Of a DNA stretch of 64,000 bases, positions 1-64,000 are shown one piece after another. The DNA is from a virus. The notes below the pieces were generated by a model. The model had not been told where the DNA came from, did no database searches, and saw only the letters and a list, made by a program, of their open reading frames with translations. Position 1 is the first letter of the stretch. The number at the start of each line of letters is the position of its first letter. The DNA is taken from the IMG/VR virus record IMGVR_UViG_3300026484_000402, positions 1 to 64,000 of that record; one strand, 5' to 3'. The position numbers were made by a program, and so were the translations under genes.

Positions 1-73
1 TCAACCACAGCTTTCTGAACTCTATTACATCCATTATGTCTGATTCGACTTCTGTGAATAATTTATTTGTCAT
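1..73 (-). CDS. 5' end of an unidentified gene, cut by the left window edge
   Basis: Only 24 codons (MTNKLFTEVESD...) are visible and the frame is still open at base 1. The ATG at 71-73 follows AAGGAGGTGAT, a near-perfect complement of the 16S rRNA tail, so translation should be strong. It lies 9 bases after the stop of the gene at 83-322 and is probably co-transcribed with it. Function unknown. Confidence 0.6.
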   Translation of the reverse strand, partial: MTNKLFTEVESDIMDVIEFRKLWL

Positions 74-82
74 ATCACCTCC

Positions 83-322
83 TTATGGTATCCAGTATAA
101 AATATGGCCATCTTCATCGACATTAAAATTTTTTAAAGAGTCGATATATTTAAAATGAGGCCTCAACTGTTTTTTTATTTCTGTTTCATACTCGATAGAT
201 AACTCTAAATCTTCCACTACATCATTTTCAAGTTCAGAAATCAATTCATCATCTTGAACGTCCAACTCTATTTCTGTATAATAGAGACAAGGAATTGCAA
301 CTTTAATTTTTTTCTTTTCCAT
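83..322 (-). CDS. Hypothetical acidic protein, 79 aa
   Basis: Unrecognised small protein, rich in Asp and Glu in the middle (EL.NDVVEDLEL). The ATG at 322 follows AAGGAGG at good spacing. It is the first gene of a leftward pair with the partial gene at 1-73. The 0.7 kb non-coding stretch upstream must hold its promoter; a TATATT-like box lies near 350-370. Function not assignable. Confidence 0.65.
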   Translation of the reverse strand: MEKKKIKVAIPCLYYTEIELDVQDDELISELENDVVEDLELSIEYETEIKKQLRPHFKYIDSLKNFNVDEDGHILYWIP

Positions 323-1034
323 TGAACCTCCTTTTAAATTTTTTACAACAGAATTAAAATATAGTCGTTTTTGCTATCTATCTCAAACGCTATTAAAAGA
401 AATCCCCCTTGTAAGTACCTACATAGCCGACACACATTAAAATTGCTTATACGGCTTTATTTTTAATTATTTGTTTCGTTAAGGGATAATTTTTTTTAAA
501 ACGCAAAATAAACATTTTTTTACATTATTTTCGGTTATTGCCGTTTTTTAGGGGTTTAAACTGGTTTACTCGAAGAGAGTTATATTTTGGATAGATAATA
601 TTTATTCATTTTCCCAAAAAATCATACTTTTATAAATTAGAGTATTTTCTCCTGATGCTTCTTCTTAGCTCTTTTCAACCCCAACATTAAAAACATAGAG
701 AGTGAACTATATTTTCCTGTTGAAATTTAGGCGTTATATAAAGTTCATTTACAAGTTATTATACAATACCATTTGCCTAAAATACGGAACATCTAGGCGA
801 TAAAATAATATTTAGACATAAGGTAGTGAAAAAAATGTTGTTTTTCTTAGGTAAGTAGATAAAATTAACAGGAATTTTATATGTTTTTTTGGGGTATTTT
901 TGGAATTTTTATACATTTTTTTACACATAATTATCTTTTAATAGATATAATGAAAAAATTTTATAAAAATACATTTATTTTTTAAGAGCTAAAAAGAAAA
1001 AAGAGGGAGAAAATATTCCTCAAGGAGAAAGAAA
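323..1034. other. 0.7 kb AT-rich non-coding stretch
   Basis: No convincing ORF on either strand. It separates two leftward genes. Three things can be seen. First, an 8-bp inverted repeat ATAAAATT/AATTTTAT (859-866 and 873-880) is followed by a T run at 884-890, which is terminator-like on the + strand but has no G or C in the stem. Second, a segment GCCTAAA (775-781) could pair either with TTTAGGC (726-732) or, in part, with TAGGC (794-798), giving two mutually exclusive hairpins. Third, a TATAAT box lies at 946-951 on the + strand. No tRNA was recognised. It may be a regulatory or untranslated region; nothing more can be supported. Confidence 0.5.
946..951 (+). promoter_or_regulatory. Candidate rightward promoter (-10 box)
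   Basis: TATAAT lies 84 bases before a 25-codon ORF. A TTTACA-like -35 lies 20 bases upstream, which is longer than ideal. It is the only good -10 box in this non-coding stretch pointing right. Confidence 0.3.
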
Positions 1035-1112
1035 ATGGGAAAAATCTCAATATTGTGCTTGCTGGGCAGTATTATTATATCATTATTTTTTCTTTGTGAC
1101 AAGATATGTTAG
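1035..1112 (+). CDS. Possible 25-aa hydrophobic peptide
   Basis: Begins MGKISILCLLGS and is almost wholly hydrophobic, ending CDKIC before a TAG. The ATG follows AAGGAGAAAGAAA, a good ribosome binding site, with a TATAAT box upstream. The size and character fit a single-span membrane peptide of the toxin or small-regulator kind, but it overlaps the 3' end of the opposite gene by 30 bases and no homology can be claimed. Chance is a fair alternative. Confidence 0.25.
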   Translation: MGKISILCLLGSIIISLFFLCDKIC

Positions 1113-1298
1113 ATGATATAATACAGCAAACCAACTTAATAATGAAGATATTAATAATACAATTATTGCTTCTTCCTTTGTTATACTCTCTCCGCTTTCT
1201 TCTCTTATTTCGTTAAGTATTTTTTCATATTCTTGATTAAATATAAACATCCCCAACAATATTGCAACTATCACTCCAACAATATAAACATTAAACAT
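1083..1298 (-). CDS. Small membrane protein, 71 aa
   Basis: Start taken at MFNVYIVG (1298), because GGAGGTGATGGTG places the Shine-Dalgarno eight bases before this ATG; upstream in-frame ATG and GTG codons overlap the Shine-Dalgarno itself. It has two predicted membrane spans (about residues 3-20 and 45-65) with a charged stretch between (EYEKILNEIREESGES). Function unknown. A holin-like or accessory membrane role is possible from the topology, but nothing in the neighbourhood supports it. Confidence 0.6.
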   Translation of the reverse strand: MFNVYIVGVIVAILLGMFIFNQEYEKILNEIREESGESITKEEAIIVLLISSLLSWFAVLYHLTYLVTKKK

Positions 1299-1427
1299 CA
1301 CCATCACCTCCATCTTTTATTTTGTAATACATTTTTAACAACTTCAACAACCTAAGGTCACTTTTGTTGATTTCTTGTATATTTTGTTTGCAAACTCTGC
1401 ACAAGCAATTACATCTACATTTTACTC

Positions 1428-1670
1428 CTACATATAAATTTCAATAACATCGGCTTCGTTCACCTTGGAAATATCCTCATTAGTTAAAACGCTAAGTAAA
1501 AAAGATTTTATTTTATCCTCTTCATTTTCCTCTTTAACAATTCTCATAATTAAGAAATTATCCCCAATAGGCACAAGTACAGAAAAAGAAATATCATTTT
1601 TTTCAGCGAGTTCAATAGCTTTAAATTTGTTTATGTTTTCTGGTAAATCAAAATCTACAGTCATATACAT
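1428..1670 (-). CDS. Hypothetical protein, 80 aa
   Basis: Unrecognised. It reads MYMTVDFDLPENINKF... and is acidic at the C-terminus. ATG at 1670 is preferred, since AAGGAG lies five bases upstream. An in-frame GTG two codons earlier would sit inside the Shine-Dalgarno spacing. It follows the gene at 1680-1946 by nine bases and belongs to the same leftward run of small early-type genes. Confidence 0.6.
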   Translation of the reverse strand: MYMTVDFDLPENINKFKAIELAEKNDISFSVLVPIGDNFLIMRIVKEENEEDKIKSFLLSVLTNEDISKVNEADVIEIYM

Positions 1671-1679
1671 TTGCACTCC

Positions 1680-1946
1680 TTATACATCAAGCCATGCTTG
1701 AATTATTTTTACATCATCTAATTCTTTTGGAGAATATTCTATACCATCTATAATCTTGTCGTCGTTACATTCCAAGTCCGACAACTCAAATTCAACATAT
1801 GGACCACTATCGGTTTCTCTTTCCATATAATTGCTGTGTTCCGTATTCTCCTCAAGAAACTTTTTTAAGCTCTCATAATCATCTTTGTCAATTACAAAAT
1901 ACGCCACTTTTGTTATAAAAGGTCTATATTTTTTATTTTCCATCAT
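1680..1946 (-). CDS. Hypothetical acidic protein, 88 aa
   Basis: Unrecognised small protein with many Asp and Glu and no membrane segment. It starts ATGATG after AAGGAG and overlaps the stop of the upstream gene by four bases, which implies translational coupling. It is part of the five-gene leftward run from 3156 to 1428. Confidence 0.6.
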   Translation of the reverse strand: MMENKKYRPFITKVAYFVIDKDDYESLKKFLEENTEHSNYMERETDSGPYVEFELSDLECNDDKIIDGIEYSPKELDDVKIIQAWLDV

Positions 1947-2332
1947 AACTCCTTAAATAATGGTTTAGTTGTTGAAAGCTCTATAGCCCTGTCAATTATT
2001 TTTTCAGCATCACTCAAACGAATTATTTTAAATTGAAATTCTGACTTTATTTTTTTTAATTCATTCATAGCGATTTTCAACTTATTGTTGTCTTCAACCT
2101 CAATCACAATGTTCCCATTGTTAAAATCTACACTTACATATTTTCCGTCTTCAAACATTACAACTACATCTTCAACGCTTTTTGAAACCACATAAGAACC
2201 GTCTTTTATAAATTTCTTTAGATATTCTGTAGCAGCTAAAGAATTAAGTCTTGATAGGTCTATTTTCTTATCCGATAGGTATTTGTAGATTTCATTAAAA
2301 TCAAATTCTCCCTGATATTCTATTTTCGCCAT
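1943..2332 (-). CDS. Hypothetical protein, 129 aa
   Basis: Unrecognised. The N-terminal third looks alpha-helical (FNEIYKYLSDKKIDLSRL), followed by a beta-rich stretch (VVVMFEDGKYVSVDFNNG) and a helical end. It is coupled to the next gene by a four-base overlap and preceded by AGGAGGTAAG. No catalytic motif seen. Confidence 0.6.
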   Translation of the reverse strand: MAKIEYQGEFDFNEIYKYLSDKKIDLSRLNSLAATEYLKKFIKDGSYVVSKSVEDVVVMFEDGKYVSVDFNNGNIVIEVEDNNKLKIAMNELKKIKSEFQFKIIRLSDAEKIIDRAIELSTTKPLFKEL

Positions 2333-2333
2333 C

Positions 2334-2732
2334 TTACCTCCTGTTTTTCAAAAACTGTTTGGCTTCATCCAAGTCAGATAAAGACACAAGCTCTCCGTTC
2401 TTAACATAGAACCAGTGTCTCTTATCAACTTTTCTTCCGGTTTCAAGCCGTACTTCAATTACATCATTTTCAGAAATCTCTACATCCCAATCCTCTTTGT
2501 AAAACCTCTTTTTCTTACACCATTCCTTACCGTTTGACGGAACAAATTCCCTATCAACCTCATCACCACATAAAAACAACTTAGCTACATATGCAGGACC
2601 AAATTTAGGATAAAAACAACCATCAGTTTTAAAATGCACCCATTTATTTTCCCTCCTTCTCGCTAATTCTAGTTTGGCTTCATCTATTAACTGTTCAAGT
2701 TCCTCTTCTGTTAATAATTCAAGCTTTAACAT
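2334..2732 (-). CDS. Hypothetical protein, 132 aa
   Basis: Begins with a helical Glu/Leu-rich segment (LLTEEELEQLIDEAKLELARRR) and continues with a mixed, Trp- and Cys-containing domain. The two cysteines are not arranged as a zinc site. The start overlaps the upstream coiled-coil gene by 14 bases. Function unknown. Confidence 0.6.
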   Translation of the reverse strand: MLKLELLTEEELEQLIDEAKLELARRRENKWVHFKTDGCFYPKFGPAYVAKLFLCGDEVDREFVPSNGKEWCKKKRFYKEDWDVEISENDVIEVRLETGRKVDKRHWFYVKNGELVSLSDLDEAKQFLKNRR

Positions 2733-3156
2733 CGAAAGTTCTTTTTTTTAACCTATCGTTAATCACTTTCCTAATATTTGCTTTCAACTCCTCACGCTCT
2801 TTTATTTCCTCGCATTTTTCCGTTACAGGCTCTAATTGTTTTTTTTCGGCCTTTCTTTTGATTTCATTTATTTCTTTATTAAGCTCTTGAACAGTTTTTA
2901 CTTTTTTATTTTTTTGATAACCCATCTCAACTAAAGCTTCTAAAAGTGCCTTGTTTGAAGCTTTAAGAGATTCCATCTCTCTTTGCATTTCAACCTTTTC
3001 TTTTAAAAGGTTTTGAGCCCTCCAATACCAATCTACTAACTTTTTTCTGTCCGATTCAATCTCTTCATTCTCCTTTTCCAGTTTTTTTATAACTTCAAGA
3101 GATTTGTTAAGTAGCTCTTCAAGCCAAGCGATTCTAGCTTTTAATTTTTTAGACAT
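2719..3156 (-). CDS. Coiled-coil protein, 145 aa
   Basis: Strongly helical and charged, with heptad-like spacing of Leu/Ile through residues 5-75 and again around 95-135. No enzymatic motif. The ATG follows AAAGGAG. A perfect 14-bp palindrome lies 16 bases upstream of the start, so expression of this leftward run (3156 to 1428) is probably regulated there. Confidence 0.65.
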   Translation of the reverse strand: MSKKLKARIAWLEELLNKSLEVIKKLEKENEEIESDRKKLVDWYWRAQNLLKEKVEMQREMESLKASNKALLEALVEMGYQKNKKVKTVQELNKEINEIKRKAEKKQLEPVTEKCEEIKEREELKANIRKVINDRLKKRTFDVKA

Positions 3157-3171
3157 AACATCTCCTTTTAA

Positions 3172-3185
3172 TTTAGTTAACTAAA
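3172..3185. promoter_or_regulatory. Palindromic operator candidate
   Basis: TTTAGTTAACTAAA is a perfect 14-bp palindrome 16-29 bases before the start codon at 3156, between the likely promoter and the Shine-Dalgarno. The position suits repressor binding. No cognate repressor was identified in the window. Confidence 0.4.
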
Positions 3186-3249
3186 CAACAAATTAAATTA
3201 AAATAGAAAAAAAAGAAAAAGGGTGCAGTGTTATTACCCAATTATATAT

Positions 3250-3275
3250 AACAGGAAAATAATATTTTTCCCGTT
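3250..3275 (-). terminator. Stem-loop after the 232-aa head gene
   Basis: A 10-bp stem (one G-U pair) with a six-base loop begins at the stop codon of the gene ending at 3274. It has no clean T run directly after it. About 25 bases further a weak GGGT/ACCC stem precedes TTTTTCTTTTTTTT. Together these probably stop leftward transcription. Confidence 0.35.
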
Positions 3276-3972
3276 ACGCATAGACGCTTTGCAGTGATGG
3301 TCTTCTTTGTAAAGAAGGTCTTGTTTGTAAAGAAGGTTTTTTGCCTTGATTTCTTAAAATTGATTTTATTTCACTTAGAGCTTTATATTTTTCTTGAGCT
3401 CTTTGTGAGATTTCAGATAACTCGTTTTTCATTTTACTTAGTTGCGTTTTAGAATATCCGTTTAACGGCTGAGGCTGATTATATAATCTTGCTGCATGCC
3501 TATATTTTTCGTACATAGTTTTTCCGTTTGGATTTAAAGACTTCAAACTTTTGGGAGCTCCTCTTAAAGACTGTCTATTCATATAGTTTAAGACTTTGCC
3601 TGTCCCACTTAATTCATGTAATACACTTTGAAGTGCTGCTGTTTTTTTAAGCTTCCTGCTTTTTCTTTTTAAATAAGAATAACCTTTTTGTGCCCCTATT
3701 GTACCTACTACACCAAGCCCTATTCCTGCTCCAACTTTTTTTGCTGTCCCTTGAGATGCTTCTTGAGTAACTTTTTTAAGTTTGTTCTTATAACTAGAAA
3801 TCTCTTTTGAATGTCTCAATCTTTCTTTTCTCACAAGGTCTAACGCTATCTTTTTACCGTCATCATCCAAAAGCTCTATAGGGTTTTTAAGGTTTTCAGG
3901 TCTTGCAGCTTTTACTGCTTTGTATATTTTAAAAGGGTTTACTGTGAAAGCTTTTTTATATAGTCCACTCAT
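3274..3972 (-). CDS. Basic virion-type protein with glycine-zipper segment and PSLQ repeats, 232 aa
   Basis: Very basic. Residues about 76-95 form a Gly-rich hydrophobic segment (KKVGAGIGLGVVGTIGAQKG). The C-terminus carries three tandem PSLQ units (KPSLQTRPSLQRRPSLQS). It has the K-x-A motif near the N-terminus (YKKAF) and in KLKKTAAL. It lies directly downstream of the 328-aa repeat protein and the portal gene, so a head-internal or DNA-associated structural role is inferred. No family recognised. Confidence 0.6.
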   Translation of the reverse strand: MSGLYKKAFTVNPFKIYKAVKAARPENLKNPIELLDDDGKKIALDLVRKERLRHSKEISSYKNKLKKVTQEASQGTAKKVGAGIGLGVVGTIGAQKGYSYLKRKSRKLKKTAALQSVLHELSGTGKVLNYMNRQSLRGAPKSLKSLNPNGKTMYEKYRHAARLYNQPQPLNGYSKTQLSKMKNELSEISQRAQEKYKALSEIKSILRNQGKKPSLQTRPSLQRRPSLQSVYA

Positions 3973-4000
3973 TTGCTTCCTTTATAAAACTGGAAATGGA

Positions 4001-4987
4001 CTATTTGTCCTTATTTCCAGCTACTGCTTTATACGCTCCATAACCAACTGTTCCAACTCCAGCTGCAGTTCCTCCTATAGCAAGCGCTTGTCTTTTTCTA
4101 ATATTTTTCAATGATTTTTTTGTATTTTCAACATCTTTTAATTTTGCATGATATTTTTCTTGGAATTTTCTGATTAATGGGTCTTTTTTATCACGACCAG
4201 TCTCTCTAAGTTTTTTAAATGCTGCTGTTCCATCTTGCTCACCAGTTAAGAGTTTTGCTCTGTTATACATAACTTTTTTTGCTGCTTCTAAATTGTTTGT
4301 TTCTTTTGATAATCTACTTTTTACTTTATCTGCTCCTTTTCCTGTTAAAGCAGATTTGTAAGAATTCCAAGCGCCTTTCACTCTTCTCTTAATAGCCTTC
4401 CCTGCAGCGCCTATCACTCTATCTGCTAATCGCACTTCATTTTCAGATATTTTGGCTTCTTTTATAAGAGCTAAAGCTTCTTCAGGCAATAATCCAGTTT
4501 CAGCATAAATAGCTTCCGCAACTTTTTCTGCAAATTCGAGGTGCTCATCAGTATATCCAAGAGCAACTGCTTCACTAGCAACTTTTTCATCTACACTTCC
4601 ATCATCGTAAATAGATGACGCAAGGACCATAGCATCTTCAAAAGGCATTCCAGCTTCTTCAACATATATAGCATATTCTGCAACTTTATCCATCAAATCC
4701 TCTGCTCCTGCTGAAATTTCTTCAGCAACCTTAATCATATCTTCATCAACTCCACCAAGAAATTCTGCAACTTCAACAAGTGCTGCACTTTGTTCTGGAG
4801 TTAGTTCGTTTTCTACAACGCTTGCAACTTTTTCATTAAGAACATTCCCTTGCTCATCAGTTAAAGCAAGTGTAACAAGACCTCCTATAGGGTCAACTCC
4901 ATATGCTTCCAAATAATCCATTGCTTCAGCGACTTTTTCAATCATGTCTTCAGTCTGATAACCAGCTAGTTTTAATAAATTAGCCAT
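4001..4987 (-). CDS. Head-associated repeat protein with K-V-A motifs, 328 aa
   Basis: The N-terminal 190 residues are acidic, helical repeats studded with K-V-A-[S/E] (for example EKVAEAMDYL, DEKVASEAV). The basic C-terminal part ends in a glycine-zipper segment (AIGGTAAGVGTVGYG). The repeat EKVAEAMDYLEAYGVDPIGGL is clearly related to DKVAEAMDYLDANGIDPISGL in the protein at 39607-40245, so the two are paralogous. It sits just after the portal gene, where scaffold or internal head proteins often lie; that role is an inference. TACAAT upstream at about 5026 is a possible -10. Confidence 0.6.
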   Translation of the reverse strand: MANLLKLAGYQTEDMIEKVAEAMDYLEAYGVDPIGGLVTLALTDEQGNVLNEKVASVVENELTPEQSAALVEVAEFLGGVDEDMIKVAEEISAGAEDLMDKVAEYAIYVEEAGMPFEDAMVLASSIYDDGSVDEKVASEAVALGYTDEHLEFAEKVAEAIYAETGLLPEEALALIKEAKISENEVRLADRVIGAAGKAIKRRVKGAWNSYKSALTGKGADKVKSRLSKETNNLEAAKKVMYNRAKLLTGEQDGTAAFKKLRETGRDKKDPLIRKFQEKYHAKLKDVENTKKSLKNIRKRQALAIGGTAAGVGTVGYGAYKAVAGNKDK

Positions 4988-5048
4988 TTATTCTCCTTTG
5001 TTAGTTTTTATTTTTCTAATTGTATTCTAAAAAAAAAATATTGTCAAA

Positions 5049-6800
5049 TTATTGTTGAACATTTCCGTTTTGAGATTGTGTTTTTTGTTTCTGGTCTAAA
5101 AATTCCATTCTCCATTTTACGACCGCATATAAAACAGGATTTTCTTTAGAAAGTTCATCAAGTTTTGATTTTCTAACTCCGTAATCCATATTTTGAAGCT
5201 GCTGAACATAAGTGTCTGCTTCTTGAATAATTGCCGTTTGATTTATATTCCATGCGGAAGAGTTTTCCATCATTGATTCTTGTTTTATTTTATCTTCAAG
5301 CGAAGTAGCTACATCCTGTTGATACCTTTGTAATTCTAATTGTCTTCTTATATCCTCTTTCTGTTCTTCCATCATTCTTTCTTGCTCTTTATGATAATCT
5401 AAATCAAAAAAGTCAAGCGCTGTATGTCCAGAAACTTTTCCTGCTTGAAGAAGATTTAACATATTTTGCTTATCAGCTACATCATCAATAAGTTTTATAG
5501 GAACTAATTTAACTTTAATTTGTTCTTTATTTATTCTATTAGCTATTTGTTTTATAATAAAATTAGCTACCTGTTCTAAGGATTTAGTTAATTCTATTAA
5601 TTGATTTTGTAAAACTCTAAGCGAAGCACCTGCTCCTGAATAACTTAAACCTCCTTTTACAAACTCAGGCGGGACTCCTATAGCCGTCATAATCATAGTT
5701 GAGTACGCATCTATCTCTTGAGATAATTCAAGGTTTTTACCTTCACCAAATAAATTTATAGGCTCTAGCGGAATTGGGAAAAACTTAATAGCAGTAGGGT
5801 CTTTTTTCCAGCTTTTAAGCAAAGATTCAACCTTGTTTTTTAAATCACTGCCACCCATATAATTGTATATAGGCTGTTGGTCAACCCCCTGAACTCTCGG
5901 AACTAATCCACGTAATGGAAGTATCATATCTGAATATATCTTTTCATTCATCTTTCTTAACAACAACAATGAAATCATATCAGGTATAGCTGAAGTAAGC
6001 ATAGGAATACCCCACGATGTATTAGTTGAATTGAATTTTCTATTTCTGACATGCAAAACACTTGATTCGTTAAATTTTATTTTTCCATTAGTAAGAGAAG
6101 CTATTATTATATCTCTTGGTAAATTAAACAGCTTATCTTTATTTCCGTTTTTTATAAGCTCTTTATCTGATTCTGACGGATTATAATATATTGTTTTGAC
6201 ACCGGTTATTTCATCTTCATATAAATCTATATTATTTACAGGCCAAGATATTATTTTCATTTTAGATAAATCTTCTATTGGCCTATCCGATATTGTAAAA
6301 ACTGTTTCTTTTTTACATGCAGGACAAGTTCCCAAAAACACAAGCTCCTTGTTTCTAACTTCCGGCACAAGTTTTACATCTTCAACGTTTCTTCTCTTAA
6401 ATTTAGTTTCGCAAAATGAACAAGTTATAGTTCTGTCTATTGGAAAATTAACTGAGATAAACTGGTTTGCATATAAAAGAAAATTAAATCCTATTTCTTT
6501 TAATCTTTCTATAATTCCAACTTCATCTTCTAAAATACTTTTCCAGCTTAAAGCATCATCTTGTGATAATTCAGTTAAATCATTTGACAAATAAGAAAGA
6601 CTTGTGATTGAGATTGAAGCCATTTTATCTAATGCCGACTGAACCATTGGAACATTAGCTGTAATAAAATTAACCCATTTAAACACTTCTTTTATATCAT
6701 TAGGTAACACATACTGATATATTGAAGATAAATAATTGTACTTCTTTAAAAAACTAGTATCATAAAATTCAGTGTTTATCTTTGTGAAAGATGGTGTCAT
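5049..6800 (-). CDS. Portal protein
   Basis: 583 residues. The middle and C-terminal parts match tailed-phage portal proteins: a helical stem region followed by the GVPPEFV...YSGAGASLRVLQNQLIELTKSLEQ pattern typical of the family, then a Gln/Glu-rich helical tail. Portals form the dodecameric ring at the capsid vertex through which DNA is packaged and to which the tail connects. Unusually it has a zinc-ribbon-like insertion (C127-x2-C130 ... C159-x2-C162). A candidate packaging gene lies 35 bases upstream and head proteins follow. One K-x-A-S motif (DKMASIS, residues 58-64) is present. Confidence 0.85.
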   Translation of the reverse strand: MTPSFTKINTEFYDTSFLKKYNYLSSIYQYVLPNDIKEVFKWVNFITANVPMVQSALDKMASISITSLSYLSNDLTELSQDDALSWKSILEDEVGIIERLKEIGFNFLLYANQFISVNFPIDRTITCSFCETKFKRRNVEDVKLVPEVRNKELVFLGTCPACKKETVFTISDRPIEDLSKMKIISWPVNNIDLYEDEITGVKTIYYNPSESDKELIKNGNKDKLFNLPRDIIIASLTNGKIKFNESSVLHVRNRKFNSTNTSWGIPMLTSAIPDMISLLLLRKMNEKIYSDMILPLRGLVPRVQGVDQQPIYNYMGGSDLKNKVESLLKSWKKDPTAIKFFPIPLEPINLFGEGKNLELSQEIDAYSTMIMTAIGVPPEFVKGGLSYSGAGASLRVLQNQLIELTKSLEQVANFIIKQIANRINKEQIKVKLVPIKLIDDVADKQNMLNLLQAGKVSGHTALDFFDLDYHKEQERMMEEQKEDIRRQLELQRYQQDVATSLEDKIKQESMMENSSAWNINQTAIIQEADTYVQQLQNMDYGVRKSKLDELSKENPVLYAVVKWRMEFLDQKQKTQSQNGNVQQ

Positions 6801-6835
6801 TTCCGTCCTTTGTGTTTTCTTATTTTAACATTATA

Positions 6836-7606
6836 TCAGTTTTCAATGTTTTTTTCATCAATTTCGGCATTCTCTATATCCACATCTATTACATCTAACT
6901 GCAAATTCCATTGCTCTTTTTGTATAACTTCGTCATTAAGTTTAACAAGGTAATTTTTAATTTCATCAAACGTGTTTCCACCAGATGTTTGAGTTGAAGC
7001 TTTTTGAATGTCTAATGCCGCACTTATTAGCTGCTTACCGCTTCTTATATGATTTTCTACTTCATCGGGTTTAAGCATAAAACTCTTTTCAACATATTTA
7101 AAATACATATCCATAAAAGTTGCTTTCATTACATCGTCTATAGCTATTTGTGATGTATTCAAAGCAAATTTCCATTCTATATATTTATAACCAAACGTAT
7201 GAGCGCTTTTAAGTATTACTCCAAGTTCTCTAAACTTTTCATTATCATGATAAATCAATTGTTTAAAAAAATTAATTTTCCCAAATACGCCTCTAAATTT
7301 TTTTACATTAAAAAAAAACATCTCAAATAATTCAATTGCTCTTACAGAAACTCCCATATATTCAGCTATTTTATCATAGGGAGCATTTGTAAAAAGCATT
7401 GATGCAACAAACATAAAATTCAAACTGTTTTCTTCTAAATATAAAATTTCATCAGCTATTTTAGATATTTTAACTGGTTTTTTTTTATTTTTAGGACATT
7501 TTATTGAAGCTATTTCTTTATAGTATTTAAGAGCTTTTTTTTGAACAACAATTCCATCTTTAATACAATAATTTTCATCAAACGCACTAATTTCTGGTAC
7601 TATCAA
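6836..7606 (-). CDS. Helical DNA-binding-like protein upstream of portal (small terminase candidate), 256 aa
   Basis: Residues about 76-98 (YDKIAEYMGVSVRAIELFEMFFF) look like a helix-turn-helix. This pattern is common in phage proteins encoded immediately before the portal and in small terminase subunits, which recognise packaging sites. The rest is helical with an acidic tail. The start is TTG at 7606, chosen because AAGAAGG lies nine bases before it and no ATG fits. Without the large terminase nearby the call stays tentative. Confidence 0.4.
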   Translation of the reverse strand: MIVPEISAFDENYCIKDGIVVQKKALKYYKEIASIKCPKNKKKPVKISKIADEILYLEENSLNFMFVASMLFTNAPYDKIAEYMGVSVRAIELFEMFFFNVKKFRGVFGKINFFKQLIYHDNEKFRELGVILKSAHTFGYKYIEWKFALNTSQIAIDDVMKATFMDMYFKYVEKSFMLKPDEVENHIRSGKQLISAALDIQKASTQTSGGNTFDEIKNYLVKLNDEVIQKEQWNLQLDVIDVDIENAEIDEKNIEN

Positions 7607-7614
7607 ATAAAACG

Positions 7615-7648
7615 CCTTCTTTTTGGGTAATTATAACAAAAAAAAAGG
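7615..7648 (-). promoter_or_regulatory. Promoter with -10 inside an RBS-hiding hairpin
   Basis: The leftward -10 TATAAT (7630-7635) is preceded by a T tract and G, a Campylobacterota-style promoter. In read-through RNA, CC(U)9G (7637-7648) can pair with CAAAAAGAAGG (7615-7625), which contains the Shine-Dalgarno, with one bulge and one G-U pair. Transcripts starting at the promoter itself would lack the 5' arm. The pairing is partly homopolymeric and so less certain than at 17058. Confidence 0.4.
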
Positions 7649-7733
7649 AATCAGCGAATTTTCGAGAGGAACAAGAGTTTTTTTCTATTTGCCTAAGCAT
7701 AAAATATTGTAAACGCTTTCTTGTTTAAAATGA

Positions 7734-7752
7734 AAGGCATTCTATATGCCTT
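7734..7752 (-). terminator. Stem-loop at the end of the 830-aa gene
   Basis: AAGGCAT/ATGCCTT is a perfect 7-bp stem with a five-base loop holding the stop codon of the gene ending at 7742, followed on the minus strand by TTCATTTT. It is terminator-like with a weak T run. Confidence 0.35.
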
Positions 7753-10234
7753 CCAAATTAATTATAAAATCAGTCATTTTCTTAGATAACGCTTTTCCTT
7801 TATTTAAAAACGATGACAACATTCCATCACTAACACTATCAAGCATTTTATGGTAATTGCTATCTATAATCATAAGAACTCTAACCATGCCATTTACTCC
7901 ATCTTTAAGTTGCTCTATATAACTTTTTATAACTGCAACAGGCGTGTCAAGAGTTGCTAAATAACTTATAATAGCAGATTCTAAAACTTTTTTATCTGCT
8001 ATCTCTTTCAACTGTTCAAGCATCTCAGGGTCTATATTTTGTACCATAAAACCATTTTCATCCACTTCTGGAGTTTGCATATTATCATCAGCTTGATTAA
8101 CCTGCTGTTGAGCGCCTATGTCACCCTGTTGTTGCGCTTGAGGCATATCTTGCTGAGTTTGAGCATTAGGTTCTTGTTGCGCTTGAGGTATACCTTGCTG
8201 AATTTGAGCATTAGGTTCTTGTTGCGCTTGCTGCATTTGTTGTTCTTGTGGTTGGGCTCCCTGGGTTTGAGCAACATAATTATCAAGCTGAACTAGTAAA
8301 TCATCTAATGATAAACCTTGTTGTTGAGCAGCTTGAATTAACTGATTTGGGTCTTGCCCTATTTGTTGACACAATTCATTTATTTTATTTATTTTTTCTT
8401 GTTCATTAGGTTGAGCTTGTTGTTGGACCTGATTGTTGACATCAATATTTTGTTCTTCTTCAGATGGTTGTTGTCCAGCAATAGCTCCGGCGGTAGCAAA
8501 TTGTTGCAACGTTGAAGTTTGAATATCAATCGATTGTTTCATTTGAGCTATTAACATCATAAGTTGTTGCATTGTAAGTTGTTGCTGTTGAGCCATTTGA
8601 ATTAATTGCGCTATTTGTTCATTAAGTTGATATAACGGAGTAACAGTATCCGGTTGCTTTGCTGCTTCTTTAATTATTTTACATATTTCTTCTTCTTTAT
8701 AACCCTCGTTTGCAAGCTTAATAACAAAACCTTCTTTTGAATAAAATTCTCCATTGTATTCAATTTTCCCATCTCTTCTTTGAGTTACTTCTGCTGTTTT
8801 TGTAAGCATAAAATTGTTAATATCTTCACTTCTAAAAAAGTCGCATCTATTTCTTGAACAACTAAAAGCTTCTTCTTTCACAAAAAACGCATTATTTTTA
8901 GGTATATACAAAATATCATTATTTCTAATAATTCTTGTAATTTCATTATCAGGAACGACAACTATCTGTTTAATCGGACCAAAAGATTGTTCTATAACAA
9001 TTCTTCCATTTTTTAATTTAATTAATTCTCCAAACAAATATCTTATATAAGAAATTTCATTACCATTGTTGATTAATAAAAACCCACTTTTTTCAGAACT
9101 TGGATTTTCGTCAATCCATTTTTTTATATGGAGTTTTATAACAGAGCTTATACTCATACCGTATTCATCTTTTTTTATACCCATAATAGGATTATCACTT
9201 TTACCAGAGGTTACACAAACTTTTTCAGAAGACAACATCATCTTTTTATCTTCTCCAAACTTTGAAGCAACAATATACGTATATGGGTTTAATTCTTTGT
9301 CAAATAAAGTATATACACCAGAATCCGATACCTCAGTCAAATTTTTAAGAAACGACTCTTTAACTAAATCTTTAAGAGTAGGAGAATTAACTTCTGCAAC
9401 TTTGGTCAATACATCAGAATTTTTTATATAAAAACCTTGTGTTGCTATTTTTTTAAATGCTTTTTCTCTCTCATATTCAGGCAATGTTTTTATTTCGTCT
9501 TTTGTAAAATACACAACTGGTTTTTTATTTGCTGAAGCGACTTTTGAAATGTCAGACAATTTAGCATATCTTTCGATTTCTGAATAATCAGATACCATTT
9601 CAATCATTTTTTTTATATTTTCATTTTTAGAAGCTATTTTAACAATACTTTTTGCAAACTCTTTATCTTTAAAAGCCATATCACTCAACATTGATGATTC
9701 GTTATTTGAAGCAGTCTTATTAATTCCAGGAAGGCCGATTTGTTTGAACTTAAGAGTTTTGAAACCGCTTAAAACATCATCAAAATTTATTTCTTTAGAA
9801 AAATTATTGGATGCAACTTTAGGAGAGTATGTCATAGGTGTAGCAAATAAGCTCCCTATAATTCCTTTATCTATAGCTATCTCCCCTTCCTTATTTTTCA
9901 TATCTTCTTTTGTCAAAACCTGACCTATTGAATTTGAAATAGAATTGACAAGCTTGTTATATAAAAGTTTTGTAAGAGCATAATACCTACCAGTATTATC
10001 GTAACCTATATACGACACACAATCTACATTTCCATCTCTATAAATTATCGGAATAGTTAAATCTATTCCTGAAATAAGTAATTTAAAAGAACCTAAAGCT
10101 TCCGAACCATCTGGATTTATTTCATCCAGGCTATATTTAACAATAAATTGAGCAAAAGCTGGATAATTTGAAATAAGTTGTGAATAAGCTTCATCCAATA
10201 TGTTTTGTTTCATTACATTAATTTTAACGCCCAT
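7742..10234 (-). CDS. Large virion-type protein with Gln-rich region, 830 aa
   Basis: The first 500 residues are a mixed alpha/beta region with at least nine K-x-A motifs (NKTASNN, VKIASKN, SKVASAN, TKTAEVT and others). Residues about 540-710 are extremely Gln-rich and hold a tandem repeat of about 15 residues (AQQEPNAQ.QQ..PQ) seen as 45-bp DNA repeats around 8130-8240. The last 100 residues are helical. It is encoded upstream of the portal cluster, so an internal head or portal-associated role is inferred. No family recognised. ATG at 10234 follows AAGG. Confidence 0.6.
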   Translation of the reverse strand: MGVKINVMKQNILDEAYSQLISNYPAFAQFIVKYSLDEINPDGSEALGSFKLLISGIDLTIPIIYRDGNVDCVSYIGYDNTGRYYALTKLLYNKLVNSISNSIGQVLTKEDMKNKEGEIAIDKGIIGSLFATPMTYSPKVASNNFSKEINFDDVLSGFKTLKFKQIGLPGINKTASNNESSMLSDMAFKDKEFAKSIVKIASKNENIKKMIEMVSDYSEIERYAKLSDISKVASANKKPVVYFTKDEIKTLPEYEREKAFKKIATQGFYIKNSDVLTKVAEVNSPTLKDLVKESFLKNLTEVSDSGVYTLFDKELNPYTYIVASKFGEDKKMMLSSEKVCVTSGKSDNPIMGIKKDEYGMSISSVIKLHIKKWIDENPSSEKSGFLLINNGNEISYIRYLFGELIKLKNGRIVIEQSFGPIKQIVVVPDNEITRIIRNNDILYIPKNNAFFVKEEAFSCSRNRCDFFRSEDINNFMLTKTAEVTQRRDGKIEYNGEFYSKEGFVIKLANEGYKEEEICKIIKEAAKQPDTVTPLYQLNEQIAQLIQMAQQQQLTMQQLMMLIAQMKQSIDIQTSTLQQFATAGAIAGQQPSEEEQNIDVNNQVQQQAQPNEQEKINKINELCQQIGQDPNQLIQAAQQQGLSLDDLLVQLDNYVAQTQGAQPQEQQMQQAQQEPNAQIQQGIPQAQQEPNAQTQQDMPQAQQQGDIGAQQQVNQADDNMQTPEVDENGFMVQNIDPEMLEQLKEIADKKVLESAIISYLATLDTPVAVIKSYIEQLKDGVNGMVRVLMIIDSNYHKMLDSVSDGMLSSFLNKGKALSKKMTDFIINLEGI
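8125..8240 (-). repeat. 45-bp tandem repeat in the Gln-rich coding region
   Basis: Two near-identical 45-bp units, each containing 'gagcattaggttcttgttgc', encode AQQEPNAQ[I/T]QQ[G/D][I/M]PQ, with degenerate flanking CAA-rich copies. Such repeats change length easily by slippage or recombination. Ends are approximate. Confidence 0.6.
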
Positions 10235-10241
10235 TACATTT

Positions 10242-10285
10242 CCTTGTTTTTAATGAATTATAACAAAGTATTGAGATTTTGTTAA
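10242..10285 (-). promoter_or_regulatory. Promoter of the 830-aa gene, -10 inside an RBS-hiding hairpin
   Basis: Leftward TTAACA (10280-10285), 17-bp spacer, TATAAT (10257-10262). In read-through RNA CUUUGUU (10262-10268) can pair with AACAAGG (10242-10248; one G-U pair), covering the Shine-Dalgarno. RNA started at this promoter lacks the 5' arm. Confidence 0.5.
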
Positions 10286-10488
10286 ATATTTATTTCTTTA
10301 ATATCTCTTCCAACAGATGAGATATTAACCGATAATGCTACTTTTCCATCATATGACAACACTTGATTATTAACAAAAGGACAAAGGTTAAATATGACCG
10401 CTTTTTTTTGCTCTTTGAAATAATTATCAATATCTTCGCTTTTAAGTGATACTTGACTAACAGGGATTCCTTTTATTTGTTCAGCCAT
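10282..10488 (-). CDS. Hypothetical protein, 68 aa
   Basis: Unrecognised small protein (MAEQIKGIPVSQVSLKSEDI...), with a beta-rich C-terminal half. A good AAAGGAG precedes the ATG. GATATTAT upstream is a likely -10, giving it its own promoter after the rep gene pair. It has no cysteine site or membrane segment. Confidence 0.55.
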   Translation of the reverse strand: MAEQIKGIPVSQVSLKSEDIDNYFKEQKKAVIFNLCPFVNNQVLSYDGKVALSVNISSVGRDIKEINI

Positions 10489-10537
10489 AGTTTCTCCTTT
10501 TTTTCAAATAATATCATTATTATAAATAAAAGTGAAG

Positions 10538-10744
10538 CTAAGATAGAAGTTGTCTAAAATATTCATCGTTTTGTTTTATTATATAAAAATCTATTTTTAC
10601 ATTTTCTCCTATTTTGTTATACAGTTCTTTTATATATTGTTTTGCTTTTTTCTTAGTTTTAAAAATTGCGACAACTTCTTTTTCATTATAGACATTTTCA
10701 ACATAAACGACATATATTCTTTTAAAATCTGTTTCAATTAACAA
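10538..10744 (-). CDS. Hypothetical protein co-transcribed with rep, 68 aa
   Basis: Begins MLIETDFKRIYVVYVENVYN. A beta-hairpin-like start is followed by a Lys-rich helix (KTKKKAKQYIKELYNKI). It overlaps the 3' end of the rep gene by seven bases and is therefore translationally coupled to it, so a role in replication or copy control is possible but unproven. Confidence 0.55.
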   Translation of the reverse strand: MLIETDFKRIYVVYVENVYNEKEVVAIFKTKKKAKQYIKELYNKIGENVKIDFYIIKQNDEYFRQLLS

Positions 10745-11799
10745 TTTTCATCCATTACTTTTATGATTTTAGAATTAAGTTCAGTAAATTTGTTAACATC
10801 AATTTTGTATAAATCAAAATAGCATCTACCCTCTTTAAGAAAGTTATAATAATCTTCTATCTTTTTTGCAAACATATATACGTTATTATAAATTTCCATA
10901 CTTTCATCTGAATCTATGTAAACTTCTTCACCGTTTGTTGTTTTAGCAAAAATTTTACCATTAACATCTATTCCATACCATACAACTTTGTTATTAAGTT
11001 TACCGACAATAAAATATTTACCAGTACCAGAATATGTTTCACGTAAAAATCTTACAAAATTTTTAATATTTTTAACTTCAGGCTTATCATACCTGTTTTT
11101 TTTATTATCGGTTACATAAAATACAACATTATACACTCTATTTCCATCTGTTTCAGTTTTATATGTAACGTATATATCAGTGTGTTGATTTATTTCTTTT
11201 ATAGCTGGTTCTAATAATCTTCTTTTAATATCATAAAAATCATACTTATCAGAACACATGAAAAAATCTCTAAGTTCATCTATAGAATACGATATTTCTC
11301 TTTTATATTTTTTTTGTATTTCATATTTGTTTTTTAATTCTTCAAAAAGCCTTAATGAATATGGTTTTCTTAAATTTTTCATATTTTTTATATGATATTT
11401 AAGATAATTATTTTTATACTCTATCAATATAGACAACATATCTTTGTCTATATAAAATACTATGTCTTGTCTTTTTTTATATATAACTTTATCTACAAAA
11501 TGTAAAAACATTTCTTCATTGCCATTTTTAATTATTATAACTTTTGACATTAATTCTTTTATTGCTTTTTTAATTTGTTTATATATTACACTTATATCTT
11601 TGTCAAAAAGACTAAACAATTCATCTTTTTTTATAGAATAAATATAGACATCTTCTTCAGTTTTTGTAACAACTATGTTTAATAGCTGAATTGCATAAAT
11701 AGACAAGTCATATTTACTCTTCATTATTATTGAACTTTTTTTTATGCTAAATTCTTCATCTAGCTCAATTACTACAATATCATCTTTATTTTTTCCCAT
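10738..11799 (-). CDS. Rep_3-type replication initiator protein
   Basis: 353 residues. Residues about 14-215 follow the winged-helix pattern of plasmid initiators (Rep_3/RepB): a start with SSIIMKSKYDLSIYAIQLLNIV, then KPYSLRLFEELKNKY, IDELRDFFM, and RLLEPAIKEINQHTDIYVTYKTETDGNRV near 190-220. Such proteins bind iterons and open a nearby AT-rich region. Four iterons lie about 90-205 bases upstream of the start, which strongly supports the call. The last 130 residues are extra compared with small Rep_3 proteins. ATG at 11799 follows AAGGAG. It is typical of plasmids and unusual in a lytic phage, hence a phage-plasmid lifestyle. Confidence 0.85.
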   Translation of the reverse strand: MGKNKDDIVVIELDEEFSIKKSSIIMKSKYDLSIYAIQLLNIVVTKTEEDVYIYSIKKDELFSLFDKDISVIYKQIKKAIKELMSKVIIIKNGNEEMFLHFVDKVIYKKRQDIVFYIDKDMLSILIEYKNNYLKYHIKNMKNLRKPYSLRLFEELKNKYEIQKKYKREISYSIDELRDFFMCSDKYDFYDIKRRLLEPAIKEINQHTDIYVTYKTETDGNRVYNVVFYVTDNKKNRYDKPEVKNIKNFVRFLRETYSGTGKYFIVGKLNNKVVWYGIDVNGKIFAKTTNGEEVYIDSDESMEIYNNVYMFAKKIEDYYNFLKEGRCYFDLYKIDVNKFTELNSKIIKVMDENC

Positions 11800-11890
11800 T
11801 TCTTTCTCCTTCTTTTATTGTATCTTATAATGTAACTATAATATGTAGAAATTTGAAACCTCGTAATCACGGTACTTCCAGCGATTTTTC

Positions 11891-12003
11891 ACCGACAACT
11901 TTGCCAATAAAACAGGGGGTTAAACCGACAACTTTGCCAATAAAAATCGATTTTCACCGACAACTTTGCCAAAATAAAACAGCAACACCGACAACTTTGC
12001 CAA
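11891..12003. repeat. Iteron array: four 17-bp direct repeats (origin of replication)
   Basis: Identical copies of accgacaactttgccaa start at 11891, 11924, 11956 and 11987. The 31-33 base period, about three helical turns, puts all copies on one DNA face. Most are followed by TAAAA. The array lies between the rep gene and a 240-bp AT-rich stretch, the classic layout of an iteron-controlled plasmid origin. Unique 14-16 base gaps and short spacing rule out CRISPR. Confidence 0.85.
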
Positions 12004-12246
12004 TAAAATTTTACCACATTTTTAATGATTTAAGGGGATATTTTTTTGAGGAAAAAAAGCTTTAATTAAAGAAAGTACAAAAGCTCCAAGTTCTGGATAT
12101 TTTTAAGATTTTTATTTTTATTTTTTCAATTTTAAATTTCCTAATAAGGTAAGGAAATAAAACTGATTTTTAATTGTTGATTTACATATAAATTCATATC
12201 TGATATAATTATATCAAATTGATAATAAAAAAACAAAGGAGCTTAC
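12004..12246. other. AT-rich stretch beside the iterons (probable DNA unwinding region)
   Basis: No ORF. It is strongly A/T, with T-rich runs at 12100-12140. Next to an iteron array such a segment usually contains the site opened by Rep. It also holds the promoter of the rightward gene at 12247. AAGCTCC (12081-12087) is complementary to GGAGCTT (12238-12244), which covers that gene's ribosome binding site. Confidence 0.5.
12181..12216 (+). promoter_or_regulatory. Near-consensus promoter with palindromic operator
   Basis: TTTACA (12181-12186), 17-bp spacer, TATAAT (12204-12209): the best canonical sigma-70 promoter in the window. The -10 is embedded in the perfect 16-bp palindrome TGATATAATTATATCA (12201-12216), a natural operator position. 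Confidence 0.6.
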
Positions 12247-12678
12247 ATGATAGCTTTAACATTACAATCAGCATTTAACTGGGATAAGGAAACAGCTAAT
12301 TTAATAGGTCACCTAGCGTCTACTTTATCTAAAGAATCTATAGGGTTAAGTGACATAGTTTCAGCTATAAAATCTAAAGATACAGACAATGATGTAACTA
12401 TAGCAGATAATTGGATTAAATATTTGCTAAATACTGTATTTAATGGAGTAAAAGAAAAAGCTTTATCTTTAACTTCGGACAGTAATGTAACAGATGTAAT
12501 CAATAAATTAGCCGACGATTTTAACCCAGTTATAAACGGAAAAGACTCGTCTTTTGGAAATATATTAGATATATTCATTGCTAAAGAATATTCATTCCAA
12601 GAATACGCAAATGCACTTATAGGTGAAGTAATGAAAGCTGACACATACTGGAAAGGTGTTATATGCGATAATAATTGA
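12247..12678 (+). CDS. Hypothetical protein driven by the strong origin-proximal promoter, 143 aa
   Basis: Soluble, slightly acidic, mostly helical protein with no recognised domain. It is a lone rightward gene between the origin and convergent leftward genes, with AAAGGAG before its ATG and a near-consensus promoter overlapped by a palindrome. A gene placed beside rep and separately regulated is a candidate for maintenance, copy control or superinfection immunity in the plasmid state; this is inference only. Confidence 0.65.
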   Translation: MIALTLQSAFNWDKETANLIGHLASTLSKESIGLSDIVSAIKSKDTDNDVTIADNWIKYLLNTVFNGVKEKALSLTSDSNVTDVINKLADDFNPVINGKDSSFGNILDIFIAKEYSFQEYANALIGEVMKADTYWKGVICDNN

Positions 12679-12694
12679 GCGGATTAAACTCCGC
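12679..12694. terminator. Stem-loop between convergent genes
   Basis: GCGGA-ttaaac-TCCGC spans the gap between two convergent stop codons (12678 and 12684). The short GC-rich stem has no strong T run on either side; a weak bidirectional terminator is possible. Confidence 0.3.
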
Positions 12695-13595
12695 CCATTG
12701 TTATCATAATATTGCCTTCTTCATCTTTAATCATTTTAACAGAATCGCTAGGTATCTGGTCTTGAACAATATCTCTTCCTTCTTTATATTTGGCAAAGGC
12801 ATCAAAAACTTCTAAGTAACTTTTCGGGTTTGTATCGGTATGACTATATTTAGCCACTTTATCACTATAACCAGCTATTTCTACAAAAGTCTCTATTCCC
12901 ATTTTTACAAATTTAAAAGAGACTCTACCTATTCTTTCTTTTTTACCCTCACGATATTTAAATTTAACTCTATTATCTGAAATTTTTTCAATTATTTTTT
13001 CATCAGTTATATTATCTATTTGAGCGTTAAATGAGGGGTCAAAATAAATTTCAACAGATTCTATTTCTTTTATTTCTTCTTCATTATACGTTTCATCTTT
13101 TTGTTTCTCAGAAGCTGTTTTTTGCAGCTCATAATTGCTGTCAGAATTGTCATCCTGATTTTCTTCATTTTGTTCATCTTTTTGATTCTTGTCATTATCA
13201 ACAACTTTCATTGCTACTATTGACAAATTTTTCATAGCTTCAATTTGTTCATAAGATAAGTCTATTTTTATAGAATACGCAGATGGATTCAAAGAAAGTT
13301 CTTCATTGTTAGTTATAAATTTACCGTTTTTATAAGTTGCGATTATATATCTTTCATACGGAAATCTAAGTATTACCAAATTGCCATCATCTAATGCTTT
13401 ACCAAGTTTATCTGTAACGCTGTTAGGTTTAAGTGTAGACTTTGGAGAAGGTGTTCCGTTTATTATAATTCTTCCATCAACATCATATAATGCAATTTTA
13501 CCATCAAAATCAACCATTATAAAATTTTCATCCACAGAAAGCACTTTCCCAATACCTAAGAATTCACATTTTACTTCTTGTCCTTTTACAAACAT
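12684..13595 (-). CDS. Hypothetical virion-type protein, 303 aa
   Basis: The N-terminal 65 residues look like a small beta-barrel (KGQEVKCEFLGIGKVLSVDENFIMVDFDGK). A second beta-rich domain lies around 185-240. They are joined by a low-complexity Asp/Glu/Asn linker containing LQKTASEK, the K-x-A-S motif shared with head proteins. It is followed by the small basic gene at 13606 upstream and converges on the gene at 12247. Function unknown. Confidence 0.55.
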   Translation of the reverse strand: MFVKGQEVKCEFLGIGKVLSVDENFIMVDFDGKIALYDVDGRIIINGTPSPKSTLKPNSVTDKLGKALDDGNLVILRFPYERYIIATYKNGKFITNNEELSLNPSAYSIKIDLSYEQIEAMKNLSIVAMKVVDNDKNQKDEQNEENQDDNSDSNYELQKTASEKQKDETYNEEEIKEIESVEIYFDPSFNAQIDNITDEKIIEKISDNRVKFKYREGKKERIGRVSFKFVKMGIETFVEIAGYSDKVAKYSHTDTNPKSYLEVFDAFAKYKEGRDIVQDQIPSDSVKMIKDEEGNIMITMGGV

Positions 13596-13605
13596 TAAAT
13601 CTCCT

Positions 13606-13800
13606 TTACCCTATTCTTTTAGTTCTTGTTGATATTCTAAATCCTGAATGTCCTCTAGTGCCTATTGACAATCTCATTTTTGCTTTTTCTGATGGGCTTC
13701 TTTTTCTTGATAAAAAACCATATCCTTCTTTTTCAAGAGGATTACATTCATTGTCAACTTCATATTTTAACATTTTTTGAGCAGAAATTTTATATAACAT
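13606..13800 (-). CDS. Small basic protein, 64 aa
   Basis: The C-terminal half is rich in Arg, Lys and Ser (SRKRSPSEKAKMRLSIGTRGHSGFRISTRTKRIG), which suits nucleic-acid binding. A strong AAAAGGAG precedes the ATG, with its own TATAAT promoter at 13827-13832. Not recognised. Confidence 0.55.
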   Translation of the reverse strand: MLYKISAQKMLKYEVDNECNPLEKEGYGFLSRKRSPSEKAKMRLSIGTRGHSGFRISTRTKRIG

Positions 13801-13810
13801 TGTTTTTTCT

Positions 13811-13851
13811 CCTTTTTTTTGTTTTAATTATACAACAACTTTTTAAAAAGG
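13811..13851 (-). promoter_or_regulatory. Leftward promoter inside a possible RBS-hiding hairpin
   Basis: -10 TATAAT at 13827-13832 for the gene starting at 13800. CCUUUUU (13845-13851) could pair with AAAAAGG of the Shine-Dalgarno (13811-13817) in read-through RNA. The arms are simple T/A runs closed by two C-G pairs, so chance is possible. Confidence 0.35.
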
Positions 13852-13859
13852 TCTAAAGT

Positions 13860-14594
13860 GTGATTAACATAGTAGTTTCCAGTAACCTTAAAACAAGTTT
13901 AGATTATTTATTATTAAAATATACTATTCGAAGTATAGAAAAAAACTTTAGAGAACCAGATTATATAATTCATGTTTTTTCCAATTTTAATCCAACTTTC
14001 CTAAAAAATATAATTTATCATAAGGTTCATTTTGAAAAATCACACGATGAGCTTTTTTCAATTCATAATTCTTCAATTGTAAATGCAGCATCAAAATTTA
14101 AAGATTTTATATTTATTCAAAGTGGAAACATAATAAATGACAAAATAACTTCGATGTATACTAAAAATGCAAAAGGATTTAAAAAAGAAAGGAACCTTAT
14201 AGATGAAATAAGTGATGTTTATTCAAAATACGCATACATGACGTATATTGAGATGTCTACAAATTTTGGTCACAATAAAACTATTATCACAGATTTGTTT
14301 TCTCCGCAATTTATAAAATCAAAAGATTTTAACAAGATGATGAACGACTTTAGAACTATACAAACAAACAACTATAACGCTTTAATGCTTTATAGAAATT
14401 ATTTTAATACAATAAAAATTACAAAAATAAACAGAATGAATAGTTTTATAATAGATGAAGAGACATATTATTGTTTTATGAAAAGGTTTAAGAAAGATAA
14501 AGTTTTTTTTATAGAAAAATATGGGCTTAAAAACCCAATTGTAAAAACTTATATAGAAAAGAAATTTGGAAACAAATGTTCTTTTGAATGCTAA
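13860..14594 (+). CDS. Glycosyltransferase-like protein (Stealth-like pattern), 244 aa
   Basis: Start is GTG at 13860 after AAAAAGG. The opening LKYTIRSIEKNF followed by SHDELFSIHNSSIVNAASKFKDFIFI recalls nucleotide-sugar and Stealth-type transferases, in which a similar block ends in a catalytic Asp-Asp; here that position reads QSGN, so catalysis is doubtful. It is a lone rightward gene that ends by overlapping the holin gene tail-to-tail by four bases. It could modify host surface glycans or virion proteins. The similarity is only pattern-level. Confidence 0.35.
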   Translation: MINIVVSSNLKTSLDYLLLKYTIRSIEKNFREPDYIIHVFSNFNPTFLKNIIYHKVHFEKSHDELFSIHNSSIVNAASKFKDFIFIQSGNIINDKITSMYTKNAKGFKKERNLIDEISDVYSKYAYMTYIEMSTNFGHNKTIITDLFSPQFIKSKDFNKMMNDFRTIQTNNYNALMLYRNYFNTIKITKINRMNSFIIDEETYYCFMKRFKKDKVFFIEKYGLKNPIVKTYIEKKFGNKCSFEC

Positions 14595-14848
14595 TGTTTA
14601 TTTGTTACGCCTAGATATTTTTCTGCGGTTCTAAGTCCGGCAAGCACTCCTCCAGTGATAAGAATATCATTTAATCTAGATATTACTTCAGACGGTAATT
14701 CTATATGTATTCCAAATCCAGACAATATAGCATACGCAGTGGGATATACAATATAAATTAACACTACTGACATAACTATTGCAGCGGCTAAAACCGGTCT
14801 CCATGCTGGATTTATAAAATCTATTATTTTTTTTACCGTAGGATTCAT
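14591..14848 (-). CDS. Holin-like membrane protein, 85 aa
   Basis: Two clear membrane spans (about residues 18-40 and 58-76), with a WRPVLAA start before the first span and GLRTAEKYLG near the end, the pattern seen in the GTA/3TM holin family. Holins oligomerise in the inner membrane at a set time and open the way for endolysin. Its start codon overlaps the stop of the histidine kinase gene by four bases (ATGA), so its translation is coupled to that of a signalling protein, an arrangement I do not know from other phages. No signal peptide. Confidence 0.65.
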   Translation of the reverse strand: MNPTVKKIIDFINPAWRPVLAAAIVMSVVLIYIVYPTAYAILSGFGIHIELPSEVISRLNDILITGGVLAGLRTAEKYLGVTNKH

Positions 14849-15891
14849 TTTGTCTCCCTTCTTGCTGGAACTGTTATTTTAATTATTGTTCCGTTCTCAT
14901 CTGAATTAACCACTTCTTCATTACCATTTGCCGAATTTATTATTTCTTTACATAGATACATTCCAAATCCTCTTCCATTGCCTTTTGTGCTTTTTCCTAA
15001 ATCCCATATATTTGCAACCATATCCGGTGGTATTCCTTCTCCATTATCTATTATATAGAATGTGAGAATTTTATTTTCACAATCATATGATATATATTTA
15101 ATTTTTACTATCGAAGCATTTGCGTCTAAGCTGTTTTGTATATGATTATTTAAAACATTTAGCATTTCAACGGGTTTCATTGTTGTTAAATAAAAACATT
15201 TAAGTTCTTCCGAAACATAATAATCAAAATTATATTTATTAAACATACTAAACATTGAAAAAACATTATTTGCTATATTGTATAACGAGTCCTGATTTTT
15301 TAGTTTGTTATCTTTTATGCTTTTTATCATACCTAACGTTTCAAACATGCTATTTATTGAATTTTCTATTAAAGAACTATTTATTTGTATATCTTTTATA
15401 AGTTTAATATTTCCGTCACAATATCCTGTTAAAGAACAATTTTTACAATCTCTCGTTTTTTCATTACAACCATATACTATTCTATCTATGTTTCTTTTTC
15501 CATCTCTCTTTGCAGATGATACGAGTGTTTTTATTATCCTGTTGTTTTCCTCAAAAGCATTTCTTATAGCAATTAAAGGACTCATTAGTTGATGGTCTAT
15601 ATTTTGCATTAACGAATATGTTATTTTGTATGACAGAATATTTTTTTCTTTATTCAAGTATGTTTCAAATGTAATCTTAAAAAGGTTTGATATTTTATAT
15701 AAAAAAACAAAAAAACTTAAAACAATGAATAATGATTTTATTATCCACATCATATGCCCATTATCACAACAAGGGCATTTATTTAAATATTCAAATAAAA
15801 GCTCTATTAAGAATATTGATATTATAAAAATTAGTGTTATTTTTATAGCTTCGTGTATATGTTTTTTTGATTTATTATAATTCTTAAACAT
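14845..15891 (-). CDS. Phage-encoded membrane sensor histidine kinase
   Basis: 348 residues. Two membrane spans (about 14-35 and 48-68) flank a tiny outer loop with C39, C41, C42 and H46. A dimerisation helix carries the H-box DHQLMSPL, with H100 the phosphoacceptor. The ATPase domain shows an N-box (NNHIQNSLDANAS, 248-260), G1 (DNGEGI, 282-287) and G2 (GRGFG, 306-310). All core motifs are intact, so autophosphorylation is expected. Between the two dimerisation helices sits an insertion with C142, C149, C152 and C158, a likely iron-sulfur or zinc site. It lies one base after the response regulator gene and overlaps the holin gene. Confidence 0.85.
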   Translation of the reverse strand: MFKNYNKSKKHIHEAIKITLIFIISIFLIELLFEYLNKCPCCDNGHMMWIIKSLFIVLSFFVFLYKISNLFKITFETYLNKEKNILSYKITYSLMQNIDHQLMSPLIAIRNAFEENNRIIKTLVSSAKRDGKRNIDRIVYGCNEKTRDCKNCSLTGYCDGNIKLIKDIQINSSLIENSINSMFETLGMIKSIKDNKLKNQDSLYNIANNVFSMFSMFNKYNFDYYVSEELKCFYLTTMKPVEMLNVLNNHIQNSLDANASIVKIKYISYDCENKILTFYIIDNGEGIPPDMVANIWDLGKSTKGNGRGFGMYLCKEIINSANGNEEVVNSDENGTIIKITVPARRETK

Positions 15892-15892
15892 A

Positions 15893-16594
15893 TTAATCCT
15901 TAAACAAGCATTCTATAAAAAATTTTGCCCTATCATCAAAATAAGGTGTTTTTGTTAACACATTGTTTTTTAAATAATTTTCGCCTAATAATTTTATTAT
16001 TTTTTCTTTTTCTTTTGAGAAATGGTTATCAAGATAACAGCCAGTAAAAATACAAGTTTTTATATTAGGGTTAATTTTATGCAAATAGTACACAAGGTCT
16101 ATTCCGTCCATAGTATATTTTTTGCCATTTTTTATAATCGATTCTCCAAAAACAATATCTACTATTGCATAATCAAGAGAGCACAATGTTTTGTCGTAAC
16201 TATCACAAGTTTTTTGTATTCTGTAAGGTGCATAACTATCTACTATAGGTCTTATTTCAACATCTTCATAATTAAGTTTTACCGAGTCTATAAGTTTAAG
16301 GGTTTCAATGTCAGTGTAAATATCGACGTTTTTAGTAAGTATTCTTTTTAAATCTTTTAAAACAAGCTCAGTAACCCCTTTATTGTCATCAGTTACTAAT
16401 AGATGTTTTTTATTATCGTCTTTAAAACCGCAAAAATAATTTAAATCTTCCCATTTTTTTAATTTTTCAAACGTCTCTTTTTGTAATTCTTCTTTAATTT
16501 TTGATACCTCAAATATATCTTCTTCAGAGATTTTAAATTTTTGTCTATTTTGAAGAAAATTAAATAATTTATTTTTTATATTGATAAGACTCAT
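15893..16594 (-). CDS. Response regulator with receiver domain only
   Basis: 233 residues. A receiver domain occupies about 63-232: acidic pocket D69-D70 (LLVTDDNKG), phosphoacceptor D146 (DYAIVDIVFG), conserved Thr T184 (CIFTG) and a Lys (K215) before TP. The N-terminal 60 residues are helical and unrecognised, and there is no DNA-binding output domain, so it probably acts by protein-protein contact like CheY-type regulators. It starts by a four-base overlap with the membrane protein gene upstream and is followed by its likely partner kinase. The receiver is longer than usual, with an insertion around 105-135. Confidence 0.8.
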   Translation of the reverse strand: MSLINIKNKLFNFLQNRQKFKISEEDIFEVSKIKEELQKETFEKLKKWEDLNYFCGFKDDNKKHLLVTDDNKGVTELVLKDLKRILTKNVDIYTDIETLKLIDSVKLNYEDVEIRPIVDSYAPYRIQKTCDSYDKTLCSLDYAIVDIVFGESIIKNGKKYTMDGIDLVYYLHKINPNIKTCIFTGCYLDNHFSKEKEKIIKLLGENYLKNNVLTKTPYFDDRAKFFIECLFKD

Positions 16595-17058
16595 TTTATT
16601 CCTTTCACACTTGAAGTAATATCTTTTACTACTTCTGTTGATTTAACCATTGCTTTTTCGTCTAAATGATAAAAAACCATTAAACCGCCTATAAAAAGCA
16701 AGATTCCTAACACTATTGAAAAAATTATTTTAAATGGAGATTCAATAAAGAAACGATACCACTTCTTTTTAGTGCTAGGTTTAGTTTTGTCATACAATAT
16801 ATAAATATACTCTTGTTGTATATCTATAATACACCATGTCATTTCAGAAATTGTCAGTTTTAATTTTTTCTGCTCAGTTTCTATTTTAGAAGCCAATGTA
16901 ATGATAAAATCGCTTATTTCTTCTACGTTTTGAGCTTTAGTTAAATTGTAATAAATTTGTAAGTCGTTATTAGATAATGTGTCGTTATGCAATTCTTTTA
17001 GAACGTTTTTCAATTTTTCAATATATTCTTTTAGTTTTTCATCTTTTACTGAAGACAT
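16591..17058 (-). CDS. Single-span membrane protein of the signalling/lysis operon, 155 aa
   Basis: A helical, charged N-terminal region of about 105 residues is followed by one membrane span (about 110-132, IIFSIVLGILLFIGGLMVFY) and a short tail of about 23 residues. No family recognised. It heads the operon 17058-14591 and overlaps the regulator gene by four bases. Candidate roles are antiholin, or docking partner of the regulator or kinase. Its ATG at 17058 and Shine-Dalgarno lie in the 3' arm of a hairpin. Confidence 0.65.
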   Translation of the reverse strand: MSSVKDEKLKEYIEKLKNVLKELHNDTLSNNDLQIYYNLTKAQNVEEISDFIITLASKIETEQKKLKLTISEMTWCIIDIQQEYIYILYDKTKPSTKKKWYRFFIESPFKIIFSIVLGILLFIGGLMVFYHLDEKAMVKSTEVVKDITSSVKGIK

Positions 17059-17110
17059 TGCTGACCTTTGTATTTTTAAATAATTATAATAAATATTTTG
17101 AAGTCAGCAA
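17058..17110 (-). promoter_or_regulatory. Gated promoter of the signalling/lysis operon
   Basis: The leftward promoter is TTGCTG (17105-17110), 16-bp spacer, TATAAT (17083-17088). A perfect 8-bp inverted repeat flanks it: minus-strand TTGCTGAC (17103-17110) and GTCAGCAA (17058-17065), extendable to 10 bp with a G-U pair. The 3' arm covers the Shine-Dalgarno AGG and the A of the start codon. RNA reading through from the ssb gene would fold and hide the start; RNA started here lacks the 5' arm and stays open. This is the logic known for the T4 lysozyme gene. Confidence 0.6.
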
Positions 17111-17142
17111 AAAAAAATAAAAAAAAGACGGAAAAAAGGAGA

Positions 17143-17565
17143 TTAAAAAGGTATCTCACTCTCGTCTATATTGTCTCCGTATTCATTATCGTAGTATTGA
17201 TAATTTTTATTTTTTTCTTGATTGTTCTTGTTGTTTGCATTATTGTTCTTTTTTGACAATATTCTAATATCGGAAGCAAGGACATATGTTTTACTTTTAT
17301 TGTTTCCATCTTTGTCTTTCCAAGTGTCTATTTTTATTTTTCCTGATAATTCAATTAAATCACCTTTATTTGTATAATTGTTTATAAATTCAGCATTGTT
17401 ACCCAATAATTTAATTGGGATAAATTCAGTAACTTCTTGATATGCCCCTTTTACTTTTTCATTGTCAGATACAGCTATATTTATTTCTAAAATACTAAAC
17501 CCATTTGGTGTTTTTGTTAGCTCTCTTTTAGAAGATATTCTTCCAGATAAACATACTTTGTTCAT
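17143..17565 (-). CDS. ssb: Single-stranded DNA-binding protein
   Basis: 140 residues. An OB-fold N-terminal domain with typical SSB phrases (NKVCLSGRISSKRELTKTPNG, FIPIKLLGNNAEFINNYTNKGDLIELSGKI, YVLASDIRIL) is followed by an Asn/Lys/Tyr-rich linker and an acidic tail ending DESEIPF, the tip that recruits partner proteins. It protects single strands during replication and RecT-mediated annealing. It is the last gene of the replication operon, overlapping the preceding gene by four bases. Confidence 0.9.
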   Translation of the reverse strand: MNKVCLSGRISSKRELTKTPNGFSILEINIAVSDNEKVKGAYQEVTEFIPIKLLGNNAEFINNYTNKGDLIELSGKIKIDTWKDKDGNNKSKTYVLASDIRILSKKNNNANNKNNQEKNKNYQYYDNEYGDNIDESEIPF

Positions 17566-17951
17566 TTTTGTTCCTTTATTATTTGTTTTAAGACGTCTTC
17601 TTTATCATCTACTATTGAAGACAAGCAAGACCATATGTCGCTTATTTTTATTAAAGTTTCAGCTATACTTAATTCATCCGTAATTAAAGATACCAGGTTT
17701 TTTATAATTTCTGCTTCAGGATTTAAAAATGATGAATGTTCATTATAAAAAACATCACTTAATAATGCTGGTGAGTGCGCTCCTTTTACAAGAGTTAATT
17801 TTATTACGTTTGAAACTAACTCAGCTTCGTCATAGTTTTCTCCTGCCATTTTTAATGCAGATTCTTTTATAGCTAAAGATACATATAAGTCAAAAGAATT
17901 TTGGTCTACATTTGGCTTAATTATTTCAAAAGCATTAATTAAATTATTCAT
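17562..17951 (-). CDS. Hypothetical helical protein between chaperonin and ssb, 129 aa
   Basis: Start taken at MNNLINAFEI (17951), because GGAGG lies six bases upstream; an earlier ATG five codons before would lack one. It overlaps the chaperonin gene by eight bases and ssb by four. Predicted all-helical and acidic with no recognised motif. Its position suggests replication or chaperonin-linked work. Confidence 0.6.
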   Translation of the reverse strand: MNNLINAFEIIKPNVDQNSFDLYVSLAIKESALKMAGENYDEAELVSNVIKLTLVKGAHSPALLSDVFYNEHSSFLNPEAEIIKNLVSLITDELSIAETLIKISDIWSCLSSIVDDKEDVLKQIIKEQK

Positions 17952-19368
17952 GCCCAACCTCCACATTTACAATATATGAAATATTGTTTAAAAGAATGGC
18001 TAATTCAGATGAGGATTTTAACACCTCTTCAATAGTTAATGCAGAATCATAAATGTCTTTTGCGTCATCAATATTGTAACCGTTCTTTTCAATTTTATTT
18101 TTTATAGCTGAAAAAATTTCAACAAAAGCATTAGGATTGGATGTTATATCATTAAGCTTCAAATAACTTTTACCAGCGCCTGGCATTGCGCCGTATATTT
18201 TTGATTTGTAATATGAATGAAGAGCATCGTCAACTCTGTCTCTTATCTCTTTTGCTTTGTTCTCTATTGACGTACCTATTATTATTTTCACAACTTCTCT
18301 TTCAAGTATTGCCAATATGGCTCTATATTTCGCAGCTTCATAATCATCTTTTGAATCACGTAACATAGCTTTGTATTTTTCTATTAGTTTAAAATCTTTT
18401 TCTCCTTCAATGTTCTCAACAGTTAAATAATTGTTATGAAAAAAAGCATTTTTAGGCGGTGTAAAGCCGTCAATATCAACATCTGACAAATATGCTCCAT
18501 AATCAATTCCACTAATAGGAGCATTCAAAGAAGAAGATATTATTTTTATAATATCAACGTTTTTCATAACTTCATCTCCACCTACAACAATAGGTAATAT
18601 ATTCATTACGCCTTGGAGGTGATTTATGGATAAAACACCTATTGCATCATCACTAAACCCGTTTGCTATGATAATAAGATTTTTATATCCGTACTCTCTG
18701 GCTTTTTCCAGTAGTTCAACACACTCCCTTTCTGTTTCCACTGTTCCAGCATTACAAACTATCAGAGGCGAAGGCATTTTAATTTTATTTTGATTTTCAA
18801 ATACTTCTGCAGCCGTCTTGCACCTTATTAATACACCGTTTATTATTTCCACTTTTGATTTTGAGTTAAGTTTTGTTTCAACAACTATATTATCAGATGT
18901 TGACAATTCTAGAGCTGAATTAATTAAGTCTGCCAAATTTTTATCTCCTGATACGGCAGTAAGCACTATTTTGTCTTTTATTTTATCTATATTTTTTATT
19001 TTTATTTGATTAATTTTTTCAACCATTTCTTCTATCTTTGAAGAAAGTTGCTCCTCTGTAATTTGATTGCTTTTTAATGCGTTTAGCATTTTTTCAGCCA
19101 ATACGATTGTTGATGTTGTGCCGTCACCGGCTTTCCTTAATACAGACTCAGAGGCTTCTTTTATAACCGTTACTATGTTGTTTACATATGGGTTGTTGCT
19201 TCTTATAAGTCTTAAACATGAAACACCGTCTTTTGTTGTGTGAACATTGTGCTCATTTCCTATTACAACATATTTTCCTGCCGGTCCTAAAGTTTCAGAA
19301 ACAAATCCGCTTACGTCTGATAATATCTTTTCTATCGCAGTAGGTTTTGCGAAATTGTACATTTCCAT
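17944..19368 (-). CDS. groEL: GroEL-like chaperonin (Cpn60)
   Basis: 474 residues against about 540 in bacterial GroEL. ATP-site motifs are in order: TLGPAGK (26-32), TTKDGVS (44-50) and AGDGTTS (80-86). The returning equatorial half shows VEDALH-like VDDALHSYY and GAMPGAGKSYL in place of GVVAGGGVALL. The shortening falls mainly in the apical and intermediate parts and the GGM tail. Chaperonins fold proteins in a barrel with a GroES lid; a GroES-like gene lies at 46759. It starts at the stop of the primase gene after AAGGAG. Confidence 0.85.
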   Translation of the reverse strand: MEMYNFAKPTAIEKILSDVSGFVSETLGPAGKYVVIGNEHNVHTTKDGVSCLRLIRSNNPYVNNIVTVIKEASESVLRKAGDGTTSTIVLAEKMLNALKSNQITEEQLSSKIEEMVEKINQIKIKNIDKIKDKIVLTAVSGDKNLADLINSALELSTSDNIVVETKLNSKSKVEIINGVLIRCKTAAEVFENQNKIKMPSPLIVCNAGTVETERECVELLEKAREYGYKNLIIIANGFSDDAIGVLSINHLQGVMNILPIVVGGDEVMKNVDIIKIISSSLNAPISGIDYGAYLSDVDIDGFTPPKNAFFHNNYLTVENIEGEKDFKLIEKYKAMLRDSKDDYEAAKYRAILAILEREVVKIIIGTSIENKAKEIRDRVDDALHSYYKSKIYGAMPGAGKSYLKLNDITSNPNAFVEIFSAIKNKIEKNGYNIDDAKDIYDSALTIEEVLKSSSELAILLNNISYIVNVEVGHE

Positions 19369-20852
19369 TAAATACTCCTTATTTGATTTATAAGCGTTTT
19401 TTTGTCTGAATACGACATTGAAGATTGTTTAATTTGATTGATTTTTTTTAATTTTAAGCTTTCAATTACGCCTTCATACATTTCATCAAATTCTTCGTCT
19501 CCTATTATGTCGCATTCTAATTTTTTAATCATTTTTTCGTTTATATCCATACCCGTTAATGTTGATAATTTTTCTATCTCTTTTTTAAGACCATTTATAA
19601 GACAATATTTTATAACCATACATTCTTCAATAGTGATGTTTGATGGTTTTTGTTGCTTAAAAATAGACACATCTCCATTTGTTTTTGCGATATATCTTTC
19701 AATTATCTCTTCTTGTATAGGGTATGGGTATTTATCTATTGTAGATTTTAGCTCATCCAATCCTTTTATTTTTTTCTCCGTATTACCACTGATTAAATAC
19801 TCAACAACAAATGCCGTTCCTGACATATTGTTTTTTATTCTTCTTAAAAACTCATTAATCCCATATTGAGAAACTATATCTGCAGGGTCGTTATCTTTTA
19901 AAAAAGTTACTTTTGGTATTACTCCGTTTTGCAGCATTATATTTGTTGCTTTATACGCAGCATTATATCCAGCTTTATCACCATCATAGCAAATCAATAT
20001 CTTTTTGTCTTTTATATGATTTAACTGCATCTTTGTAAATGCAGTACCCTGGCTTGCTACAGCTATATCAAAACCGGCTTGATGTAAGAGTATTACATCT
20101 ATTTGCCCTTCTACTAAAACAATTTTTTTTCTTTTTTTATCTACGAAATTTAACCCATATAAAATATTTCTTTTTTTAAAATATTCACTTTCCGGAGAAT
20201 TTACGTATTTTGACTTACTTTTACCTGTAATATCTCTCCCTGAAAAACCAACTATAGTTCCAAACTTGTTAAAAATAGGAAACATTAACCTGTTATAAAA
20301 CTTAGGATAATACTCATTTTTTTCTTTATCATATCCAAGAATTTTTAGTTTTAAATACTCTTTTACATATGAGGTATTGAGCATAAAGTTTAATACATCT
20401 TTATATGCTGGAGCATATCCTATTCCAAATTTTTCGATACTACTATCGTTTATCCCTCTCGAGTATATATATTGCTTTATTCTTTCATTTAAATTCTTTT
20501 TAAAGAAATACTGAAGCGTGTCGATAGCATTTGAGTAAAACATCTCGTCTTCATCAGAATCTTCATATTCCACCTCTACTTTTAATATATCAGCACCCCT
20601 TTTAACTGCATCAGGAAAAGTTAAACTTTCATATTCCATAATGAAGCTTATAGGCCCCTTACCTCCTTTTCCGCTTGAAAAATCTTTCCAAATACCTTTA
20701 CTTGGTGAAACAGTAAAAGAGGGTGTTTTTTCTGAATTAAACGGAGAAAAGCCAACATATAGGCTCCCCCTTTTTTTTAAATCTACATAACTACTTATTA
20801 TCTCCACCAGGTATTGATTCACTGTTTCTATTGTTGTTTGTTTTATTTTCAT
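19368..20852 (-). CDS. dnaG: DnaG-like primase with degenerate zinc-binding domain
   Basis: 494 residues. The N-terminal CHC2-like domain keeps its shape (SSYVDLKKRGSLYVGFSPFN, EKTPSFTVSPSKG), but every expected zinc ligand is missing: SPFN replaces CPFH, and DFSSGKGG replaces the CFGCG pair. The TOPRIM catalytic centre is intact, with LVEGQIDVI (acidic Glu) and CYDGDKAG (DxD) around residues 245-295. It makes RNA primers for lagging-strand synthesis beside the DnaB-type helicase. Its start overlaps the gene upstream by 62 bases, but the family alignment needs this start. Confidence 0.85.
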   Translation of the reverse strand: MKIKQTTIETVNQYLVEIISSYVDLKKRGSLYVGFSPFNSEKTPSFTVSPSKGIWKDFSSGKGGKGPISFIMEYESLTFPDAVKRGADILKVEVEYEDSDEDEMFYSNAIDTLQYFFKKNLNERIKQYIYSRGINDSSIEKFGIGYAPAYKDVLNFMLNTSYVKEYLKLKILGYDKEKNEYYPKFYNRLMFPIFNKFGTIVGFSGRDITGKSKSKYVNSPESEYFKKRNILYGLNFVDKKRKKIVLVEGQIDVILLHQAGFDIAVASQGTAFTKMQLNHIKDKKILICYDGDKAGYNAAYKATNIMLQNGVIPKVTFLKDNDPADIVSQYGINEFLRRIKNNMSGTAFVVEYLISGNTEKKIKGLDELKSTIDKYPYPIQEEIIERYIAKTNGDVSIFKQQKPSNITIEECMVIKYCLINGLKKEIEKLSTLTGMDINEKMIKKLECDIIGDEEFDEMYEGVIESLKLKKINQIKQSSMSYSDKKTLINQIRSI

Positions 20853-21297
20853 CCCTCACTCCAATTGTTTTGTTAGCTAGAGAAATCTCAAGGTCTTTAA
20901 TTATTGATTTTATTATTTCTTCAGCTTTTGTGTTATCGTTTTTTGCAGTAGCTTTTATAATTATAGACAATATAAATGCTATATCTGAATTGTCCAGTTC
21001 TTTATTTATTTTAAATTGTCCGTTTTCTTCTTTGATTATTTCTAGACCATCTATCTTATTTATCTTTTCTTCGTTGGAAATTTTTGTTTCCAAAAAGTTT
21101 TTAAAGATATTTAAAAAGTCTTTATACTCTTTATCTATTGAAACAATTAAAGGCTCTGCGCTTCTTAGAGATTTTTCAAGACCATTTATTAAACAATTGT
21201 TCACAAATACGCTTACAAAAAGTACATAAGCTTCATTTAAACCTAAATCCCCGTTTACTCTTATACCTTGTTTTTCTTTTATCATTGTTAATTTCAT
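20791..21297 (-). CDS. Hypothetical protein in replication operon, 168 aa
   Basis: Unrecognised. It is mostly helical with a flexible Asn/Ser-rich C-terminal tail (ENKTNNNRNSESIPGG), whose codons also encode the first 20 residues of the primase in another frame. AAGGAG precedes the ATG at 21297. The context suggests a replication accessory protein. Confidence 0.6.
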   Translation of the reverse strand: MKLTMIKEKQGIRVNGDLGLNEAYVLFVSVFVNNCLINGLEKSLRSAEPLIVSIDKEYKDFLNIFKNFLETKISNEEKINKIDGLEIIKEENGQFKINKELDNSDIAFILSIIIKATAKNDNTKAEEIIKSIIKDLEISLANKTIGVRDENKTNNNRNSESIPGGDNK

Positions 21298-21310
21298 TTG
21301 CTCTCCTTAT

Positions 21311-21439
21311 ATTTAATTAATTTTTATGACCACCATGGATAATCCACAATATGCATCCCCATATAAATGCAAAAACATATTCTACACCAAAGAAAATAAA
21401 CCTAATTATAGCAAGAAGAATACCAAATGCAGCACCCAT
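21311..21439 (-). CDS. Small membrane peptide, 42 aa
   Basis: Reads MGAAFGILLAIIRFIFFGVE... with one hydrophobic span in residues 2-27. The start overlaps the stop of the gene upstream (TAATG), and AAAGGACG sits seven bases before it, so translation is coupled. Too short for most gene finders. Function unknown. Confidence 0.5.
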
Positions 21440-21891
21440 TATTCGTCCTTTTTGTGATATTTTTTCTTCATTGGAGGATTTTTCTTAGTTATTTTGTCTA
21501 AAAATCTCTGCATTGCTTCTTCATCCATTAACGCAGCCCATTTTTCAAATTTCTTAACATCAAGCAATAGCGTTTGTTGTCCTTTTTTTATTTCATCAGC
21601 CATTACTATGATGCTATTTTTTAGCCCCTCTATAATGTCAGAAGCCAGTTCTTCAAACGTTAAGATTTCATCTACATCAGATGATGTTAACTCATTTGCT
21701 TTTACGTATTTTAAATACGAAACAGTATTTTTAGATTTGATAAGCGAAGCTAATGTTTTAATAAGCTCCATATTCAATTCTTGTTTAGGTAGGAATGTAG
21801 AAGCAATTGATATTTTATCTTTTAAGTCATCAATTGCCTCTTTCAAAGATTTGTTTTCATCCAAAATTTGTTCCATTTCCTTTTTAAGCAT
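21439..21891 (-). CDS. Hypothetical helical protein, 150 aa
   Basis: Begins with a coiled-coil-like stretch (EMEQILDENKSLKEAIDDLKDKI) and ends in a Lys-rich tail (KKNPPMKKKYHKKDE). No family recognised. AAAGGATG precedes the ATG, with a TATAAT box at 21910-21915. It is an internal promoter-linked gene of the replication operon. Confidence 0.6.
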   Translation of the reverse strand: MLKKEMEQILDENKSLKEAIDDLKDKISIASTFLPKQELNMELIKTLASLIKSKNTVSYLKYVKANELTSSDVDEILTFEELASDIIEGLKNSIIVMADEIKKGQQTLLLDVKKFEKWAALMDEEAMQRFLDKITKKNPPMKKKYHKKDE

Positions 21892-21909
21892 CGTTCATCC
21901 TTTTTTATA

Positions 21910-21915
21910 ATTATA
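21910..21915 (-). promoter_or_regulatory. Internal promoter of the replication operon (-10 box)
   Basis: Leftward TATAAT lies 19 bases before the start at 21891, preceded by TTGG, with a short leader of Campylobacterota style. It lies in the 30-base gap between two genes. Confidence 0.4.
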
Positions 21916-21921
21916 CCAATA

Positions 21922-22179
21922 TTATCGATTATTCAGTAGTTCTATTGTCTTGTCTAAAGAACCACTTTTAATATCTGACACAATTCTAACCAATATCTCT
22001 TTTTTGTTATTGGTAAAAGATATTGGTTCTATGATATGCCCCTTATATTTAAATTTTATAGATGTAAATGTTTCATATTCGCAAACAGACAAAGCTTCAA
22101 TGTCTTTTGCCCTGGATTGCTTTTTAATCCAATCTTCAATTTCTTTTTTCTTTTCATCTGTCAATTTTTTTTCAGTCAT
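21922..22179 (-). CDS. Hypothetical protein, 85 aa
   Basis: Charged N-terminus (MTEKKLTDEKKKEIEDWIKKQSRAKD), then a small beta-rich segment. It overlaps the end of the loader-like gene by eight bases. Not recognised; part of the replication operon. Confidence 0.55.
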   Translation of the reverse strand: MTEKKLTDEKKKEIEDWIKKQSRAKDIEALSVCEYETFTSIKFKYKGHIIEPISFTNNKKEILVRIVSDIKSGSLDKTIELLNNR

Positions 22180-22843
22180 CGATTACCTCGATTCCACCAT
22201 TTTTTATTAAAGATTCTACATCTTTTTTTGGTAAATCAACTTTTACCAGAGAATTGTTTCCTTTTATAGCGAATAAAGTATTATCGCTAAACAAATATCC
22301 GTTCCATACATTACCTTGTTTATCCTTAACTCTCACAAGAGAGGGAGCATAATCTTCGTATACTTCCTGACTTATAAAAGTTTTTAAATGTTTCATATAA
22401 GTAGTGTCACCTATATCTTCACGATATAAATCAATGATGTGCATTGCTATTTCAGGTCTTATTTTAGATAACTTTGATTTTTTCCATTTCTCAAAAGCAT
22501 CTTTTTTGGAACCCGGATTGTGTTTTTCTCTATTGTAATGTTTCCATATCTTTTCAAAAGGTTCAGGATATTTGTTTTTAAGACTTGGTACTTCTACACC
22601 ATTAATGTCTTCAATGCTTATTTTGGTAAGATGAATTTTCCCATTTCCTTTTACTTCTATAATGTTTGTTTCTTTTAATTCAGAGAAAACCTTTTTTTTT
22701 CTTGAATCGCTCCAAAAAAACACATCAATATCGTTTATTGTAGGAAATTCTTTTTCAGATTCTACTATTTTCTGATACAAAACCGCACATTCTACCCCTA
22801 TCTTTTTAGCTAAAAGCCCATCAAAAACAACAGGTTTTTTCAT
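22172..22843 (-). CDS. Replication-initiation or helicase-loader-like protein, 223 aa
   Basis: The N-terminal 75 residues look like a winged helix. Residues about 90-165 (FEKIWKHYNREKHNPGSKKDAFEKWKK...MKHLKTFISQEVYED) follow the C-terminal pattern common in phage replisome-organiser proteins. It lies ten bases downstream of the DnaB-type helicase gene. Recruitment or loading of the helicase is a reasonable guess from motif and position, not proven. Confidence 0.5.
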   Translation of the reverse strand: MKKPVVFDGLLAKKIGVECAVLYQKIVESEKEFPTINDIDVFFWSDSRKKKVFSELKETNIIEVKGNGKIHLTKISIEDINGVEVPSLKNKYPEPFEKIWKHYNREKHNPGSKKDAFEKWKKSKLSKIRPEIAMHIIDLYREDIGDTTYMKHLKTFISQEVYEDYAPSLVRVKDKQGNVWNGYLFSDNTLFAIKGNNSLVKVDLPKKDVESLIKNGGIEVIDD

Positions 22844-22853
22844 TCTTCACTCC

Positions 22854-24182
22854 TTATACTTCTGGTATAGCGTCTAAATCTATACTACTCATATCTATAG
22901 AAGGTGACATTTCTACAACTTGAGCAGCTTCATCGTCCCCAACCCTTACGTATTTACCGTTAAACCAAGTTTCACATACTCCAGTAGACCCGTCTCTTTG
23001 TTTTAAAATAATAAGTTCCATTTTTGATGGATTAGGCTCTTCTTTTTCTTTACCATCTTTGACAAGATAATAAGCTTCTCTGTATAGACCTATAATAGTA
23101 TCTGCATCTTCTTCTATACTACCAGATTCTCTTAGGTCCGATAATGTAGGTCTTCTGTTTGGTCTATTTTCTATAGACCTGTTTAGCTGTGACAGCAACC
23201 ATATTTTAGCACCGGTTGTTTTTGCCACTTTTTTTAATTTTTTCGTTATATATCCAACTTTGTGATGTGTGCTAGAAAAATCTTCATCAACCGTTATCCA
23301 ACCTAAATGGTCGATGAAAAAATCCTCGATTTCAGGGTTAGACATTCTTATTTTTGTAATCATATTGCAAATACTTGTTATGTTATTGACGCTGTCAATT
23401 ACATTGAACCATCTATCGAGCGATATTAACTTTTTCTTTGCTTCAAGATATTTGTTATAATCGCTCAATCTCCCTTTTATAATTTCATTTATGGGAATTT
23501 CCCCAACATTTGATAATGCTCTGGCAGTAATTTTTTCTTCAGGCATTTCAAGAGAAAATATCACACTCCCTTTTTTTAACTTCGCCTTATTTAAAGCTAC
23601 CGAGACAATAAAGCCTGTTTTACCCATAGATGGTCTAGCACCAACAACAATTAAATCCCCAGGAGATGTTACAAGCCTATTATCTAAAGATGGTATTCCA
23701 GTTACGCTTACATTGTTTTTTATTTCTTCCATCTGTTTTTCTAATTTTTCTATTTGTTGCTCAACTGTATTTATAGTAACATCTTCAGATGGAATTTCAA
23801 CGTTTGATAATTCAGAATTGATGTCTATTTTTTCGCCATTTTTTATTTTTTCTAGCATTAAAGAAAGTTTGGCGGTCAACTGTCTATTATAATATGCCTC
23901 TTGAATATTTTTTAAATGTATAGGCATTGTTTTATCTGTTGCTACTACACCAAGTAAAACATCCTGAACTTCTGTGTTGTTATCGGGAAAGAAAGACATT
24001 ATTATGTCGTCACTAATGTCTTCTTTCCTAAAAAACAAATCAAATATAATGTCATATATTTGTTGATGTATAGTTAAGAAAAAATGTTTTTTATTAATGT
24101 CGGCTATATATTTTTCTCTTAACTTTTCTACTTTTATTAATGTGGAAAGTATTATTTTCTCTGAAGGTATATTGCTCAACAT
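22854..24182 (-). CDS. dnaB: DnaB-type replicative helicase
   Basis: 442 residues. A short N-terminal helical domain is followed by a RecA-like motor: Walker A GARPSMGKT (about 181-189), SLEMPEE, Walker B-like EDFFIDHLGWI, then LSQLNRSIENRPNRRPTLSDLRESGSIEEDADTIIGLYR, the hallmark H3/H4 block of DnaB/gp41 helicases, and a final Arg-finger region. It unwinds DNA ahead of the fork and recruits the primase encoded four genes later. ATG at 24182 follows GGAG. Confidence 0.92.
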   Translation of the reverse strand: MLSNIPSEKIILSTLIKVEKLREKYIADINKKHFFLTIHQQIYDIIFDLFFRKEDISDDIIMSFFPDNNTEVQDVLLGVVATDKTMPIHLKNIQEAYYNRQLTAKLSLMLEKIKNGEKIDINSELSNVEIPSEDVTINTVEQQIEKLEKQMEEIKNNVSVTGIPSLDNRLVTSPGDLIVVGARPSMGKTGFIVSVALNKAKLKKGSVIFSLEMPEEKITARALSNVGEIPINEIIKGRLSDYNKYLEAKKKLISLDRWFNVIDSVNNITSICNMITKIRMSNPEIEDFFIDHLGWITVDEDFSSTHHKVGYITKKLKKVAKTTGAKIWLLSQLNRSIENRPNRRPTLSDLRESGSIEEDADTIIGLYREAYYLVKDGKEKEEPNPSKMELIILKQRDGSTGVCETWFNGKYVRVGDDEAAQVVEMSPSIDMSSIDLDAIPEV

Positions 24183-24198
24183 TTACATCTCCTTCTGT

Positions 24199-25194
24199 TT
24201 ACCCTTCGAACCCAACCTCTTCTTCAATATTGTATTTATACCAATTAGGTAAAGATATAACTTGAAAAGGTGTTTTCTTTTTGTCTTCGAAATTCATTTC
24301 ATAACCAAACCAGTCACCAGTTTCAGTACAGTATGAATACTGTTCTAAAACCTTTTTGGCAATTTTGTCGGTATAGTATGTGATATCTTCGGGAGATATA
24401 ACCAGTCCGTTAACAAGATAAGGCCTTGTTTTTTCAACCGCAACAAAGCCAAACATTTTTTTAGCATCTCCTCCTAACTCACATATTCTTAAATACAGCC
24501 AGTTTTGCAAATCGTATCCGAATTTTGCACTTGTTGCTGAGAAGTCGCTTGCGTTAGCTGAAGTTGTTGTTTTTAAATCAAGTACTTTATCGTTAGTGTC
24601 AGCATCCACTTTAACTCTCAATACGCATTTGTATTCATCGTCCCACACAAACATTGCTCTCTCATTGTGTCCGCTTCTTAATAATTGTAAGAAGTTGTAG
24701 TGATTTTTTAATGATTCCGCCATCCCTTCAATATCTTTAAACACTGTATCTTTTATTAATTCTTTTCCTTTTGCGTCTTCAGCATATTTTTTATAAGCAG
24801 CACTGTTTTTTCTAACTTCTCCAGGATATACAAAATACTCATTATAAAAGTCATTAGGTTCTAGCACGTATTTGTGAAATGCCCTACCAAAAACAAGAGC
24901 ATCTCTGTTTTGCTTTTCTGGATAATCTTTTAAGGCTCTATATTTTGCCGGTGTGTTGTGATAAATTGACTTCATCCCTGATGAACTTAAACCAGGAGTC
25001 AATGGATTATGATATAAATAGTCTTCTAGTTTTATCCATTCACCAAGAGGTATTCCAAGCACTTCAAGCTGTTCTTTTTCGTCCATTAAGTCCCATTCAA
25101 TAGGGTCTATTCCAAGCAATTCCAACATTGAATCTTTGTCATTATTTTGGTATACTTCATCAAACGTTAATTCCATAAATTTTTTAGTAGCCAT
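24199..25194 (-). CDS. RecE-like PD-(D/E)xK exonuclease
   Basis: 331 residues. Residues 68-331 match the RecE C-terminal / DUF3799 nuclease pattern: LSSSGMKSIYHNTPAKY, FGRAFHKYVLEP, ERAMFVWDDEYKCVLRVKVDADTN, then the catalytic VLDLKTTTSA and YDLQNWLYL. It probably resects double-stranded ends to give 3' tails for the RecT partner encoded 14 bases upstream. The N-terminal 65 residues are extra and acidic. Confidence 0.8.
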   Translation of the reverse strand: MATKKFMELTFDEVYQNNDKDSMLELLGIDPIEWDLMDEKEQLEVLGIPLGEWIKLEDYLYHNPLTPGLSSSGMKSIYHNTPAKYRALKDYPEKQNRDALVFGRAFHKYVLEPNDFYNEYFVYPGEVRKNSAAYKKYAEDAKGKELIKDTVFKDIEGMAESLKNHYNFLQLLRSGHNERAMFVWDDEYKCVLRVKVDADTNDKVLDLKTTTSANASDFSATSAKFGYDLQNWLYLRICELGGDAKKMFGFVAVEKTRPYLVNGLVISPEDITYYTDKIAKKVLEQYSYCTETGDWFGYEMNFEDKKKTPFQVISLPNWYKYNIEEEVGFEG

Positions 25195-25208
25195 TTCTCT
25201 CTCCTTAA

Positions 25209-26156
25209 TTATTTATTTTCAACCGGTTCATAAACAATATCTTCTTCTTCACTTATTTCATATTCAACAATAGATTGCGCTTTCCCAACCAAATGGTCCG
25301 GCAATTTGGCTGTTGTTGTTAATTTTAATTTATCTATAAGTTCCTCAGGGATGTCTTTCTTGGATACTTTTACATATCCCTTTTTCAGTTCATATTCAAC
25401 TCCCATATCATCCAAAGCCATCTGTAAGGTAACTTTTTTTTCGACTTCTTGATTTAATTCTTCTATAGCCTCATAAGTGCTGTCTACTTTTTCACTTTTT
25501 TCAATTTCATCAATTGTTGCATAATTTTCATTGTCTATCTCTGTAGCGTATCTTAATGATTCTGGGACAGGAATCATTTTAACCAATCTTTTTAACGGGA
25601 CTTTTTTCGCTACTTCATCAAACCAAGTATCCCATACAGTATGTTTTCCTTTTGATTTGATTTTAGCTGCTTTCCGAGCCTCATTTAATTCATTTAAATT
25701 AGCAGTAGCAATTACAACTTCTCCGCTTGGTAAAACGCCTCTTGCATAGGCACCTATAACCCTATTGTCAGTATTAAATGGATTAACAGTATGTTTTATT
25801 TCAGTTTTTCCATTGTCAATATTTATTTGAAAGTTTTCACCCTCTCTTACTACATATGCATCCACTAATTTAAAAACCCCATATTCAATAAGTTTTTTGG
25901 GCCAAAATGTATATTTTTGTTCAATTTTAATTGTTCCATTGTACACTATAATATAAATATCATCTACAGCTGACAATTCTGGGTCTGCTGTGATAATTTT
26001 AAGTATAGTATTTAAAACAGCTTCTTTAGGTGGAATTTCTTTTTGATAGATTTTATTTAACAGTAATGAAAGTTTGTTTTTTTTTAAAGCATCAACTTTT
26101 AAATCAAGTTCTTTTACTATTTCTTCTACAGTTAATTTATTATTTCTTGCAGCCAT
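25209..26156 (-). CDS. recT: RecT-family single-strand annealing protein
   Basis: 315 residues. The RecT core runs from about 20 to 215, with DDIYIIVYNGTIKIEQKYTFWPKKLIE, GAYARGVLPSGEVVIATANLNELNEARK and the signature TVWDTWFDEVAKKVPLKRLVKMIPVPESL. The C-terminal 100 residues are acidic and phage-specific. It pairs with the RecE-like nuclease next to it for annealing-based recombination and concatemer repair. Confidence 0.85.
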   Translation of the reverse strand: MAARNNKLTVEEIVKELDLKVDALKKNKLSLLLNKIYQKEIPPKEAVLNTILKIITADPELSAVDDIYIIVYNGTIKIEQKYTFWPKKLIEYGVFKLVDAYVVREGENFQINIDNGKTEIKHTVNPFNTDNRVIGAYARGVLPSGEVVIATANLNELNEARKAAKIKSKGKHTVWDTWFDEVAKKVPLKRLVKMIPVPESLRYATEIDNENYATIDEIEKSEKVDSTYEAIEELNQEVEKKVTLQMALDDMGVEYELKKGYVKVSKKDIPEELIDKLKLTTTAKLPDHLVGKAQSIVEYEISEEEDIVYEPVENK

Positions 26157-26176
26157 TTCTTTCTCCTTGTGTTTTT

Positions 26177-26569
26177 TTAGTATTCCGGCAAGTATTTAGG
26201 TCTTTTTCCTTTATTAGCCCATCTGTCTTTAATGTTTAATGATTGATTAACCCATTCCAAATTATTCACTTGATAATCACTTCTGTTTCCATTTTTGTGA
26301 TTTACAATATTGTAATCCGGTCTTGGTTTAGGTAAAAATGTCTCCGCAACCGCCCTATGTATTTTTACTTCATGTTTTTTCCCGTCTGACATAAGGGTTA
26401 CTCTGGGATATCCCATCCATGTCCGTCCCCTTAAAATTTTTTTTGTTTTAGCATTCCTTATACCTAGAAAGGGATGAACTTCATAATTGTTAAATTTTTC
26501 AAGTCTTTTCCATTGAGCTGAAGATAGTGAATGCAGAGATAGGTGAGATGTTTCTACCTGTTGTCCCAT
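26177..26569 (-). CDS. HNH homing-type endonuclease
   Basis: 130 residues. An N-terminal NUMOD4-like region (YEVHPFLGIRN) is followed by an HNH core with KIHRAVAETFLP and NHKNGNRSDYQVNNLEWVN (H...N...N). Such free-standing nucleases in phage operons are usually mobile. It overlaps the endolysin gene by 16 bases and precedes recT, so it may have been inserted between them. Confidence 0.8.
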   Translation of the reverse strand: MGQQVETSHLSLHSLSSAQWKRLEKFNNYEVHPFLGIRNAKTKKILRGRTWMGYPRVTLMSDGKKHEVKIHRAVAETFLPKPRPDYNIVNHKNGNRSDYQVNNLEWVNQSLNIKDRWANKGKRPKYLPEY

Positions 26570-26916
26570 CTTGCCTTACCTTCTCTAACGTCTACGTGAG
26601 TTCTACCAATATATCTTCCTATTCCATATTTGTTTGGATATTTACTTTCAAGATAATCAGCAACTGCATCTTGATTTTCCCCTAAATTTAAAACTACAAA
26701 ATCACATGCCATACCTTTTGTATGCATAGAATTTGGACTACCGCCTACAGCTTTGTTGTGCTCTATACATCTACACCCAGAGTTTATTTTAATAGGGGAA
26801 TTAAAATGTGCTCTAACATCTTCTAAAACCTCTAAAAGTTCACTATCCATAGCAGCAAAACCACAACCACATTTACATGCAAATTCACTTCTTTTAAAAT
26901 GCCCTTTACTATACAT
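26554..26916 (-). CDS. M15A-type peptidase (endolysin)
   Basis: 120 residues. It has the Peptidase_M15_3 pattern with FKRSEFACKCGCG, INSGCRCIEHNKAVGGSPNSMH, GMACDFVV and HVDVREGKARW, giving the His/Asp/His zinc site of D-Ala carboxypeptidase-like endolysins that cut the peptidoglycan peptide. ATG at 26916 is chosen because AAAAAGG precedes it; the upstream ATG lies within the promoter. No signal peptide, so export needs the holin. Odd placement: it heads the recombination operon. Confidence 0.85.
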   Translation of the reverse strand: MYSKGHFKRSEFACKCGCGFAAMDSELLEVLEDVRAHFNSPIKINSGCRCIEHNKAVGGSPNSMHTKGMACDFVVLNLGENQDAVADYLESKYPNKYGIGRYIGRTHVDVREGKARWDNR

Positions 26917-26924
26917 ATGTATCC

Positions 26925-26949
26925 TTTTTGTGTAATTATAACACAAAAA
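26925..26949 (-). promoter_or_regulatory. Promoter of the endolysin-recombination-replication operon inside a hairpin
   Basis: A perfect 9-bp inverted repeat, on the minus strand TTTTTGTGT (26941-26949) and ACACAAAAA (26925-26933), has a seven-base loop containing the -10 TATAAT (26935-26940). The Shine-Dalgarno AAAAAGG overlaps the 3' arm. It could be an operator centred on the -10, or an RNA hairpin blocking translation of read-through RNA, or both. Confidence 0.55.
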
Positions 26950-27071
26950 TAAAAGTCATTTTTTTGCATTAAAAATATCATATATCTTTTTAGAGGTAAT
27001 AAGAATAGAACATTTAATTGAATATATCCAAAAAATAAATTTTGAATTTTTAATGTCAGACAGGAAAAGAA

Positions 27072-27266
27072 CTACTTTCCCTTACGTTTCTTTTGCAACA
27101 AGAGTTTGTATTTTTTAATTCTTTCATTTATAAACTCTTTATCATCGTTAGCCATTCCAAAAATAGCTAGAACTTTTTTTAAATATGCAGTTTTAAGAAG
27201 AGACTTAAGCTCGTCTTCTGTATATCCGTTTTGTCTCGCTATAGCATCTTTTTCTTTAAGAGTCAT
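27072..27266 (-). CDS. Hypothetical basic protein, 64 aa
   Basis: Helical and Lys-rich at the C-terminus (YKLLLQKKRKGK). It overlaps the transglycosylase-like gene by four bases and follows AAAAGGATTG. Probably the last gene of the small lysis group 27999-27072. Not recognised. Confidence 0.55.
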   Translation of the reverse strand: MTLKEKDAIARQNGYTEDELKSLLKTAYLKKVLAIFGMANDDKEFINERIKKYKLLLQKKRKGK

Positions 27267-27856
27267 TTTTCAATCCTTTTTTTTATTTTTACAAATTCTA
27301 CACTATTTTTCCATTTGTCTGCAACAACACATTTTATTGCTTTTATCATATTGTTTATATTTGCAGCATACGCTTTTGCTTGAGCGCTTTTATAATGTGT
27401 GCCAGCATTATATGATGCCCATATTTGCATCCAATTGTTTTCACCTCTTATTTTCTGCCAACATCTTATTTCAGCAACAGCCTCAGCGAATGCAAAATCT
27501 AAATTTTCAATTAATCTAGTACATATCATATTTGCATTCACTCTTGTCCACCTCCATTCTTTATGTCTTCCGAATACGCTTTTAAGCCTATAGTGGAAAA
27601 TACCGCAACTTCCGCCATCTCCATCCCACATATCAATTTTGGCGAGCCCAGCTATTGATTCTTTCCAAGCTATTGCCGTGAGAGTATATTGCAAGTTGAC
27701 AGTTTCACCTTTTTTGAAAACTTCATATAAAAGTTTTTGTTGTGACAAAGAAAGCAAGTTAAATGCTCTTATATATTCCTTAACAGAATATACTTTATAA
27801 TTTGATGCAAATAAAAAACTAATAAATGTTAACGCAATTAGTACTTTTTTTATCAT
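27263..27856 (-). CDS. Secreted lytic-transglycosylase-like protein, 197 aa
   Basis: N-terminal signal peptide (MIKKVLIALTFISFLFA, residues 1-17) and a lysozyme-fold pattern: TAIAWKESIAG with the probable catalytic Glu, then GSCGIFHYRL and WASYNAGTHY, as in SLT-type enzymes. It would cut glycan strands in the periplasm after Sec export, either at lysis or as an entry or maturation enzyme. It is the second muralytic protein next to the M15 endolysin, here with its own export signal. It overlaps its neighbours by four bases on both sides. Confidence 0.7.
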   Translation of the reverse strand: MIKKVLIALTFISFLFASNYKVYSVKEYIRAFNLLSLSQQKLLYEVFKKGETVNLQYTLTAIAWKESIAGLAKIDMWDGDGGSCGIFHYRLKSVFGRHKEWRWTRVNANMICTRLIENLDFAFAEAVAEIRCWQKIRGENNWMQIWASYNAGTHYKSAQAKAYAANINNMIKAIKCVVADKWKNSVEFVKIKKRIEK

Positions 27857-27999
27857 ATTTTTCTCGTTTTGTAAACTTTGCCGTCTTTAATAAACAGCAT
27901 TATTTTCTTAAACGTTAAAATTAGACTGTCTTCAGTCCTTTTAATTTTTAATGGTACACGACCATTTAAGGTATTTGTTAAAATATCAAAACCTTTCAT
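27853..27999 (-). CDS. Hypothetical protein, 48 aa
   Basis: Start taken at MKGFDILTN (27999), since AAAGGAGG lies directly upstream. The sequence is beta-rich and basic (PLKIKRTEDSLILTFKKIMLF). It is coupled to the transglycosylase-like gene. Function unknown. Confidence 0.5.
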   Translation of the reverse strand: MKGFDILTNTLNGRVPLKIKRTEDSLILTFKKIMLFIKDGKVYKTRKI

Positions 28000-28064
28000 T
28001 AGTCCTCCTTTCATAATATTCGAAACTGGGCTCATATATATATAACATGAAAAAACCTTTTTTC

Positions 28065-28670
28065 CTAATTTGCTGAACTATTAATTGTAGTTTCATTTAA
28101 AGAAGTAGCAATTTCAGATGTGGTTATTTTTGAGTTAATAGACGAAGGTGATAAAAAGGACGAAGAGCTAGGCGAGGTAGTGTTAAAATTAAAAGCCTTA
28201 CTAGTGAATGTATATTTATTGAATCTTTTTGAATTATTCATATTAAACGGAGAAACTGTTTTTGATTTATCTATTTCTATAAAACCTATAGAGTCTATTT
28301 CGTCGGCTTTAAAACAATATAATTTATCATATATTTTTTCGGCATTAAAAAACATATTCCTTCCGTCAACAGTAAACACAGATATTGGTATTGCATCAGG
28401 GTTTTTATTTTTTATATCATAAACAAATATATAATATGAAATAGCCCCTTTTATCATTACTTGAAATGACTTTTCTCCCATTACTATATAGTATCCGTCA
28501 TTTGCGGCCAAAAATTTAAGAATATACTTTCCGTTATATTCAGATTGCTCTAAATTTAATTCTGTAGATTTTTCTCCGTTAAAATATACAACTGTAATAG
28601 TCTTAGGGTTAGTGGTTTTAATAAACCCGTATAACCCTGTGATAGGAATAAAAGTTTTTATATGTTTCAA
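28065..28670 (-). CDS. Fibre-like accessory protein with Ser/Thr-rich tail, 201 aa
   Basis: The start is TTG at 28670 after CAGGTG, abutting the large gene upstream. The first 140 residues are beta-rich (TVVYFNGEKSTEL, YYIVMGEKSFQVMIKGA). The C-terminal 50 are almost only Ser, Thr and Asn (TTSPSSSSFLSPSSINSK), which looks exposed and flexible. It probably works with the 562-aa protein as a tail or head surface protein. No family recognised. Confidence 0.55.
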   Translation of the reverse strand: MKHIKTFIPITGLYGFIKTTNPKTITVVYFNGEKSTELNLEQSEYNGKYILKFLAANDGYYIVMGEKSFQVMIKGAISYYIFVYDIKNKNPDAIPISVFTVDGRNMFFNAEKIYDKLYCFKADEIDSIGFIEIDKSKTVSPFNMNNSKRFNKYTFTSKAFNFNTTSPSSSSFLSPSSINSKITTSEIATSLNETTINSSAN

Positions 28671-28671
28671 T

Positions 28672-30360
28672 TTACACCTGCTTGTAAGAATTTCCTATTT
28701 TAAGTATTCCATGATTATTAGGATTAAGAACTGCATACATTAATCCTTCTTCTCCATAAGTAGCTGTTCCGCTTTCAAGCTCATCCCCATCTATGCTTTT
28801 TAATACATAATTTAATGTAGTGTTTTCGGTATAATTAGGACTGTAAGCTATAACAATGTTTTTTGAGTCTCCTACCTTAAAAATTTTTATTGCTTTATCT
28901 ATTTTTGCTATATACACGCAATCATTTAATTCAGCCGTAAATTCAGTACCATATATATTGTCAAACAATTGGTTCATTCCGGCAACTTGTATTTTTTCAA
29001 ATGTTCCATCCTGTTTCACAGCATACAATTTATATACCGGAACTGCTCCGCTTTTAGATATAACACTAAACGTTATTTTATCTCCTATACTATATTCTTC
29101 AGCGTTATCGCTTGCATTTACAGATGTTATTTCAGTAGATAATTTTTTAGTATTTCCTCCCGCATCTATAAGATATGCTTCAATAATATATTTACCAATT
29201 TGTTTCATTTCAAGGTCTATAGATATAGCATCGTTTCCGGCTAACTCTTCATATACTATATCTGTTTTTATATGTTCGTCTTTGCCTGCAATATTTACAA
29301 CATTTTGAATTACATACGAATCAAACACTACTCTCCATAAGATATTTGTAATGTTTTGTAAAGAATCGTTTTTTGATGATAAAATTATTGTATATATACC
29401 TATATCAGAATTATATTCTACGCCTAATGAAGCATCTATGTTTTCGGAGACAAATATTGTTTTTTTATCTTCAAAAGATACTTGTTTTCCATCTTCATCC
29501 AAACAATTGAATATTAGTTTTATTTCGTTGTTTTGATAACTATTACAAGTGGATATATTTATATTTTTCAAAGGAGTCGCAAAGTCTTTAATGGTTTCTG
29601 TTTTCTGTGTGTTTATAAACACATCTACGCTTTGTGGAATTAGGTTTTTGGATATGTATAAAGCAATAGGCATCATAGGTTTTACGGCATTACTATAAAT
29701 AGGGCTAAAATATGCAAATTGATATTTTATTTGATTAAGTGTTACAAATTCTTGTTCCTCATTTTCTCCGATTACTTTTATTTTAATGTTTGTTTCATCT
29801 GTAAACGTATCATCGGAAAAAACCAATCTTATATTTAAATCGTATTCCCCTTTTTGTAATCCCGTAAATCCATCAAAAGGAACTGCTCCATTTTCCGTTA
29901 GTTCTTCAATTAAGTATTTTCTTTGTGGAAAAATTATTTTATCTTTAAAACTATACATTACTTGGGGTGTTACTTGTATTTCATTTAAAGTTTCGTTTAT
30001 CTTTATAGTATATTCTTTTGTTATGTCAACTTTTATATCCGATTTTTTGATAAGCGATGTGGTTATATATTCAGAAACTTTATTATTGTTATTCTCAATC
30101 AATAAATTGTTAAGATAATTATGCATATGCAATCTGTTACTATCACCAGACCATAAACATATCAATATATCACTTCCATCGCTCCAAGGTGTTTCAAAAG
30201 ATGATTTATTAGGTATTTTAACTTCAGTTATATTTGATGTTATTTTAAAAACATCTCCTTCATAATTGTCTTTGCCGTTTGCATCAAAAATAAATAATTG
30301 ACCATATATTGTTTCACCTATTTCGTTAAAATTTAAAATGTCGACAATTATACTTTTCAT
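28672..30360 (-). CDS. Beta-sandwich surface protein with Ig/PKD-like domains, 562 aa
   Basis: Almost entirely beta-strand, with repeats of the bacterial Ig/PKD kind, for example EYDLNIRLVFSDDTFTDETN, QIGKYIIEAYLIDAGGNTKKLS and KITFSVISKSGAVPVYKLY. Such domains decorate capsids and tails and bind cell-surface carbohydrates. It is divergent from the beta'-like gene, sharing an 87-bp promoter region. A baseplate, fibre or decoration role is inferred. Confidence 0.55.
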   Translation of the reverse strand: MKSIIVDILNFNEIGETIYGQLFIFDANGKDNYEGDVFKITSNITEVKIPNKSSFETPWSDGSDILICLWSGDSNRLHMHNYLNNLLIENNNNKVSEYITTSLIKKSDIKVDITKEYTIKINETLNEIQVTPQVMYSFKDKIIFPQRKYLIEELTENGAVPFDGFTGLQKGEYDLNIRLVFSDDTFTDETNIKIKVIGENEEQEFVTLNQIKYQFAYFSPIYSNAVKPMMPIALYISKNLIPQSVDVFINTQKTETIKDFATPLKNINISTCNSYQNNEIKLIFNCLDEDGKQVSFEDKKTIFVSENIDASLGVEYNSDIGIYTIILSSKNDSLQNITNILWRVVFDSYVIQNVVNIAGKDEHIKTDIVYEELAGNDAISIDLEMKQIGKYIIEAYLIDAGGNTKKLSTEITSVNASDNAEEYSIGDKITFSVISKSGAVPVYKLYAVKQDGTFEKIQVAGMNQLFDNIYGTEFTAELNDCVYIAKIDKAIKIFKVGDSKNIVIAYSPNYTENTTLNYVLKSIDGDELESGTATYGEEGLMYAVLNPNNHGILKIGNSYKQV

Positions 30361-30386
30361 TTTTTTTCCTTTTTCTTATACGAGTG

Positions 30387-30438
30387 TTTTGATATTTTGT
30401 AATATTTTATTATAATTGTAGCAAAAAGATTATCAAAG
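30387..30438 (+). promoter_or_regulatory. Rightward promoter of the virion operon, inside an RBS-hiding hairpin
   Basis: TTGATA (30389-30394), 16-bp spacer, TATAAT (30411-30416). TTTTGATA (30387-30394) can pair with TATCAAAG (30431-30438; one G-U), which contains the Shine-Dalgarno AAAGG of the gene at 30448. A transcript from this promoter lacks the 5' arm. The loop of about 36 bases closely parallels the site at 17058. Confidence 0.55.
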
Positions 30439-30447
30439 GAAAACTTT

Positions 30448-32187
30448 ATGGACGCTGTATCTGCTTTAAACAGTTTTCTTCCAGATGAATTTCATATTAA
30501 AAAAAGCGACTTACCACTTACAAAAGCAAAATTAAATAAGTTATTAACAGAATATGCTAAAAAATATCCTGACCACTACGCAAAAAATATACATAAAATA
30601 GGTGATTTAGGAGAAGAGTTGGCATACTTACACGGACATCACGTAGGTATAAATGATTTGCTGCACCCCAATAGAAAAAAAATAGAATCTTTTTTAGAAA
30701 AAGAAAATAAAAAACTGTCTTTAATGAGTACAGAAAAGAAAAAAGAACATTTAATAAAATTATTTGATAAAGTCCAAGAGTTAACTATGGAACCTGATGG
30801 CAACCATTTAGTTGACCAAGGAAAATCGAGAAGTAGAGGAAATCCAGCTACAATAACTAGAACAATTGGGGCTTCAGTATATACTGTAGATATGAATTCT
30901 GAGCCATTTCCTTTCCTAATTAAAAATTCATTATCATCAGGGTATAGGAGTCATGAAATGTTTGCTGCAGGTTCCCAAGCCAGATATGCAGCCGTACAAT
31001 CTGCTACTTCAACATCTGAACCTGGAGCTATGAGTAAAGTTTTAGTGGCTAACACAGAACATTTAAAAATATGTTGTAAAGACTGTGGCACTAAAAATGG
31101 TATTGAATATAAAATTGATGACTCCCAAATAATAGGAAGATATGAAGCAGGCACCAACAGATTAATAACTAAAGATTACGTTAATCAATTGAAAAAACAA
31201 AGAAAAAAAACAATAGTAGTAAGAGACCCTATTACTTGTCAAGCTAAAGACGGAATATGCGCAATGTGTTATGGACATAATGCAATGGGTAAATTATATG
31301 AACCAGGGCACAATATAGGCATTCAGGCTTCACAAACAGTAGGTGAAAAAGCAACTCAGCTTGTTTTGTCAGCTAAACATAACATAAAAGGTAAATTAAC
31401 ATCTAATATACCTACAGGTTTTGAAGCACAAAAAATCTTATTAAATACTCCTAAATCTTTTAGAGGGAAAGCCACTATATCAACTACAGATGGTAAAGTT
31501 GAAAAAATAGAAAGATTAAACACTGGTGGATATAATGTAGTAATAGCGGGGAAAACTCATTATATTTCTCCAGAAGTCAAACCAAAAGTCAAAGTTGGCG
31601 ATGAGGTTTTCAAAGGGCAAACGTTAAGCACAGGTTTAGCTTCCCCAAGAGAAATAATGGAGCATTCCGGAGTGTATCAAGCTAGAAAATATACCGTAGA
31701 TAAATTATATGAGGCAAATGGCGGAGATATAGATAAAAGAGTGTTTGGAGTTTTAGCAAGGGGATATTTGGAATTAGCTAAACATAAAAAAGATGAAATG
31801 CACGAATTACATAATTATGATGCATTATTGCACACTATAGAAGAGCCTAATACACATATTGTCAAGGTTTCAGATAGACAGATTACAAATAAATATCTAG
31901 CCCAGCCTTTTTTACATTATAGTCCTGGTACTAAAATTACACCTGGAATAGTTAAAAAAATGAAACAACACGGATTAAAAGAAGTAAAGGTATCTCATAA
32001 TCCATTTCCTATTGTACCAGTATATAAAACTTATGAACAAAAACCATTGGCAAATACAACAATTTGGCAGAAAATGAATTATAGAGGAATTAAAAAAGGA
32101 TTAACAGGAGAGCTTTTATATAATAAAGAAACTGATATCAATAGATTGCAAAGTGATAGGGCTAAATACACTCTTGGGAGATTGTAA
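30448..32187 (+). CDS. Orphan RNA polymerase beta'-like protein (C-terminal half of RpoC)
   Basis: 579 residues, collinear with the second half of bacterial beta': F-loop and bridge-helix region (about 115-200), complete zinc-2 site C213, C264, C271, C274 (spacing C-x6-C-x2-C as in RpoC), trigger-loop start GIQASQTVGEKATQL (291-305), and the C-terminal VKVGDEVFKGQTLS...GVYQARKYTVDKLYEANGGDIDKR block (380-430). The catalytic NADFDGD barrel is absent. In the trigger loop the RpoC Met and Arg positions read Leu and Ser, while the His is kept. It may be one piece of a split phage polymerase, a virion protein, or a decoy. First gene of the rightward virion operon. Confidence 0.8.
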   Translation: MDAVSALNSFLPDEFHIKKSDLPLTKAKLNKLLTEYAKKYPDHYAKNIHKIGDLGEELAYLHGHHVGINDLLHPNRKKIESFLEKENKKLSLMSTEKKKEHLIKLFDKVQELTMEPDGNHLVDQGKSRSRGNPATITRTIGASVYTVDMNSEPFPFLIKNSLSSGYRSHEMFAAGSQARYAAVQSATSTSEPGAMSKVLVANTEHLKICCKDCGTKNGIEYKIDDSQIIGRYEAGTNRLITKDYVNQLKKQRKKTIVVRDPITCQAKDGICAMCYGHNAMGKLYEPGHNIGIQASQTVGEKATQLVLSAKHNIKGKLTSNIPTGFEAQKILLNTPKSFRGKATISTTDGKVEKIERLNTGGYNVVIAGKTHYISPEVKPKVKVGDEVFKGQTLSTGLASPREIMEHSGVYQARKYTVDKLYEANGGDIDKRVFGVLARGYLELAKHKKDEMHELHNYDALLHTIEEPNTHIVKVSDRQITNKYLAQPFLHYSPGTKITPGIVKKMKQHGLKEVKVSHNPFPIVPVYKTYEQKPLANTTIWQKMNYRGIKKGLTGELLYNKETDINRLQSDRAKYTLGRL

Positions 32188-32225
32188 TGAATATTGATAA
32201 AAAAATAAAGCGGAAAGGATAAAGC

Positions 32226-32534
32226 ATGCGAAATTGGAGAAATTCAAGAGAATATAGAAAGTGGAGAGCTCAAGTTATACGCAGAGATGTTAAGTGTGTA
32301 ATATGTGGAAGTATTAAAAAAAGAGTTGCTCACCATTTAAATCATGCTAGTTATTTTATAGATGAAAGGTTTGATGTAGATAACGGTGTGTGTTTATGTG
32401 AAGAATGTCATATACAATTTCACAATAATTTTAAAAGAAATAATCGTGTAAAATGCACGAAATATGACTTTGATAATTTTGTGAAATTATTAAGATATGC
32501 AAAGGAGAAACTATGCTTTTCAGAATCAAATTAA
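32226..32534 (+). CDS. HNH endonuclease
   Basis: 102 residues with CVICG, RVAHHLNHASYF, DVDNGVCLCEECHIQFHNNF: two zinc-binding Cys pairs around the HH/N/H catalytic core. Such small HNH proteins act in packaging or as mobile nucleases. It overlaps the i-spanin gene by 22 bases. Start ATG follows AAAGGAT. Confidence 0.85.
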   Translation: MRNWRNSREYRKWRAQVIRRDVKCVICGSIKKRVAHHLNHASYFIDERFDVDNGVCLCEECHIQFHNNFKRNNRVKCTKYDFDNFVKLLRYAKEKLCFSESN

Positions 32535-32821
32535 TATTGGTAGGAATAGGAACTATTTTAATTACCTTTTTGGGCTTGTTTGCTAAATTAAAATCAACAG
32601 AACATCGTGTGGAAGATTTAGAGAATGAAAACGAGAATATTAAACAGCAAAATGAAGCTTTAAAACAAAATGTAGAAGTTAAAAAAGAAGAGCTTAACTT
32701 ATCAAACGTGCAGCATAAAATAGAAAAAGAATTTGATACTGCCCAAAAGAAAAAAGAAATTGAAATTGAAGAAAAAATTACAAAGGCTGAAGATGGTGAA
32801 AAAATTACTATTACTATTTAG
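32513..32821 (+). CDS. Inner-membrane spanin (Rz-like)
   Basis: 102 residues: an N-terminal membrane anchor (about 5-24, IKLILVGIGTILITFLGLFA), then a long charged coiled coil to the end. This is the Rz-type architecture, in which the coil crosses the periplasm and joins an outer-membrane lipoprotein to fuse the membranes at lysis. AAGGAG precedes the ATG. The lipoprotein gene starts inside its 3' end in another frame. Confidence 0.7.
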   Translation: MLFRIKLILVGIGTILITFLGLFAKLKSTEHRVEDLENENENIKQQNEALKQNVEVKKEELNLSNVQHKIEKEFDTAQKKKEIEIEEKITKAEDGEKITITI

Positions 32822-33089
32822 TTCATTGTTTATTATCGGTTGTGCACAAAAAAAAGTTGTATATATAAAAAACAAATGCCCGTCTTTTAGGTATGAACCA
32901 AGCATCCCTAAAAGTAAGACTTTTACTTTTTCAAGTAAAAATGATAAAATTGTTTTATCAAAGCAGGATTTTAAAGAAATTTTAAAAAATTATTCTTTTA
33001 TGAAAAATGAACTAAATCAAACAAAAAAATATATAAAAGAATACAACAAAATGATACAAAGGATTAACAATGTCAGATATAGTAACTAA
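32793..33089 (+). CDS. Outer-membrane spanin lipoprotein (Rz1-like)
   Basis: 98 residues from MVKKLLLLFSSLFIIGC. The signal sequence ends in the lipobox FIIGC with Cys17 as lipidation site, followed by a coiled-coil C-terminus. The ATG at 32793 overlaps the i-spanin stop by 29 bases, the overlapped arrangement known for spanin pairs. A longer in-frame reading from 32733 is rejected because it would bury the signal peptide. It completes the lysis set with the holin and endolysin. Confidence 0.75.
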   Translation: MVKKLLLLFSSLFIIGCAQKKVVYIKNKCPSFRYEPSIPKSKTFTFSSKNDKIVLSKQDFKEILKNYSFMKNELNQTKKYIKEYNKMIQRINNVRYSN

Positions 33090-33630
33090 ATTGGAGAAAA
33101 TAGCTGAAGAGCTTCCTAAAATAGAAGACGCTATTGGGGCTAAAAACACATTGGAAAAAATAGCTTTTGCAGTTAAAGCGCTAGAAATAATAGACAATGG
33201 TGGAATGAGTAAAGAAGCAGCAGTGTCTAGCAATTCATTAAGCCAAATAGGTGGGACTATGGCTAAAGCGTTAGTTGCGGGTCTAGGTATAGGACTTGCT
33301 GGAGAAGCATTAGATATTGGTCATCAAAAAGTAAAAAAGATGTTTTTTGAGAGAAAATTGAATTCTTTAGCAAAAGCGGTAAAAAAGGAAGCCCCTGAAC
33401 TTAAACATACAGATGATGCAAAAATAAAGAAAATGCTAGAGGCTGGATATGAATTGGCCCCTGAAGTAATGGAAAATCCAACTCTTGCTGCAAGTTTTGT
33501 AAGCATAGGAAATAGTTTAGGTGGAAAAGTTGACCCTAATACGATGAAAATTTTCGCAGACATACATTCAAAATTAAATGGGAGAGGAAAGTTTTCCGAT
33601 AATTTAACATCAGGAATAGGACTTATATAA
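33070..33630 (+). CDS. Virion-type protein with K-x-A motifs and glycine zipper, 186 aa
   Basis: A helical protein with LEKIAEEL, LEKIAFAV and SKEAAVSS, and a Gly-rich hydrophobic segment (MAKALVAGLGIGLAGEAL, about 60-77). It overlaps the o-spanin gene by 20 bases, with AAAGGAT before the ATG. Similar composition to the other K-x-A proteins suggests a head-internal or ejected protein. Not recognised. Confidence 0.55.
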   Translation: MSDIVTKLEKIAEELPKIEDAIGAKNTLEKIAFAVKALEIIDNGGMSKEAAVSSNSLSQIGGTMAKALVAGLGIGLAGEALDIGHQKVKKMFFERKLNSLAKAVKKEAPELKHTDDAKIKKMLEAGYELAPEVMENPTLAASFVSIGNSLGGKVDPNTMKIFADIHSKLNGRGKFSDNLTSGIGLI

Positions 33631-33639
33631 GGTGGTAAA

Positions 33640-34185
33640 ATGGGAGCTTATAAAATAAAACAAAAAACAAAAAAACCAAAATATAACATATTCAATATAC
33701 CTAAAATTAAAACAAATATTGATTTAGCTAAATATGACCCTGTTACTGGAGAGAAAATAGCACTAGATTCCAATTTAAATAATTCCGAACAAAATGTAAC
33801 CGGGAATGTTCCAAGTGCGTTATCTGGGAGAAAACAGGCTGATAAAAATGATTATTACAATTTAAGAAAAATGAAAATGGAAACTATGGCAGATGCTCTT
33901 CAAAGCAGAAAACAACCGGTGGATTTATTTGAAGCTGTAAAAAATGGAACAGTAGGAACTACTGCAGGGGTTGCGATAGGAAATATCTTGAATACTTCTA
34001 ATAGAGCTAAAGGTTTGTTGGGTCTGGGACTTGGAGGCGCTATTGCTGCGATGGATGTTAATAGACAACTTAGAAAATATAATAATCAAATGGCTGCTAG
34101 AGAAGCTTTAATTGGACAGCCAACAGATAGGGAAAAAGCTTACATGAAATTATTGAGAGAAAAATATTCACAAGGTAAAAAATAA
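33640..34185 (+). CDS. Basic virion-type protein with glycine zipper, 181 aa
   Basis: A basic N-terminus (KIKQKTKKPKYNIFNIPKIK) and a hydrophobic Gly-rich segment (GLLGLGLGGAIAAMDV, about 125-140). Overlaps the next gene by one base. It may be a DNA-associated internal protein; no family recognised. Confidence 0.55.
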   Translation: MGAYKIKQKTKKPKYNIFNIPKIKTNIDLAKYDPVTGEKIALDSNLNNSEQNVTGNVPSALSGRKQADKNDYYNLRKMKMETMADALQSRKQPVDLFEAVKNGTVGTTAGVAIGNILNTSNRAKGLLGLGLGGAIAAMDVNRQLRKYNNQMAAREALIGQPTDREKAYMKLLREKYSQGKK

Positions 34186-34709
34186 TGGATATTTTTAATT
34201 ATTCAGACACAGATTATTCTGCGATTTTGTATAAAGATTTTTTTGTAATTTATATGAACTTAATAAAATCAAAACTTAGAGATAATAATATTGATGAAAA
34301 AATAGTTAGGCTCATAGATGCAGATACAATAAATGTTAATAGAGCGCCTTTGATAATCCTTAAAAGAACACATAGTCCACAACCTCCTACAGGAGCATTA
34401 TTAAATGAAAGGCTTAACACTATAAATAACAAAAATATAATTAACAGTGTTTCATACCAAATGTTTAATTTGTTGATAACTTGCTATGGAAACACATATC
34501 TAGAATCTGAAAGACTTGCCAGTTTAGTAATAGAGTCAATAATTCTTTCATCAATAAACAAAATTAGGGCTTTAAGTGAAAACAGAATTATAGGTCACGA
34601 ATTTTTAAATTGGTCAGAAACAGGGTTAGTGTCACAAGATACTAAATTATTTGCAAGTTCTATAGAAATAAGAATAAGCACAATGTTTGAAACATCAACA
34701 GTGTTATAA
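34185..34709 (+). CDS. Possible tail terminator or neck protein, 174 aa
   Basis: The middle SYQMFNLLITCYGNTYLESERLASLVIESIILSSINKIRA, followed by a beta-rich end (KLFASSIEIRIST), resembles the order of elements in tail completion/terminator proteins, which cap the tail tube. Only structural resemblance by eye; the gene lies among head and neck genes before the protease. Confidence 0.35.
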   Translation: MDIFNYSDTDYSAILYKDFFVIYMNLIKSKLRDNNIDEKIVRLIDADTINVNRAPLIILKRTHSPQPPTGALLNERLNTINNKNIINSVSYQMFNLLITCYGNTYLESERLASLVIESIILSSINKIRALSENRIIGHEFLNWSETGLVSQDTKLFASSIEIRISTMFETSTVL

Positions 34710-34724
34710 AAAAAAGGAAGTAAT

Positions 34725-35657
34725 ATGAATTTATACCCTTTGTTTTTAGGAAATGGAAATTCCTCAGCAGGACATGGTTCTTTTACTTTAGCTATTAAGG
34801 CCACTTGCGAAACAATCCAGAATACAAATAATACGTATAAATTAAACGGAGAAGTAGCGAATTATGAATCTAATTCAAATCTAGAATTAAGTGGATTTAT
34901 AGCTGAGGGGTTGCCATATTATGCTATGTGGATGCAAACGGTAGATAATTCAATTGCATTAAATTTCTCTCTTTTGTCTGAGGAATATGAGATAGCGATT
35001 TTGGACCAGGAAGTAAATATACAACAACCAGATGTAATATTCACCTTTGAAGCCCTTCCCGCTTCTGTTAGTTTAAGTTGTATTTTGGAAGAAAAAGATT
35101 TCACTTCAACACTTTCTATAGGAGAAAACAAAATTATAGAAATTACCGAAAATGTTATAGAGTTAAATGAGAACAATGTTGTCTTTAACACTCAAGCAGG
35201 TAATATATACAGCACTCTTCTAGAGGAAACAATATATCCAACAAATATTAATGCAGAAATATTAAACAACAATATTACCATACTTGGATATGTAAATGGT
35301 GAATTTGTAAGCATTAACACCAATATCGATAAGAATTATGTAATAGAAATTAAAAAAGGATGGAACAACATTATAGTGCCAACCATTATAGCAAACAATA
35401 AAGAAATGAGAATTTATGATTTTGTAAACATATTGGCTAATTATATAGACAAAGAGCCTTATGAATTATTTGAAATCGCTTCATTCGTGGAAAATGATAC
35501 TGAAAACAATTTTATTATTACAAAAGAATTTGTTTCAAATGTTAATGGTCCAAATAATTTTAAACTATTTAAACAAATTAATAAAAAGATGTATCCTGTT
35601 CCATTCTTAATTAAATCTTTAGTTGATATTAATATTCCATTAAAAGAAGTGTTATGA
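34725..35657 (+). CDS. Hypothetical beta-rich virion protein, 310 aa
   Basis: Predominantly beta-strand with a Gly/Ser-rich start (LFLGNGNSSAGHGSFTLAIKA). The mid-part reads like repeated short beta units. AAAGGAAG precedes the ATG. It overlaps the next gene in ATGA fashion. A structural protein is likely from context, exact role unknown. Confidence 0.5.
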   Translation: MNLYPLFLGNGNSSAGHGSFTLAIKATCETIQNTNNTYKLNGEVANYESNSNLELSGFIAEGLPYYAMWMQTVDNSIALNFSLLSEEYEIAILDQEVNIQQPDVIFTFEALPASVSLSCILEEKDFTSTLSIGENKIIEITENVIELNENNVVFNTQAGNIYSTLLEETIYPTNINAEILNNNITILGYVNGEFVSINTNIDKNYVIEIKKGWNNIIVPTIIANNKEMRIYDFVNILANYIDKEPYELFEIASFVENDTENNFIITKEFVSNVNGPNNFKLFKQINKKMYPVPFLIKSLVDINIPLKEVL

Positions 35658-35887
35658 CGTGTGTAAGAATTGATAACATTGGGGTTATACAAGAAATAAC
35701 CAGATACATGAGAGAAAAAGTGTTTATTTGTAGAAAAAGATATGTTTGTTTAAAAGCTAAAGATTTTGCTACAGAAAAAGTATATTTAAACGAATTAATG
35801 GATATTTTGAGAAATACGCCAATAAAAACAACTTTTGAAATAATGTATAATTATATAAAAGATGAAGGAGAATGTAATGCTCACTAA
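35654..35887 (+). CDS. Hypothetical protein, 77 aa
   Basis: Starts in a four-base overlap with the gene before and ends 11 bases inside the protease gene. It is basic in the middle (REKVFICRKRYVCLKAKD) and acidic at the end. Not recognised; its position suggests a head-assembly accessory. Confidence 0.5.
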   Translation: MTCVRIDNIGVIQEITRYMREKVFICRKRYVCLKAKDFATEKVYLNELMDILRNTPIKTTFEIMYNYIKDEGECNAH

Positions 35888-37178
35888 ATATATAGATGCA
35901 CAAATTGAATACGCTGAAGCAGAAAAAGAAATATGTCCCAATGGAATGTGCTCAATAGTAAAAACAGCTTCTGAAAGACCTGAGATTTTTAATGATATAA
36001 AAATTAAAAAAAATCACGCATATTTATATGTAATAGCTATGGGAGCTGGAGATTTTTATGGCGAAAACAAAAATGGAGACTTTTTTTGGGAAAAAGATTT
36101 AAAACAATATTACACTAAATTTTTAACATCAGGAGTATTTGTTCAACACGACAATAAAGACCCATCAAAAAGTATTGGTAAGGTTTTAAAAGCTATTTAT
36201 AACGATGAAATGCATAGAGTGGAACTACTTATAGAGATAAAAAAGGAATTAGCACCAGATATTTATTATTCTATTGAAAATGGAGAAAGAATAGCGGTTT
36301 CTATGGGAACCAAAGTTACCGAAGAACATTGCTCTTATTGTGGGCATGTCACAAAAGACAGTCTAGCAAACAGATGTGAGCATTTGAAATATATGATGCA
36401 TCAAATAATGCCTAATGGTGTAAGAGTTTTTGCTATAAACCATCCTCCTTTAAATTTCTTTGATATTTCTATAGTAAGAAGACCTGCTGATACTCAGGGG
36501 TATGCATTATTTCAAAAAGTAGCATCTGATAATAGTGAAAGGTTAATGCCCCAAAAAAAAGCTCTTTCTAAAATAGCAGAATTAAAAAAAAGAATAGATG
36601 CGTGGGCAGTATCAAATCCTCTCAACTATTCTGATATTAGAGAAATGAAACAAATACCTATGCCTATATTGAGTAATTTTATTAAAACAAATAATATTTT
36701 ATTAAGACCATCTGAGATAATAGGTTTATTAAGCAATATAGATGAATATACATATTCTTCTCTAACCAAGTATGACACTTTAAAAACAATGATTAGATTA
36801 TTGTCTTTATTGGAAGGGTGTGCACAACCACATATTGCTCCGGTTATTAAAATGGCCTCTGAAGACAGATATCCTGTTTTGAACAAATTAAAACATAGAG
36901 AAATATTAGTAAAAGAAGCTATGAATCAAATGGAATCGGAAAATATAGACGCTTTTGGAAATAAAAGAATAAAAATGAGAAAAAAACACAAAACCACTTC
37001 ATATCCATATAATGAATATGCTGGAATAAGAATAAATTTAAACAATGGAGATAGTGTAACAGTTCAAGAACATATATTTGACGATGTTTTTGAAGCCTTC
37101 AAAGACAGTGGAGCAATTGATTCAGTATATGGAATATTGCCTAATGGAACTGAGAAAATAATATCTATCCAAAGGTAA
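35877..37178 (+). CDS. Prohead protease
   Basis: 433 residues from MLTKYIDAQ; ATG at 35877 is preferred because GAAGGAG precedes it. Residues 40-215 fit the herpesvirus/HK97-type maturation protease fold: GVFVQHDNKDPSKSIGKV with H91 as probable catalytic His and RIAVSMGTK with S142 as probable nucleophile. A zinc knuckle (C152, C155, C167, H169) is inserted after the Ser, which is unusual. The C-terminal 200 residues may act as scaffold. It carries KTASERP at residues 29-35 and QKVASDN later, possible self-processing sites. It trims head proteins during maturation. Confidence 0.65.
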   Translation: MLTKYIDAQIEYAEAEKEICPNGMCSIVKTASERPEIFNDIKIKKNHAYLYVIAMGAGDFYGENKNGDFFWEKDLKQYYTKFLTSGVFVQHDNKDPSKSIGKVLKAIYNDEMHRVELLIEIKKELAPDIYYSIENGERIAVSMGTKVTEEHCSYCGHVTKDSLANRCEHLKYMMHQIMPNGVRVFAINHPPLNFFDISIVRRPADTQGYALFQKVASDNSERLMPQKKALSKIAELKKRIDAWAVSNPLNYSDIREMKQIPMPILSNFIKTNNILLRPSEIIGLLSNIDEYTYSSLTKYDTLKTMIRLLSLLEGCAQPHIAPVIKMASEDRYPVLNKLKHREILVKEAMNQMESENIDAFGNKRIKMRKKHKTTSYPYNEYAGIRINLNNGDSVTVQEHIFDDVFEAFKDSGAIDSVYGILPNGTEKIISIQR

Positions 37179-37181
37179 TTT

Positions 37182-38357
37182 GTGGGCAAAAAAATTGGTA
37201 TTGGCAAAGTGGTAAATGTTTTTATTGATTCAACAAACACAATAAAAGCAGATGTTAAATTAGATAGTGGTGGTTATATAAAAGCTGTATTAGGGTCTGA
37301 AAAAATAAATGAAGACGATATTGTATATGTTATGAAAGATGATTTTGGCAGATATTATTTGACCCATAAAACATCATATAACCAAAGTTTGTTTACTTAT
37401 TTGGAATCCCCTTTTTACACTACTGTTGCAGGAGATTTTATTACAGGTGTTACCTTACTTGATATAGGAAATGATAGTTTTGTTATAAATTTTGATTTAT
37501 TAAATTCGGGTTCTCTGGCTATTGGTTCAGATATTGCATATATGGGGGTTGATTATGTTAATTATGTAGCTATAAAAAATGATACTAGTATTAGAAAGTT
37601 TGAAAGCGGCACATTGATAGAGGGTCCATTAATAAAAGGTTTTTCTTTTGATAAAAAGATTTCGTTTGAATTTTTAATAGGAAAAGTAAGAGATGATTTA
37701 CTGCATCTAAAATCTATACAAGATATTGGAAAGATAATAGTTAAATCTACGAATTCTTTTGCTGAAATTATGGGCAAGTATGGAGCTCAACTAATATCTA
37801 TATCTGAGGTATATAAAATAAAAGGCGTTGGTATAGGTTCTTATGTTGAATTAATTGCTATAGACCCTTCTTTTGCATCAGATTATTTAGATGATGTTAG
37901 AACAAATTTTTCCAAATTAACAGAAGAACTTAATGCACTAAAAATAAATCCTGATGTAATTATTGAATTTGATTTAGTTTTATCAAAAACTCCATACAAT
38001 TCAAATATCTCAATTTCTTTTTTTGGTGAAATATATTATGTTACTTATTTTAAAGCAATAACTCTTGATGGAAATCGTATTGAAATATCAGCAAAACATA
38101 TAAAATTAAATAATACAGATATTCTTAAAACAAATATTTCAGAAATGAAATTTAACAAGATTTTTGTAAACAATGCTTTTTATGTTAATGAAGGAGAAAC
38201 CTCTCTAGCAATATTAAACCCAAAATTAACGTTATTACTAAGAGATGCCGTATTGTCTGTTGATAAATATGAAATCACTGCCACAGACTATATAGATATG
38301 CATGTAGGCGGCAAAGGATTCTATATAGATATATATGGTACTAGCTCACATCACTGA
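37182..38357 (+). CDS. Baseplate or spike-like protein, 391 aa
   Basis: The start is GTG at 37182 after AAAGG. The first 60 residues (GIGKVVNVFIDSTNTIKADVKLDSGGYIKAVLG...DDIVYVMKDDFGRYYLTHK) resemble the OB-like domain of baseplate spike/hub proteins. The rest is mixed beta with no enzyme motif. Its place between the protease and a fibre-like protein fits a virion part. Tentative. Confidence 0.4.
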   Translation: MGKKIGIGKVVNVFIDSTNTIKADVKLDSGGYIKAVLGSEKINEDDIVYVMKDDFGRYYLTHKTSYNQSLFTYLESPFYTTVAGDFITGVTLLDIGNDSFVINFDLLNSGSLAIGSDIAYMGVDYVNYVAIKNDTSIRKFESGTLIEGPLIKGFSFDKKISFEFLIGKVRDDLLHLKSIQDIGKIIVKSTNSFAEIMGKYGAQLISISEVYKIKGVGIGSYVELIAIDPSFASDYLDDVRTNFSKLTEELNALKINPDVIIEFDLVLSKTPYNSNISISFFGEIYYVTYFKAITLDGNRIEISAKHIKLNNTDILKTNISEMKFNKIFVNNAFYVNEGETSLAILNPKLTLLLRDAVLSVDKYEITATDYIDMHVGGKGFYIDIYGTSSHH

Positions 38358-38442
38358 TGATTCGTGTTTTTTTATAGTAATAATTTACTTTTTTCTATTT
38401 TTAAGTAAAATAATAATGAAAACTAAAATTAAAGGAGATAAT

Positions 38443-39093
38443 ATGAACGAAATTCAACAATTGTTACAGCTTGTTGCGCAACATTTTGGTTGGCAGGTTG
38501 GGGACAAGATAAAGACAGAAATAAACAGTATACTTGCCCTAGAAAATGTAGACATTAAGGAACTTCAAAACAGAATAAAAACCATTGAAAGTATTCTTGA
38601 TGCCGACCCTGATACTGAGGAATTTGATGTAGCGCAAAATATTATCACTCAGCTTACTAATATTTTAACTAGACTTACAGATATTGAAAACAATATTTCA
38701 GATATTAGTTCAAGACTAGCTGATGTTGAATCACAAAATCAACAACAAAACAAAAGACTTGATGATATAGAATCACAATTATCCAATTTAACTTCAAATG
38801 ATACAATTAATGGGATTCAGGAAGAAATTAGCAATATTGAAACAGAAATTGATAATATTGAAAACATAATAGACAGTAAAGCCGACAAAACATATGTTGA
38901 TGAAAAATTTGTAACAAAAGAAAGTGTTACATCTATTAATGTAGAAGCATTAGCAAATATATTTAGAGCAGCAATGGATTGTGGATTTAACGGAGTTAGT
39001 TTAAGCGATTGCAATACTAATAATTCAAACAATAACCCACAAGATAATTCTGATAATGAAAATGGTGATACTGGGGACGGAGCAGTAATATAA
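38443..39093 (+). CDS. Coiled-coil fibre/whisker-like protein, 216 aa
   Basis: Start at 38443, supported by AAAGGAG; an open reading upstream has no ribosome site. Residues 50-160 are continuous heptads (LTRLTDIENNISDISSRLADVESQ), then DSKADKTYVDEKFVTKES, a motif common in trimeric phage fibres, and a low-complexity Asn/Asp tail. It probably forms a trimeric rod on tail or neck. Confidence 0.6.
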   Translation: MNEIQQLLQLVAQHFGWQVGDKIKTEINSILALENVDIKELQNRIKTIESILDADPDTEEFDVAQNIITQLTNILTRLTDIENNISDISSRLADVESQNQQQNKRLDDIESQLSNLTSNDTINGIQEEISNIETEIDNIENIIDSKADKTYVDEKFVTKESVTSINVEALANIFRAAMDCGFNGVSLSDCNTNNSNNNPQDNSDNENGDTGDGAVI

Positions 39094-39138
39094 TTGATTT
39101 TCCTCCCTCTTTTTTTGTATAATGCCTTTTAAAAAGGC
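39094..39138 (+). promoter_or_regulatory. Promoter merged with a terminator-like hairpin before the VRR-NUC gene
   Basis: TTGATT (39094-39099), 18-bp spacer, T-rich tract plus G, TATAAT (39118-39123). Directly after it GCCTT (39124-39128)/AAGGC (39134-39138) forms a hairpin followed by G and five T. In read-through RNA this can terminate transcription or hide the Shine-Dalgarno AAGG; RNA started near 39130 lacks the 5' arm. Confidence 0.5.
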
Positions 39139-39144
39139 GTTTTT

Positions 39145-39570
39145 ATGAAAATACCTTCTAAAAAACCTCTTACTGAAAAACAAATTCAAAATATGATTAT
39201 AAAATATTTAGAATGGAGAAAAGATATATTCTTTTGGAGGCAAAATTCAGGTTCTTTTACTGAAAAAGCAAAATCTGTTTTAAGTAAAATAATTAATTCT
39301 ATCCCCAGTTTGAGTCCTACTATTAAGGCAAGAATTATAGGTTCGTTTTACAGACAAGTAGGGCATTACGATTGTGCTAGTGTTAAAGGGCTTCCTGATA
39401 TAATAGTTATCCAAAACGGAAAATTTATAGGACTTGAAGTAAAGACCAAAACAGGAAGACAAAGAGAGACCCAAAAAAACGTTCAAAATAAAATAGAAAA
39501 AGTTGGAGGGGAGTATTATATAGTAAGAAGTGTAGATGATGTAAAAAGAATATTGGACAAAAACAAATAA
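39145..39570 (+). CDS. VRR-NUC domain nuclease
   Basis: 141 residues. LTEKQIQNMIIKYLEWR, WRQNSG, KGLPDIIVIQNGKFIGLEVKTKTGRQRETQ, GGEYYIVRS: the PD...ExK catalytic core with a following Gln, as in VRR-NUC/PD-(D/E)xK junction nucleases. It may resolve branched DNA before packaging, replacing an endonuclease VII. It has its own promoter within the virion operon. Confidence 0.85.
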   Translation: MKIPSKKPLTEKQIQNMIIKYLEWRKDIFFWRQNSGSFTEKAKSVLSKIINSIPSLSPTIKARIIGSFYRQVGHYDCASVKGLPDIIVIQNGKFIGLEVKTKTGRQRETQKNVQNKIEKVGGEYYIVRSVDDVKRILDKNK

Positions 39571-39576
39571 ACTTGT

Positions 39577-39582
39577 TACAAT
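39577..39582 (+). promoter_or_regulatory. Candidate promoter (-10 box TACAAT)
   Basis: Lies 24 bases before the gene at 39607. CUUGU/ACAAG (39572-39576 and 39594-39598) could form a short hairpin touching the Shine-Dalgarno AAGGAG. Weak evidence. Confidence 0.3.
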
Positions 39583-39606
39583 TAAAAAAAATTACAAGGA
39601 GCATTT

Positions 39607-40245
39607 ATGAGCTTTATAGAAAAAGTAGCTAGTTATTTTCAAACTTATGAAAATTCGTCAACTAAGGAAGGGTTGTTGAAAATAGCGGCTGAAGACGGGG
39701 TAACTGCCGATGACTTGGTTGCATTTCACAATTTAGTGTACGGTAATATTTTTACCGGCAAGAATCTCTTAAAAACAGCAAGCGAAAATCCTGAAAGTAA
39801 AATTATTGCTATAGGCATGGCATTTGACAAAGTTGCAAGTGGTGAAATGACCCCAGAAGAGGTTGTTGCTTACGCAAATGAACTAGGTATGACGAAAGAA
39901 GATGTTGATTTTATTTATGCACAAATTGAAAAACAAGCAGAAGAAGCTGGAATTATTGAACCAGAGGCAAATGAGTACGATGAAGATTTAACTGATAAAG
40001 TTGCAGAAGCAATGGATTATCTTGACGCAAACGGCATTGACCCTATAAGCGGGCTAATAATTGCTGCAAATGTTAATGAAGAAGGACTGATTGCTGACGA
40101 AAAAGTTGCTGAGGAAGCAGTTGAGGCTGGCTTTACAGAAGAGGACCTAACTAAAATTGCCGAAGTAGTTGATTTTCTAGGCGCTGTAGATGAAAAAGTT
40201 TTAGCTACTGCTGAAGCATTATTTGAAGCAGCGCATCAAGAATAA
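39607..40245 (+). CDS. Acidic repeat protein with eight K-x-A motifs, 212 aa
   Basis: All-helical and acidic, with EKVASYF, LKIAAED, LKTASEN, DKVASGE, EKQAEEA, DKVAEAM, EKVAEEA and TKIAEVV spaced along it. Residues about 125-205 are paralogous to the N-terminal part of the protein at 4001-4987. Such a small, acidic, abundant-looking protein with many potential cleavage motifs resembles a scaffold or internal head protein destroyed by the protease. Family unknown. Confidence 0.6.
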   Translation: MSFIEKVASYFQTYENSSTKEGLLKIAAEDGVTADDLVAFHNLVYGNIFTGKNLLKTASENPESKIIAIGMAFDKVASGEMTPEEVVAYANELGMTKEDVDFIYAQIEKQAEEAGIIEPEANEYDEDLTDKVAEAMDYLDANGIDPISGLIIAANVNEEGLIADEKVAEEAVEAGFTEEDLTKIAEVVDFLGAVDEKVLATAEALFEAAHQE

Positions 40246-40290
40246 ACCGCCTTTTCTCTTTCTTTTCACCTTTTAATTTCACTTATCTAT

Positions 40291-40318
40291 CTTTTTTTAG
40301 TATAATTAACAAAAAAAG
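40291..40318 (+). promoter_or_regulatory. Promoter (-10 TATAAT) with flanking T7/A7 arms
   Basis: TATAAT at 40301-40306 after a T7 tract, the Campylobacterota style. CTTTTTTT (40291-40298) is complementary to AAAAAAAG (40311-40318) of the Shine-Dalgarno; a hairpin is possible but the arms are homopolymers. Confidence 0.45.
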
Positions 40319-40325
40319 GACTGTT

Positions 40326-41288
40326 ATGTATCCAATAGAAGAATTAGCAAATCAAATAGTTAATTCAGACGATGTTGCTGCAGAATTTGCAAAAATCGCA
40401 AGCAATATGGATGAAAGGTGGAAAGTTACTTTAGCTAGAGAGGTAAATAAACAGAATTTTATTAAAAAACTTCAAGAATCAGACTTAAATTCAGATATAA
40501 GATTTGATGTAGTAGAAACCCCTGAAATGTCTAAACTAGCTTCTGAAAAAGAAAAAAGTAGACCCCAAAATCTTACTAAAACAGCTTCTGTTAACAAACA
40601 GGCGAACATAGAAAAAAAAGCACAAATATTGCCTTCAATGTTTGTTATAAAACAAAATGAAAATATTTATAGAGAAAAAATTTCCTCAGGATACACATAT
40701 AAAGAAACTTTAACAAAAGAAGCAAAAGAGGCAATTAATGATGAATTAGCATATGAATTAAAGGATAAAATAGCAAAAGAAGAAAATGAAAAAAATAGAT
40801 TATTATTTGAAGCAGAGGTGGCAAAAGAAATACTGCTTGATAAAATAGCTTCTTTAACAGATATGGAGTCTGAAATGAGAGATATTATAAAAACTCTAGT
40901 AAAATCTAATATGGAAAAATATGCTGAAGATGTTTTAATGAGAAGCAATGTGAGAACAGATATGTTATCAAAAGTAGCAAGCGAAAATCTTGATATTGAG
41001 AAAAAAGCCAAATTAGACGATGCTATAAATAAACTTGCTCAGATTGACGAATTAATGGAAAAAAAAGCTATTGGTCCTCTGGCTAGAGTTGTGACAACTG
41101 TATTAGGTAAAGGGCTAAATTTAATTGGGACTGGTGCTGCATATGGAGCAAGAGGAGCTGCAATAGCAGCAAAGGGATTTGCTAGAACAGCTATTAAACA
41201 CCCTATTGCCACTACTGCTGTAGTAGCCGGCTCTAATGTATCAGATAAATCTACTAATCAAATAAGAAATGTAGTGCTAGGATATTGA
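40326..41288 (+). CDS. Virion-type protein with eleven K-x-A motifs and glycine zipper, 320 aa
   Basis: Helical and highly charged. Motifs include AKIASNM, SKLASEK, TKTASVN, DKIASLT and SKVASEN. The C-terminal 75 residues are hydrophobic and Gly/Ala-rich (LGKGLNLIGTGAAYGARGAAI). This combination suits an internal head protein that is processed and then ejected or inserted in the membrane at infection; inference only. Confidence 0.6.
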   Translation: MYPIEELANQIVNSDDVAAEFAKIASNMDERWKVTLAREVNKQNFIKKLQESDLNSDIRFDVVETPEMSKLASEKEKSRPQNLTKTASVNKQANIEKKAQILPSMFVIKQNENIYREKISSGYTYKETLTKEAKEAINDELAYELKDKIAKEENEKNRLLFEAEVAKEILLDKIASLTDMESEMRDIIKTLVKSNMEKYAEDVLMRSNVRTDMLSKVASENLDIEKKAKLDDAINKLAQIDELMEKKAIGPLARVVTTVLGKGLNLIGTGAAYGARGAAIAAKGFARTAIKHPIATTAVVAGSNVSDKSTNQIRNVVLGY

Positions 41289-41289
41289 G

Positions 41290-42525
41290 ATGTTAAACAA
41301 TTTTAATTCTCTAATTTCTGATTCGTTTAAAAAAGCTGTTTTAAATACAGCTAGAAAAGAAGTGAATAATATTGTAGATACTTCAGTTATGACTGATGAG
41401 CAGAAAGAAGCAATAGAAACTTTTTTTGTTCAACCATTATTTTGGTCTAAATTATATTTTTTTGCAGGGATTTATTTTCAATTCAATGAAACTGATATTA
41501 CATCAGTTATTATGAATCCAAATATTTCAGATGATGATAAAAAATATTTTCTTAACACTTTGTTGCTTAAACTAGGAATAGATAGTACGGGCGACATAAA
41601 TAAAGACGCCCAACTTATTTTAAATAAACTTTTTTATACAAATGAAATAAAGACTTCTAAAGTGTCATCATTACTTGAGCATAATGAAATAAAAGCAATA
41701 CAATTTAATCCAAACCTAATTCATTTTTGTAATGAATTATCACAATATGCTTATGATAATTTTAAAGATTTGTATCTAGCTGAAAATTTGAAAAGTTTAT
41801 TTTATATATCTGAAATAGCAGATAAAACTGTGTCTTTTGATAAAATTAACGAATATTTTAACACCAAACAATCTACATATCACCGTAATTCAGTTGCAAT
41901 ATACACCAGTGATGCAACTATAGTTAAAAACTCCCAAAATATTTATGTTCCAGAAGGTGATATCAAAACAGTGTCTATTGATGGTATGTTTTTTGATATT
42001 AAGATTTTAGCCGACAATAAGGAAAATGTAAAAGTAAGTTTTGCTAAAAATAATTTTATAGGGAATGAAAAAAAAGAATATTTATTAACATTGATAGGCC
42101 CGGTAAATGTAACTATAGAGTTATATGGTAGTGAGATTTCTAATGATATTATCTCTGAAATTAATTCAACATTTAAAGAATATGATTGTAAAGTAATGGC
42201 TCCATTTAAAATAGAGGCTGAAATAACAGTAAACAATGAGAATAATTTAAATAAATTATATGAATTAACTAATTTTAAAGATTATGATTATTTTTTTGAA
42301 AAAATAAAAACATATGCTAATGAATTGATTTTAAATAATAATATGATTGCGGATTATGTCGCTAATATTTTTCTAAACCCTTTTGTGTTTAAATCGATTA
42401 GCTTTAATTATTTAGGAATTCCATTTAATGAAACTAAAATAACATCCAATATGAACAAAGATAATTGTTTAATTAAAATTGCTAAAATAATAGTTAGGGA
42501 AACAGGCAATGTTTACTCCTTTTAG
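41290..42525 (+). CDS. Hypothetical virion protein, 411 aa
   Basis: Unrecognised. It is helical at first (FKKAVLNTARKEVNNIVD) and then mixed alpha/beta. The ending region with a repeated beta pattern could be baseplate-like (compare wedge proteins), but no motif proves it. Starts one base after the preceding stop and overlaps the next gene by 17 bases, so it is part of the tail gene block before the tape measure candidate. Confidence 0.45.
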   Translation: MLNNFNSLISDSFKKAVLNTARKEVNNIVDTSVMTDEQKEAIETFFVQPLFWSKLYFFAGIYFQFNETDITSVIMNPNISDDDKKYFLNTLLLKLGIDSTGDINKDAQLILNKLFYTNEIKTSKVSSLLEHNEIKAIQFNPNLIHFCNELSQYAYDNFKDLYLAENLKSLFYISEIADKTVSFDKINEYFNTKQSTYHRNSVAIYTSDATIVKNSQNIYVPEGDIKTVSIDGMFFDIKILADNKENVKVSFAKNNFIGNEKKEYLLTLIGPVNVTIELYGSEISNDIISEINSTFKEYDCKVMAPFKIEAEITVNNENNLNKLYELTNFKDYDYFFEKIKTYANELILNNNMIADYVANIFLNPFVFKSISFNYLGIPFNETKITSNMNKDNCLIKIAKIIVRETGNVYSF

Positions 42526-43216
42526 TGTTGTATACGGCAGTTATTCTGATAATATAGAAAAAGATAACGATATTTTAAAAATAATATCATTGTATAATTC
42601 ACTTACAGAAATACAATATATAAATTATATAAATAATGATTTTTTTATTCTTCCTACATATATAGAGGATATAGATGATGAAAACTTTACTCTGAAAGAC
42701 GCTTTTGGAAAACAAATAAATTCAATCGTTGGATATATTAATGATGATAACGCTTTAATTAATATTAATATCACATTTCCAGCTTCCAAAAATGATTATA
42801 TTGATTTTTATAATTTAAAAGGTTTTATTGTTTACGTTAAAATACCCAATGAAAAACAACTAAAAATAACACCTATTTTTAAAAACAAAAACCAATATTC
42901 TATATTTGATAAAGTTTTGCTTAACAGAGCTGAATTGTTTTTAAATTATTTATTTGGATGCACTTATTCAACATTGAATGATAAAGTTACTGAAATAGGT
43001 GACGGTTATGTCAAAATAGGGGAAACAACTTTTAATGTTGATAATGAATTAATATGTGTAAAAGTTGATGATGTTGTTAAAAAAGGCGATTTAATTGAAA
43101 AAAATTTCTCATTCACAAAGCAAAAAGGAATTATAGTTTTATCATATAAAAAAGATTTTACTTTTCCAATAGATATGGTACTACCTTTTGAAAAAATAAA
43201 AATCATTAAGGAATAA
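42509..43216 (+). CDS. Hypothetical virion protein, 235 aa
   Basis: Beta-rich protein without recognised domain. The last third (KIGETTFNVDNELICVKVDDVVKKGDLIEKNF) looks like a small beta-barrel. Overlaps the previous gene and lies two bases before the 1162-aa gene, so co-assembly in the tail is likely. Confidence 0.45.
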   Translation: MFTPFSVVYGSYSDNIEKDNDILKIISLYNSLTEIQYINYINNDFFILPTYIEDIDDENFTLKDAFGKQINSIVGYINDDNALININITFPASKNDYIDFYNLKGFIVYVKIPNEKQLKITPIFKNKNQYSIFDKVLLNRAELFLNYLFGCTYSTLNDKVTEIGDGYVKIGETTFNVDNELICVKVDDVVKKGDLIEKNFSFTKQKGIIVLSYKKDFTFPIDMVLPFEKIKIIKE

Positions 43217-43218
43217 TA

Positions 43219-46200
43219 ATGTATTCTCCGTTTGCGTATGACCCATATGAAACTACAGGAAGTTCTTACTATTCTCCTTTATCAGGCTATTTAGCTGCCC
43301 CTCATATATTTAATCCTTCCACATATGGACAATATGCCCCAGATACTATGGCTATGATGAGAACTCCTTACGGAGGGGCCTTTCAGACTCCTATGTCTAA
43401 TAATTATTATGCCGCTATGATTGCTCATCCATTTAAATCGTTCTTGACCTATAAAGTGCCTCTCTATATGGCTCCTGCTGGCTTAAATCCAGTTTTATTT
43501 GACACTTATGCTAACGAAGCTAAAGCTCAAGGGACAATTGGAACAGCAGGGTTTGTAGCAGGTAGCGGAATGTCGTTGGCTTTAGGCGCTGTAGGAGCTT
43601 CTTTTGCGGGTCCTATTGGTGGTATTGCCGGTTCTTTATTAGGAGAAGCACTTGGAAATACTATAATGGCTCCTCTTAATACTGCTGCCGGAAGAATTAT
43701 ACAAACGCATGAAGCAGCTAATTTGCTTAATGTAGCAGGGGCAGGAAAATATGGTTTTGGAATAAGTATGGGACAAGCAACTAAATTATATAAAGACTTT
43801 ACTGCCTCCGCCGTTGAACATCCTAGATTCTCACCAGAAGAACAACAATTAGCATTCAATGAATTAGCAAGAAATTCAATGATAGATGATAGCGGTGATT
43901 TTGGTGAGGTGGAAATGAATATTAAAAAAATGAAAAATGTTGTTGAGAAATTAAGAGATTTATTTAATGGAAGTATAAAGCAAACCATTCAAGCATTAAG
44001 GCAATTAAATTTATCAGGAATAAGTTCTGAAGATTTTGTTCATGTTACAGCAGCTGCAGGAGTTGCTGCAGCAAACAAAGGTCAAACCACAGCTGATTAT
44101 ATTAATAATACAGTAAACACTGCTCAAATAACATCTAATCAGACAGGTTTTTCAAAAGGAACAATGTTTGAAGTTAAAACAATGTTTGACTCAACTACAG
44201 ATATTGTTGGAAATGCTGTAAAACAGTTTTACAAAAAAGGATTATCAAACAAAGATAGAGTAGAAAAATTTCAACAAGATTTTATAAGAAGTATGTCGGC
44301 GTTAGGAATGAATGGAAATGTTTTATTGGCAAATAAAGCAATGTCTCCTCAACAATATGTTCTAACTGCGTTAGAAGCTGGTATACAGAAATACAATAAA
44401 GATGTTGGAGAACATTTAACATTAAGGGACGTAATTAATAATAAGCAACTTCAAGAAAAAATTATGAATAGATATGGAGTTAAAGAACTTCAGAAATTAG
44501 AACAGCAATATAATGGAGACTACAATAAAATATTTAATTATTTAGCAAACAAAGATAGTAGTTATTATTATGATGTATTGGATTTTCGTCGAACAGCTAA
44601 TGATGTAAAAAGAATAGACAGTAAAAAGGTCTTAAATCTTATAAGTAGTTATTTGCCCAATATGAGTAGTAAATTAAAAGATTTATTAGTTCATAAAAAA
44701 CTTGGAATGTTAAATCCGGAAGAGTATGACTCTACATTAAAATTGTTAGATATATATAACAATAATCCAGATTTGTTTGAAAAAATATTTAAAACAAGTG
44801 AACAAAGAACAGAAAAAGCTATAGCAAAAGATAGATGGCAAAGATTAAAAGCTGAAAATAGTTTTCAAGCAGTCTTTAGAAGAGTGAAATACAATTTTCA
44901 AAAAAGTATGGCAACTTTAGTTTCATGGATGCCTGGATTTGGTGAAGATGAAACATTCAAACCATTAAACACAAAAGTGGCGCAAGGAAAAATAGGTAAA
45001 TATTATAACGCATTGAATAAACTAGGTTCGGTAAAACTAGATGATATGTTAGTGCGTGGATATTTTCCTTCTTCTTTTGAAGGGAATGTGTTTAGCGCTT
45101 TAAGAAGAACGTTTGTTGGAAGTGAAGATGAAAGAGATGTAAGTAATAGAATGCAAGATTTATTAGGGGGACAATGGTTTTCTTACAATAAAGAGGACTT
45201 TCCGCATATATGGGCGGCTGCTAAACATAGAAGAAGAGCAATGGAACATATGTATCGTACTATCGATTCATGGTCTAAAGGAGATGAAGAAGCAACTTCC
45301 GTGTTGGCTGCATACTTTTCAAAGAAAAGAACAGAAGACGAAACGAATTCGGCTGTTACCAATATTGGAGCGACTGATGAATTTAAAAATTATTTTAAAA
45401 AATTAACACAGACAATAACAGAAATAAATAACGCTATTAAAGAGGCTAAAGCAAAAATAGGCGCATCACAATTTGAAGCTATGAATAGTGACGATGTTAG
45501 AGAAGGATTGCTTAAAAAATTAAACTTTAACGGTTCTTATGAAGAGATGATAGAAAAAGCGCACAGTGACAACAATTTAAAAAGTAAAATAATAAAAACA
45601 TATGAAAAAGCAGGATTAGACCAAAAACAAGCTAATGCGTTATTTGAATATGAATTTAATAGAGCAAAAAAACAAAAAACAATAAACGAAATGAAAACTA
45701 TATATACAGCTGATGAAGCGGGTATAGTTGGAGTTTTAAGGCAAATGGGATACAAGGGGGATATAAAATATGATGATATTAAAGACATATCTGAAGCATT
45801 ATCAGAAAACGCTATTTTTAGGAAAAAATTTACAGAATCTTTAATGAAAAGTAATCATATAAGCAAAGAAGCAGCTACCAAAGTAGTTAACTATTTAACT
45901 AAATACGGAGACAAAGACGCAAATATTAGAGCAGATGTGTTGTCATTTAATCAGATATCTCAAGAAGATTATATGGAAGTATTTAAGAAAGATAATATTG
46001 TTTCTAATATGTTTAAAAAGGGAGCGGCAATAGAGACGCTAAAAGCCATGCAAGCATATAAAAATAATTTTGAAGATTTTTATAAAGATATAAAATTCCT
46101 ACAAGAAAATGAAGAATTTAATGATTATTATGGAAGCAGCGAAAACTCTAAAAAAATAATGAATTTTATGATGTCAAGAGGACATTTTAACAATAAAGAA

Positions 46201-46707
46201 CAACTAGACGCAATAACTAAAGTATATACTTCTTTGAGAGATTATTTTGATAAGCATGGTAAATTAGATTTTAATGGACGTACCTATATGTCTTTTAAAG
46301 AATTTGTTGCAGATGAGCCTATGTTTAAATTATATACTAAAAAAATATTAAGTGCTGGATTTGCTTCTCAATTAAGTAAAAAACTTGGAATAGATGCTTA
46401 TGAGAATCCAGAAGATATTATGAAGTTAATAAAAGGCGCTTTTAAATATGATGAACAAACTGGTAAATTTACGCTTAAAAGCAAAGAAGAACTAGATAAA
46501 AATTTTAAAGATTTGCCGGCATTGTTAAAAAAATTGCACCTTGGAGAATCGTATGCTGATTTGGGAAGAATAGAAAGCCAATTAAATGGGGACAACAGTC
46601 TAAAACAGACAAATTCTTGGCTACAATCTATCTATAGAGTATTAGAAGAAATTAAAAATGGAGATGAAAAAAACTCAAAAATTAAAAATGATAATATAAA
46701 ACATTAA
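43219..46707 (+). CDS. Tape measure candidate, 1162 aa
   Basis: The longest rightward protein. The N-terminal 70 residues are Tyr/Pro-rich. Residues 100-160 form a long glycine-zipper hydrophobic region (LALGAVGASFAGPIGGIAGS), followed by about 950 residues of helical, coiled-coil-like sequence, as in tape measure proteins that set tail length and can insert in membranes. A frameshifted tail assembly chaperone, the usual tape measure partner, lies 0.3 kb downstream. An internal ejection protein is the alternative. Confidence 0.5.
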   Translation: MYSPFAYDPYETTGSSYYSPLSGYLAAPHIFNPSTYGQYAPDTMAMMRTPYGGAFQTPMSNNYYAAMIAHPFKSFLTYKVPLYMAPAGLNPVLFDTYANEAKAQGTIGTAGFVAGSGMSLALGAVGASFAGPIGGIAGSLLGEALGNTIMAPLNTAAGRIIQTHEAANLLNVAGAGKYGFGISMGQATKLYKDFTASAVEHPRFSPEEQQLAFNELARNSMIDDSGDFGEVEMNIKKMKNVVEKLRDLFNGSIKQTIQALRQLNLSGISSEDFVHVTAAAGVAAANKGQTTADYINNTVNTAQITSNQTGFSKGTMFEVKTMFDSTTDIVGNAVKQFYKKGLSNKDRVEKFQQDFIRSMSALGMNGNVLLANKAMSPQQYVLTALEAGIQKYNKDVGEHLTLRDVINNKQLQEKIMNRYGVKELQKLEQQYNGDYNKIFNYLANKDSSYYYDVLDFRRTANDVKRIDSKKVLNLISSYLPNMSSKLKDLLVHKKLGMLNPEEYDSTLKLLDIYNNNPDLFEKIFKTSEQRTEKAIAKDRWQRLKAENSFQAVFRRVKYNFQKSMATLVSWMPGFGEDETFKPLNTKVAQGKIGKYYNALNKLGSVKLDDMLVRGYFPSSFEGNVFSALRRTFVGSEDERDVSNRMQDLLGGQWFSYNKEDFPHIWAAAKHRRRAMEHMYRTIDSWSKGDEEATSVLAAYFSKKRTEDETNSAVTNIGATDEFKNYFKKLTQTITEINNAIKEAKAKIGASQFEAMNSDDVREGLLKKLNFNGSYEEMIEKAHSDNNLKSKIIKTYEKAGLDQKQANALFEYEFNRAKKQKTINEMKTIYTADEAGIVGVLRQMGYKGDIKYDDIKDISEALSENAIFRKKFTESLMKSNHISKEAATKVVNYLTKYGDKDANIRADVLSFNQISQEDYMEVFKKDNIVSNMFKKGAAIETLKAMQAYKNNFEDFYKDIKFLQENEEFNDYYGSSENSKKIMNFMMSRGHFNNKEQLDAITKVYTSLRDYFDKHGKLDFNGRTYMSFKEFVADEPMFKLYTKKILSAGFASQLSKKLGIDAYENPEDIMKLIKGAFKYDEQTGKFTLKSKEELDKNFKDLPALLKKLHLGESYADLGRIESQLNGDNSLKQTNSWLQSIYRVLEEIKNGDEKNSKIKNDNIKH

Positions 46708-46733
46708 TTTTGCTTTTTTTATTGAATTTTTGG

Positions 46734-46739
46734 TAAAAT
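46734..46739 (+). promoter_or_regulatory. Candidate promoter of the GroES-tail chaperone group
   Basis: TAAAAT lies 20 bases before the GroES-like start, preceded by TTTTTGG. A CTTTTTTT run at about 46712 is complementary to the AAAAAAAG before the start codon. Confidence 0.3.
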
Positions 46740-46758
46740 ACAGAAAAAAAGGAATTGT

Positions 46759-47016
46759 ATGATTGTTCCTATGTATGACAATATATGTTGTAAAAGAATA
46801 GGTGACGACAAGAAAACTGCGTCAGGAGTAATAAGAGGAATTTCAAAAGAAAAACCGTTAATTGTAAAAGTTATATCCGTAGGCGATGAAATAAAAGAAG
46901 TGCAGCCTGATGATATTCTTTTAATAAATAAATACTCCGGAGTTGAAATGGAGATAGAGAAAGAATTACTGCTTTTTATAAAACCAACAGATATATTAGC
47001 AAAAATAAAAGGATAA
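46759..47016 (+). CDS. groES: GroES-like co-chaperonin (Cpn10)
   Basis: 85 residues aligning along the whole of GroES: IVPMYDNICCKRIG (KPLHDRVVVKR), a mobile loop KKTASGVIRG, IVKVISVGD, VQPDDILLINKYSGVEMEIEKELLLFIKPTDILAKI (VGDRVLFGKYAGTEVKI...ILREDDILAVI). It caps the chaperonin ring. Encoded 27 kb from the GroEL-like gene, inside the tail block, so it may adapt either phage or host chaperonin to tail proteins. AAAGGAATTGT precedes the ATG. Confidence 0.85.
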   Translation: MIVPMYDNICCKRIGDDKKTASGVIRGISKEKPLIVKVISVGDEIKEVQPDDILLINKYSGVEMEIEKELLLFIKPTDILAKIKG

Positions 47017-47019
47017 AAA

Positions 47020-47598
47020 ATGGCATTAGATTTAGAACAATTGGCAGAAGAATCAACTGAGACAACAGAAACACCAAAAAACAATGAACATTCTGAAAAC
47101 GTTAAAGAAAAAACAAAAGAAAAAAAATCTATTTTTGATGAGGCGTCTCAAATATTGGAATTACCTTTTGAGGTTGCTATGCAAAATCTAAAAGTTAGTG
47201 AAGAGGATATACTAGAAGCGGGAAAACAGTTGTTTATTAATGGTAATTTCGAATATAAGTTAAAACTACCTTTTGGAATGGAAGTGATTCTAAAAAGTAA
47301 AAAAGCCCTTGATGAAGTAGATTACTATACCTTTCTGTATGATGCAATGCAAAAAGAACTAAGCATGGAAGAATTTAGATATATGTTAAACATAAGAAAC
47401 CTTGCTCACTGTATTGTTAAGCTTGGAGATAAAGATATGTCTAAGATGACTTTTGATGAAAAGGTTGATTATTTACTATCATTACCATCACCATTGATAG
47501 CTTCAATTTTAAATCAGACCCAAAAATTTTGGAGTTTAATGTTGTTAATGATGCATAAAGATTTTGTGGGTTTTTTAATGGAAAAAGAGGGGCAGTAA
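47020..47598 (+). CDS. Tail assembly chaperone, short product
   Basis: 192 residues. A disordered acidic N-terminus is followed by a helical domain ending KVDYLLSLPSPLIASILNQTQKFWSLML, which resembles the LP-x-L pattern of tape-measure chaperones. The frame ends at 47598 with a -1 slippery site just upstream, so a longer product is expected. It binds the tape measure during tail assembly. Follows the GroES-like gene by three bases. Confidence 0.6.
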   Translation: MALDLEQLAEESTETTETPKNNEHSENVKEKTKEKKSIFDEASQILELPFEVAMQNLKVSEEDILEAGKQLFINGNFEYKLKLPFGMEVILKSKKALDEVDYYTFLYDAMQKELSMEEFRYMLNIRNLAHCIVKLGDKDMSKMTFDEKVDYLLSLPSPLIASILNQTQKFWSLMLLMMHKDFVGFLMEKEGQ

Positions 47599-47843
47599 TA
47601 TACTGGGCGTTAAAGCGTCTAGACAAAATGGATTCCCCTCCAGATGACGCTTTAGAAAATTTGGTTTTTGAGCAGTTAATATATTTGAAAAAATATTCCA
47701 AATTTTTAGAAATTATAATTCCTACACGTTTAATAGAAAAAGCTATAATGTTGCCTAACGTAAAAGAAGAGTTTAGAAAAGATTTAGAAGAACAATCTCA
47801 AGAGAATTTAAAAGAACTGATAAAAGGACTAATAATTGATTAA
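47559..47843 (+). CDS. Tail assembly chaperone, -1 frameshift extension
   Basis: This frame is open from 47559 to 47843. The in-frame ATG at 47628 lacks a Shine-Dalgarno. Reading on from the slip gives N-G-K-R-G-A-V-I-Y-W-A-L-K-R-L-D then DSPPDDALENLVFEQLIYLKK, adding about 88 residues to the first product (total near 274). A gpG/gpGT-type pair by frameshift is standard in tailed phages. Confidence 0.55.
   Translation, partial: RFCGFFNGKRGAVIYWALKRLDKMDSPPDDALENLVFEQLIYLKKYSKFLEIIIPTRLIEKAIMLPNVKEEFRKDLEEQSQENLKELIKGLIID
47571..47577 (+). promoter_or_regulatory. Programmed -1 frameshift site
   Basis: T_TTT_TTA in the phase X_XXY_YYZ (codons GGT TTT TTA), identical to the HIV-1 gag-pol heptamer, lies 19 bases before the zero-frame stop and inside the 40-base window where both frames are open. 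No strong downstream stem was identified by eye. Confidence 0.6.
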
Positions 47844-49683
47844 GTTTGACAGGTACTCTCCGCTGGCAGAAGTTTTTAAAAACGAGTTCAATATTAAACC
47901 TTTTGATGTTCAATATTGTTTTGAAAAACATTTAATATTATATAAAAATAAATATTGGTTTGATACGGTTACTTCATTTATTAATTTTATTAAACCCAAA
48001 ATGGATATTGAATATTTTATAAATGAACACAAGACAATAATATCCCCTCTTGAAACTCTAAGAATGGAAGAATATAAGCAAAACCTAATCAATATAGATA
48101 AGATTATATCTCAAATACCGCATCAGGACAAAGGAAAAAATTACTTAATAGTTACAGAATCAACTTCTATTAACTTCAAAGATAAAACTGTAAAAATACC
48201 AAAATACGGAAGATTGTATTTTGAAAAAAACTTTGCAAACCAAACTACAGGTCTTTTTATTACAAATAAAAACGGTCAGATTTTATTTTATGTTAGAGCT
48301 GCTTCCTTGTTATCTAAACCATTAAATTTTGACTCAACAAAAATAAATAAAATATATTTTGACTACAATATGGATATAAATCAATTCACTAAAGAGGAAG
48401 ACACTATAGTTGTGAAACCAAATCAATTTTTATTACTTGAAGATATTGTTAAAAAAAATAAAAGAATAATAAAATTTTTTATGAGAGGAAAATTAACAGG
48501 AAAATTTTTATTAAAACATCAAGATATTATATGGGCAATGTATAGAAACTCTCCTGTAAATGGCGAATTAATTTACGATTCTATTTTATCAGGAGATTAT
48601 ACGCCTAATGAAATTACCCTAATAAAGAAAATGTTGTATGAGTTAGATATAACTAAATATATACATCCAAAATATTATAATGATTTTAGAAATTTAATTG
48701 TTTCTCTTCAAAGAAAAATTAACGAGAAAAAACAAATATACAAATTAACCAATAAATATATTATAGTTAGAGATTTTAAAACCATTAAAGAAAATAAAGC
48801 AAAATATCTTTTTGACGCTTTTTTTGATTATAAACATATTTCAAAAGATGAAATTTTAGTAAAATCAAAGACGTTAAAATTCAAACAAAAATTAACTCAC
48901 GCCAATATTCCTCAAGTTGCATTTAAAATAATGCAAAAAGTATCTCATACTGAGCTTTTTAATGAAATACGTGAATATGTATCAGAATCTTTTAAAATTC
49001 AATACGGGATGGAAATAGTTTTATTAAAACTTTTAAACAAACACAAACCTTTCTTTTTTGGTAATTTCAATAACACTTTTCATATGGTTGGTAAAAACGG
49101 GACATTAAAAATTATATATGATAAAAAAGTGGAATTAATTAAAGATGTTAAAAATCAAAAACAGTGGGTTAAATTCAACAATTTTAAAAGTTTTTATATT
49201 TATAAAACAGATTTATCCTTTAATTTAAATAGATTACTAGATTTTGTTAAACAAGCAACATATATTAAAAAACCTGTTATTATAGATAATATTTTAAAAT
49301 TAATTATTGCTGGACCAACTTATCATTTGTTTAATATTGATTTTGATTTTCCTTTGTATGTAAAGGAAGGATGGCATTCTAAAAAATTATTTCACTTATT
49401 AAACGCTAACGGGATAATTGACATTCCTTATCATAAAACGTCTTACAGTAATATTCACCCTTTTTATACCGACCATAGATTCGGTGTTTATAAAAATAAA
49501 GAGCTAGAAAAAAAAGCCAAAAGGATATACAGGGAAATAAAAAAAGAAGATATTAAAAATGCACAAATAAATTTTTTGTTACAAAGTATAAAAAATGGCC
49601 CTGAGGAATTTGATAAAAAGAAGTGGAAAGAATCTTTTGAGAAGACCTGGTCTTTTATTTTAGAAGAGGGAATAACGGTTTAA
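47836..49683 (+). CDS. Hypothetical tail-region protein, 615 aa
   Basis: The start is TTG at 47836 after AAAGGAC; it overlaps the preceding stop. It is rich in Lys, Tyr, Phe and Asn, with mixed alpha/beta character and no recognised domain or catalytic motif. It is the last rightward gene and ends with a 29-base tail-to-tail overlap with the zinc-ribbon gene. Virion role from context only. Confidence 0.45.
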   Translation: MIKFDRYSPLAEVFKNEFNIKPFDVQYCFEKHLILYKNKYWFDTVTSFINFIKPKMDIEYFINEHKTIISPLETLRMEEYKQNLINIDKIISQIPHQDKGKNYLIVTESTSINFKDKTVKIPKYGRLYFEKNFANQTTGLFITNKNGQILFYVRAASLLSKPLNFDSTKINKIYFDYNMDINQFTKEEDTIVVKPNQFLLLEDIVKKNKRIIKFFMRGKLTGKFLLKHQDIIWAMYRNSPVNGELIYDSILSGDYTPNEITLIKKMLYELDITKYIHPKYYNDFRNLIVSLQRKINEKKQIYKLTNKYIIVRDFKTIKENKAKYLFDAFFDYKHISKDEILVKSKTLKFKQKLTHANIPQVAFKIMQKVSHTELFNEIREYVSESFKIQYGMEIVLLKLLNKHKPFFFGNFNNTFHMVGKNGTLKIIYDKKVELIKDVKNQKQWVKFNNFKSFYIYKTDLSFNLNRLLDFVKQATYIKKPVIIDNILKLIIAGPTYHLFNIDFDFPLYVKEGWHSKKLFHLLNANGIIDIPYHKTSYSNIHPFYTDHRFGVYKNKELEKKAKRIYREIKKEDIKNAQINFLLQSIKNGPEEFDKKKWKESFEKTWSFILEEGITV

Positions 49684-50443
49684 TTCTAGCATCGTTTGAA
49701 GGAATTATTTGAGCTGTTATTTGTGTTGATGTTCTAACTCCTCCAATAGATGCTTCATTAGCGTTTTTTATTTCAAAAAACTCTCTTGTTGTTAAATCAA
49801 ACATTATACTACCTAATACAAAATCAAGCCTACTAAATGTAGTATATATAGCTAAATTGTAAAAGGTAATACCTTTATCTGTAATTACTTGTTGTGATTG
49901 TGTTTTTATTCTTCTAGCTTTAAAATAAATAGGGATATAATGGTTAATTTGCCCTGTTCCATTACACATTGAACAATTGGTAGATATTCTTTGCCCCAGG
50001 TCATCATCATAGCATTCTGGGCACGGTTGACTTTCCAAATTCTTTACAAATAATGCGCATTCAGTTCCAGAAATCGACCAAAGTCTTTCAAAGTCGAACA
50101 TTAACTTATTTACTATTCCATATAAATCTTTTCTTCCTTTTGGTTCTAATTTAAACGCTGAAGATGTTTCTACAACTTTACCATCTTTTAATAATTCGAA
50201 ATAAAAATCTTTATAAAAGATAAAATCAAATTCAATCATATTTACTTCAACTTCATAAATATCATCATCTTTTTTTATCAAAATATTATTCTTGGATTTA
50301 TCATTAATCAAATCGTATGAATCCATTTCTATTGTTGTGTTTTCAGTTTTCATTTTTAGAACAATGGTGTCGTATTCAGAATCTGTAATTATCTTAAACT
50401 CAAGATTCCCTGCTGTAATTAGTAATATTTTAATATCAATCAT
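49655..50443 (-). CDS. Virion protein with DnaJ-like zinc ribbon, 262 aa
   Basis: Residues 139-165 contain CPEC (C141, C144) and CSMCNGTG (C157, C160), a zinc ribbon of the DnaJ CxxCxxTG kind. A beta-rich N-terminal domain and a C-terminal domain surround it. Proteins of this layout occur in neck/tail blocks of large phages. It is the end of the leftward tail operon and overlaps its neighbours by four (upstream) and 29 (convergent) bases. Confidence 0.5.
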   Translation of the reverse strand: MIDIKILLITAGNLEFKIITDSEYDTIVLKMKTENTTIEMDSYDLINDKSKNNILIKKDDDIYEVEVNMIEFDFIFYKDFYFELLKDGKVVETSSAFKLEPKGRKDLYGIVNKLMFDFERLWSISGTECALFVKNLESQPCPECYDDDLGQRISTNCSMCNGTGQINHYIPIYFKARRIKTQSQQVITDKGITFYNLAIYTTFSRLDFVLGSIMFDLTTREFFEIKNANEASIGGVRTSTQITAQIIPSNDARIKPLFPLLK

Positions 50444-50883
50444 AATGAAATACTTTCATCATTATATTTTATTTCATTATTTGTAATTTCAATGTTGTCT
50501 TTGTTTTCTGGAGAAACAATCACATTATCTCTATAAATTGAAATAGTGCCCTCTATTTTATCTGTTTTATATTTTATATTAGAGATATTAGAAGCTGCAT
50601 TCACAATTAAAGGGGTTTCTGAAATTTTATTATTTAAATCTACAAAAAAACTATTAATTAATTTTATATTTTCATTTAAAATAGGAATTATGTTTTCTAT
50701 CCTGTCTATTTTTTTCAATTCTATTATAGGCATTTCAAATCCTTTTTCTTTTATCTTGTTAATATAATAATTTATTGACAACTCTATATCATCTAACATA
50801 GAATTAACACTGTTTAAACTTAAACTATCTATAGAATTTATTTTTTTAAAAAACACTTTTAATTCAGCTATTATTGATACCAC
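50440..50883 (-). CDS. Hypothetical coiled-coil protein, 147 aa
   Basis: The start is GTG at 50883, overlapping the sigma-like gene by 20 bases. Residues 5-90 are helical with heptads; the C-terminal 50 are beta-rich (GTISIYRDNVIVSPENKDNIEITNNEIKYN). It resembles short fibre or baseplate accessory proteins in layout. Not recognised. Confidence 0.5.
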   Translation of the reverse strand: MVSIIAELKVFFKKINSIDSLSLNSVNSMLDDIELSINYYINKIKEKGFEMPIIELKKIDRIENIIPILNENIKLINSFFVDLNNKISETPLIVNAASNISNIKYKTDKIEGTISIYRDNVIVSPENKDNIEITNNEIKYNDESISL

Positions 50884-51484
50884 TATAATCCCTTAATACT
50901 TTAATATATGCTTGTTTCATTTTGTCTTGTAATTCTTTTCGCTTAGAATAATATGTGGTTTTTGGTAGTCCCGTATATTTGTATGCTTTTTCAGGGCTCA
51001 TATTTTGTGTAATTGTATGCAATATTTTTTCCTCATCCTTAGAAAGTCCATGCAATAAATCTTTTGGATTAATGTTTATTTTAGAAGTATCAACTCCATG
51101 CACAATAGCTACGTGCTGATTATTTTCAAGTATATTTTTTACTTTAGATTCAGGTATTTTTAATTTTTTTGCAATATCGTATGTTGTTGGAGTGATATGC
51201 TTATAAGTTTTCATTTCTTTATAGGTATTAATAACTTTATTTTCTAAACTTTTAGAATATTCCGTGGTTTTTACTAATCCTCCTTTTGCTTGAGCTGCCC
51301 TACTCATTTTATTCATATATGATGCTAAATGAGTTTGAAATTGAGATTTATTAGGGTCATAAGTTTTCACCGCCTGATTATACAGTCTCTCAATATGAAA
51401 ATCCAACATAGCAGGAGAAAAATGTCCCTCATATTTAGTCTTATAATAAGACAATAATTTGTTTTTTTGTTTTTCATCTAACAC
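50864..51484 (-). CDS. Sigma-70-like factor, 206 aa
   Basis: Start GTG at 51484 after AAGGATG. Residues 36-66 (QAVKTYDPNKSQFQTHLASYMNKMSRAA) follow sigma region 2 in the A-x-x-FDP-x-KG-x-FxT-x-A pattern. Residues 97-120 (ITPTTYDIAKKLKIPESKVKNIL) match region 3. Residues 147-197 (LSKDEEKILHTITQNMSPEKAYKYTGLPKTTYYSKRKEL) match the helix-turn-helix of region 4. It could redirect host or phage polymerase to late promoters, or be a virion protein derived from a sigma factor. Encoded among tail genes. Confidence 0.6.
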   Translation of the reverse strand: MLDEKQKNKLLSYYKTKYEGHFSPAMLDFHIERLYNQAVKTYDPNKSQFQTHLASYMNKMSRAAQAKGGLVKTTEYSKSLENKVINTYKEMKTYKHITPTTYDIAKKLKIPESKVKNILENNQHVAIVHGVDTSKININPKDLLHGLSKDEEKILHTITQNMSPEKAYKYTGLPKTTYYSKRKELQDKMKQAYIKVLRDYSGINNS

Positions 51485-51485
51485 T

Positions 51486-52451
51486 TTACATCCTTGTAGC
51501 TACATCTTTATATGATTCCATTTTGTTGCGGTTATGATATCTATCATATAATACTCCTCCCGTCAAACCAACACCTATTGTATCATATATCATATTACTT
51601 TTGTGTTTGTCTATTTCTTTTGTTAATTTTTTATAATCGGGATGACTTTCAGCTAATTCACCATAATCTTTTTTAAGCTGCTCTAAATTTTTCATAGCAC
51701 CTCTATACCTTTGAAAACTGGTTATAATTGGAACATATGAAGCTCTTTTTTGTATCATATTAGGAATATTAGCAACATCATCAATATATGGAGTATATTT
51801 TAAAGCAGGATTCATTGTATTCTTTTCATTTGTTTCTTTTTGTTGTTTTTTCTTATGTAAATAATATGAAATTGCAGGAATAGCAGACAATCCCAGACCA
51901 ATCAGGTTACTTCCTTTTAAAAATCTGCTAAATTTACTCATTTTTATAGTAGGGTTAAAAGCTTTAAATCCCTCCCCTATTTCTTTAACACCTCTTTTTA
52001 GATGTTCGGCAGGATTAAAGGCATGTTTTAGATTTTTAAATAATTCAGCCTTATGTTTAGAATTAATAATTTTTTTACCGGCATCCATTCCATGCATCAT
52101 AGCCCCAAACGAATATACACTTCCTGCAGCAGCTGGAGCATATATCATTCCTGCATGTAGCAAACTTGGTTTATCATCTTCTCTCATATATTTTTCTCTT
52201 AAAGCTTGTGATGCCTCATTCCCTGCATAAGAAGCTGCAGCTCCAGTTATACCTCCTGCAAATCCTCCAGCAAGCCCCCCTCCTATATTTTTAGCTATCC
52301 CCTTTATTTTACTTGTGTTTTTGTCTATTTTATCAAAAGCACTCATAGTGCCAGTAAGGGCGGTATTAATTAGTGTGTCATTTTTTATTTGCTCATATGG
52401 ATTTTTTTTATTTATTTGTTGTACATTATTATATTGTTGTATCTCTGACAT
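51486..52451 (-). CDS. Virion-type protein with glycine zipper, 321 aa
   Basis: A long Gly/Ala-rich hydrophobic stretch at about 55-80 (IGGGLAGGFAGGITGAAASYAG) and others at 100-125 and 185-200, separated by Lys-rich helices. It has one IQKRASYVP motif. This composition fits a protein that inserts in membranes during DNA ejection; that is inference. GGAGCAGACAAATG gives the start. Confidence 0.5.
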   Translation of the reverse strand: MSEIQQYNNVQQINKKNPYEQIKNDTLINTALTGTMSAFDKIDKNTSKIKGIAKNIGGGLAGGFAGGITGAAASYAGNEASQALREKYMREDDKPSLLHAGMIYAPAAAGSVYSFGAMMHGMDAGKKIINSKHKAELFKNLKHAFNPAEHLKRGVKEIGEGFKAFNPTIKMSKFSRFLKGSNLIGLGLSAIPAISYYLHKKKQQKETNEKNTMNPALKYTPYIDDVANIPNMIQKRASYVPIITSFQRYRGAMKNLEQLKKDYGELAESHPDYKKLTKEIDKHKSNMIYDTIGVGLTGGVLYDRYHNRNKMESYKDVATRM

Positions 52452-52464
52452 TTGTCTGCTCCTA

Positions 52465-52758
52465 TTAATATTGTGCTTTTATTTTATAATATGTGTTAAT
52501 TATAACACCATTATTATTAATTGTAAACCATCCATAATATGTAGTAGGTCTTGTTAGAAAATCATTAGTATTATATACAAAAATTATTTTATTCCCGTTT
52601 ATCGATTGTGGAGAAACTTCTTTTATTTTGTCACTTAAACCCTGTGCCATATTCTTTCTATAAAGGGTTAATTTAATATTAGATGCATTGGGAGATAGAT
52701 TATCTATTTCCACATTTAATGTTACAGTATCTCTAACTTTATGTTTAAATATAATCAT
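52465..52758 (-). CDS. Hypothetical beta-sandwich protein, 97 aa
   Basis: A single beta domain (DTVTLNVEIDNLSPNASNIKLTLYRK...TYYGWFTINNNGVIINTYYKIKA) that looks like a small Ig-like decoration or baseplate module. GGAG precedes the ATG. Function unknown. Confidence 0.5.
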   Translation of the reverse strand: MIIFKHKVRDTVTLNVEIDNLSPNASNIKLTLYRKNMAQGLSDKIKEVSPQSINGNKIIFVYNTNDFLTRPTTYYGWFTINNNGVIINTYYKIKAQY

Positions 52759-52768
52759 ATTTATCTCC

Positions 52769-54547
52769 TTATTTCCCTATTTTCTTGGTTTCAATAATTT
52801 TTCCGTATTTATCTTTAATTGTCATTATTCCAACATTTGAATTGTCATTGGATAGATTTCCACTATATGTTATATTTCCATTTTTATCTGTTATCGTTAT
52901 ATGATTATCGTTTGATTGGTTTTTTAGTTCATTTGATAAATCTTGCTTTGATATAATGTTGCCATTTTTATCTTTAATTATAAGACTATTTGCAATAGTG
53001 TCATTTTTTCTATCGTCTGGTTTTATTTTATCTATGATATTACCATCTTTATCTTCAATTATCAACGTTTCTAAATCAGATTCATTGTCTTTATAATTTA
53101 ATATATCATTATATATCACATCTCCATCTTTGTCTTTTATAATCAAGCATCCACCATATTGAGACTCTGTATTGTTTTCTGACACTTCTTTATCTATTTC
53201 TTTTTCTATGTCAGTTAGGGTTATTTTAATAAAATCATCTTTTAGTTCTGTGCATAATAAATTTGAAACAACCTCAATTCCATCTGATGTAGGTATAAAT
53301 TGCACACTAGTTGAAAGCACTAATAAATCAACTTGATTTATTTCTAATTGTTTATATTCTTCATAATTAAAATCGTTATATTTTTCTAAAACAAAATTAT
53401 CTTCGGGAGCTACATTAACTACAGAATATACCGGGGCTATTCCTACTATGGAAACATTTGTTGAGACTGTATTAATTCTATTTTTTAGACTTGATATATA
53501 TTTTAAATAAGCTAGCAACAGTGAACTGCCTTTATATTCTGAATCAGCAGAAGAATTATCTTTTTTAGCTTTTAGTCCTAAAATCTTACTTTTGTTTATT
53601 TCCAGTGGTTCTTTTTGTTTTTTCTCTTTTATTTTTACATCAACATTCGTAAAAAACGACATTAAAGGTGATGAGATTGAATATTGATAATTTCCTCCTA
53701 TAGCAGTTGAATGGCTTAAATTTGTATCTTTTAAAAACGAAATTACGTGCTTATTTGCCCAGTCGTCATATTTTATAGAACCATTAAATGGATTAGCACT
53801 TGAAATTCCCCCTTCATTATCTAAAGTGTAACTAATAAAGGTGATGTTTTTTGAATAATCTACAGTTTCATTCAATGATAGCACAGATTCAACATTGCTA
53901 GGAATGCCGTTATCTTTAGAGAACAATTCTTCTAGAGTATACATAGTAAAAGATGGTTGCGCCATATCTAAATCAACTGGGAAATCTTGAACTATTCTTA
54001 ATCCCATATTCTGATATAAAACATTTAAGATTTCGTTTACATTTATATATGAATTAATCATATTAAATAACATTTTAACTGAATTTGGGTTTATTGTTAA
54101 TTTGTTTAAAATAAAATTATCAGTATCTTTTAGCATTTTTGATTTTTTTATAAAAATCTTATCAGTATCTTCAAGTTTTTCTGCTTTATAAACCAAATTT
54201 AACAATTGATTTATTAGGTCTACCGGAGACAAAACAATATTTGCATCTGCTGTAATAATTTGTAGAAAATCAGCAGAATTTATAACTGGAATATCTGTAA
54301 TTTTTGAGAGAGTAGATATTGGGTAATTTCTATTCATATATACAAATAATTTAGGGATTAAAACAGAAGTAGTTCCTATATTTGATGAACTAACTTGGGA
54401 AATCCCTTTTGTTTCTATCCAACCAATATTGTTACTAATTTCAGGCTTTGATACATATGTTTTTGATATAGAATAAAAAGTACTTATTTGCGCATTAAAA
54501 CTATTAATTGAAAGCTGAGTTAAATTTTCAAAATATTTTAAATTCAT
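52769..54547 (-). CDS. Virion protein with C-terminal DK-x-G repeats, 592 aa
   Basis: The N-terminal 430 residues are mixed, with no known domain. The last 130 contain five tandem units of the form [LI]xI.DK[DNY]G.[IV]I (LIIKDKDGDVI, LIIEDKDGNII, LIIKDKNGNII, ITITDKNGNIT, MTIKDKYGKII), probably a beta-solenoid or beta-hairpin stack exposed on the particle. It resembles tail proteins with repeat tips. Family not recognised. Confidence 0.5.
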   Translation of the reverse strand: MNLKYFENLTQLSINSFNAQISTFYSISKTYVSKPEISNNIGWIETKGISQVSSSNIGTTSVLIPKLFVYMNRNYPISTLSKITDIPVINSADFLQIITADANIVLSPVDLINQLLNLVYKAEKLEDTDKIFIKKSKMLKDTDNFILNKLTINPNSVKMLFNMINSYINVNEILNVLYQNMGLRIVQDFPVDLDMAQPSFTMYTLEELFSKDNGIPSNVESVLSLNETVDYSKNITFISYTLDNEGGISSANPFNGSIKYDDWANKHVISFLKDTNLSHSTAIGGNYQYSISSPLMSFFTNVDVKIKEKKQKEPLEINKSKILGLKAKKDNSSADSEYKGSSLLLAYLKYISSLKNRINTVSTNVSIVGIAPVYSVVNVAPEDNFVLEKYNDFNYEEYKQLEINQVDLLVLSTSVQFIPTSDGIEVVSNLLCTELKDDFIKITLTDIEKEIDKEVSENNTESQYGGCLIIKDKDGDVIYNDILNYKDNESDLETLIIEDKDGNIIDKIKPDDRKNDTIANSLIIKDKNGNIISKQDLSNELKNQSNDNHITITDKNGNITYSGNLSNDNSNVGIMTIKDKYGKIIETKKIGK

Positions 54548-54554
54548 AATTCAC

Positions 54555-56024
54555 CTAAAATAAATAAGTTTTTTCAGCTGCTATATTAATTCCGTTATTA
54601 ATATTTACAGCCTTACAAGGCAACTCATTGTTTACACATATAGGAGATGTAAAGAAATAATTATCATCATCCAAAAAAGAAACTTTATTACTTAAAATAT
54701 TCAAAAATTCTAAATTTGAAACTAAAATTCCAGCGTTCATATTGTTAAATAAAGTGACAAGCAAATTAACGTTTGCTAATGTTGCAGGAATTCCTGAAAT
54801 CGGTTCAATAAAAGAATATAGAACATCATCACAATATTTGTTTAATCGTCTAGATGTTATTAAATATATAAAAAGTTCCGTATATATTTTTTCAGTATTT
54901 GGTTCAGTTAAATCAGCATATTTTAGATAATCGAATAAATTTGAATTTACACTTTCTGTCGCAGCGTTTGTTGAGTGTTCAGAGTATCTGTTTTTAAAAA
55001 ATTCATTTCTTTCTTGGTACATCTTTTTAAAGAGAGATTCAAACGAATCACTAGTCTGAATTAACTTATATAAATAATCCATATATTTTCCGGTAAAAGT
55101 ATTGTTTTTAGTTAAATAGTTTTTGGCATCCATATTTATTTTTAACGATTCTTGTTTACTAATTTTAAATGTTCCTAATTTAGCTAAAAAAGCTGAATGA
55201 GATATTACAGAATTTAATTCTGTCGAATCAATTACTGTTAATTGTTTTAAATTATTTAAATTTTTTAGAATTACTTCATTAGATATTGCTGTATCTGTAA
55301 TAACTGAATTTAAATCACTTAATAAAAATGTTTTTATATTTGAAAATTCGACAACAGTATCTGTATTTGATAAGCTAAAAGATGAATCTAACACAGAAAA
55401 AATGTTGGTATTTATACTTTTTAAAACATTAACATACATATTTTTATTCTGTTTGTTTATAGATGATAAGATATTTCCAATTCCAATATTAACAATACTG
55501 TCATCTGTGAATTGTTCTAATTTTTTAGAGAATATCTTAAATTTTATAGTTTTATCGTTTTTTATATAATAATTGTTTTTAAACCATTCAAATGATGGTA
55601 TTTGAGCGTCTTTAAAATCGGAAGAGCTTATTTCATCTGTATATGTAAATTCAAACTCATTTATTTGTGATAATTCGGCAAATGTTTTTGATAATTCAGC
55701 AATTAATTTATCTACATTATCAACAAGAAAAACAGTATTGTTTTTAATGCGTGAATAATCACATTCTATATCGTTGTTAAATAATTTTATTTTTATATCA
55801 GTTAAAGCAGACCATGTATTATCTTCGGGAACAACTTTAAGCCCTCCTCCTATTTGTATTTGTTCAATAGAGGATGAAAACACAGGAACGGGCATTATTG
55901 TTTTTTTTCTGCTTTCAAGATAATTATTTACAAAATCCTGCAACGTTTCATCAATATAAGTAGTGGAGGTGTCTATATAATCTATTATAGATTTGTAATA
56001 ATCAAAATCAAAAGTTACATTCAT
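54555..56024 (-). CDS. Hypothetical virion protein, 489 aa
   Basis: Ser/Asn/Leu-rich, mostly helical, no catalytic motif. It is the size of a tail or baseplate component and lies between other tail genes with seven to twelve-base gaps. AAGGAATCGAT precedes the ATG. Not recognised. Confidence 0.45.
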   Translation of the reverse strand: MNVTFDFDYYKSIIDYIDTSTTYIDETLQDFVNNYLESRKKTIMPVPVFSSSIEQIQIGGGLKVVPEDNTWSALTDIKIKLFNNDIECDYSRIKNNTVFLVDNVDKLIAELSKTFAELSQINEFEFTYTDEISSSDFKDAQIPSFEWFKNNYYIKNDKTIKFKIFSKKLEQFTDDSIVNIGIGNILSSINKQNKNMYVNVLKSINTNIFSVLDSSFSLSNTDTVVEFSNIKTFLLSDLNSVITDTAISNEVILKNLNNLKQLTVIDSTELNSVISHSAFLAKLGTFKISKQESLKINMDAKNYLTKNNTFTGKYMDYLYKLIQTSDSFESLFKKMYQERNEFFKNRYSEHSTNAATESVNSNLFDYLKYADLTEPNTEKIYTELFIYLITSRRLNKYCDDVLYSFIEPISGIPATLANVNLLVTLFNNMNAGILVSNLEFLNILSNKVSFLDDDNYFFTSPICVNNELPCKAVNINNGINIAAEKTYLF

Positions 56025-56036
56025 ATCGATTCCTTA

Positions 56037-56723
56037 TCATACATATTTAAGTGCATGTTTTTTTATATCAAAATTACCATATTCTAATTCGCTAACGGCC
56101 TCGTCATAAAGTTTTCTATCAAGACCAGGAAATGGTAATTTTTCTTTCAAAATATCTTTTGCTGCTATATTGCCATCATAATCATAAAGCTCTATTTTAG
56201 AACTGCCAGGCCTTAAAGTAAACCAATTATTTTTTTTAAAATCACAAACAAAATAGAACCCAGCTTTATTCTTAACTATAAATTTTTCTTTGGCAGTCCC
56301 AACAGCCAAATATATGTCTACTTTTTTAGGATTAATAGCTACAAGCCCTTTTGTAACAGGTTGAACTTCATCAGACCCTTCTTCATAGCCACCTATGTCT
56401 CTTTTATAACATACTGAACTAACCTCTACTCCTACATTAAATTTTTCATGGATAAACAATTTACCATCAACTAATTCAATAGGGTATGTAGATATAAAAA
56501 TGCCTATATTTTTATTTGACGACATTTGTTCTTCCGTCATCATTAAGAGTCTTTTTTTGTCATCCCATTTAACACCTACATAAAAGAGATGCTGATTTTC
56601 ATAGGTAACTTTTCTATTGTCTATTACTCCTATATCCATTCTGCCTTTTACTGTTAAGGCAATTCCAGAAGGTATGTTTTTTTCTTTTTTACTCAATTGC
56701 GCATTAAAGATTACTTTAGCCAT
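56037..56723 (-). CDS. Hypothetical tail-region protein, 228 aa
   Basis: Start ATG at 56723, rather than the TTG one codon earlier, because of AAAGGATATTG. Beta-rich first half (GIALTVKGRMDIGVIDNRKVTY, LFIHEKFNVGVEVSSVCY), helical end. It overlaps the preceding gene by eight bases. Function unknown. Confidence 0.5.
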   Translation of the reverse strand: MAKVIFNAQLSKKEKNIPSGIALTVKGRMDIGVIDNRKVTYENQHLFYVGVKWDDKKRLLMMTEEQMSSNKNIGIFISTYPIELVDGKLFIHEKFNVGVEVSSVCYKRDIGGYEEGSDEVQPVTKGLVAINPKKVDIYLAVGTAKEKFIVKNKAGFYFVCDFKKNNWFTLRPGSSKIELYDYDGNIAAKDILKEKLPFPGLDRKLYDEAVSELEYGNFDIKKHALKYV

Positions 56724-57030
56724 CAATATCCTTTGTAAAATTGTATATTTTAAAATCTCTTAAATACATCAATTGATAAATTAAACCGGAATCATTTTTT
56801 ATTGCACTTTCATATTGAAAATTATGTTGATTTAAATACGGATTTATTTTATTTTTTTTTGTATTTGAAGAAAAAACATCACTTTTTGCAACTATATCAA
56901 ATTCAGTTTTCTCTGCATTAAAAAAATTATCTATTTGGGAATTTTCTTTATATAAAAAACCCTCCCTATGAAGCTGATTAACATCTTTAAAAAACCCATT
57001 TTTAATTAGCTCCAAAACATCATTTAACAT
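56716..57030 (-). CDS. Hypothetical tail-region protein, 104 aa
   Basis: Small protein with a helical start (MLNDVLELIKNGFFKDVNQL) and Asn/Lys-rich middle. One of four short genes between larger tail genes, typical of tail completion or connector proteins. Not recognised. Confidence 0.5.
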   Translation of the reverse strand: MLNDVLELIKNGFFKDVNQLHREGFLYKENSQIDNFFNAEKTEFDIVAKSDVFSSNTKKNKINPYLNQHNFQYESAIKNDSGLIYQLMYLRDFKIYNFTKDIDG

Positions 57031-57031
57031 T

Positions 57032-57286
57032 TTATTCCTCTATTATTGGATTTTGTTCAACATCAGATTCTTTAACAATTACAGAATATGTAATTATTCT
57101 CGTTACGGTTCCCTGCATATCTGTACTTTCTATAGTTTCAATATGCTCATATCTATTATCTGTTAAAAGTTTCTGCATAAATTCCTCATATAGTTCTGCC
57201 ACAGAAAAATCAGCAAAAATGAACATTTTTGTTTTTATTACTTTCTTATATCCGTCTAACCCGAAAGTGCCAAAAACGTCCATCAT
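57032..57286 (-). CDS. Hypothetical tail-region protein, 84 aa
   Basis: Alpha/beta pattern (KTKMFIFADFSVAELYEEFMQKLLTDNRYEHIETI...TRIITYSVIVKE) suggests a compact single domain. Overlaps its upstream neighbour by four bases. Not recognised. Confidence 0.5.
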   Translation of the reverse strand: MMDVFGTFGLDGYKKVIKTKMFIFADFSVAELYEEFMQKLLTDNRYEHIETIESTDMQGTVTRIITYSVIVKESDVEQNPIIEE

Positions 57287-57498
57287 CCTCTTCTATCTCT
57301 GGCCATAATAGCAGATTTTACCATTTTTAAATATGGAGCAACTTTTCTTGCTACTTCTCCGCTACATTCTCTTAATTTTAACTGAAGGGCTGAGACCTGT
57401 TGTAAATCCAAATTATCCACCATCCAATTAGGGCTTTTACTTTCAAAAAAATGTCTTAATTTTGTGCAACTCCATCTTCCAATATCTCCTACATTCAT
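57283..57498 (-). CDS. Hypothetical tail-region protein, 71 aa
   Basis: Start taken at MNVGDIGRW (57498), since AAAGGAG lies six bases before it and the upstream gene stops at 57500; the longer reading would overlap that gene. Basic helical C-terminus. Not recognised. Confidence 0.5.
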   Translation of the reverse strand: MNVGDIGRWSCTKLRHFFESKSPNWMVDNLDLQQVSALQLKLRECSGEVARKVAPYLKMVKSAIMARDRRG

Positions 57499-57499
57499 T

Positions 57500-57724
57500 T
57501 TATTCTCCTTTGTAAAAAGTTCCAATATTTTGTAGCAATCTTACGTTAAAAGCTTCAACTGTTTTAAATCTTTCAAAATTTCTTACTTCAGCTGTAGAAA
57601 CAATAAAATCATCCATAAACTTAGGACAATTTTTTGCACTAACATTATAAAAATAATTTTTTTGCTGCGATATTCTTTCTAATTTTTCAGTTGTAAGCTT
57701 ACCAGATATTATAGCATTTTTCAT
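57500..57724 (-). CDS. Hypothetical tail-region protein, 74 aa
   Basis: Helical start with a Cys and Tyr/Phe-rich middle (YFYNVSAKNCPKFMDDFIVS). Start follows AAGGAAACATA and shares a base with the stop region of the 1164-aa gene. Not recognised. Confidence 0.5.
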   Translation of the reverse strand: MKNAIISGKLTTEKLERISQQKNYFYNVSAKNCPKFMDDFIVSTAEVRNFERFKTVEAFNVRLLQNIGTFYKGE

Positions 57725-60700
57725 TATGTTTCCTTAATATAATTTGTTAAAACTAAATTATTTTTATCATTATATATTAATTTTAAATCAGTACCATTTA
57801 AAGTTACATTACAATTTTTACCTAAAGCCTGTTCAATATTAGCCTCAAAATCATATTTAGATAAATCTATATCTAAAACATCTCCCTCTGTTATATCGTT
57901 CATTACACCAATACTACATAAAAACATATGAAATAATTCATAAGGCAATATATCTGTTGCAGTGTCATCATTCATAAAAATAGTTCCAATACATCCATTA
58001 AAATAATCTTGATAATCAGAAGATGCAATATTATTTCGTTTTATTGATTCATATATTCTAATAAATAAATTGATTAAGGCACTTTCAGATGAGTAAATAT
58101 TATTAGTAGGTCCCAATAATGCCGCAAAATCCCAAGGGTCTACTCCATTAAATCTATCGTAAAGTATCTTAATTTGAGAAACCGAATCTTGTACACCTAT
58201 AATATTATCTTTATCTTTGATAAAAAACGTTTTAATCAAAGCATTCCATACTGTGTCTTTATACTTTAAAGATACCCCGCTTGTACATCTGTTAGACAAG
58301 AAACCACCTAAAGTAGCAAAATATCCGTTTCTTACAACATCTATAAGCAGCATATCATCATAAATTGATATAGTTTCTATAATTTTATGTTTAGAAGTTG
58401 CTAGAGGCAGCACTACCTCTTTGCTTCCACTGTCATATTTAAGTGTTGCTTTAATAGCTGCTGGCAGTATTCTTAATGTAAGAGCTTTTTCATTGATGGA
58501 CATATTTTTATATTCTTGCGTTGTTATTTTATTCAAGTCTAAATCGAGAGTTTTATTTATCTCTGTTTTATATTGTCTTATGTAAAGAGTTGAAAAACTA
58601 ACCACGGCTTCTTCCGGAGTTCCATCTAGCCCATAATCCATAGCTGGGGCAGATTCTGGAGTGTCTAATTCCAAGACCACATCCCTAAAAGTATCACTAT
58701 ATAAATGAATTATTACATCGTTGAGGTCAAAGAAAAACACTTCCAATAATACAGTAATTTGTTCAAGCATATTAGGTGCATTTTGCGCAAGAAATAAATC
58801 CATCAAAGCATGTTTTAAAACATATTCATCTATTTGTATCTCATTATTATTGTTGTCTAATAGTGTGTCATTTTTAAATAATTTAATTAATTCAGGTTTT
58901 TTAGATAAATCATTTAATGTTATTTTTCCATAAGTTTTAAAATTGAACTCTTTAACATTTAACATGCCATAATAAGGTTTAAATACTTCTTTTAAATCTG
59001 TTTCTTTAAACACATATGGCCCTATATTATTTATGTTTTGTTTAGTTAATAAATCATGGAGTGTATATATGTTTTCTTCTTGCATATAATTGCTAAACGT
59101 ATTTTGCATTGTTGAATAATGTGTATCACTCATACCTAAAAACGTTTTTTGAACATCATCTAAAGATATCTCATCAAAATATTTTAATTGTATAGATGGA
59201 ATAAATTGATTCTTTGGCGCAGTAAATATACCGTATTTTTCTACAATTGAAGCATTTTGAAAATAAAAATCTGCATCTATAACGCTATCATATATAGAAA
59301 TGTATTCTAATTTTTTTTGCAATAACAAATTTTTATTAATAAGAGTAAGATTTATTATTTCATCAACACTTTCATATAGGGTTGATATATCATCATCGTC
59401 TTTTGAATAATATTTATAATTTTCTTTATCAAATTTTAGTCTAACATCGGAAATGGCGTTTGATGTAAAAATAATTCCTGTATTCATTATATCTTCAGAT
59501 TCTTTTAGGCTAATAGGCGAATTTAAAGTATTAATACTATTTTGTGGTTTGTATAATTTTAAATTAGTTCCCTGAAAAGCATAATTTCTTACATCATATT
59601 TAACTAAAGCGTTTCTGCTTACAGGTTCTACATAATCTTGTTCTCCACTAGTTGAAATAGTGTGTTCTGTGTAATCTTTTAATGTAAGTAAAATTTTATT
59701 TGAACTATTTGTAGCTGTTCCCAATGTTCCTGCATTTATTAATTCTACAAATTTAGAAGCTAAAGCTACTTCATTGTTTACATCAGGATTATTTTCATTG
59801 GTAGTATCAATAGTGTATTGAGTGTCATCTACTTTTATATAATAAACATATCCTCTTCTAAATTTAACAACTTCTATACTCCCACTTTGATGTTTACCAT
59901 CAGCATAAGATTGTATTTTACTTATATTAAATAAATCTGTAGGGGCACCTGTTACTGTTAAATCTGTTTTTTCAGAAGTTAAAATCAATTTACTGTCTGT
60001 TTGCTCTAAGGTAAAATCCATTTCGTAAGGATAATCATCGTCTACAGTATATGATGAATTAACTAATTCTACCTTTATAGGACTAGATGAATTATTAACC
60101 GCATCCAATATTTCACCTATCGTAGGGAATATTGTATCTGAACCATCTGAAGCATACACTACTTCTAAAGTGTAGTTTTCTTCATCCCAGTTTACCTCCA
60201 GGTCATGTTCGCTTGAGTTGTCTTCAGTAAGGGATACATTTATAGTTAACCCTGTTTCAGTTGTAGGATAATACCACGCAAGTTTTACCTCATTATCATC
60301 GTCTATTGGAGCAGCAGAATAATAACCTGCTTCGGTAGCATAACTTACTCCGTCTATTCCTTCAGTAATATTGCTTCCAAGTGTATCAGCAACTATATCG
60401 GGAGTATCGTCTGTTGTTGGAGTATAAGAATAAGCAGTTCCGTTTACATCTAAAGTATTTGTTTGTTCAGGAAGTAAATATTTCACATATATTTCAACTA
60501 TTGCGTTTTGTGCATCTTGTGCTGCCTGGGTTTCTGTAAAATTACTTATTTTACATCCGCTACCAGTAATTTCAGAATCAGTAAGATTTAGTTTGATTTC
60601 TTTAAAAGTCGAATTATCTAGAAATAATCCGTCTAGATTATTTAATGTTAAAAACATATAATCTATAGATTCATCTTTATGATAAAAAACATCTTTAAAA

Positions 60701-61218
60701 GCTTTTACATTTAAGATTGAATTGTCCTCAAACTTAACATATGATACAGTTCCCGAAGTTACCGTTAATGTTTCAGTGGCTTTTGATAAAGTATTTATTT
60801 TTTCTTGTTGTATTATTTCTCTAACACTTAAAGCATTAGTGTTAAAACTATTTTTCTCTTGAATTTTATCCCAGGTTTTACTTTTTTTTAGAAAATTAAC
60901 TTCAAGAAAATCGTAAAAATCTGAATATTTCTTAATAGAATCATCCTCTGAAACCAAATTATTACATTTGATTTTAAAAACATCAGATTGCAATTCATAT
61001 TCAACTCCCAGCAAGTCACCAGATATTTGTTTTAAATACCCATCTATATTGTTAGTAAATACTTTATTCAAAGTCACTCCTAATAAATTATTTTTTATAT
61101 TGTTTTCATTTGTTAGCAATGTAAAAATTTTATCATATTGATTAACGGCATCAGAAAGAGCTAATTTTAGCTCATCTAGAGTATAATTGCCGCTTAAAAG
61201 TAATTCAACGTTAGTCAT
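57724..61218 (-). CDS. Large tail or baseplate protein, 1164 aa
   Basis: The longest leftward protein. Residues about 215-540 hold several beta-sandwich modules with the phrase IYVKYLLPEQTNTLDVNGTAYSYTP and YYIKVDDTQYTIDTTNENN...LASKFVELINAG, the pattern of repeated small domains found in phage tail and adhesin proteins. The C-terminal 500 residues are helical. It overlaps the RCC1-like gene by eight bases. It may be a baseplate wedge or tail spike scaffold; the exact part is unknown. Confidence 0.5.
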   Translation of the reverse strand: MTNVELLLSGNYTLDELKLALSDAVNQYDKIFTLLTNENNIKNNLLGVTLNKVFTNNIDGYLKQISGDLLGVEYELQSDVFKIKCNNLVSEDDSIKKYSDFYDFLEVNFLKKSKTWDKIQEKNSFNTNALSVREIIQQEKINTLSKATETLTVTSGTVSYVKFEDNSILNVKAFKDVFYHKDESIDYMFLTLNNLDGLFLDNSTFKEIKLNLTDSEITGSGCKISNFTETQAAQDAQNAIVEIYVKYLLPEQTNTLDVNGTAYSYTPTTDDTPDIVADTLGSNITEGIDGVSYATEAGYYSAAPIDDDNEVKLAWYYPTTETGLTINVSLTEDNSSEHDLEVNWDEENYTLEVVYASDGSDTIFPTIGEILDAVNNSSSPIKVELVNSSYTVDDDYPYEMDFTLEQTDSKLILTSEKTDLTVTGAPTDLFNISKIQSYADGKHQSGSIEVVKFRRGYVYYIKVDDTQYTIDTTNENNPDVNNEVALASKFVELINAGTLGTATNSSNKILLTLKDYTEHTISTSGEQDYVEPVSRNALVKYDVRNYAFQGTNLKLYKPQNSINTLNSPISLKESEDIMNTGIIFTSNAISDVRLKFDKENYKYYSKDDDDISTLYESVDEIINLTLINKNLLLQKKLEYISIYDSVIDADFYFQNASIVEKYGIFTAPKNQFIPSIQLKYFDEISLDDVQKTFLGMSDTHYSTMQNTFSNYMQEENIYTLHDLLTKQNINNIGPYVFKETDLKEVFKPYYGMLNVKEFNFKTYGKITLNDLSKKPELIKLFKNDTLLDNNNNEIQIDEYVLKHALMDLFLAQNAPNMLEQITVLLEVFFFDLNDVIIHLYSDTFRDVVLELDTPESAPAMDYGLDGTPEEAVVSFSTLYIRQYKTEINKTLDLDLNKITTQEYKNMSINEKALTLRILPAAIKATLKYDSGSKEVVLPLATSKHKIIETISIYDDMLLIDVVRNGYFATLGGFLSNRCTSGVSLKYKDTVWNALIKTFFIKDKDNIIGVQDSVSQIKILYDRFNGVDPWDFAALLGPTNNIYSSESALINLFIRIYESIKRNNIASSDYQDYFNGCIGTIFMNDDTATDILPYELFHMFLCSIGVMNDITEGDVLDIDLSKYDFEANIEQALGKNCNVTLNGTDLKLIYNDKNNLVLTNYIKET

Positions 61219-62953
61219 TAATATTACCTTCGAGTTGACTCAATCTGTTTTCAATTTCCTCAAATTTTACCTTATTGTTCTGATTTTGCGTTTTGAACTT
61301 ATCTGCTAAGACAGTTAATGCATCTGAGATTGATTTAATAGCTTCTACATGCTTATTCATAGATTCAGCAACTTTAGTTTGCAATACAGCTGTATCTATA
61401 TCTCTGTAAATTATTTCTTCAGGTAATAGCGACGTATCAAGCTCATCAGTAATTTCTGCTTCTAATAATTCGAAACTTGAAGCCCCTTTAATGTAAATTG
61501 CTAATTTACCAGTTTCAAAAGAAGGCTCTTCCACTGAGAGCATTTTTGTTTTTATTTCGATAAAATTTCCATTTATACTTTTAAACAATCTTAGACTTTT
61601 ACCAAATGGAGTAAATGAAATTACAAGTTTATAAATATTATTGTCAAAAGACAAGAATTCCTCAGGAATTACTGAAAATCCATCTACTAGAAAACTATTT
61701 TTAGGTTGTGCTTTAAAATTATAAGCGAGGTCTGCTCCATTAGGATGTTTTACAATACAATACCCTTTAATATTGTTTGCCAAGACTTCAAACATAGTAT
61801 CCTTTTCAGTCGATTCAACAATTACTGGTGTTTGTTCGCCAAGAGAATTTACCCCATAAACCACATCTGAAGTAACATTGTATGTTTGCACTCCAAATAC
61901 TACATTAAAAATATCGTTTCTCGCCAATTCTGGATATTTTGCAAAAGATTGTTTATTGTTTACACTTTCTTGATAAGTTACTATATCCAAGGAAATGCCG
62001 CTATGTTTATTATCTCTATCTACAAAAAGATAATTTCCATTTTCATCAACAAATGACCATACAGGATATTTTAATGAAAGCTCAATCTCTTCTTCATTGT
62101 AAATTTTAACCACCCCATTTAAAGAAACAATATAATATTTTCCATTGGCAAGTTGCGCATCTTGCACTTCATTTTCAGTATTAACTGTACCATCAATAAA
62201 GTTGAAAAAATACAAATTATTGTCAATATCTATTAATGTTAATGAATTTTTAAACGCTTTGATTGTTTTGTATGTTAGTGTGGTATCAACAGCAGAATAA
62301 TCTCCATCTCCCCAAATTGAAATTTTGCCGTTTGCTTTTTTAATTATTATAAAATCGCTTCCTGCAAATATTTTTACCGGAGCATCTGTTGAACTATCAT
62401 AATCATTTACAGTATCGGGAACTGATACATTATTACCAGCGCTTTTACCGTTTACAATTACTATGTTTTTATTTTCATCAGTGTTTTTATAGATATATGC
62501 AATAAACCCGTCTCCGGTTGCAACATCTATTACATTATCAGGCTGATTATCAATTTGCCCATTACTATTGTCACCATAAACATAAACATTACCGTTAATT
62601 AACGCTACTTTATTAGTCGAACTCCCATCTAGTTTTAAATTTTGGAAATCAATTTCATTAAAAGCGGTTTTTTCTTCTCCATCAACAATTAATTTTTTCT
62701 CACTGTTAATATAGATTTTTTCATCTCCATCAAACCAATACGGTGCAGGTAATTCTGTTTCAACATAAGGGTCAGCTTTAAATAAAAAAACAACGCTTTT
62801 GTTTACAGATAAATCAAATGTATCATTTGAAACAATTCCTGTGTTATAGTCTTGATTTTTTACATTATTTAAATAGATTCCGCCATTTTCTGTTAATACA
62901 GCAGTAGCTCCTACTACAGAGAAATCACTATTGGTTAATTTTTGGGTCGCCAT
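61211..62953 (-). CDS. Tail adhesin with RCC1-like propeller, 580 aa
   Basis: The middle has repeats like NVYVYGDNSNGQI and KISIWGDGDYSAV, the short W/Y-G-D-x-x-x-G-Q signature of RCC1-type beta-propeller blades. A LamG-like beta domain may precede (about 45-85) and follow it. The C-terminal 45 residues form a coiled coil (KFEEIENRLSQLEG) suited to trimerisation. A receptor-binding fibre is the likely role. A related protein is encoded at 63369-64000. Confidence 0.55.
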   Translation of the reverse strand: MATQKLTNSDFSVVGATAVLTENGGIYLNNVKNQDYNTGIVSNDTFDLSVNKSVVFLFKADPYVETELPAPYWFDGDEKIYINSEKKLIVDGEEKTAFNEIDFQNLKLDGSSTNKVALINGNVYVYGDNSNGQIDNQPDNVIDVATGDGFIAYIYKNTDENKNIVIVNGKSAGNNVSVPDTVNDYDSSTDAPVKIFAGSDFIIIKKANGKISIWGDGDYSAVDTTLTYKTIKAFKNSLTLIDIDNNLYFFNFIDGTVNTENEVQDAQLANGKYYIVSLNGVVKIYNEEEIELSLKYPVWSFVDENGNYLFVDRDNKHSGISLDIVTYQESVNNKQSFAKYPELARNDIFNVVFGVQTYNVTSDVVYGVNSLGEQTPVIVESTEKDTMFEVLANNIKGYCIVKHPNGADLAYNFKAQPKNSFLVDGFSVIPEEFLSFDNNIYKLVISFTPFGKSLRLFKSINGNFIEIKTKMLSVEEPSFETGKLAIYIKGASSFELLEAEITDELDTSLLPEEIIYRDIDTAVLQTKVAESMNKHVEAIKSISDALTVLADKFKTQNQNNKVKFEEIENRLSQLEGNIND

Positions 62954-62965
62954 ATTTTTTCCTTA

Positions 62966-63295
62966 TTATTTATTTTTCCCAATCGCCTCTATAACTTTAT
63001 TGGCTATTTTATCACCTAGCACATCTGCTATTTTTACTAAATTTGCAATATCTGTATTTCCAGCTTCTTCAGCTACTTTTATTAAACCGTCAAGGGAATT
63101 AACTTTGTCTATTTCTGTAGCTATTTTTTCAATTGATTGACTTACTTTATTTACAGTTTCAATTTCAAGATTTAAATCATCAAGTTCAACTGCTTTCTTT
63201 TCTGATGCTTCTTTTTGTAGGTTTACATCAGGTTTAGTCTCTTCTGATTTTACTTCTTCTTTTATGTTTTGGATAAATTCTTGAAAAGAATGCAT
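62966..63295 (-). CDS. Small helical protein with K-x-A motifs, 109 aa
   Basis: Contains LQKEASEK, IEKIATEI, LIKVAEEA and LVKIADVL in only 109 residues. Acidic and helical throughout. It sits between two RCC1-like genes and has its own promoter. Its motif density links it to the head proteins; role unknown. Confidence 0.5.
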   Translation of the reverse strand: MHSFQEFIQNIKEEVKSEETKPDVNLQKEASEKKAVELDDLNLEIETVNKVSQSIEKIATEIDKVNSLDGLIKVAEEAGNTDIANLVKIADVLGDKIANKVIEAIGKNK

Positions 63296-63302
63296 GACAA
63301 AT

Positions 63303-63335
63303 CCTTTTTTTGTTAAATAATATCAAAAAATAAGG
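63303..63335 (-). promoter_or_regulatory. Promoter (-10 TATTAT) with possible RBS-hiding hairpin
   Basis: -10 TATTAT at 63317-63322. CCUUAUUUUUUG (63324-63335) can pair with CAAAAAAAGG (63303-63312), which contains the Shine-Dalgarno of the gene at 63295, with one bulge. The arms are largely homopolymeric. Confidence 0.4.
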
Positions 63336-63368
63336 GTATTAGCAAGAAAAAAAGAAAGAAAGAAATCG

Positions 63369-64000
63369 TTAGAGATTTGAAAGATAATTGTATTTTCTGA
63401 TTTTACCACCAAAAATAACATAAATATATTTATCTTCATTAACGGTTTCTACATTGATTACATCATTACCAAGCTGAATATCTTTTACATCTGTTACTGT
63501 TGTCACATTACCATCGGCGTCTTTATACCACAAAGTATTTGTTTTATCTAAAACAAACAGATGTTCATTTAAAGAAAGGGCTTTTACAATTCCGTTAGAT
63601 ACTGCTGATGATTTAACGTTGTTATCGTTATCTACAATCTTATAATCATCAAAAATATCTGAGTCTACCAATTCGCTATCTGTAATTTCTTTTACAGCAT
63701 TGCTGTTTAATACAGCGATAATTTTATCTCCTACAGGAAATACATTAGCAATATCTGTTATATTCGCTGTCGCTATAGTTGAAACTGATTTTGCATTGTA
63801 TGCTGTTTCACCAAGAACTACAATTTTATCTTCAGCTTGAACTAATGTTACAGTGTTGTATAGGATTACCAATTTGATTTTTTTAATATCAAATTTTTCC
63901 TCTGTATAATATTTGTTGTCTTTCAGTTTTCCATCTACAGTAACAATAACCATATGGTTTTTATTTGTTCCAGCATAACTTATATCAACATTTGACGCCA
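63369..64000 (-). CDS. RCC1-like tail protein, cut by the right window edge
   Basis: The frame is open through base 64000, so the N-terminus is missing; the Met at 63953 is internal. The visible 210 residues are beta-rich with blade-like repeats (KIIAVLNSNAVKEITDSELV, LFVLDKTNTLWYKDADGNVTTVTDVKDIQLG) similar to the propeller of the 580-aa adhesin. Probably a receptor-binding or fibre protein. Confidence 0.55.
   Translation of the reverse strand, partial: ASNVDISYAGTNKNHMVIVTVDGKLKDNKYYTEEKFDIKKIKLVILYNTVTLVQAEDKIVVLGETAYNAKSVSTIATANITDIANVFPVGDKIIAVLNSNAVKEITDSELVDSDIFDDYKIVDNDNNVKSSAVSNGIVKALSLNEHLFVLDKTNTLWYKDADGNVTTVTDVKDIQLGNDVINVETVNEDKYIYVIFGGKIRKYNYLSNL

What the first reader, a model, noticed from the sequence alone, without database searches (positions are those of the whole stretch)
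14591..17058. Phage-borne two-component system fused by overlaps to a holin gene
Seen: a membrane protein, a response regulator (D69/D70, D146, T184, K215), a membrane histidine kinase (H100, N-, G1- and G2-boxes intact) and a holin-like protein (WRPVLAA, GLRTAEKYLG) lie in one leftward operon with 4-base, 1-base and 4-base junctions. Known: holins time lysis, and two-component systems transduce membrane or redox signals; I do not know of a phage that joins them. Inferred: the regulator has no DNA-binding domain, so phosphorylation may gate the holin or the co-encoded membrane protein directly, making lysis depend on an environmental or infection signal.
Basis: partly seen in the sequence, partly recalled or inferred. 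Interest (0 to 1): 0.88.

Follow-up and report, generated by a model that had tools for sequence, protein, structure and literature searches.

The report
Phage signalling module beside lysis genes
An uncultured bacterial virus carries a complete sensor-kinase/response-regulator pair packed into one small gene block with a membrane protein and a cell-bursting (holin) protein, and distant viral relatives repeat the block, twice independently next to a holin, which suggests that some viruses use a bacterial-style signalling relay to help decide when to burst their host.

Summary
Four leftward genes (155-aa membrane protein, 233-aa regulator, 348-aa kinase, 85-aa holin-like protein) lie at 14591-17058 with the stated junctions. 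The kinase is real (HATPase_c, 3.4e-14). Pfam misses the receiver, but homologues at 18-28% identity keep its active site, and an AlphaFold model matches only receivers among the best PDB hits. The holin is weak alone (PHROG 6.8e-5), but it is homologous to full holins that pass the Pfam cut-off in relatives. All four genes are under purifying selection (dN/dS 0.05-0.09).

New here: membrane protein-regulator-kinase is a recurrent phage module, and I found kinase-regulator pairs in 11 viral loci. A holin adjoins it in two separate lineages with opposite gene order: at the 3' end here, and at the 5' end in G007/G008, beside a GH108 endolysin. The kinase tree forces two origins of the linkage. 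It is not universal: in other loci the module lies by tail, replication or outer-membrane-protein genes, and in G002 the holin sits elsewhere.

Best reading: a phage-owned phosphorelay acting at the membrane, without a DNA-binding domain, that adjusts lysis in some phages. The phosphorelay is well supported; lysis control is inferred. My searches found no precedent.

The parts
16591..17058 (-). 155-aa protein: helical cytosolic N-terminal part, one C-terminal transmembrane segment (about residues 111-129), short tail; near-constant first gene of the module and likely partner or output of the regulator
   Evidence: ORF; single TM; homologues in the same position in G001, G003, G007, G008, G029, G031, L090, L091, L092; dN/dS 0.05; no family of known function
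15893..16594 (-). 233-aa single-domain response regulator: N-terminal extension (partly amphipathic) plus receiver; D69/D70 acid pair, D146 phospho-acceptor, T184, K215; no DNA-binding domain
   Evidence: 11-homologue alignment; AlphaFold pLDDT 78.7 on 8 homologues; Foldseek PDB: 70 matches at E<=0.001, all 50 listed are receiver domains or receiver-containing proteins
14845..15891 (-). 348-aa membrane histidine kinase: two TM segments, 13-residue external loop with CPCC, H-box H100 (HQLMSPL), four-Cys insert C142/C149/C152/C158 between the predicted dimerisation helices, HATPase_c catalytic domain
   Evidence: Pfam PF02518 3.4e-14; PDB kinase match 7e-9; conserved boxes in 11 homologues, with one exception in G1 (L092)
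14591..14848 (-). 85-aa short GTA_holin_3TM-like holin (WRP...GLRTAEKYLG), lacks the N-terminal part of the family
   Evidence: phrog_3427 holin 6.8e-5; Pfam 13.3 bits, below cut-off; homologous to the 136-aa holin of G008; dN/dS 0.087
26554..26946 (-). endolysin (peptidase M15 family), no signal peptide seen by eye, so it would need a holin
   Evidence: phrog_894 endolysin 5.6e-41; Pfam Peptidase_M15_3 4.9e-26 found in the set, this ORF located by its motif
32733..33089 (+). Rz-like spanin candidate with lipoprotein-like signal (LFIIGC), pointing to a Gram-negative host
   Evidence: phrog_812 Rz-like spanin 1.4e-4

Best explanation
This is a phage-owned two-component relay that works at the cytoplasmic membrane. 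The kinase (two membrane segments, Cys-containing external and internal elements) senses a membrane, redox or infection state, autophosphorylates on H100 and passes the phosphate to D146 of the stand-alone receiver. The receiver has no DNA-binding domain and so acts by protein contact. Its most likely first partner is the 155-aa single-span membrane protein that nearly always precedes it, and in this lineage and in G007/G008 the pathway most likely ends in a change of holin assembly, that is, of lysis timing. Well supported by sequence and structure: kinase and receiver identity, conserved active sites, purifying selection, a recurrent three-gene core, and two independent joinings to a holin. 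Inferred: phosphotransfer itself, the signal, contact with the membrane protein, and control of lysis.
For: Kinase domain. Receiver fold and active site. Module recurs in G001, G003, G007, G008, G029, G031 and L090-L092, and without the membrane protein in G030. Holin contiguous with the module in two arrangements: 3' here and in G001, 5' in G007/G008, where the holin passes the Pfam cut-off (53.9 and 47.4 bits) and a GH108 endolysin (E about 1e-18) is next door. The kinase tree needs two origins of the linkage; 0% of bootstrap trees have one. dN/dS about 0.05 for membrane protein, regulator and kinase, 0.09 for the holin. The regulator has no output domain; its N-termini tend to be amphipathic (suggestive only). 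The M15 endolysin needs a holin, and this is the only holin recognised in the 80-kb record among the ORFs scanned, though a 76-aa two-TM ORF at 1083-1313 matches no family.
Against: The holin is not adjacent to the module in G003, G031, G029, G030, L090, L091 or L092, nor next to it in G002. Lysis genes are scattered in this genome, and the operon follows replication genes, so co-transcription does not prove joint function. HisKA is not recognised by Pfam in the window kinase. One homologue (L092) lacks the G1 box.
Confidence: 0.5

Rival explanations
1. The three-gene core is a general phage envelope-sensing or host-modulation cassette unrelated to lysis; it inserts at tolerant spots, and its place beside holins in two lineages is coincidence or reflects insertion hot spots near lysis genes.
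For: In several lineages the module adjoins tail-fibre genes, replication genes, or a small secreted protein and an outer-membrane protein. The holin stands apart from the module in G002. In the window the holin keeps its own neighbour (the 64-aa MLYKIS gene, with the 244-aa gene between), also seen in G002, so the module may have been inserted beside it.
Against: If placement were random among about 200 genes (my rough estimate), adjacency to a holin would occur about 1% of the time per lineage; two independent cases in about five to seven lineages is unlikely (about 0.1-0.2%). The kinase-holin junction overlaps by 4 bp, and in G007/G008 holin, membrane protein, regulator and kinase follow each other at -4 to 31 bp.
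Confidence: 0.3
2. The relay reports superinfection or competing phage: the kinase senses adsorption or DNA entry at the envelope, and the output delays lysis or blocks further infection, in the manner of T4 lysis inhibition.
For: Partner genes are envelope-located (holin; secreted peptide; outer-membrane protein). Longer kinases in the family carry 58-93-residue external domains, several with a conserved C-x4-C. T4 uses the periplasmic antiholin RI to sense superinfection and stop the holin (PMC11413866, PMC8385771).
Against: No sequence relation to RI or other known antiholins was seen. In the window kinase the external loop is only about 13 residues, little room to bind DNA or phage protein.
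Confidence: 0.15
3. The regulator feeds into a host phosphorelay and changes host transcription, motility or envelope, with the holin a bystander.
For: Single-domain receivers often act within relays (general knowledge; closest solved folds include Spo0F and CheY).
Against: The phage encodes its own kinase and a membrane partner in fixed order, which implies a self-contained circuit. No relative was found in the 84,980-species genome set at the sensitivity used.
Confidence: 0.1

Closest known systems
LytST-LrgAB/CidAB (Streptococcus, Staphylococcus)
   Same: A two-component system linked to holin-like membrane proteins and lysis (PMC3507848)
   Different: Chromosomal; LytR has a LytTR DNA-binding domain and works by transcription; kinase and holin-like proteins of other families
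T4 lysis inhibition (holin T, antiholins RI/RIII)
   Same: Phage-encoded environmental control of holin timing through membrane-protein contact (PMC11413866, PMC8385771)
   Different: No kinase or receiver; RI binds the holin directly in the periplasm
phiCDHM1 agr genes (AgrB, AgrC, AgrD) in a C. difficile phage
   Same: Phage-encoded HATPase_c sensor kinase
   Different: No response regulator in that phage, no holin linkage reported; host-derived quorum-sensing cassette (PMC3901668)
Engineered green-light two-component control of phage lysis genes in cyanobacteria
   Same: A two-component system put in control of phage lysis genes (PMC4021604, seen as title and abstract only)
   Different: Synthetic and inducible expression; here natural, with no DNA-binding output
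Divergent Rec domains of jumbo phages
   Same: Receiver-fold proteins encoded by large phages
   Different: Described as never associated with histidine kinases and linked to NAD/ADPr enzymes (PMC7824862); here always beside a kinase

Membership tests
Sensor histidine kinase (HisKA/HATPase_c) | HATPase_c domain with N, G1 and G2 boxes | tested here: met
   PF02518 3.4e-14; boxes conserved
Sensor histidine kinase (HisKA/HATPase_c) | Phospho-acceptor His in an H-box in the dimerisation domain | tested here: inconclusive
   HQLMSPL with H100 and P105 invariant in 11 homologues, which is strong; but the HisKA model does not hit the window protein and hits only 3 of 8 homologues weakly
Sensor histidine kinase (HisKA/HATPase_c) | Autophosphorylation | not testable with these tools
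   needs biochemistry
Response-regulator receiver | Alternating beta-alpha (CheY-like) fold | tested here: met
   AlphaFold model and Foldseek PDB
Response-regulator receiver | Acid pair, phospho-acceptor Asp, Thr/Ser, Lys | tested here: met
   D69, D70, D146, T184, K215; Thr or Ser and Lys near-invariant
Response-regulator receiver | Hit to Pfam Response_reg (PF00072) | tested here: not met
   no hit; a divergent receiver
DNA-binding response regulator | C-terminal effector domain | tested here: not met
   protein ends after helix alpha5 in the model
GTA_holin_3TM holin (PF11351) | Score over the curated cut-off | tested here: not met
   window 13.3 bits against 24.8; homologous relatives 53.9 and 47.4 bits
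GTA_holin_3TM holin (PF11351) | WRP and GxRxxEK motifs, membrane segments | tested here: met
   alignment with full-length holins; one clear TM by hydropathy
GTA_holin_3TM holin (PF11351) | Membrane permeabilisation | not testable with these tools
   needs a lysis assay
T4-type lysis inhibition | Antiholin responding to superinfection | not testable with these tools
   no infection data

The most novel reading that the evidence does not exclude
Some large phages time host lysis with their own His-Asp phosphorelay: a membrane kinase senses envelope or redox state, and a DNA-binding-free receiver, through a dedicated membrane protein, gates a holin after translation.
Probability: 0.4. Interest if true: 0.92.

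Novelty: new variant of a known kind. Interest (0 to 1): 0.78.

Why it matters
Lysis timing is the main life-history decision of a lytic phage, and known natural sensing mechanisms (such as T4 lysis inhibition) use antiholins. A complete phage-owned two-component module, repeatedly joined to holins and lacking a DNA-binding output, would be a new route by which a virus senses its environment and acts on lysis. It can be tested with two point mutants (H100, D146) in a laboratory lysis assay.

Tried and rejected
First AlphaFold run on the regulator with 2 sequences was useless (pLDDT 39); it worked with 8 homologues. phmmer of the regulator against PDB gave only troponin C, a spurious EF-hand-like stretch, and other chance hits. 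Searches of isolated phages for the regulator gave nothing credible: no match for two relatives' regulators, and one irrelevant tail-fibre match at E 0.6 for the window's own. Genome-contig searches with regulator and kinase found no cellular relative, so no host could be named. phrog_600 matches the lytic-enzyme-like protein in enterobacterial and Vibrio phages, but this does not fix the host. Promoter and terminator scans were no better than shuffled sequence. The idea that the module always accompanies the holin was rejected by G002, G003, G029-G031 and L090-L092. A decayed, non-functional system was rejected by dN/dS of about 0.05 and conserved active sites.

Full report
Setting. The window is part of an 80,340-bp IMG/VR virus record. 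It is a low-GC phage with DnaB, DnaG, SSB, RecT, exonuclease, a Cpn60-like protein, a Rep3-type initiator, RNA polymerase-like protein and head protease. A close relative, G001 (176,653 bp), is colinear at 69-86% DNA identity over nearly the whole record. An Rz-like spanin points to a Gram-negative host; no host could be named. Large isolated phages such as Salmonella phage Arash and Vibrio phage D181 share the RNA polymerase-like gene at about 30% identity but give no kinase hit.

Observation. The four ORFs and their junctions (4-bp overlap, 1-bp gap, 4-bp overlap) are exactly as described. The kinase has a strong HATPase_c hit and best PDB hits to sensor kinases. The regulator has no Response_reg hit. 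The holin-like protein has a sub-threshold Pfam hit and a PHROG holin hit. Selection between the window and G001 is strongly purifying: dN/dS 0.052 membrane protein, 0.050 regulator, 0.053 kinase, 0.087 holin, with dS 1.1-1.6, so the system is not a recent or decaying passenger. dS above 1 is near saturation, so the ratios are approximate.

Finding relatives. Direct searches with the window proteins returned only G001. Going through the RNA polymerase-like protein gave 33 related viral contigs. Profiles of the kinase and regulator searched in those records, plus two more collection scans, gave kinase-regulator pairs in 11 loci including the window: window, G001, G003, G007, G008, G029, G030, G031, L090, L091, L092. 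L090 and L092 lie beside a primase, an exonuclease/RNase H-like gene and a DNA polymerase gene, so they appear to belong to another phage lineage.

Kinase and regulator are functional by conservation. Across the 11 homologues, at about 23-35% identity to the window kinase outside G001, H100, P105, N249, N253, G308 and G310 are invariant and the G1 residues nearly so; L092 lacks G1. In the regulator D69, D70 and D146 are invariant; T184 and K215 are near-invariant, the exception being G029, which has Ser at 184 and a Lys that does not align. An AlphaFold model from 8 homologues has mean pLDDT 78.7 (65-95 in the blocks of the receiver part) and the alternating strand-helix order of a receiver, with a small hairpin inserted after the phospho-acceptor. 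Foldseek against PDB gives 70 matches at E<=0.001, and all 50 listed are receiver domains or receiver-containing proteins such as GacS D1, CheY, Spo0F and RcsB. The protein ends after helix 5: there is no DNA-binding domain. The N-terminal extension tends to be amphipathic, weak support for membrane association.

Kinase sensor. The window kinase has two membrane segments and a 13-residue external loop containing CPCC. Relatives have loops of 27-93 residues, and several of the longer ones share a C-x4-C motif. Between the H-box and the next predicted helix lies an insert with 2-4 cysteines in 7 of 8 kinases compared; CxxC occurs in window, G001, G003, G029 and G031. A redox or metal role is inferred. 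Redox-sensing kinases are known (for example PMC6456745, seen as title and abstract).

Link to lysis. In G007 and G008 the order is holin, membrane protein, regulator, kinase, with a divergent GH108 endolysin next to the holin; the holins score 53.9 and 47.4 bits against a cut-off of 24.8, and the endolysins have E about 1e-18. In window and G001 the order is membrane protein, regulator, kinase, holin. The two holins are homologous (BLASTP E 6e-7 pairwise). On the kinase tree the holin-linked members fall into two separated, fully supported pairs; starred branches force two changes and no bootstrap tree has one. With about 200 genes per genome (my estimate) chance adjacency is about 1% per lineage, so two independent cases are unlikely to be accidental. 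Caveats: gene neighbourhoods near lysis genes can be insertion hot spots, and long branches meet in the tree.

What speaks against a fixed holin partnership. G003 and G031 carry the core between tail-fibre-like genes; G029 between a helicase and head genes; G030, L090 and L092 end with a small secreted protein, followed in L090 and L092 by an outer-membrane-protein-like gene. No holin of this family was found in G003-G006 or G029-G031, which does not exclude other holin families. In G002, the record closest to the window and G001 in the RNA polymerase-like gene (73%), the holin follows that gene and no kinase or regulator lies in its 24.6 kb.

Mechanism. The constant unit is the single-span membrane protein, the stand-alone receiver and the membrane kinase; the membrane protein is missing only from G030. 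The simplest reading is a membrane-confined phosphorelay whose output is a protein contact with the membrane protein. In two lineages this pathway has been wired to a holin. Identity and conservation of parts are shown; phosphotransfer, signal, contact and lysis control are inferred.

Literature. Full-text searches for phage-encoded two-component systems linked to holins found no precedent in the held library. Closest are chromosomal LytST-LrgAB (PMC3507848), T4 lysis inhibition (PMC11413866, PMC8385771), phiCDHM1 AgrC without a regulator (PMC3901668), and jumbo-phage divergent Rec domains stated never to occur with histidine kinases (PMC7824862). Subscription papers are not covered.

Verdict. 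A real, conserved, previously undescribed (to the extent searched) phage two-component module; control of lysis is the best single explanation, at about even odds.

Noticed in passing
L090:8837-10365 (+), L092:8627-10023 (+), L066:7874-8158 (+): Downstream of the kinase in these loci lies a family of about 90-aa secreted proteins (shared GW-RV pattern), followed in L090 and L092 by an outer-membrane-protein-like gene (signal peptide, C-terminal Phe; split into two ORFs in L092). Possible ligand or receptor partners of the relay.
   Followed up: partly
L091:7880-8476 (+): An extra gene between regulator and kinase encodes a two-TM protein with a Cys-containing external domain resembling a detached sensor.
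   Followed up: no
window:11886-12008: Four 27-bp direct repeats about 32 bp apart next to a Rep3-type initiator gene (10738-11799): iteron-like, plasmid-style origin in a large phage; the G002 relative also seems to have repeats beside its corresponding gene.
   Followed up: partly
window:17944-19368 (-): Divergent Cpn60-like chaperonin (PF00118, 3.4e-19) in the replication gene run.
   Followed up: no
window:30448-32187 (+): RNA polymerase-like protein (phrog_25354, 5.6e-34) with a trigger-loop-like GEKATQL motif, shared with Salmonella phage Arash and Vibrio phages D181/D148/D69.
   Followed up: partly
window:13606-13800 (-); L002:11424-12043 and 13383-14399: Several unrelated small phage proteins share the N-terminal peptide M-[LI]-Y-K-I-[AS]; a possible targeting or processing signal.
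   Followed up: no
window:13860-14594 (+): 244-aa protein convergent with the holin, overlapping it by 4 bp, conserved in G001 (dN/dS 0.05); by eye it resembles a GT-A-type glycosyltransferase but hits no family.
   Followed up: no
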